Of a DNA stretch of 20,340 nucleotides, positions 1 through 20,340 are shown piece by piece. Made by a program: the position numbers and the translations under genes. Below the pieces are notes generated by a model. It saw nothing but the letters and a program-made list of their open reading frames with translations. It was not told the DNA's origin and ran no database searches. Every line of letters begins with the position of its first letter. The stretch's first letter is position 1. Source of the DNA: a virus; the IMG/VR virus record IMGVR_UViG_3300037264_003935, positions 1 to 20,340 of that record; one strand, 5' to 3'.

Positions 1-791
1 GGAACAATGGCCCGATAAACTTGTTCCGCTGAAGTATTTCCTTCGTCTACAAAGAAGGCCAATTCGTCCAAAATTAAAAGAATGGTTCCACGACCACGAA
101 GACCTTTCGCAACAGAACTCTTGAAAGTTACTCTGATACTTGATTTTGTTCCACCATAAACAACTCTATCGTTTTCAGTTTGAAGTCTTAAAAAGGTTTG
201 TGTGTTATTAAATATTGACTTCCTAAAAAAATCAATTTTCTCAATATGACTTTTTAATTCGTTAAAAACAATTGCAGCCTGATCTTTATCATTTGCAACA
301 CAAAACGTGTTGATTTCAGAAGTGTTAGAAAGCCCATAATAATTTTGAGGAGCACCACGAATCAACAATTTGTAATTTTCATAAGCCGCAAAAAGTCCAC
401 TTAATGCCGATTTGCCACTTCGTCGGCCAATGCATAAAATTAGTTCATTTCTTGTTTTTCCATCTTGTTCTTTTATATTACAACGACCTTGATCAAATAA
501 GTATCTCAAGTATTCAACTTCAGTAAACTCGTATAGAACCTTAACTCCAAATTTGTCAGTAATTTTTATAGTTTTTTCTGTATCCTCAAGAGGAATGTTA
601 TAATATAATTTAACTATGAATTTTTGGGTCGGATACAGACCATTTGGTAATAATTGAAAACGATCAATAAAATCAATAATATTTAAGAATTCAGCTTTTT
701 CTTCTTGATTTGATTCAACCCGTTTTTCATCTAAAAATGTGTTTACTGTATCAAGTAAACCACTATGAAAAATTCTTTCAATACTAGGCAT
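1..791 (-). CDS. terL: Terminase large subunit, N-terminal ATPase part (3' end beyond the window)
   Basis: This is the motor ATPase that pumps DNA into the prohead and cuts concatemers. The minus strand reads open from an ATG at 791 to the left edge, giving 263 residues. An adenine-binding Q motif is visible near residues 51-57 (GLYPTQK), Walker A at 122-128 (GRRSGKS), and a hydrophobic strand with Walker B at 236-243 (ILLILDEL). The C-terminal RNase H-like nuclease domain must lie left of the window. The start directly abuts the TAA of the upstream gene (792-794), which indicates translational coupling. By normal phage gene order, portal and capsid genes would be expected further left. Family assignment is firm from the motif order; the packaging type (cos or headful) cannot be told from this half. 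Confidence 0.93.
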   Translation of the reverse strand, partial: MPSIERIFHSGLLDTVNTFLDEKRVESNQEEKAEFLNIIDFIDRFQLLPNGLYPTQKFIVKLYYNIPLEDTEKTIKITDKFGVKVLYEFTEVEYLRYLFDQGRCNIKEQDGKTRNELILCIGRRSGKSALSGLFAAYENYKLLIRGAPQNYYGLSNTSEINTFCVANDKDQAAIVFNELKSHIEKIDFFRKSIFNNTQTFLRLQTENDRVVYGGTKSSIRVTFKSSVAKGLRGRGTILLILDELAFFVDEGNTSAEQVYRAIV

Positions 792-1349
792 TTATTTCGA
801 TTTCAATTCTTCTATAAGACGTTTTTCCCAATCTGGTAGATCAGATTGTATTTGTCCAAACACAAGATCAATGTTAACTTTATCGACTCCTGATTTTTTC
901 ATTGAGTCATAAAAAAACTCCATCCACAATTTAAACATTTTCTGAATAACTGGAGATTTAAAATCAAGTTCTGACTCAGAACTTGTTTGAAGTTTCTTTA
1001 ATAATGTATCAGCAAGAGATTTTAAACTTGCAATTCTAGCCATTGTAAAATTAGAAAAATTTTTCCCTTCCCTCATAGCCTTCTGTCTCTCAAATTTTAA
1101 ATGGGAAATTTCTTCAGAAATTTCCCGGATAACTAAATCAATAAAAACAGAGGTGCTCGTACCTTCAAGAGAAGCACGAACTAAAGACTGTTTTTTGGCA
1201 AAATCTTCATATTCAGATAACTGATCTTCATCAAGTAATTCGCACTCAGGAATCTGACCACTCTGGTCAACAACAAATTCCGCACCAATTGAAACAGAGT
1301 CAATCTGTTTCCCATCAGGCAATGTTATTTGAGCCCCATTGGAGGCCAT
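792..1349 (-). CDS. Small helical protein directly upstream of the terminase; position suggests a terminase small subunit
   Basis: The protein has 185 residues with an ATG start and no strong Shine-Dalgarno sequence. It has a short N-terminal beta-like part (ITLPDGKQIDSVSIG), then mostly charged helices from about residue 40, with a probable coiled region around 70-125. It is acidic overall. I see no recognisable helix-turn-helix at the N-terminus, so the small-terminase idea rests only on its place immediately before the large subunit and on its size and helical character. It could equally be an unrelated virion or packaging accessory protein. Its stop codon is immediately followed by the terminase start, and a 15-base gap separates it from the gene before it. 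Confidence 0.75.
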   Translation of the reverse strand: MASNGAQITLPDGKQIDSVSIGAEFVVDQSGQIPECELLDEDQLSEYEDFAKKQSLVRASLEGTSTSVFIDLVIREISEEISHLKFERQKAMREGKNFSNFTMARIASLKSLADTLLKKLQTSSESELDFKSPVIQKMFKLWMEFFYDSMKKSGVDKVNIDLVFGQIQSDLPDWEKRLIEELKSK

Positions 1350-1364
1350 AATAAACTATACTAG

Positions 1365-3269
1365 TTAAAATTCCGGATCTGGAACTGAATATTTTATTTC
1401 AAATTTATTTGAAGGTGTTGACTTCACCTCAAAGGCAATTTCATTGCCAAGTTCATATTTTTCAACAGGGTTTTCAATCGGACCTTGTATGACTGGAAGA
1501 GCAACTCTCTTCGCTGCAATCCGAACTTCATCAGGAACATTCCTGATGATATCCCGGGCATATTTAGAACATTTTCCTGGGACTAATTGGCAAGTACAGC
1601 CTGTGCATTTAGACCCTGCAATTATGTACGGAACTGATTTGTCCTTCAAAACAGAAGAACCACGAACGCAACCTTTACCATAATCAGAATAAACAGTCGG
1701 ATCTATAAAATAGAAACCTTGAACACCATCGTTTTCAGATGCAAATTTGCCAATTTCAGGAACTTGAACAAGATCTGATTTCGTGTAACGACTTTGAATG
1801 GCAGCAACTAATTTGCGACCCCTCAATCCAGAATTCATCAAATGAGAAATTGTTTTTCTAATTTCTTCCGGATTTGTTTTTATAGAAGATTCTGTTGATG
1901 CAGACCCGAAAAAGAATTCTTGGTGCCCACGATCATAAACACGGACTTCTTCAGAAGGTGGAACATGACGATTCATTTGAGAAGTCAAATGAACCCAATT
2001 CATGTCATCCTTCAAGTTTGAAGCCACAATCCGAGCTTGATCAAGCGAAATTCGACCTTGATGAATGGCACGTTCTAAAGCAGTAGAAAAATTTAAACGA
2101 CCAACTTCAAGTTTGGTCTGAACAATCTTAGAAAGGTTAGAGATTTGAGCACAAGCCCCATCTTTATTACATTTACAAATTCCGCAAGTTGCGGACCTAC
2201 GAATTATATACTCAGGACGAATGTCTTTTGATTTCAAAAAGGCAAGAGTTTTCCTGCAACCACCAAGGGCGTCCATATCCAAATAAGTGTGACCCAAAAT
2301 CCCAAATTCAGAAACTAATTTACGAAGATCAAGTTCAGATGACGATGCAAGCTGCAGCGTGTCATCATGTCCCGCCATCATGCGGCGGGCATAAGCCATA
2401 TAAGAAGGACTTGGAAGAAGACCCTCGGGCTTCTTTGAAGCCTGACGATCCAAATAATCTTTAACTTGCTCAGGAGTTGGTTCAATTCTAGTCGGATGTT
2501 GCTCTCGAATTGTTTGAACCGATTCTTTGTAAACTTTAACTGAGTTGTTAAAGGCACTCTTTAAACGAAGTTTTACATCACCAGTGGTTTTATAATCTCG
2601 ACCTTCTTGTTCAAATTCAGATGCATAATGTGCAAATACCTGTTCGTTATATGGAATTTCACTAACAATTCTCTTTTTAAATGAAGAACAATTTCCTGAA
2701 TTATTACAAACACAGTCTGCACAGTTGTTTTTTGCTAAAACAAAAAGTGCTCGTTTCGAATGCTTCGTAGCAATTTTAACGTCTTCCCCATTTTGGGCAC
2801 ATTTTGGAAAATTTGAAGAATCCAAATAAACATTCCCAAGTAAACCTTTTTCATTCAAAACATCTTTAATTGTAGAAACATGATTCCGAAGTTCTGATTC
2901 CGGAAACTCTAAACGAAGCTTTTCTCCAATAGTTTGGACTGGCAAACCAGAAACAACATAAGAAGCTACCCGATTTCGAATCGGCGTTCTATTATCAACA
3001 ACGCCCTGAGGGGACACTGAAGATTTTGGGTTAACCATGGTATGAGGACGTAATGGGATAAGACTTGGAATTCTTTCGTCAGGTTCCTGACGAAGAGCAT
3101 GTTGAAGTTCTGGAATTGTGTCGAAATTTTGTTTAGGCAATGCTTCAAAGTCATGGTAGACCTTCTCGTCTACAGCAAGCCATGACAAATCAGCGACCGA
3201 CTGATTATATATAATATCGCGGATGTCATCCATTCCACGATCAGCATCAATATCCCGCTTTAGAGGCAT
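1365..3269 (-). CDS. Protein with three tandem five-cysteine modules (probable metal-binding repeats), unknown function
   Basis: I do not recognise this 634-residue protein. It carries the same module three times. Each begins with G-x-x-G-x-x-[YF]-[LI]-D (residues 142-150, 323-331, 515-523), then one cysteine (157, 338, 534), then a cluster C-x2-C-x-C-x5/6-C (183/186/188/194; 362/365/367/373; 555/558/560/567) followed by a basic or helical tail. All 15 cysteines I can find lie in these modules. Modules 1 and 3 are also preceded by similar helical stretches (about 96-140 and 466-505). The spacing suggests Zn or Fe-S binding, which is inference. There is no signal peptide or membrane segment. 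It lies between two acidic low-complexity proteins and the terminase genes, so a virion, portal-vertex or DNA-binding role is possible but unproven. The ATG start has only a weak upstream purine run. Confidence 0.85.
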   Translation of the reverse strand: MPLKRDIDADRGMDDIRDIIYNQSVADLSWLAVDEKVYHDFEALPKQNFDTIPELQHALRQEPDERIPSLIPLRPHTMVNPKSSVSPQGVVDNRTPIRNRVASYVVSGLPVQTIGEKLRLEFPESELRNHVSTIKDVLNEKGLLGNVYLDSSNFPKCAQNGEDVKIATKHSKRALFVLAKNNCADCVCNNSGNCSSFKKRIVSEIPYNEQVFAHYASEFEQEGRDYKTTGDVKLRLKSAFNNSVKVYKESVQTIREQHPTRIEPTPEQVKDYLDRQASKKPEGLLPSPSYMAYARRMMAGHDDTLQLASSSELDLRKLVSEFGILGHTYLDMDALGGCRKTLAFLKSKDIRPEYIIRRSATCGICKCNKDGACAQISNLSKIVQTKLEVGRLNFSTALERAIHQGRISLDQARIVASNLKDDMNWVHLTSQMNRHVPPSEEVRVYDRGHQEFFFGSASTESSIKTNPEEIRKTISHLMNSGLRGRKLVAAIQSRYTKSDLVQVPEIGKFASENDGVQGFYFIDPTVYSDYGKGCVRGSSVLKDKSVPYIIAGSKCTGCTCQLVPGKCSKYARDIIRNVPDEVRIAAKRVALPVIQGPIENPVEKYELGNEIAFEVKSTPSNKFEIKYSVPDPEF

Positions 3270-3278
3270 GATTTTACT

Positions 3279-4502
3279 TTATTTGATCTTGGCCATTAAC
3301 CGGGCAACACCGGCCGCGTGTTTAAAAGCGGCGTCGGAAACCCCGTCATACCCTATGTTCTTTACATGGAAATCTACCAATTGAGAGTGGAGATTTCTCA
3401 TGTCTTCTGAAATTGAAGACTTCTCGGAAGCAAATTTAGCAACTGGAAAAGTATCCATGTTATCGTCAAACACGATTTCATGACGAAGCTTTAAACAACG
3501 AATAATGTCTGACGCCATAAACTGACGAAAACCATTCCCAGTGTCTTGAAGAAAAGCCAAAACGTGGCGCCTTGTCAGATTCTTCTTCCCATATTCTTTA
3601 ATAAATTTATCAGTTAGGTCAACTACCATTTTTATGTCTGTTGCTTTACGATTCATGGCTAAAACCTTTCCTCCTAAAAGATCTTCCTGATTAGACTTTG
3701 GATAATCAAGATTCTCTTTAAAATCATTCGATGGGAATCCATTCGGGCCTGATATATCCTCTATAACTTGACCAGACCAATAATTGCCTAAAGCTCCGAG
3801 AAAATCGTCCAGCGAAACTTCATTCTTGTCAACGGATGGAAGGGACTCTTCTTCTTCTGAAGCAAAAGGACCGCCTTCAGAGGCCCAATAATCAGATTCT
3901 GAAATATATTGTTTCAATTCCCCAAGGAGTTTTTTAACACTAATTACAGTTTTATCGTAATAATCTGACCGAGCCGGTGGGTTGTCTTCATCATCAGGAA
4001 GTTCTGAACTTTCTGAACTTTCTGAACTTTCTGAACTTTCTGGAAACTCTGAATACCCAGGAAGCTCCGTATATGAAGGAAGTTCAGAATGTCGAGGAAA
4101 CGTTGGACCAGCTAAATTCTCTTCATAATCTGCATATTCAGGAAGTCTAGGGGTTGTAGGTCCAGTTGGGCGTTTTTCCCAACCATGCCAATGTCCTTTA
4201 TTTTGTGGAGGTTGGTCATAGTCCCCCGGAAGTCCAGCTGGACCAGCTGTATGACTCCCAGTTATCGGAGGAGATTGTGGATAACTCAAATACTCAGGCA
4301 AACTTGGGGGACTATCCGAAGGACCGTTAGTTGGAAGACTTTGTTTTGAAAAATCTCCCTGTTCATCATCTTCTCCATGAGAAGAATTATCATCAACATC
4401 ATATGGGCCAAGCCCAAAATCTTTAACTCTTCGAGAAGGAAGAATTGGCCACGGAACTTTAGACGGCACTTTATCTTTCCCAAAGTCCCTTATGGAAATC
4501 AA
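3279..4502 (-). CDS. Acidic low-complexity protein with conserved-looking C-terminal domain, unknown function
   Basis: The protein has 407 residues. Residues about 35-180 are rich in Pro, Ser, Glu, Asp, Tyr and Gly, with repeated L-P-x-Y turns (LPEY at 68 and 120, LPSY at 141, LPGY at 147) and an E-S-S tandem run at about 155-166. The C-terminal third (about 280-407) looks globular and helical, with segments such as RRHVLAFLQDTG and DIIRCLKLRHEI. The start is a TTG at 4502 inside the last 32 bases of the preceding gene. No ATG lies in frame before the globular part, so TTG is the most economical start, but it is not certain. The layout mirrors the gene before it (disordered N-terminal half here, disordered C-terminal half there). 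It may be a virion or scaffold-type protein; I cannot assign a family. Confidence 0.75.
   Translation of the reverse strand: MISIRDFGKDKVPSKVPWPILPSRRVKDFGLGPYDVDDNSSHGEDDEQGDFSKQSLPTNGPSDSPPSLPEYLSYPQSPPITGSHTAGPAGLPGDYDQPPQNKGHWHGWEKRPTGPTTPRLPEYADYEENLAGPTFPRHSELPSYTELPGYSEFPESSESSESSESSELPDDEDNPPARSDYYDKTVISVKKLLGELKQYISESDYWASEGGPFASEEEESLPSVDKNEVSLDDFLGALGNYWSGQVIEDISGPNGFPSNDFKENLDYPKSNQEDLLGGKVLAMNRKATDIKMVVDLTDKFIKEYGKKNLTRRHVLAFLQDTGNGFRQFMASDIIRCLKLRHEIVFDDNMDTFPVAKFASEKSSISEDMRNLHSQLVDFHVKNIGYDGVSDAAFKHAAGVARLMAKIK
4002..4042. repeat. In-frame 9-base tandem repeat encoding Glu-Ser-Ser
   Basis: Four perfect copies of TTCTGAACT (plus-strand orientation) run from 4002 to 4037, followed by a partial fifth copy. 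On the coding (minus) strand they give repeated Glu-Ser-Ser within the acidic part of the 407-residue protein. Because the unit is 9 bases, gain or loss of copies keeps the frame, so copy number could vary between isolates without breaking the gene. Confidence 0.9.
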
Positions 4503-5502
4503 AACTTTTCTTTGATTCTTTAGTCATATCTTTTGTCGGATCAGCAATCGATTTCATTAATAAAATTTCTTTTTCAGTCAAACCACGACGATAAAAATCA
4601 AGCGGGCGATCATTATCGGCCCCAGGAAGCCATGAATAAGTTGATGCAGCTTCTTTATTCTTCTTTTTCTTAAATTTGAAACTAGAAGAATCCCCATCAG
4701 TCGAATCGTAATTAACTGGATAGGCTAAGTCATAATCACCAAATCCTGGATATTTCTCAATATCCATATTATCAGATGGCCAGTCTTCCGGAGGATTAAA
4801 GGAACCTTCAAAACCAGGACCCTCTCCAGGACCAACCTGGGTTACACGAGGCCCAGAAAGAGTTTCTACAGGAAGAGAAGAATTGCCACCTGCCTGGCGA
4901 GAAGAAGTCTGGAAAAACCCTCCATCTTCCTCGTCGTCTTCTTCCCCAGGGTTTTCAACAGTCGGATTCATTGTAGAAGCATCAGGGTTCACATAAACTT
5001 CAGGTTCTGAAGGAGATGGCTGAATTTCTTCTTCAAATTCTTCTTCTACAAACCCCTCAGGATTTTGTTTAATTTCTTGAGAATCCTGAACTAGTTCTTC
5101 AGTTTCCGGAGCTGCAGCACTACGCCAATGAGGAGCTGAAATTTCATCATGGAGGGTATCCGCAAAAGATGATAAAAATTCAGAAGCATTAGCTAAATTA
5201 GAACGCATATCCTTAATATTTTGAATATAACCCTTCCCGCCAAGAAGGCCGTCTGGGCTAAATCTTGAAGAGGACATTTTGGATAAAATCCGATAAGCAG
5301 CAATAGCATAACTATGTGAACGTTGAACCGCCCAAAGAATTTTTGCTAAATCATTATGAGAGCTCTGATCCCAATCAAAATCGTGAACACGAACATCCCT
5401 CCGAAGAGGGCCCTGGTCTTTGACGAATTCAATTCGGCCCGCTGTATGAACTCTCCCAACAGAAGAGTTACTTATACTTGTGGCAATTTTATGTAAATTC
5501 AT
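4471..5502 (-). CDS. Protein with globular N-terminus and long acidic low-complexity C-terminal half, unknown function
   Basis: The protein has 343 residues. The start is ATG at 5502 with a good Shine-Dalgarno AAGGA six bases upstream. Residues 1-128 look folded and helical (AKILWAVQRSHSYAIAAYRIL, a glycine turn FSPDGLLGGKGY, then DTLHDEISAPHW). Residues about 131-275 are acidic and disordered, rich in Glu, Pro, Gly and Ser, and are followed by a basic patch (FKFKKKKNK) and a short helical tail. It overlaps the next gene by 32 bases. I see no enzyme motif, signal peptide or membrane helix. Its position ahead of the terminase, next to a second acidic protein, suggests a virion or assembly function, but that is inference only. 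Confidence 0.8.
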   Translation of the reverse strand: MNLHKIATSISNSSVGRVHTAGRIEFVKDQGPLRRDVRVHDFDWDQSSHNDLAKILWAVQRSHSYAIAAYRILSKMSSSRFSPDGLLGGKGYIQNIKDMRSNLANASEFLSSFADTLHDEISAPHWRSAAAPETEELVQDSQEIKQNPEGFVEEEFEEEIQPSPSEPEVYVNPDASTMNPTVENPGEEDDEEDGGFFQTSSRQAGGNSSLPVETLSGPRVTQVGPGEGPGFEGSFNPPEDWPSDNMDIEKYPGFGDYDLAYPVNYDSTDGDSSSFKFKKKKNKEAASTYSWLPGADNDRPLDFYRRGLTEKEILLMKSIADPTKDMTKESKKSFDFHKGLWER

Positions 5503-5504
5503 AA

Positions 5505-5750
5505 TTATTCCTTAATTGGCCCAGTGGAGTCGTCAACAAGACGAGTTATGAATGGCCCATCGTCATCTTCTCCAAGCTGCCAAAAATCTTGCTTAGAAAG
5601 ATGAACTAATTTGTCCATTGCAATAAACTGAAATCCAGACAATTCATGGAGAGATGAAATTCGAATTTTCCCAGATGATGCTTGGCGAATTGGAGGATTA
5701 AAAAAATCATCAATAGAACTACATGAAAGCCTGATATCTTCCGGTTTCAT
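5505..5750 (-). CDS. Small acidic protein, unknown function
   Basis: I place the start at ATG 5750 (81 residues), because AGGTG at 5757-5761 sits six bases upstream. In-frame GTG and ATG codons at 5759 and 5756 overlap that Shine-Dalgarno sequence and are less likely. The protein has a hydrophobic beta-like core (SLHELSGFQFIAMDKLVHLS) and an acidic, glycine-containing C-terminus ending TGPIKE. It looks like a small compact domain. The stop lies two bases before the start of the next gene, so the two are probably translated together. I do not recognise a family. Confidence 0.75.
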   Translation of the reverse strand: MKPEDIRLSCSSIDDFFNPPIRQASSGKIRISSLHELSGFQFIAMDKLVHLSKQDFWQLGEDDDGPFITRLVDDSTGPIKE

Positions 5751-5790
5751 AGACATCACCTAATATTATGCCCAATTGAAATTTTAGCGA

Positions 5791-6699
5791 TTATGGATTT
5801 ATAACATTAAGGTAGACTGGAACATCTATGAAACTGTTAGAAGCCGTTGGAGATTGGAAACGAATAGTATCAGAATATGTCCCAACAATTTGCGGGATTT
5901 TAGTTATATCAAGTGAGAAAATTACGGCAGTAGAACCGCCCCCAGGAAGTGGGCCACCTGAAACAGGATTTATCAGAAGCCAATTGCTAGAATTATTGAC
6001 CTTGGCAACCACAAAGTCCATGGTAGACGTCACTGGACCGGTGTTGCTAACTGCAACCGATACAGAAGAAGGAGTGGGGTTCCCACAAGTCTGAGTGAAG
6101 TTTACTGTAGTTGGAGAAACTGAAATAGTTGGTTTCGGAAGAACTGTAACTATAACATTCGAAGTTACGATTTGTGCAGGAACGTCTTGATTTGAAATAT
6201 TAACAACACCTAAATATGGAGAATTTGCCGCAAGAAGAGTTGTCGGACTTACACGGATCAAAAATGAAGCCGTAGAATTCTGAGGAACCCCAACGACTTG
6301 AGAAGGCGTAGCAGTTAACCAGGAAGTGTTCGGAGAAGCATTGGCAGTCAAGAATGACCCAAACGCACCGTTATTTGTAATAACAATATTCCCGACGTCC
6401 TGAGACGCGGCACCTTCAGTCACAACAATATTGAAATTCGGAGGGATAGGAGAAGAAATAAGAATTGATGCTTGAAGCTGTTGTTGTAAGCTAGAAACCG
6501 AATCCGACATTGCAGTTACAACGTCGCCAGGCAAAGGAACGTTGATTGAAAATAAAGGACCAAAAGGAGAAGTTATATCAACAACTTCGTAACGCTGTCC
6601 AAAACTATTTATATTATTGGCACGTGTCACCCATTTCCAAATGCCTCCAACAGACTCAAGCTCAAATTGGACGCTAGAAACAGCGGTAAACGTGGCCAT
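5791..6699 (-). CDS. Two-BACON-domain (Ig-like) protein, probable virion surface or adhesion component
   Basis: The protein has 302 residues. An N-terminal segment (1-85) of beta strands and a short helix (SDSVSSLQQQLQAS) is followed by two Ig-like repeats, about 86-187 and 191-300. Each contains the BACON-style core of a tryptophan in an N/S-x-W-L context (127 and 240) followed by a proline and a glycine-rich turn (INPVSGG in the second), and ends in a V-x-V-x-V/L strand. BACON domains are known from bacterial glycan-binding proteins and from phage structural proteins, where they are thought to bind surface glycans. There is no signal peptide, which fits a cytoplasmically assembled virion protein. 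No Shine-Dalgarno sequence is obvious before the ATG. Other Ig-like families (ASPM/SPD-2/Hydin type) are an alternative reading of the same fold. Confidence 0.8.
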   Translation of the reverse strand: MATFTAVSSVQFELESVGGIWKWVTRANNINSFGQRYEVVDITSPFGPLFSINVPLPGDVVTAMSDSVSSLQQQLQASILISSPIPPNFNIVVTEGAASQDVGNIVITNNGAFGSFLTANASPNTSWLTATPSQVVGVPQNSTASFLIRVSPTTLLAANSPYLGVVNISNQDVPAQIVTSNVIVTVLPKPTISVSPTTVNFTQTCGNPTPSSVSVAVSNTGPVTSTMDFVVAKVNNSSNWLLINPVSGGPLPGGGSTAVIFSLDITKIPQIVGTYSDTIRFQSPTASNSFIDVPVYLNVINP

Positions 6700-6733
6700 G
6701 CTTATGAGAAAAAAGAAAATTAAAGTTTAACGA

Positions 6734-7030
6734 CTATGACTCTAAAACAAATTCTGTCTTTTCTTCATCCGTAAGTTCAAGTTCCCATCGGTCCATAATT
6801 TTGTACAAATGGTCAGAATCAACTAAAGAATATAAATAGTCATTAATTTCATTTTTCATTCTAGGAATTAGATATTTGTCTACGGTATACCCTTGAAACT
6901 TTCCCAAACGTTTAGTAATTTTTTCCAATAAAATTATCGGAACATGATCGGAACTTGCAGAAATATGAACCATGTAAGGAGTGTTTACAAGTCCGCCGAT
7001 TTCCAATTCAATATTTGGAATCTCTCTCAT
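6734..7030 (-). CDS. Small acidic protein, unknown function
   Basis: The protein has 98 residues from an ATG at 7030, with a short N-terminal beta part (IPNIELEIGGLVNTPYMVHI) and helices to the acidic C-terminus. I see no motif. It is the first leftward gene after a 309-base stretch that carries no minus-strand gene, so it may open the late or structural transcription unit. No Shine-Dalgarno is visible. Instead, the bases just before the start form a dyad (7032-7050) that could fold in the mRNA two bases before the ATG. Confidence rests on the uninterrupted frame and the fit with neighbouring spacing. Confidence 0.7.
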   Translation of the reverse strand: MREIPNIELEIGGLVNTPYMVHISASSDHVPIILLEKITKRLGKFQGYTVDKYLIPRMKNEINDYLYSLVDSDHLYKIMDRWELELTDEEKTEFVLES

Positions 7031-7031
7031 G

Positions 7032-7050
7032 TCTAAATGTACAGTTTAGA
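7032..7050. promoter_or_regulatory. Inverted repeat at the divergent gene junction
   Basis: TCTAAA (7032-7037) and TTTAGA (7045-7050) are perfect 6-base arms around a 7-base spacer containing GTAC. The dyad sits between the leftward start at 7030 and the rightward start at 7037, overlapping the latter. It could be an operator or, in the leftward mRNA, a weak hairpin touching the ribosome site. AT-rich 6-base arms can arise by chance. Confidence 0.35.
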
Positions 7051-7297
7051 ACAAATTTTGAACTCACAAAAAATTTTTTGTATCTATCTAATTAGTGAAA
7101 GATTTTTCAAAAGAACCAAAATTCTAGAAATCAGATGTGACCAACTAGCAACAAAATTTTTCTATGCAACAAATTCAATACCGAATTACGGTTATAGAGC
7201 ATACTGTGAAAAACACCACAAAGAATTTTTAACCACTATGTATCTTGAAGAAATTTCAAAGGAAGAGTATGTAACCGCGAAAGTTTTGGAGTCATGA
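7037..7297 (+). CDS. Small Cys/His protein, the only credible plus-strand gene
   Basis: The protein has 86 residues. The C-terminal two thirds look protein-like: a cysteine (C34, in the context EIRCDQLATKFF) is followed about 23 residues later by YCEKHHKEF (C-x2-H-H), and then by EEISKEEY. The single Cys plus Cys-x2-His pairing could be a small zinc-binding knuckle. The stretch holds no leftward gene, which favours a real gene here over an antisense shadow. Against it: the start is only 6 bases from the divergent start at 7030, no Shine-Dalgarno precedes it, and any promoter would have to lie inside the neighbouring gene. A later non-ATG start is possible. A function cannot be given. Confidence 0.5.
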   Translation: MYSLEQILNSQKIFCIYLISERFFKRTKILEIRCDQLATKFFYATNSIPNYGYRAYCEKHHKEFLTTMYLEEISKEEYVTAKVLES

Positions 7298-7305
7298 ATA
7301 CTCCA
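7287..7305. other. Short hairpin between convergent gene ends
   Basis: TGGAGT (7287-7292) pairs with ACTCCA (7300-7305) across a 7-base loop. It lies at the stop codon of the plus-strand gene and 35 bases before the stop of the leftward sigma-4-like gene. No run of T follows on either strand, so it does not meet the usual pattern of an intrinsic terminator. It may be a weak bidirectional processing or termination structure, or chance. Confidence 0.3.
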
Positions 7306-7339
7306 TGCAATCATAAAAGTTTAGTCGTACAAAAGAAAT

Positions 7340-8119
7340 TCATCTAATCGGCATAATTTGGGCGTCTCCTCGATTTTCAAATTGAGGGAAACGCACCTCA
7401 TGCCTAATCACGAAGTGCTTATCGGAAATACTAAAGAACACTTTCCAATATTTTGAGTATTTATTGTTTTCAATGCAATTTTTGAGATCAATCTCAGCTT
7501 CCTCAATCAATTCTTTGCTCTTACCCTGTTTTACAAGGGTTTGAGCATAAGATTGCTTTTCTTTTACTTCTTCTGCAATAAGCTCCTTAATACGATTAAG
7601 AGCCCGGAAGAACCGGTGCCTCACTCTTCCTTGAGTGAGGCCCATTTGTTTCGCTATTTCACTTTGACATGTGGTTTTATACATACGCCAAAGAATTTCC
7701 AAATCTTGTTCAGTAAATTTCGGCCCCAAATCAAGTTCAAATTCTTCTTTATCAAGTTCAGGAATTGTCATCAAAAATCTTATACGTTTTAGACCCCGGT
7801 GAAGTCTATATGAAACTGCAGCCTGAGTAATTCCAAAAAGTCTAGCAATTTGTTCTTGCTTCATTCGTTGTTCATAATAAAGACCAATTAAATCAGACTC
7901 TCGATCTGGAATCTCTTCTAAATACTTACGAATCAAATCTAGCTTTTCTTTATCGAAAAGAGATTTACTATCAATCTCTGGACCTTCGTCAACTTCGAGT
8001 TCATGTTCAATTATTGAATCAATATCATCATATGGGTTATTGCCCCAACCCAGCTTATCCTGGTTGCTGAATTTTGAAGACATATCGCTCGGATTTTGGA
8101 TGACTATATGAGATGACAT
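7340..8119 (-). CDS. Tandem sigma-70 region 4-like transcription factor
   Basis: The protein has 259 residues from ATG 8119. GGAG (minus strand, 8127-8130) lies seven bases upstream, so I prefer this ATG over the in-frame GTG at 8125. Two helix-turn-helix domains of the sigma region 4 type are present: residues about 60-117 (core IARLFGITQAAVSYRLHRGL) and about 135-182 (core IAKQMGLTQGRVRHRFFRAL). Regions 2 and 3, which bind the -10 element and core RNA polymerase, are not recognisable, so it is not a standard sigma factor. The N-terminus (1-50) is acidic, and a C-terminal extension (about 220-259) is unassigned. It probably directs or modulates phage transcription, perhaps switching to the late genes to its left. 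It is preceded by a structured 169-base leader. Confidence 0.82.
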   Translation of the reverse strand: MSSHIVIQNPSDMSSKFSNQDKLGWGNNPYDDIDSIIEHELEVDEGPEIDSKSLFDKEKLDLIRKYLEEIPDRESDLIGLYYEQRMKQEQIARLFGITQAAVSYRLHRGLKRIRFLMTIPELDKEEFELDLGPKFTEQDLEILWRMYKTTCQSEIAKQMGLTQGRVRHRFFRALNRIKELIAEEVKEKQSYAQTLVKQGKSKELIEEAEIDLKNCIENNKYSKYWKVFFSISDKHFVIRHEVRFPQFENRGDAQIMPIR

Positions 8120-8138
8120 GGACACGCTCCAGGGTACG

Positions 8139-8153
8139 CCGAGGTATACTCGG
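8139..8153. promoter_or_regulatory. Perfect 5-base-pair hairpin just upstream of the sigma-4-like ribosome site
   Basis: CCGAG (8139-8143) and CTCGG (8149-8153) enclose a 5-base loop. All stem pairs but one are G-C. In the leftward RNA the hairpin ends eight bases before the GGAG at 8127-8130, close enough to influence ribosome access. Confidence 0.45.
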
Positions 8154-8205
8154 ACAGGGGTATCAATCTATGTCTAAATCTCAAAACGAGCGTTTGTATT
8201 TAAAT

Positions 8206-8250
8206 CTAGTCCGAATTAGCTGGAGCATCTTCGGACTGCATCGATCCGAA
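8206..8250 (-). promoter_or_regulatory. Mutually exclusive inverted repeats with an 11-codon open frame, possible attenuator
   Basis: The middle arm TTCGGACT (8230-8237) can pair perfectly over 8 bases with AGTCCGAA (8208-8215) or over 6 bases with TCCGAA (8245-8250). The two hairpins share the arm and exclude each other. On the leftward strand an 11-codon frame runs from ATG at 8241 to TAG at 8206 (MQSEDAPANSD) across the alternative arms. No good Shine-Dalgarno precedes it and no T run follows, so this is a candidate regulatory fold, not a proven attenuator. Confidence 0.35.
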
Positions 8251-8294
8251 AATCGACTATATGACCGTACCAGAGAAAATTTTTATGAAAACTT

Positions 8295-9275
8295 TTAGAT
8301 CAAATCATTTAAATCAATTAAACTATCTGAAGTAATAATAGTTTTTGGCTTACCCGTTCCCAAATATGGACTTATATCTACATCATGGATATTAAAATAA
8401 TCTAGAATTTTTTCAGCTGTTTGATGATCCTTTTCAGTCTTAAGCTCACATTTGTCAAATTCTTTCAAATGTCGAAATCCTAGGAGAACATAATTAAGTT
8501 CAACCCTATTTTTCAGTTCCTGAATACGACTTCGTTCTTTAAGAGAACAACCATGTAACCCAGACGCATACATAGAAGTGGGCTCAAGAAATTGACTTAA
8601 CTGAGCTGCAACAGTTTTCCGAAGTTTTGGGACCCCTGGAATTTTATCTGAAGTGTCACCAGTCAAAGCTCTATAAAGTCTAACTTTATCTGGAGTAACA
8701 TTTGCCCCTTTAAACCCTTCTGAATAAACTCGATCAGTGTCATAAAAACAATTATTGCCAGGAGCACCGGGCCTATACTGGATAACCTTGTCTGAAATTA
8801 ATTGATAAAAATCACGGTCGGAAGAAATTATTAGGAATTGATCTTCTGGATGATTCTTAACATAACTCGAAATCAAATCATCCGCCTCTTCCTCCGGATG
8901 CCAAAATATCTTCACTCCTAAAAGTCCCAAAATATGAATTAGTACGTCAAAATCACTCTGGGCAACGAAGCCGTCTGGAAGGCTTACCGTTGACCTTTTA
9001 AATATTGATTCGCGGTCTCGGTCCTTCTTATAATCCGGGTCAAGCTCAAGTCTCCGAACGGGTTTGCCGTCCAAGAAAAAACAAATGTCTCCTCGATCTG
9101 GGGTTTTTCTCAACCACGACCCGAGTGTCCCAAGAACCCCAGAAATTAATCCAGTCTGAAGTCCATGAGAAATTTTCGGTTCTTGATTCTTCGTAACATG
9201 GAATATTCTATGGATAATATTATTTCCATCAACCAAAATATTTCTCGAAATCGTTTTTCGTCCTGGATGATTCAT
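8295..9275 (-). CDS. FEN-type 5'-3' exonuclease
   Basis: The 326-residue protein belongs to the family of the DNA polymerase I N-terminal nuclease, T5 D15 and T4 RNase H, which remove RNA primers and flaps from lagging-strand DNA. Metal-binding acids are visible in order: D16 (LVDGNN), D69 (FFLDGKP), E130/D132/D133 (EEEADDLI), D153/D155 (SSDRDFYQL), and D207/D210 (TGDTSDKIPG) at the start of the helix-3-turn-helix that holds DNA (to about residue 228). The C-terminal 90 residues are less conserved. The start overlaps the previous stop as ATGA. It is the last gene of the replication array before the structured leader at 8126-8294. All key residues appear present, so it should be active. Confidence 0.92.
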   Translation of the reverse strand: MNHPGRKTISRNILVDGNNIIHRIFHVTKNQEPKISHGLQTGLISGVLGTLGSWLRKTPDRGDICFFLDGKPVRRLELDPDYKKDRDRESIFKRSTVSLPDGFVAQSDFDVLIHILGLLGVKIFWHPEEEADDLISSYVKNHPEDQFLIISSDRDFYQLISDKVIQYRPGAPGNNCFYDTDRVYSEGFKGANVTPDKVRLYRALTGDTSDKIPGVPKLRKTVAAQLSQFLEPTSMYASGLHGCSLKERSRIQELKNRVELNYVLLGFRHLKEFDKCELKTEKDHQTAEKILDYFNIHDVDISPYLGTGKPKTIITSDSLIDLNDLI

Positions 9276-9661
9276 GAACCCAAAACCTCGATTGTTTTAA
9301 TTTGATTTAAAATTTCAGTGATGGTTTCCCGTACAACAGGGCTTTGGTAATGAAAATCCGATTTATATCTAGGAGCAACCAAATAAGCAATTCGCTCCCC
9401 GATCATGTTTGAATTTTCTTTTGCAGAATTTGCCCAAGGAACTCTCGGGATCCTAATCGTTTTTAAATTCCGAACTGTCGTTCTCCAAACGAGAAAAAAC
9501 CCTGTTGAATTACGTTTCCAATACCCAAGAACCCAACTTCCCCTTCTGTTTTCAATCACATCATCAGTTCCAAGCACATTAGCAGTAATATGAACCCGTT
9601 TACCATGAATTTCAACCTTGACTTCTAAATTGTGAGAAGAGTACTTGTTTTTATAAAACAT
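9272..9661 (-). CDS. Small basic protein, unknown function
   Basis: The protein has 129 residues, probably alternating beta strands (LEVKVEIHGKRVHITANVLG, WVLGYWKRNSTGFFLVWRTT) followed by helices at the C-terminus. It is rich in Arg and Lys and in aromatic residues, which would fit nucleic-acid contact, but no motif supports this. It lies between the NusG-like gene and the exonuclease and is coupled to the latter by an ATGA overlap, so a replication or transcription accessory role is plausible. No close family is recognised. Confidence 0.75.
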   Translation of the reverse strand: MFYKNKYSSHNLEVKVEIHGKRVHITANVLGTDDVIENRRGSWVLGYWKRNSTGFFLVWRTTVRNLKTIRIPRVPWANSAKENSNMIGERIAYLVAPRYKSDFHYQSPVVRETITEILNQIKTIEVLGS

Positions 9662-9675
9662 AAAGAAATTTACAT

Positions 9676-10431
9676 TTAAAGCTTCACCAAATAAGTCGGA
9701 GGAAATTCAAGAATCAATTTCTTTGATTTCAAATAATTAACATAAACTTGTATGTTCCCATCAATCACGTCAATAACTTCAGCAGGAAGACCTTTAAAAT
9801 TCCCTTTAATAACTTTTGCCATGTCACCCGATTTGAAATCCCCATTATTTAAATTATCAACACCTTTTCTAAGGGACGATAGATTATCATCCACTAAAAG
9901 AGAATAAACCATTTTCTTTCTTCGACCTTCATAAGACGGTCTCATCAAAACTATTTTAAAATAATTCGTTTCATGAAGTCTCATATAATTCACATTCTCT
10001 CTATATTCAATAAATATGTAACCCTCCATATAAGATAAAACTGAAGATTCATCCCGGACTTTCTGAGTAATAGCTGGAATAAATACGTCCAAAGAATTTA
10101 TTTTTAGAATTTGGTAAATAGATCTTGTAAGAAGATTCAATCTCTTCTCTTTTTCACCAATTGAAGTCAGTTCAACGCAAACCCATTTTTTAGAAGTCGA
10201 TGGTGGTGGGATCGTTGGTTTTTTAACAACTTTCGGGGTTTTTAAAACATCATCTAATGGTAGCGAATTTACCTCAGGTGACGAACCCAAAATTTCGATT
10301 TTTTCCTCGGATAATTTTAATTTCTTCTCTTTTTTCTCTTTAACAGGTTTTTTGTTTGAAACAGTCTTTTTAACGGTTTTTGAAATTTTGGATGAACTTT
10401 TCTGCGAATTCTTTCTCAGGGATTGGGGCAT
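9676..10431 (-). CDS. NusG/Spt5-like transcription elongation or antitermination factor with Lys-rich N-terminal extension
   Basis: The protein has 251 residues. Residues 1-80 are a disordered Lys/Ser-rich tail (for example KEKKEKKLKLSEEK). A NusG N-terminal-type domain spans about 82-165, starting KKWVCVEL and containing EGYIFIEY, the equivalent of the family's GYVFV strand, which lies next to the clamp-helix contact of RNA polymerase. A KOW domain occupies about 200-249 (SGDMAKVIKGNFKGLPAEVIDV). NusG proteins bind RNA polymerase and change pausing or termination, so a phage copy probably promotes processive transcription of phage genes. The ATG at 10431 lies 62 bases inside the end of the clamp-loader gene, an unusually long overlap here. 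The Lys-rich tail is absent from ordinary bacterial NusG and might bind nucleic acid (inference). Confidence 0.85.
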   Translation of the reverse strand: MPQSLRKNSQKSSSKISKTVKKTVSNKKPVKEKKEKKLKLSEEKIEILGSSPEVNSLPLDDVLKTPKVVKKPTIPPPSTSKKWVCVELTSIGEKEKRLNLLTRSIYQILKINSLDVFIPAITQKVRDESSVLSYMEGYIFIEYRENVNYMRLHETNYFKIVLMRPSYEGRRKKMVYSLLVDDNLSSLRKGVDNLNNGDFKSGDMAKVIKGNFKGLPAEVIDVIDGNIQVYVNYLKSKKLILEFPPTYLVKL

Positions 10432-11692
10432 GACTCAAGTCTTTTCGCTGAAGAAGACTTGGATCAACCTTTGTCCCTTCTTTGGCTTTGTTAATTTTAC
10501 CATCCAAAGTGGTCAAACGTTCATTTGACGAAAAAGAAATCCCATCAATTTCTACTGATTTGACCAAACCAGGTTTTGGAGTGTTTATCTCAATTTTCTC
10601 AATTTCAGGTTTAATTTTAATTTTAATTTCAGGTTTAATTTCAGATTCAACTTTTTGCTTTTTAGGTTCTGAATTTGGTAAAGATAAGACACTAAACAAA
10701 ACCGATTCAATGTCATAAATATTAGGATTATATATAGATGACAAACGAATAGAAAATTCAGATAAAATTTCCCGATTCACATCTTCTTGCGAGGAAACAG
10801 ATACGGGAAAATTAAATCGAACGCCATAAGACAGTCTAATTTTTCCCATAGCACAAGCAAGAAGTTTATCTCGAATCCAAGAAGCGCTTTCCAAATCTTT
10901 TAATTTACAAAAATATTTAATAGCACGTTCCGAGTTATTTGGAATGTCAGAAATAATTTGAGAAACCAACCTATAACTCTGCAAGTGGAAATGATCACTC
11001 ACAAGTTCCTCTGAAATTTCCCCAAATTGAGTAAGACTTTCTAAATTATTAACACAAATTCTTGGACAAAATTCAGAAACCGAAATTATAGTCTTCAAAG
11101 CTTGAGCTTCATGCTTAATTGACTCTGCTTCACAGATTCTTTCCAACCAAGACAACAATTCAGTTTCTGAAGGAGAACGAATTGGATATTCTTCCATTCT
11201 CGAACGAATTGCTTCTTGAACACTATCCGGATCTGTCGTGCAAAAAATAATTACAATTCGGCGTTCTTCAATTGGTTTCAAAAACGCATCTTGTGCCGCT
11301 TTAGAAAGACGATGAGCTTCATCAATAATACAAACACGCGGTTTCCCGTTTAAAGTTAGATAATTTAATTCTTTAACAATTAAGCGGATTTTTTCCGCAG
11401 TTCCCTGGGTGGCAGCGTCAAATTCGTCAAAACTTGGAGAATTCTCATGAATAACAGACAAACAACTTGGACACGTGTTGCAAGGCTCTCCGTCTTTCAA
11501 ATCGTCACAATAAATAGCACGAACAACAATCCGAGCAAGAGAGGTTTTGCCACACCCTTTTAGCCCACCAAAGAGCATTGACTGATTAGGCAAAGTTTTT
11601 GCAATACTACGACGCCGAAGAAGTTTTACAACTCCAGCATTCCCAACAACCTCACTAAACAGTCGAGGTCGATATTTTAAGTCAAAACTCAT
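10370..11692 (-). CDS. dnaX: DnaX-like clamp loader ATPase (DNA polymerase III gamma/tau type)
   Basis: This 440-residue AAA+ protein opens the sliding clamp and loads it on DNA. The N-terminus KYRPRLFSEVVG is the standard opening of DnaX. Walker A is at 43-50 (GLKGCGKT), the zinc module at C62, C71, C74 and C77, Walker B at 119-126 (VCIIDEAH), sensor 1 at CTTDPDS (151-157), and the arginine-finger SRC-type motif reads SRM at 164-166. The first 230 residues match the catalytic core. After the collar region a charged linker (about 340-385, E/K/I-rich such as EIKIKIKPEIEK) and an unrecognised tail follow. No separate delta or delta-prime gene is in the window. It is likely to load the clamp encoded at 14916-15992. 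The start overlaps the upstream stop as ATGA. Confidence 0.93.
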   Translation of the reverse strand: MSFDLKYRPRLFSEVVGNAGVVKLLRRRSIAKTLPNQSMLFGGLKGCGKTSLARIVVRAIYCDDLKDGEPCNTCPSCLSVIHENSPSFDEFDAATQGTAEKIRLIVKELNYLTLNGKPRVCIIDEAHRLSKAAQDAFLKPIEERRIVIIFCTTDPDSVQEAIRSRMEEYPIRSPSETELLSWLERICEAESIKHEAQALKTIISVSEFCPRICVNNLESLTQFGEISEELVSDHFHLQSYRLVSQIISDIPNNSERAIKYFCKLKDLESASWIRDKLLACAMGKIRLSYGVRFNFPVSVSSQEDVNREILSEFSIRLSSIYNPNIYDIESVLFSVLSLPNSEPKKQKVESEIKPEIKIKIKPEIEKIEINTPKPGLVKSVEIDGISFSSNERLTTLDGKINKAKEGTKVDPSLLQRKDLSHAPIPEKEFAEKFIQNFKNR

Positions 11693-11895
11693 TTACGTTT
11701 TTTCAGACGACGGTATCGAAATACACCAGTTCTTCCGATTTGGATTGTCTCGTGTAAAATCCAACCGAGTCCTGGAGGAGAGCCTGGAGACGCGCCAAGT
11801 AGCCCTGATTTTCCAAGCACAGACGTCTCTTCATGGTATTCCCATGGATGATCGTCTTCAAATGCGGTCAGGTGTTTTATTTCACTCTTTTTCAT
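11689..11895 (-). CDS. Small basic protein with glycine/proline-rich centre, unknown function
   Basis: The protein has 68 residues, with a glycine and proline-rich centre (GLLGASPGSPPGLGW) and a strongly basic C-terminus (RYRRLKKRK). Both ends are coupled to neighbours by four-base ATGA overlaps, which is good evidence that it is translated. A basic tail suggests nucleic-acid or protein contact, but nothing else can be said. No family is recognised. Confidence 0.7.
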   Translation of the reverse strand: MKKSEIKHLTAFEDDHPWEYHEETSVLGKSGLLGASPGSPPGLGWILHETIQIGRTGVFRYRRLKKRK

Positions 11896-12347
11896 GTGTT
11901 CTTAAGATTCTTTGCCATGTCAATGAGAGCATCTGTGTATTGACCATAACGACCAGCAATCTCTGGGAATTCCTGAACTTCCGGAGCACGAATTGACCAT
12001 TTCATGTCTCCATTTTTCTCATCTTCTACTCCATTGCAACGTTGAAGCATATGGTCAACTAAAGCTGATCTTTGGATCGAGCTCAAATCATTCCAAACGT
12101 CCAATGCGATTTCAATAAGAAAATCTGATTTAACCAAAAATTCATATTTTTTAGAAAACTTGGCAACACCTCCTGGAACCACTAAACCACCACGTTTAGT
12201 GGATCGACTCCTAAAGATGTAACGAATTTTAGCCGAAGCCAAATGAGAATGGTATTTAGGAATCAGACGTCTTGCGATCTCTTCAACTGATTCCGCATCA
12301 CCAAAAATTACCGGTTCCGGAGCTGGCTTTTTTTCTTTGTCTTTCAC
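11892..12347 (-). CDS. Phage metallopeptidase-family homologue with its catalytic motif lost
   Basis: The 151-residue protein has the frame of the putative phage metallopeptidase family (Pfam PhageMetallopep): an N-terminal helix (ESVEEIARRLIPKYHSHLASA), a beta part (IRYIFRSRSTKRGG), then DFLIEIALDVWNDLSSIQRS and VDHMLQRC, ending with EVQEFPEIAGRYGQY. As I know the family, the active-site helix reads DHELxH and is followed by an HD-x-x-EF segment. Here the first His is kept (H99), but the catalytic Glu is Met (M100), the second His is Arg (R103), and the later HD pair is replaced by Ala-Pro (121-122). It is therefore unlikely to be a peptidase and may have a structural or binding role. It starts with GTG overlapping the primase stop. 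Confidence 0.72.
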   Translation of the reverse strand: MKDKEKKPAPEPVIFGDAESVEEIARRLIPKYHSHLASAKIRYIFRSRSTKRGGLVVPGGVAKFSKKYEFLVKSDFLIEIALDVWNDLSSIQRSALVDHMLQRCNGVEDEKNGDMKWSIRAPEVQEFPEIAGRYGQYTDALIDMAKNLKNT

Positions 12348-13120
12348 TGGATTTGCCTTTTCATATATTCAGAAAACTTTTTGTCCCCCCAAGATCCCCA
12401 AAGCTCATTCGAGTCTTTAAACCCACTTGGAAGTTTTACATTTGAAACTCTAAATTTTTCAAAATTTTCTGAGTCTAAAAATTTTTTTACACCAAAGCGC
12501 CCTGGTTTATCCATATCTAAACCAAAATATATGTTGTCAACAAATCTTTCTAAAAACTTCGTTTGTTGAATGTTCAAAGAATTTGTAGTGATCGCAATAG
12601 CATTACCCGAAACTAATCTTTCAACTATCAATTGGTCAAAAGGACCTTCTACTAAGTATACCGATTTAGATGCCCAAATATTACTAACATTCGGACCTAA
12701 ACCAAAGAAATAAGCCTCAGGTCTCTTCGAAAGAACGAAAGTATCGTATGATTTCTCATTAATTGAACGAATTTGGAATCCGATAGTCTTTCCTGAATAA
12801 GTAGTCAAAGGTAAAACAACCCCACCAACAATTCTTAGACCAGAAACTTTAACCCGATTTCCATCAACCATTTTCCAAGCAGAAGACCATCTGGTAAAAC
12901 GACATGAATCGCACCATAGATTTTCATGCTCACGATTTCCACAATTTTTATTATGTCGGGCGTCTTCTTTCGTATCAAATTCAAAACAATCGTGAACAAA
13001 ACCAAGTTTATGTTTCAACCATTGGTCATTGGACACACCTCGTTTTGATAAATAAAATTGAGCTTCTTCAGACTGAAGAAGGCCTGTATGTGCCCAGTCT
13101 ATAAAATTATCTAATCGCAT
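12344..13120 (-). CDS. Compact DnaG-type primase catalytic core (TOPRIM)
   Basis: The protein has 258 residues and should synthesise RNA primers for phage replication. The N-terminal part of the DnaG polymerase domain is visible (QFYLSKRGVSNDQWLKHKLGF, 21-41). VVLPLTTYSGKTIGFQIRSI (101-120) is the familiar strand-turn before the TOPRIM fold. TOPRIM acids follow: E159 in LVEGPFDQ, and D202 and D204 in LDMDKPGRFG. LPSGFKDSNEL (230-240) matches the family's downstream KD-x-N segment. The usual N-terminal zinc-ribbon domain and the C-terminal helicase-binding domain are missing. Instead, Cys45, Cys60, Cys70 and Cys73 form a cluster inside the core, possibly a relocated zinc site. It overlaps both neighbours by a few bases. 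Confidence 0.85.
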   Translation of the reverse strand: MRLDNFIDWAHTGLLQSEEAQFYLSKRGVSNDQWLKHKLGFVHDCFEFDTKEDARHNKNCGNREHENLWCDSCRFTRWSSAWKMVDGNRVKVSGLRIVGGVVLPLTTYSGKTIGFQIRSINEKSYDTFVLSKRPEAYFFGLGPNVSNIWASKSVYLVEGPFDQLIVERLVSGNAIAITTNSLNIQQTKFLERFVDNIYFGLDMDKPGRFGVKKFLDSENFEKFRVSNVKLPSGFKDSNELWGSWGDKKFSEYMKRQIQ

Positions 13121-13734
13121 TCTACGAATGCCAGTCCCATCCTTACATTATGTAATAAAATAGCGTTTCCTACGCCCATAAAACGAGTATACATCCCAAC
13201 AAAGTCAGGACGAGATAAAAACACAGGAATGTCAACTCCGCATTCAAGTACTCGACAAACTTTTTTATAAGAAATTCTTGGAACAATAACTATGGAATCG
13301 GATTTTTCTCCTTCTTCAATGTCTCGCTTTTCCCCGGATTTTCCAAGCCATTTTTTAGTTTTAGATTGTCCCCAAGAATTTGGGACCAAACAAACATGAG
13401 GTTGATTCTCTAAACCACTAGTTTCTTTAATGTAATCAAATGCTTCAGTAGGTGTTTTAAAAACATTCTCAAAATTTTGAGATTTTGAAAGTTCAAAACA
13501 AGTTTTCATCATAGGAGAAATAAGTTCATCAATGTTATTTAAATCATATTCGAATACCCCAACGCGAGCCATGCTGCCTATTGGTTTAGGACTTATAACA
13601 AAACCACCTCTAGCGTTACTAACGACAACCGGGAAAAGATTCGGTATTGCCGCTATTTCAGTCATATAAGGAATCGCATCGGATTTTCGAGAACGATGCA
13701 AATCTTGATCCAAAATTTTTTCTAGGATTCCCAT
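13111..13734 (-). CDS. Unknown protein encoded between the primase and the recombination genes
   Basis: The protein has 207 residues. The start is ATG 13734 with GAGG four bases upstream. The fold looks like alpha/beta: LFPVVVSNARGGFVISP near the N-terminus, a charged Lys/Glu/Ser linker at about 125-145, then IVIVPRISYKKVCRVLECGVD and a hydrophobic end MGVGNAILLHNVRMGLAFVE. No catalytic motif is recognised. It overlaps the primase start by 10 bases and follows another unknown with a 13-base overlap, so it belongs to the replication array and may be a replication accessory factor. Confidence 0.75.
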   Translation of the reverse strand: MGILEKILDQDLHRSRKSDAIPYMTEIAAIPNLFPVVVSNARGGFVISPKPIGSMARVGVFEYDLNNIDELISPMMKTCFELSKSQNFENVFKTPTEAFDYIKETSGLENQPHVCLVPNSWGQSKTKKWLGKSGEKRDIEEGEKSDSIVIVPRISYKKVCRVLECGVDIPVFLSRPDFVGMYTRFMGVGNAILLHNVRMGLAFVECD

Positions 13735-14288
13735 ACGTCCTCAGGAAGTTGAGTATCAGAACCTGATTTTGAAGATTTTGACTTAAACTTAGTCAAAAAC
13801 CAAACATGAATTTTCAATCGTAGTTTATCAAACCATGACAAGTCATGTTTATAAATTCGATCTTCAAGAACCCATTGAAGAATAGCAACATCAGGATAGA
13901 ATTTTTCAACATATGAATCATCTGAAACTAATTTCCGAAATTCATCTGCAGATTCTTCAGGAGAAACTTTTGGGTTAAACCAAGAACATGGTTTTGAAAC
14001 TGATTCATCATTACAAATAATATCACCATTCCAAGTTTCTAAATTTTGTGAACCATAGGTACAAATTCTTACCGGACTATGTTCCTGAAAAACTACTAAA
14101 GTTTGATTTATGCGAGGAGATCTTTCAAATTCTTGGGGAATTGAGCCAGATAACTTTAAACTGTTTTCTAAATTGTAGTTATAAACACAATTATGAGGAA
14201 GTTTATCCTGAGACTTACTCATGTGAACTTTCGCATAAGTAATGCGAAGTTTTTTCAGTCTAGAACGAATTTTTGATTCGGATTTCAC
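13722..14288 (-). CDS. Unknown protein with four spaced cysteines
   Basis: The protein has 188 residues from a GTG at 14288 that overlaps the previous stop (GTGA). It has a basic N-terminal helix (KIRSRLKKLRITYAKVHM), then four cysteines in the contexts HNCVYNYN, RICTYGSQN, DIICNDESV and KPCSWFNP, which could bind a metal or an Fe-S cluster. A helical C-terminal half follows, and it ends in a Ser/Lys-rich tail. The segment WNGDIICNDE looks like a compact beta core. I see no enzymatic motif. Co-transcription with clamp, primase and nuclease genes suggests a replication or repair accessory role. Confidence 0.75.
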   Translation of the reverse strand: MKSESKIRSRLKKLRITYAKVHMSKSQDKLPHNCVYNYNLENSLKLSGSIPQEFERSPRINQTLVVFQEHSPVRICTYGSQNLETWNGDIICNDESVSKPCSWFNPKVSPEESADEFRKLVSDDSYVEKFYPDVAILQWVLEDRIYKHDLSWFDKLRLKIHVWFLTKFKSKSSKSGSDTQLPEDVWES

Positions 14289-14926
14289 GGGTCTGTTGAA
14301 ACCTGGACCTTACGAAGATGCAATGATTTGTCTTTAAACGCTTCATACGCTACATGGGCTCTCTGAAGAAATTCATTATTATGAGTTACCATAAGAACAT
14401 TGATGCCAGTTTGTTCTGAAAGTTTTTTCATAAATGTAGCTGCATTCGGAATATAAAAATTAGCAAGGGACGCCATGGATTCATCTAAAAGAAGTAAATT
14501 TCCCATTCCTAATCTTGCCATCATGGCAAGTCTCAAAATATAAGAAATTATGACGGTCGGCCCGCCACCAAATGAAACAAGCGGATCACCTTCAGCTCCG
14601 TCTTCATCTTCCAAAATAAATTTCATGGAAATTCTATTATATTTCATTTCTTGTTGAATTTTGAATTTTAAATTTTGATCATAAATAACGTGATTTAAAC
14701 CTGTTGTTACCAATTCAGATATTGAATTTATGTTTTGTTCAATAGAATCTTCTAGCCATTTTTTAAACATTTCAGAACATTTTTGATAGAGTTGAGATTT
14801 ATACTCAAGATCAGAAACTTCAGATTCAAAATTTGAAATTTGAGATGATATGAAATCTCTATAATTTCTAAGTTTGTCAACTCCAGAATTGAATTCTTGA
14901 AGTTTAGATTGAGCCTTAGATTCCAT
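14285..14926 (-). CDS. SbcC/Rad50-like C-terminal half-ATPase without Walker A
   Basis: I choose ATG 14926 (213 residues), because AGAGG lies five bases upstream. An in-frame GTG at 14929 is too close to that site. Residues 1-60 are coiled coil. The ABC/SMC signature region is LVSFGGGPT (about 116-124), Walker B with the catalytic acid is LLLLDESMASL (about 144-154), and the H-loop is MVTHNNE (179-185). There is no P-loop in this protein or in the adjacent genes, so it corresponds only to the C-terminal lobe of Rad50/SbcC. In the known complex this lobe pairs with a Walker A lobe and with SbcD/Mre11. The SbcD-like nuclease gene is three genes upstream. It may borrow an N-terminal lobe from elsewhere in the phage or from the host, or have a non-ATPase role. 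Confidence 0.8.
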   Translation of the reverse strand: MESKAQSKLQEFNSGVDKLRNYRDFISSQISNFESEVSDLEYKSQLYQKCSEMFKKWLEDSIEQNINSISELVTTGLNHVIYDQNLKFKIQQEMKYNRISMKFILEDEDGAEGDPLVSFGGGPTVIISYILRLAMMARLGMGNLLLLDESMASLANFYIPNAATFMKKLSEQTGINVLMVTHNNEFLQRAHVAYEAFKDKSLHLRKVQVSTDP

Positions 14927-15992
14927 CACGACCTCTCATCTGAACAAGACCATGCATAACTTTCAGCCCGTTTTCATTGTGCAAAATATAAAGTAAAGAT
15001 TGATTTTGTTTATGACAGAACCAAAACTCTACTTCTTTAGAATCCACATATTTTAGAATGTGACCAATAACATTTGAAGAAAAATCAGATTTAAAAGGAG
15101 AGCCTCGTTCTATTTTTATAGGAATAGACGTTAAAATTTCTTTTTCATGTAAAAACTCAAGTAAATTTTCTTTGACCGAAAATGTTAAACGGTCGGTGCC
15201 GTCTATGGCTACTTCAGACCAGGAAACAGAATCTGAAACTAATTCTGGGTCAATTTTTATGACATTTGAAAATCCATCCAAATCAAATAAATTAAATTCA
15301 GAGTGTTTTGATCTCATTTTCCCAAGAATCAATACTGAATCTGAAGTGCTGAAAATTAAATTACTAGAGTTTAAAACAAAAATTTTGTCGCTTTTTGATT
15401 TAGAACAAAAAGCTTTAATTATTGGAACATCAGAGCCTAAAATAGAGATATCAAAAGGGACTTCCGATGACACACTAGAAGCATGATATCTTGATTGAGA
15501 AAAAACAATGGAATTTTTACTGGAAAAATGAACAAAATTAACGTCATCAGGGATAGCGGAGCATGAAGCATAATTAATCATTTTTCCGAATTTTACTGTG
15601 TCTATTGGAGAACCTTCTTCAAAAGAAACATCAGAAAACTTCGTATTTTTGCTTACACGGCGTTTGATTGAAGCACGTTTAGTAGAACCTGATTCTTTCG
15701 CAAGAATGTCTAAAGAACCATTTAAAATAGAAAGAGTTATTGTTTCACAACTCACTTCAAAAAGTGATCTTTTTTCAAGTGGAATTGCGAATTCATCAGA
15801 TTCACTAAAATCATCGTTTTCGATATTCTCAATTGGAGAAACTGAACTTATTATTCTTCTTGTTTTGTCAGATGAAGAAAAAAGTAACCTCCCTTTTGAA
15901 AATTTGATATGGATATCCCCATCATCAGATTTTATGATTCGAGAAATAGCTAAAGCACGCTTCAATTCAGAAGCTGAAAATGTGAGGTCCAT
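14916..15992 (-). CDS. dnaN: DnaN-like sliding clamp
   Basis: The 358-residue protein has the length and three-domain layout of the DNA polymerase III beta clamp (about 1-115, 120-235 and 240-358), a ring that tethers polymerase and other enzymes to DNA. The opening MDLTFSASELKRALAISRII fits the family start, the second-domain strand HFSSKNSIVFSQSRYHAS sits where beta clamps have their DG-x-R-L strand, and the protein ends near GLVQMRG, close to the family's terminal M-P-M-R strand. Sequence similarity is low, so the call rests on these weak matches, on length, and on the clamp loader gene in the same array. The start shares one base with the previous stop (TAATG). Confidence 0.72.
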   Translation of the reverse strand: MDLTFSASELKRALAISRIIKSDDGDIHIKFSKGRLLFSSSDKTRRIISSVSPIENIENDDFSESDEFAIPLEKRSLFEVSCETITLSILNGSLDILAKESGSTKRASIKRRVSKNTKFSDVSFEEGSPIDTVKFGKMINYASCSAIPDDVNFVHFSSKNSIVFSQSRYHASSVSSEVPFDISILGSDVPIIKAFCSKSKSDKIFVLNSSNLIFSTSDSVLILGKMRSKHSEFNLFDLDGFSNVIKIDPELVSDSVSWSEVAIDGTDRLTFSVKENLLEFLHEKEILTSIPIKIERGSPFKSDFSSNVIGHILKYVDSKEVEFWFCHKQNQSLLYILHNENGLKVMHGLVQMRGRDGI

Positions 15993-16294
15993 TATCCATG
16001 CTCAATAGACTGAACTACCGGTTTTAAAACATTTTCTGCATGGTCCAAATCAGCAGAAAAAAGTTCCATTTTAGTTATTAAAACTTCTCTAGCTTTACGA
16101 AGTTCTTCTGATAGATTATCGGGGTCAAACCCAGCTTTTCTCACTTCATCCATAGTTTCTTTAAGTTGTCGTTTCAAAGATGAAAGTTCGGCTTCAATTT
16201 TCATTTTGTCTTCTTGGCAAGAAACACTTCTCTTGCTAAGAGATTTGTATTCAATTTCAAGTTCTTGGAGACTCATACCTTCATATTTGCCCAT
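15992..16294 (-). CDS. Small coiled-coil protein
   Basis: The protein has 100 residues, almost entirely heptad-like charged helix (for example IEAELSSLKRQLKETMDEVRK), with a short break at GFDPDNL and a second helix. The start is ATG 16294 with AAAGGA six bases upstream. It lies between the PD-(D/E)XK nuclease and the clamp, two genes before the Rad50-like half-ATPase. A natural guess is that it supplies a separate coiled-coil partner for that truncated ATPase. No sequence motif proves this. Confidence 0.75.
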   Translation of the reverse strand: MGKYEGMSLQELEIEYKSLSKRSVSCQEDKMKIEAELSSLKRQLKETMDEVRKAGFDPDNLSEELRKAREVLITKMELFSADLDHAENVLKPVVQSIEHG

Positions 16295-16295
16295 C

Positions 16296-17129
16296 TCATA
16301 TCCTTTCTATCATACCTAAAGAATCACTCAATTTCTTCTCTGAAGACAAAAATTTTTTTCCTTCTTCGCAAATACTTTTATAGTCACAAATTTTGCATTC
16401 AACGGAAGGAGACGGGTTAAACATACGGAGTCGAATTTTGTCTAAAACTTCAAAAGAAGAATTTAGACATTTACGAAGAGAATTTTCATCGTAATGAATC
16501 CATTGTACGGGATCCTCAGGAAATCTATAAAATATATACCCAATTCTAGTTGGAGATTTGTGATATTTAATATAATGAAGCATCGCGTACCAAATCAATT
16601 GTTCTGGGTCTGCGTAAACACCCTTATATTTTGAACTTTTACCGTCAAGAATCCAAATTTGACCACTTTCTTTGTAATGAATAAAATCAGCACGACCTGC
16701 TAATTTCACAGAATAATCACGCTTTTCATGTTTGTATAATAAATCAAGTTTAAATTCAGCTTGACTATTTAATGACAAAAGTTTGTTGTCTTGTATAATT
16801 TTAAGCCCTATTGGAACAAAAGTATTAAGTTCATTCTTAATTGAATTGAAGAAAATTTTGTCTGAACTTATGTCGAATTTCTTCTCATGACTAGCAGATT
16901 CTATAGCTTTGTCAATCAACAAAAGCAAATCAGAATCCGGGTTTGGATTTGACCAAATCTTATCTCTATAAAACCATTCAAAAATTTTCCCGATGGAAAT
17001 CCCAAAAATAGCATTTCTTGGGTCAGTCTCTATTTTTGGTTTTGATATATACCTGTATTCATATTGTTTTGGACAATTTGTGTACGTCTTTTTTGACGAG
17101 TAACTTAGATATTCTGAATTATAATTCAT
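16296..17129 (-). CDS. PD-(D/E)XK nuclease with probable Fe-S cluster (Cas4/AddB/RecB-like)
   Basis: I start at ATG 17129 (277 residues), because GAGG lies six bases upstream. An earlier in-frame GTG at 17150 has no such site. The nuclease core shows E51 in GKIFEWFY (motif I), D148 in GRADFI, D162-x-K164 in WILDGKSS, and Q177 and Y181 in QLIWYAM. These are the hallmarks of the RecB/Cas4 branch. Cys19 (YTNCPKQYEYRY) and the C-terminal Cys245, Cys248 and Cys254 (ECKICDYKSIC) have the spacing of the Fe-S cluster pins of Cas4 and AddB. It is expected to degrade or resect DNA ends. The start overlaps the SbcD-like gene by 11 bases and the RecD2-like helicase is next upstream. No cas1/cas2 is present, so a CRISPR role is not suggested. 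Confidence 0.85.
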   Translation of the reverse strand: MNYNSEYLSYSSKKTYTNCPKQYEYRYISKPKIETDPRNAIFGISIGKIFEWFYRDKIWSNPNPDSDLLLLIDKAIESASHEKKFDISSDKIFFNSIKNELNTFVPIGLKIIQDNKLLSLNSQAEFKLDLLYKHEKRDYSVKLAGRADFIHYKESGQIWILDGKSSKYKGVYADPEQLIWYAMLHYIKYHKSPTRIGYIFYRFPEDPVQWIHYDENSLRKCLNSSFEVLDKIRLRMFNPSPSVECKICDYKSICEEGKKFLSSEKKLSDSLGMIERI

Positions 17130-18123
17130 CCAACGCCTCATCTGTTCCACCAGATTCAGCAGCCTCTATGATTTCCAAAGTTAGTTTTCTTAAATCCTCT
17201 CCGAAATTGTTCCAATCAATAGAATCCATAAAAGAACGTGGATCTTTATGGACTTGAGAATTTTGTTTAAAAACCTTGATGAAGTCCTCGATCCCTTTAC
17301 GTTCTTGATCGAGTTTTTTCTTTCTTTCTAAGTCAAAAACTTCAGCAGCGTCTTTATGAGGAACGATGTGTTCTTCAACAGAAATGCCTTGAGAATTAAA
17401 AATTATTGAACCAATTTTTGGTTTTCTTTCTAAATTCTCAAAAGTTAAAGCACCACGAGAAATCGCCCCTAAATTAATAAATTTAGTCCCATGAACGTCT
17501 TGAACTCCTTGATCTTTGTGGTAATGGCCAAAAACATAAACATCTGGACAACCATTAAAAACTAAATCACGATAATCAAAAACCGGTTCTTTGAAAAAAC
17601 TTTGGATTTTTTCACTCGGGGCGTTAGAAGCCAAAGCGTGGACAACGGCTACCAAATACTCGTCGTCCTTCTTTTTCTTCAAGATTGATTGTAAACGCTC
17701 AATTGAATTGTCTTTTGAATATGGGATGCCTACAACACGGACTTTTAGTGTTCCAGAATAAAAAATACTGTCAATAGATTTAAAAACATCAGATTCGAAT
17801 AAAACATTTACAGGTTGTTTTGGAAGAGTATCCAAGTTATCATAATTCATGTCATGATTACCAATGGTAACATGAGTCGGACAAGGGTAATTTTTGTGAA
17901 TTTTTATGACTTTAGATACTAATGAATGAGTTGTTGCGCTAGAAATTTTAGAATGGAACAAATCGCCGCCACGCAAAATAGCATTAGCAGAAAATTCTTT
18001 AGCAAACTCTCCTTGCCATTCTAATTTAGAAAGAATTGCATCTTTGTACGAGTCTTTCCGGAACCCCGGGTTGCTTTCAGCTAAATGCTCGTCGGATGAA
18101 GTAATCAACCTCACTTCTGACAT
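17119..18123 (-). CDS. sbcD: SbcD/Mre11-like DNA exonuclease
   Basis: The protein has 334 residues and a calcineurin-type metallophosphoesterase domain with all five motifs: D11-x-H13 (SSDEHL), GGDLFH (D54), GNHD (89-91), H162 (VVHALAS) and GHYHKD (H200, H202). The capping region is short, and a C-terminal charged helix (about 245-300) could contact an ATPase partner's coiled coil, as in Mre11. In known systems the SbcD/Mre11 and SbcC/Rad50 pair trims hairpins and blocked ends. Here the only partner in the window is the half-ATPase at 14285-14926. The start is ATG with AAGGA six bases upstream. Confidence 0.92.
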   Translation of the reverse strand: MSEVRLITSSDEHLAESNPGFRKDSYKDAILSKLEWQGEFAKEFSANAILRGGDLFHSKISSATTHSLVSKVIKIHKNYPCPTHVTIGNHDMNYDNLDTLPKQPVNVLFESDVFKSIDSIFYSGTLKVRVVGIPYSKDNSIERLQSILKKKKDDEYLVAVVHALASNAPSEKIQSFFKEPVFDYRDLVFNGCPDVYVFGHYHKDQGVQDVHGTKFINLGAISRGALTFENLERKPKIGSIIFNSQGISVEEHIVPHKDAAEVFDLERKKKLDQERKGIEDFIKVFKQNSQVHKDPRSFMDSIDWNNFGEDLRKLTLEIIEAAESGGTDEALDEL

Positions 18124-18150
18124 TTAAAATCCTTACAATCAGAAAGAATT

Positions 18151-20340
18151 TCAATTATTGATTACTTGTTCAACAAGAACATCTTTTAAAGATTCAGAAA
18201 TCTTGTTTGAAAGATTTGAATTACGAACAGATTCACGAATATTCATAATAGATAATTCAAAAGCACGAGGGTCTCCAAACAAGAAAACCTTTTTCCTTGC
18301 CCTCGTGATAGCTGTATACAAGAGATTTCTATATAACATATTACTATAAGTCATAGTCATCGGAAGAATTACATAGTCGTGTTCTTGTCCTTGAGATTTA
18401 TGGACGGTACATGCGTATGAAACACGAACAAGTTGTCGAACTTCTTCCAAAGTGAATTGAAAAATTTTATCTATATATTTACTAGTTTCCTGATCAAACC
18501 AATTAAAAATTTTAGCCTCAACAACCCCATCTTTGATTTTTATCTTTTGAATTTTTCCAGTATCGCCATTAAATATCATTCTGTCATAATCGTTTTTAGT
18601 AATCATAATACGATCACCTTCATAAAGGTCAGAATCGCCGTGTTTTAATTTTGTAGCTTTATCTGAAGAGAACTCAGAATTTAAAACTTTTCGAAGTTCC
18701 CGATTGAGATTATTTACACCAAGATTTCCATCATATACTGGTGCTATTATTTGAAAATTAGAGTTTCTTAACTTTAACTCTGAAGAAATTTTTGAAAGTT
18801 CTTGCATAATCTGGTCGTCTTTCAATTTAAAAAACAAAAATTCATTCTTTTGATCAAAAGAAAGATCAACTTTTTCACCACGAACAATGCTGTGTGCCGC
18901 TTTGATAATCCCAGATTCTCCTTCTTGACGAAAAATTTTAGTCAAACGAACATGAGGAACATCAGAACAATTAAGCAAACTCTTTAGAACAGCTCCAGGA
19001 CCAACTGAAGGAAGCTGCGCATCGTCGCCAACAATGACAAACATAGTGTTACTCGGAAGCGCGGTAACTAAACGGTAAAAAACATCAATGCTAACCATTG
19101 ATGTTTCATCTAAAATGACAGCTGAAACACGATATTTATTATGTTTTCCGAATTCCCAAGTTCCTTCTCGATTGCAACCAAGAGCTCGATGAATTGTGTA
19201 TGCAGGCTCTCGCGTCAATTGGGAAAGACGTTTGGCAGCAATTCCAGTAGGAGAAAGCAAAACGTAGTCAATGTTTTCTTTTTTAAAAAGATGAACAAAC
19301 AAACTCATAAGAAGTGTTTTCCCGGTTCCGGGATAACCTGAAATAGCACAAACACGAGACTCTTTTAAAAGATGAAAAGCCTGTTTTTGTTCATCAGAAA
19401 GATTTATTTTATTTATTGATTCAAATTCTTCTACACAGGAGTCAAAATTTTTAAACTGAGTAGGGCCTGTAGCCAAAATTTTTGCTAAACATTCAGCAGA
19501 TTCTGACTCATAATGATGATAAATAGAAAGATAAATATCATTATTCTCAATCTTCACATCCCCTGATTTTTCAAGATCAATCAAGCACGAATAATAATTA
19601 GATTCTGATACGAATTCCCCATGAGAAAAAGGCTCGGCATTCCCTTTTTTTATGAGTTTATTTATAAACTCAATGACCTGGGAAGAAGTTGAGCAAACAT
19701 GGCCTTCACTAAATGAAATTTCACGAAGCGAAAACGTTATCATGGCCCGAATTCTGCGAACGTCGTCTACTCCGATGCCAACCCTTCGAGCAACTTGGTC
19801 AGCCGTTAAAAATCCGACACCAGCACACTCAGTTAATTTATATGGGTTATTTTGTATAATTCGTGTTGTTTCAACACCAAATTTTGAAAAAACAGATTTG
19901 ATTTGAGAAACATTTAAACCAAAATCAGTAAGTAAAATAGACGCTGTTCGTCTTTCAGACGAAGATGACCATTCAGCAATTATGGAATCAATTTGTGATT
20001 TCTTTAAAAAATCACATTCACGAACTTTTTCTGGATCTTTACTAAGGATTTCTACCAATTCATCGCCAAATTTATCATAAAGCCGATTAGCGGTTATGAT
20101 TCCGATCGAAGGAACGTTTGCGATCAAATATGAAACAACACCAACTTTTCCTTTTTCAGGAATTATTTCACAAGAATTAGCTTGAAATTGTTTTCCAAAC
20201 TTTTCATGCGTTGTAAAAGATCCATTAGCGCGAACTTTTAATCCTTCACTAATAGGAACTTCTGGAAAAGTGCCAACAACTACTGAATCTCCACCAGATT
20301 CTAAACTTAATCTAAATACAAAATACCCAGCTTCCTTCTT
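18151..20340 (-). CDS. recD2: RecD2-type SF1B DNA helicase (5' end beyond the window)
   Basis: The frame is open to the right edge: 729 residues without an initiator, so the true start lies beyond 20340. A TTG at 20127 is an internal leucine codon, not a start. Residues 1-70 match the RecD2 N-terminal OB-like domain (VVGTFPEVPISEGL, KFGKQFQA). Helix-hairpin-helix motifs follow (VPSIGIITANRLYDKFG; AGVGFLTADQVARRVG). Helicase motifs are all present: Walker A GYPGTGKT (about 335-342), motif II ILDETSM (409-415), motif III GDDAQLPSVGPG (438-449), motif IV IFRQ (469-472), motif V VHKSQGQE (about 646) and motif VI TAITRARKK (about 675). RecD2 unwinds DNA 5' to 3' in repair or recombination. A 27-base gap separates it from the nuclease gene it probably works with. 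Confidence 0.93.
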   Translation of the reverse strand, partial: KKEAGYFVFRLSLESGGDSVVVGTFPEVPISEGLKVRANGSFTTHEKFGKQFQANSCEIIPEKGKVGVVSYLIANVPSIGIITANRLYDKFGDELVEILSKDPEKVRECDFLKKSQIDSIIAEWSSSSERRTASILLTDFGLNVSQIKSVFSKFGVETTRIIQNNPYKLTECAGVGFLTADQVARRVGIGVDDVRRIRAMITFSLREISFSEGHVCSTSSQVIEFINKLIKKGNAEPFSHGEFVSESNYYSCLIDLEKSGDVKIENNDIYLSIYHHYESESAECLAKILATGPTQFKNFDSCVEEFESINKINLSDEQKQAFHLLKESRVCAISGYPGTGKTLLMSLFVHLFKKENIDYVLLSPTGIAAKRLSQLTREPAYTIHRALGCNREGTWEFGKHNKYRVSAVILDETSMVSIDVFYRLVTALPSNTMFVIVGDDAQLPSVGPGAVLKSLLNCSDVPHVRLTKIFRQEGESGIIKAAHSIVRGEKVDLSFDQKNEFLFFKLKDDQIMQELSKISSELKLRNSNFQIIAPVYDGNLGVNNLNRELRKVLNSEFSSDKATKLKHGDSDLYEGDRIMITKNDYDRMIFNGDTGKIQKIKIKDGVVEAKIFNWFDQETSKYIDKIFQFTLEEVRQLVRVSYACTVHKSQGQEHDYVILPMTMTYSNMLYRNLLYTAITRARKKVFLFGDPRAFELSIMNIRESVRNSNLSNKISESLKDVLVEQVINN

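Follow-up and report, generated by a model that had tools for sequence, protein, structure and literature searches.

CYS634, a single-copy protein family of huge phages with repeated four-cysteine modules and a probable head or packaging role

The 634-residue protein encoded on the minus strand at positions 1365-3269 of the window, the whole stretch of 20,340 nucleotides analysed here, is named CYS634 in this work. As judged from its sequence and those of its relatives, it belongs to a new single-copy family of huge phages which is without precedent in the libraries searched. The conservation of its cysteines argues that each of its modules very probably binds a metal ion, and a role of the protein in the head or in DNA packaging is probable. 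The kind of protein as such is already known, both as metal-knuckle domains and as head or packaging proteins. The features of the locus are collected in Table 1.

Table 1. Features of the CYS634 locus in the window, ordered by position.
Feature	Coordinates	Strand	Basis
Terminase large subunit (TerL), N-terminal part, cut by the contig end	3..791	-	phrog_9 E=1e-11
185-aa conserved ORF (g185) between CYS634 and TerL	792..1349	-	position
CYS634, 634-aa protein with three Cys4 modules	1365..3269	-	ORF, family, alignment
Conserved C-terminal motif ENPVEKYEL, residues 599-607, low pLDDT	1449..1475	-	alignment
Module 3, residues 466-582, C534/C555/C558/(C560)/C567	1524..1874	-	
Module 2, residues 287-384, C338/C362/C365/(C367)/C373	2118..2411	-	
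Module 1, residues 94-211, helical half and C157/C183/C186/(C188)/C194	2637..2990	-	
Acidic conserved N-terminal segment, predicted disordered	3090..3269	-	alignment; pLDDT <50 for most
407-aa ORF (g407), syntenic in close relatives, has K/R-x-A-S	3279..4502	-	
343-aa ORF (g343), syntenic in nearly all relatives	4471..5502	-	motif-enriched family, window copy without motif
84-aa ORF (g84), syntenic, motif-enriched	5505..5759	-	

The plus-strand reading of the same interval contains stops throughout, and the open frame of CYS634 runs only about three residues past the ATG. The layout described in the original prediction was recovered: all 15 cysteines of the protein sit in three modules and none lies outside them, a lone cysteine stands ahead of each cluster (C157, C338 and C534, with gaps of 25, 23 and 20), and a shared G-x-x-G-x2-[YF]-[LI]-D is found in all three modules, where it precedes the cluster as GLLGNVYLD, GILGHTYLD and GVQGFYFID. 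The full spacings are C157-25-C-2-C-1-C-5-C in module 1, C338-23-C-2-C-1-C-5-C in module 2 and C534-20-C-2-C-1-C-6-C in module 3. Shuffling the protein yielded at least one C-x2-C-x-C-x5/6-C in only 9 out of 20,000 cases. The N-terminal segment carries the motif DLSWLxVDExxYRxxExLPKQNLDxxPEL. Across the family this terminus is acidic (pI about 4.5) and the modules are basic, with a median pI of about 8.4-9.0.

In IMG/VR, a scan backed by tblastn recovered 11 loci from one sequence and 50 loci from a profile. The relatives lie on contigs of up to 529 kb, and their best segments are 24-50% identical. With a whole-protein profile CYS634 is a single gene in 16 of 17 large records, and split matches fall in one open frame; the lone miss, phage Tunturi 5, was later found to hold a more distant homolog. 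We define the family by its C-terminal module, QGxxxxDPTxYxDYxxGC-x(20-22)-C-x2-C-x(8-9)-C, with one extra Cys allowed in the last spacing. The window protein carries this module, and its single-copy gene is followed at a short distance by g185 and TerL.

Among 50,697 phage records there was one significant match, the 485-kb uncultured record LR745208.1, which has no annotation. Its ORF at 414658-416499 on the minus strand, left unannotated there, has the same position in the cluster as in the window, and its C-terminal module (C-x20-C-x2-C-x-C-x5-C) shares the extra Cys with the window protein, but it has lost the cysteine set of module 1. No CYS634 relative was found in bacterial and archaeal genome contigs or in plasmids, and in Bacillus phage G, whose portal is related, no homolog of the cysteine modules was found. 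Searches of Pfam, PHROGs and NCBIfam with the window protein and all 40 members gave only scattered matches of one or two members, none of them consistent; BORCS7 and TerS_N were rejected as family assignments (E >0.003, inconsistent across members). Comparison of PDB sequences with the CYS634 profiles yielded nothing credible. The earlier statement that the pattern belongs to no known phage family is thus borne out for Pfam, PHROGs, NCBIfam and PDB sequences.

Each module was turned into a profile of 38-40 homologs, and the three profiles were compared by hhalign. Modules 1 and 3 align with E=6e-24, modules 1 and 2 with E=2e-17 and modules 2 and 3 with E=8e-11. The modules are therefore homologous, in agreement with the proposal of a repeated cysteine module acting as a ligand-binding unit. 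What had to be given up is the strict unit of five cysteines: modules 1, 2 and 3 all conserve the lone Cys, both cysteines of CxxC and the last one, which makes four ligands per module, and the extra "x-C" is C or H in module 1 and mostly peculiar to the window protein in the other two. Among the 40 homologs this position in module 1 is His in 21 and Cys in 14 sequences (C or H in 35 of 40), and it is Cys in only 3/40 sequences in module 2 and 1/40 in module 3. C534, C555, C558 and C567 of module 3 are the same in every one of the 40 aligned homologs, the window protein among them, and the C-terminal site is the sole universal one of the family; the clade of LR745208-like proteins retains it alone.

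The cysteines of a module are lost together. Each of the 120 aligned modules from the 40 homologs has at least four cysteines or none. A strict all-or-none rule was relaxed for L090/L091, which have a single leftover Cys in module 2. Modules with none are module 2 of L031, L038 and L045, in which the module is otherwise retained, and deletions in L055, L056 and L059. Where single ligands have moved, the total stays at four: L021, L022, L034, L035 and L043 lack two cysteines, the lone one and the first of the knuckle, and show a cluster C-x5-C-x-C-x5-C, and L056 and L128-L131 have lost the lone Cys and show C-x2-C-x2-C-x10-C. Joint loss and compensating gain of this kind point to a tetrathiolate metal site and are unlike what chance or disulfide pairs would produce. 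They also lend indirect support to a site of the zinc-ribbon or treble-clef kind, in which four Cys/His would meet at one Zn. The number of sites in the family is 1, 2 or 3, for which about five changes are needed on the TerL tree. Triplication therefore describes the window protein correctly and is common in the family, but with one lineage holding one site it is not a defining trait.

The predicted ligand is probably zinc, possibly an Fe-S cluster. Zinc is favoured because the spacing from the CxxC pair to the last Cys ranges between 5 and 13, because His and Cys alternate at the fifth position, and because the knuckle is placed among short strands. The same features weigh against the sites being [4Fe-4S] clusters, which would make CYS634 a redox- or oxygen-sensing or a structural Fe-S head protein. 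We regard this as rather unlikely, although the arrangement C-x(n)-C-x2-C-x(5-8)-C is similar to that of Fe-S staples, of which the Cas4/AddB type reads CX(n)CX2CX5C, although a PD-(D/E)XK nuclease matching Cas4 is also encoded in the window, and although an Fe-S site has been described in a phage protein, the tail tip protein of lambda. The Cas4/AddB staple and CYS634 have their cysteines in the same order (first a lone one, then CxxC, then a last one), but CYS634 differs from these nucleases in having no PD-(D/E)XK domain, in its repeated modules and in its variable last spacing. Membership among the Fe-S staple nucleases (Cas4/AddB/Dna2) was rejected, as no PDDEXK or Cas4 Pfam match was obtained in the 40 members at E up to 0.1. 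That the cysteines form disulfides or a redox relay and hold no metal is highly improbable: CxxC motifs do occur in thiol-disulfide proteins, but the loss of four cysteines at a time with shifted compensation fits a tetrahedral site and not pairs, the bacterial cytoplasm is reducing, and Pfam searches gave no thioredoxin-family match.

AlphaFold2, run on the 40-sequence alignment, predicts the modules with a pLDDT mostly above 90, and disorder for the N-terminus and part of the linkers. The pTM of the whole model is low (0.35), which is compatible with beads on a string; module 3 modelled alone reaches a pLDDT of 88 and a pTM of 0.79. Its predicted order is four helices, another, short helix that immediately follows the lone Cys, and short strands which surround the CxxC knuckle and the last Cys. 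Foldseek searches of the PDB, run for the full model and for module 3 (best E about 0.6-1.2), and of viral models, run for module 3 (best E 1.9), gave meaningless scores only. A winged-helix-like or Cre core fold was rejected, as the VIA-align Z of up to 4.4 concerns mostly the helical half and lies within background.

The gene neighbourhood was approached independently, starting from TerL. CYS634 was found at 71 of 80 TerL loci; because seven of the nine loci without it are contigs ending just upstream of TerL, the relevant figure is 71 out of 73 loci with enough upstream sequence, in which it stands 5' of TerL. The placement of the gene next to the terminase, as first described, needs qualification: it does belong to the terminase/portal cluster but is not directly adjacent, since TerL is two genes off with the 185-aa ORF in between. 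The gene order of the clade, kept with minor losses, is dnaX, KOW/NusG-like, 5'-3' exonuclease, sigma region-4-like, BACON-like, g84, g343, g407, CYS634, g185 and TerL, and in relatives the portal gene comes after TerL. By its position g185 is a candidate small terminase of the clade. Its family looks helical and comes right before TerL in almost every relative, and comparison of this family with PHROGs gave no consistent match.

Further genes of these loci deserve mention in their own right. A 302-aa protein at 5791-6699 of the window (minus strand) has a tandem BACON/Ig-like look and is syntenic across the clade; no credible Pfam or PHROGs match was found for it. The "sigma" protein at 7340-8125 (minus strand) matches the sigma-70 region-4 HTH twice in tandem without a region 2 match, and may therefore not be a normal sigma factor. 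The RecB/Cas4-like PD-(D/E)XK nuclease of the window is encoded at 16296-17150 on the minus strand (PDDEXK_1 E=1e-18, Cas4 E=6e-4), has C-terminal cysteines and lies beside SbcC/SbcD-like, sliding-clamp-like and RecD2-like genes. At one related locus (L053, 15008-18124) the portal gene is broken by a long in-frame, intein-like insertion, and in some relatives ORFs resembling free-standing homing endonucleases are placed between the g185 gene and TerL (L010, 1224-1976; L014, 10820-11290).

Tunturiibacter phage Tunturi_5 (PP885688) is a cultured 309-kb jumbo myovirus of an acidobacterium (PMC11924767). Its protein gp348 (XOB77791.1, 531 aa, annotated as hypothetical protein) was found by the module-3 profile with E=2e-5 and aligned by hhalign with E=9e-4, which is a weak relationship. 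It has two sites, C-x25-C-x2-C-x10-C and C-x18-C-x2-C-x7-C. Like CYS634 it is thus built from C-x(18-25)-C-x2-C-x(7-10)-C modules, and G-x2-G-x2-F-L leads into the first of these, but gp348 is shorter, has two sites instead of three, and its N-terminal motif is not clearly conserved. Orthology is supported by the neighbours: gp349 matches the g185 family (E=1e-4), gp347 matches g84 (E=3e-4) and gp346, annotated as exonuclease in Tunturi 5, matches the sigma-like family (E=1.5e-3), and after gp348 and the g185-like ORF the locus continues with an inserted DarB-like gene and then TerL. The gp348 gene is near the end of a long operon with connector, tail, head-maturation-protease and major-head genes. 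No virion proteomics was found in the text of the Tunturi 5 paper (PMC11924767).

A short motif, K/R-x-A-S, is shared by several proteins of the cluster. In 42 proteins of the CYS634 family it occurs 125 times against 27 expected from shuffles (maximum 40), at positions which shift from member to member. It is also enriched in g84 (35 observed, 2.8 expected), g407 (23 and 5.2) and g343 (35 and 10.7), weakly in g185, and not in the TerL, portal, BACON-like, sigma-like, exonuclease and dnaX proteins. Among the 326 ORFs of Tunturi 5 the top four for this motif are gp348, gp328, gp332 and gp350. Of these, gp328 is a DNA ejection protein, gp332 adjoins the head maturation protease and gp350 is DarB-like; proteins of the DarB-like class are packaged in P1 heads. 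The fibres and the major head protein of the Tunturi 5 operon are free of the motif and the sheath has one copy. The distribution suggests that K/R-x-A-S may be a head-interior processing signal, such as a prohead-protease site, or a targeting signal. The statistics are no more than suggestive, because the motif was noticed after gp348 had been found, common ancestry inflates the counts, and after correction for 326 tests gp348 alone remains significant. As in these huge phages, an excess of the motif was seen in some of the late proteins of Tunturi 5 (including gp345 and gp347) and of Bacillus phage G. Within the huge-phage clade, tail fibre, TerL, portal and replication proteins lack it or have it at background level.

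What we infer beyond the family itself, namely the identity of the metal, late expression, a location in the head interior, DNA binding and the exact role, would combine as follows. In a large clade of huge phages CYS634 would serve as a late protein of head morphogenesis/DNA packaging. Each module would form a small basic domain, with four helices in its first half and a beta-rich second half that carries the cysteines; there the lone Cys, the knuckle made by CxxC and the final Cys would hold a single structural metal, with Zn2+ as the likeliest ion. The modules would be strung on flexible linkers between the acidic conserved N-terminal tail and a putative C-terminal docking motif. Basic metal modules arranged on linkers between conserved termini probably make a multivalent adaptor, sited at the prohead or in its interior, which may bind DNA and/or partner head proteins during genome packaging or as an internal head protein. 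This picture of a late, metal-stabilised head-interior adaptor we hold tentatively, with somewhat less than even confidence. The absence of K/R-x-A-S from the major head protein of Tunturi 5, the weak relationship to Tunturi 5 and the leftover Cys of L090/L091 count against this reading.

Two other roles were weighed against this adaptor. CYS634 could be a packaging accessory factor which is absent from virions and handles DNA for the terminase, like ORF68/UL32 of herpesviruses. ORF68 has three zinc fingers per chain, binds dsDNA and is needed for packaging, and no phage homolog of it is known (PMC7889075). Together with the tight linkage of CYS634 to TerL and its several zinc-type sites in a mainly helical protein with basic modules, this speaks for such a factor; it is nevertheless unlikely. 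The ORF68/BFLF1-family chains of the PDB gave no sequence match at E up to 10, the ligand order is C-x2-C ... H ... C in ORF68 versus C ... C-x2-C ... C in CYS634, the CYS634 modules are separate beads and not one compact fold, and the head-interior motif K/R-x-A-S favours a head protein. The likeness to ORF68/BFLF1/UL32 would be by functional analogy only, in three zinc sites, basic DNA handling and a tie to terminase and portal, whereas ORF68 forms its CCCH sites from distant residues in one fold and assembles into a pentameric ring (PMC7889075). With no sequence match and a site form other than CCCH, membership in the ORF68/UL32 family is not supported. In the fold searches no ORF68/UL32 chain was among the matches listed for the CYS634 models. 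That CYS634 is, by analogy, the zinc-stabilised phage counterpart of ORF68/UL32, delivering replicated genomes to the terminase, is very unlikely; if true, it would place an ORF68/UL32-like packaging factor in phages, where none was known. A regulatory DNA-binding protein, acting in late transcription or coupled to replication and merely adjoining the packaging genes, is quite unlikely too. The genes for a tandem sigma region-4 HTH protein, a KOW-motif protein, a clamp loader and a 5'-3' exonuclease are found just upstream, and the helical half is loosely similar to winged-helix and Cre-core domains, but this Z of about 4 is background, the Tunturi 5 gene belongs to the structural operon, a long way from the genes for the clamp loader and the antiterminator, and K/R-x-A-S is common to putative head proteins.

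Knowledge of huge phages comes almost solely from metagenomes, and names are lacking for the majority of their head genes. CYS634 is a possible marker for this worldwide clade of huge phages, and the shared K/R-x-A-S points to a possible signal for head-interior targeting or processing in jumbo phages. As the family is near-obligatory, single-copy and linked to the terminase, as one metal per module is predicted, and as a cultured relative exists, its function is directly testable in Tunturi 5.
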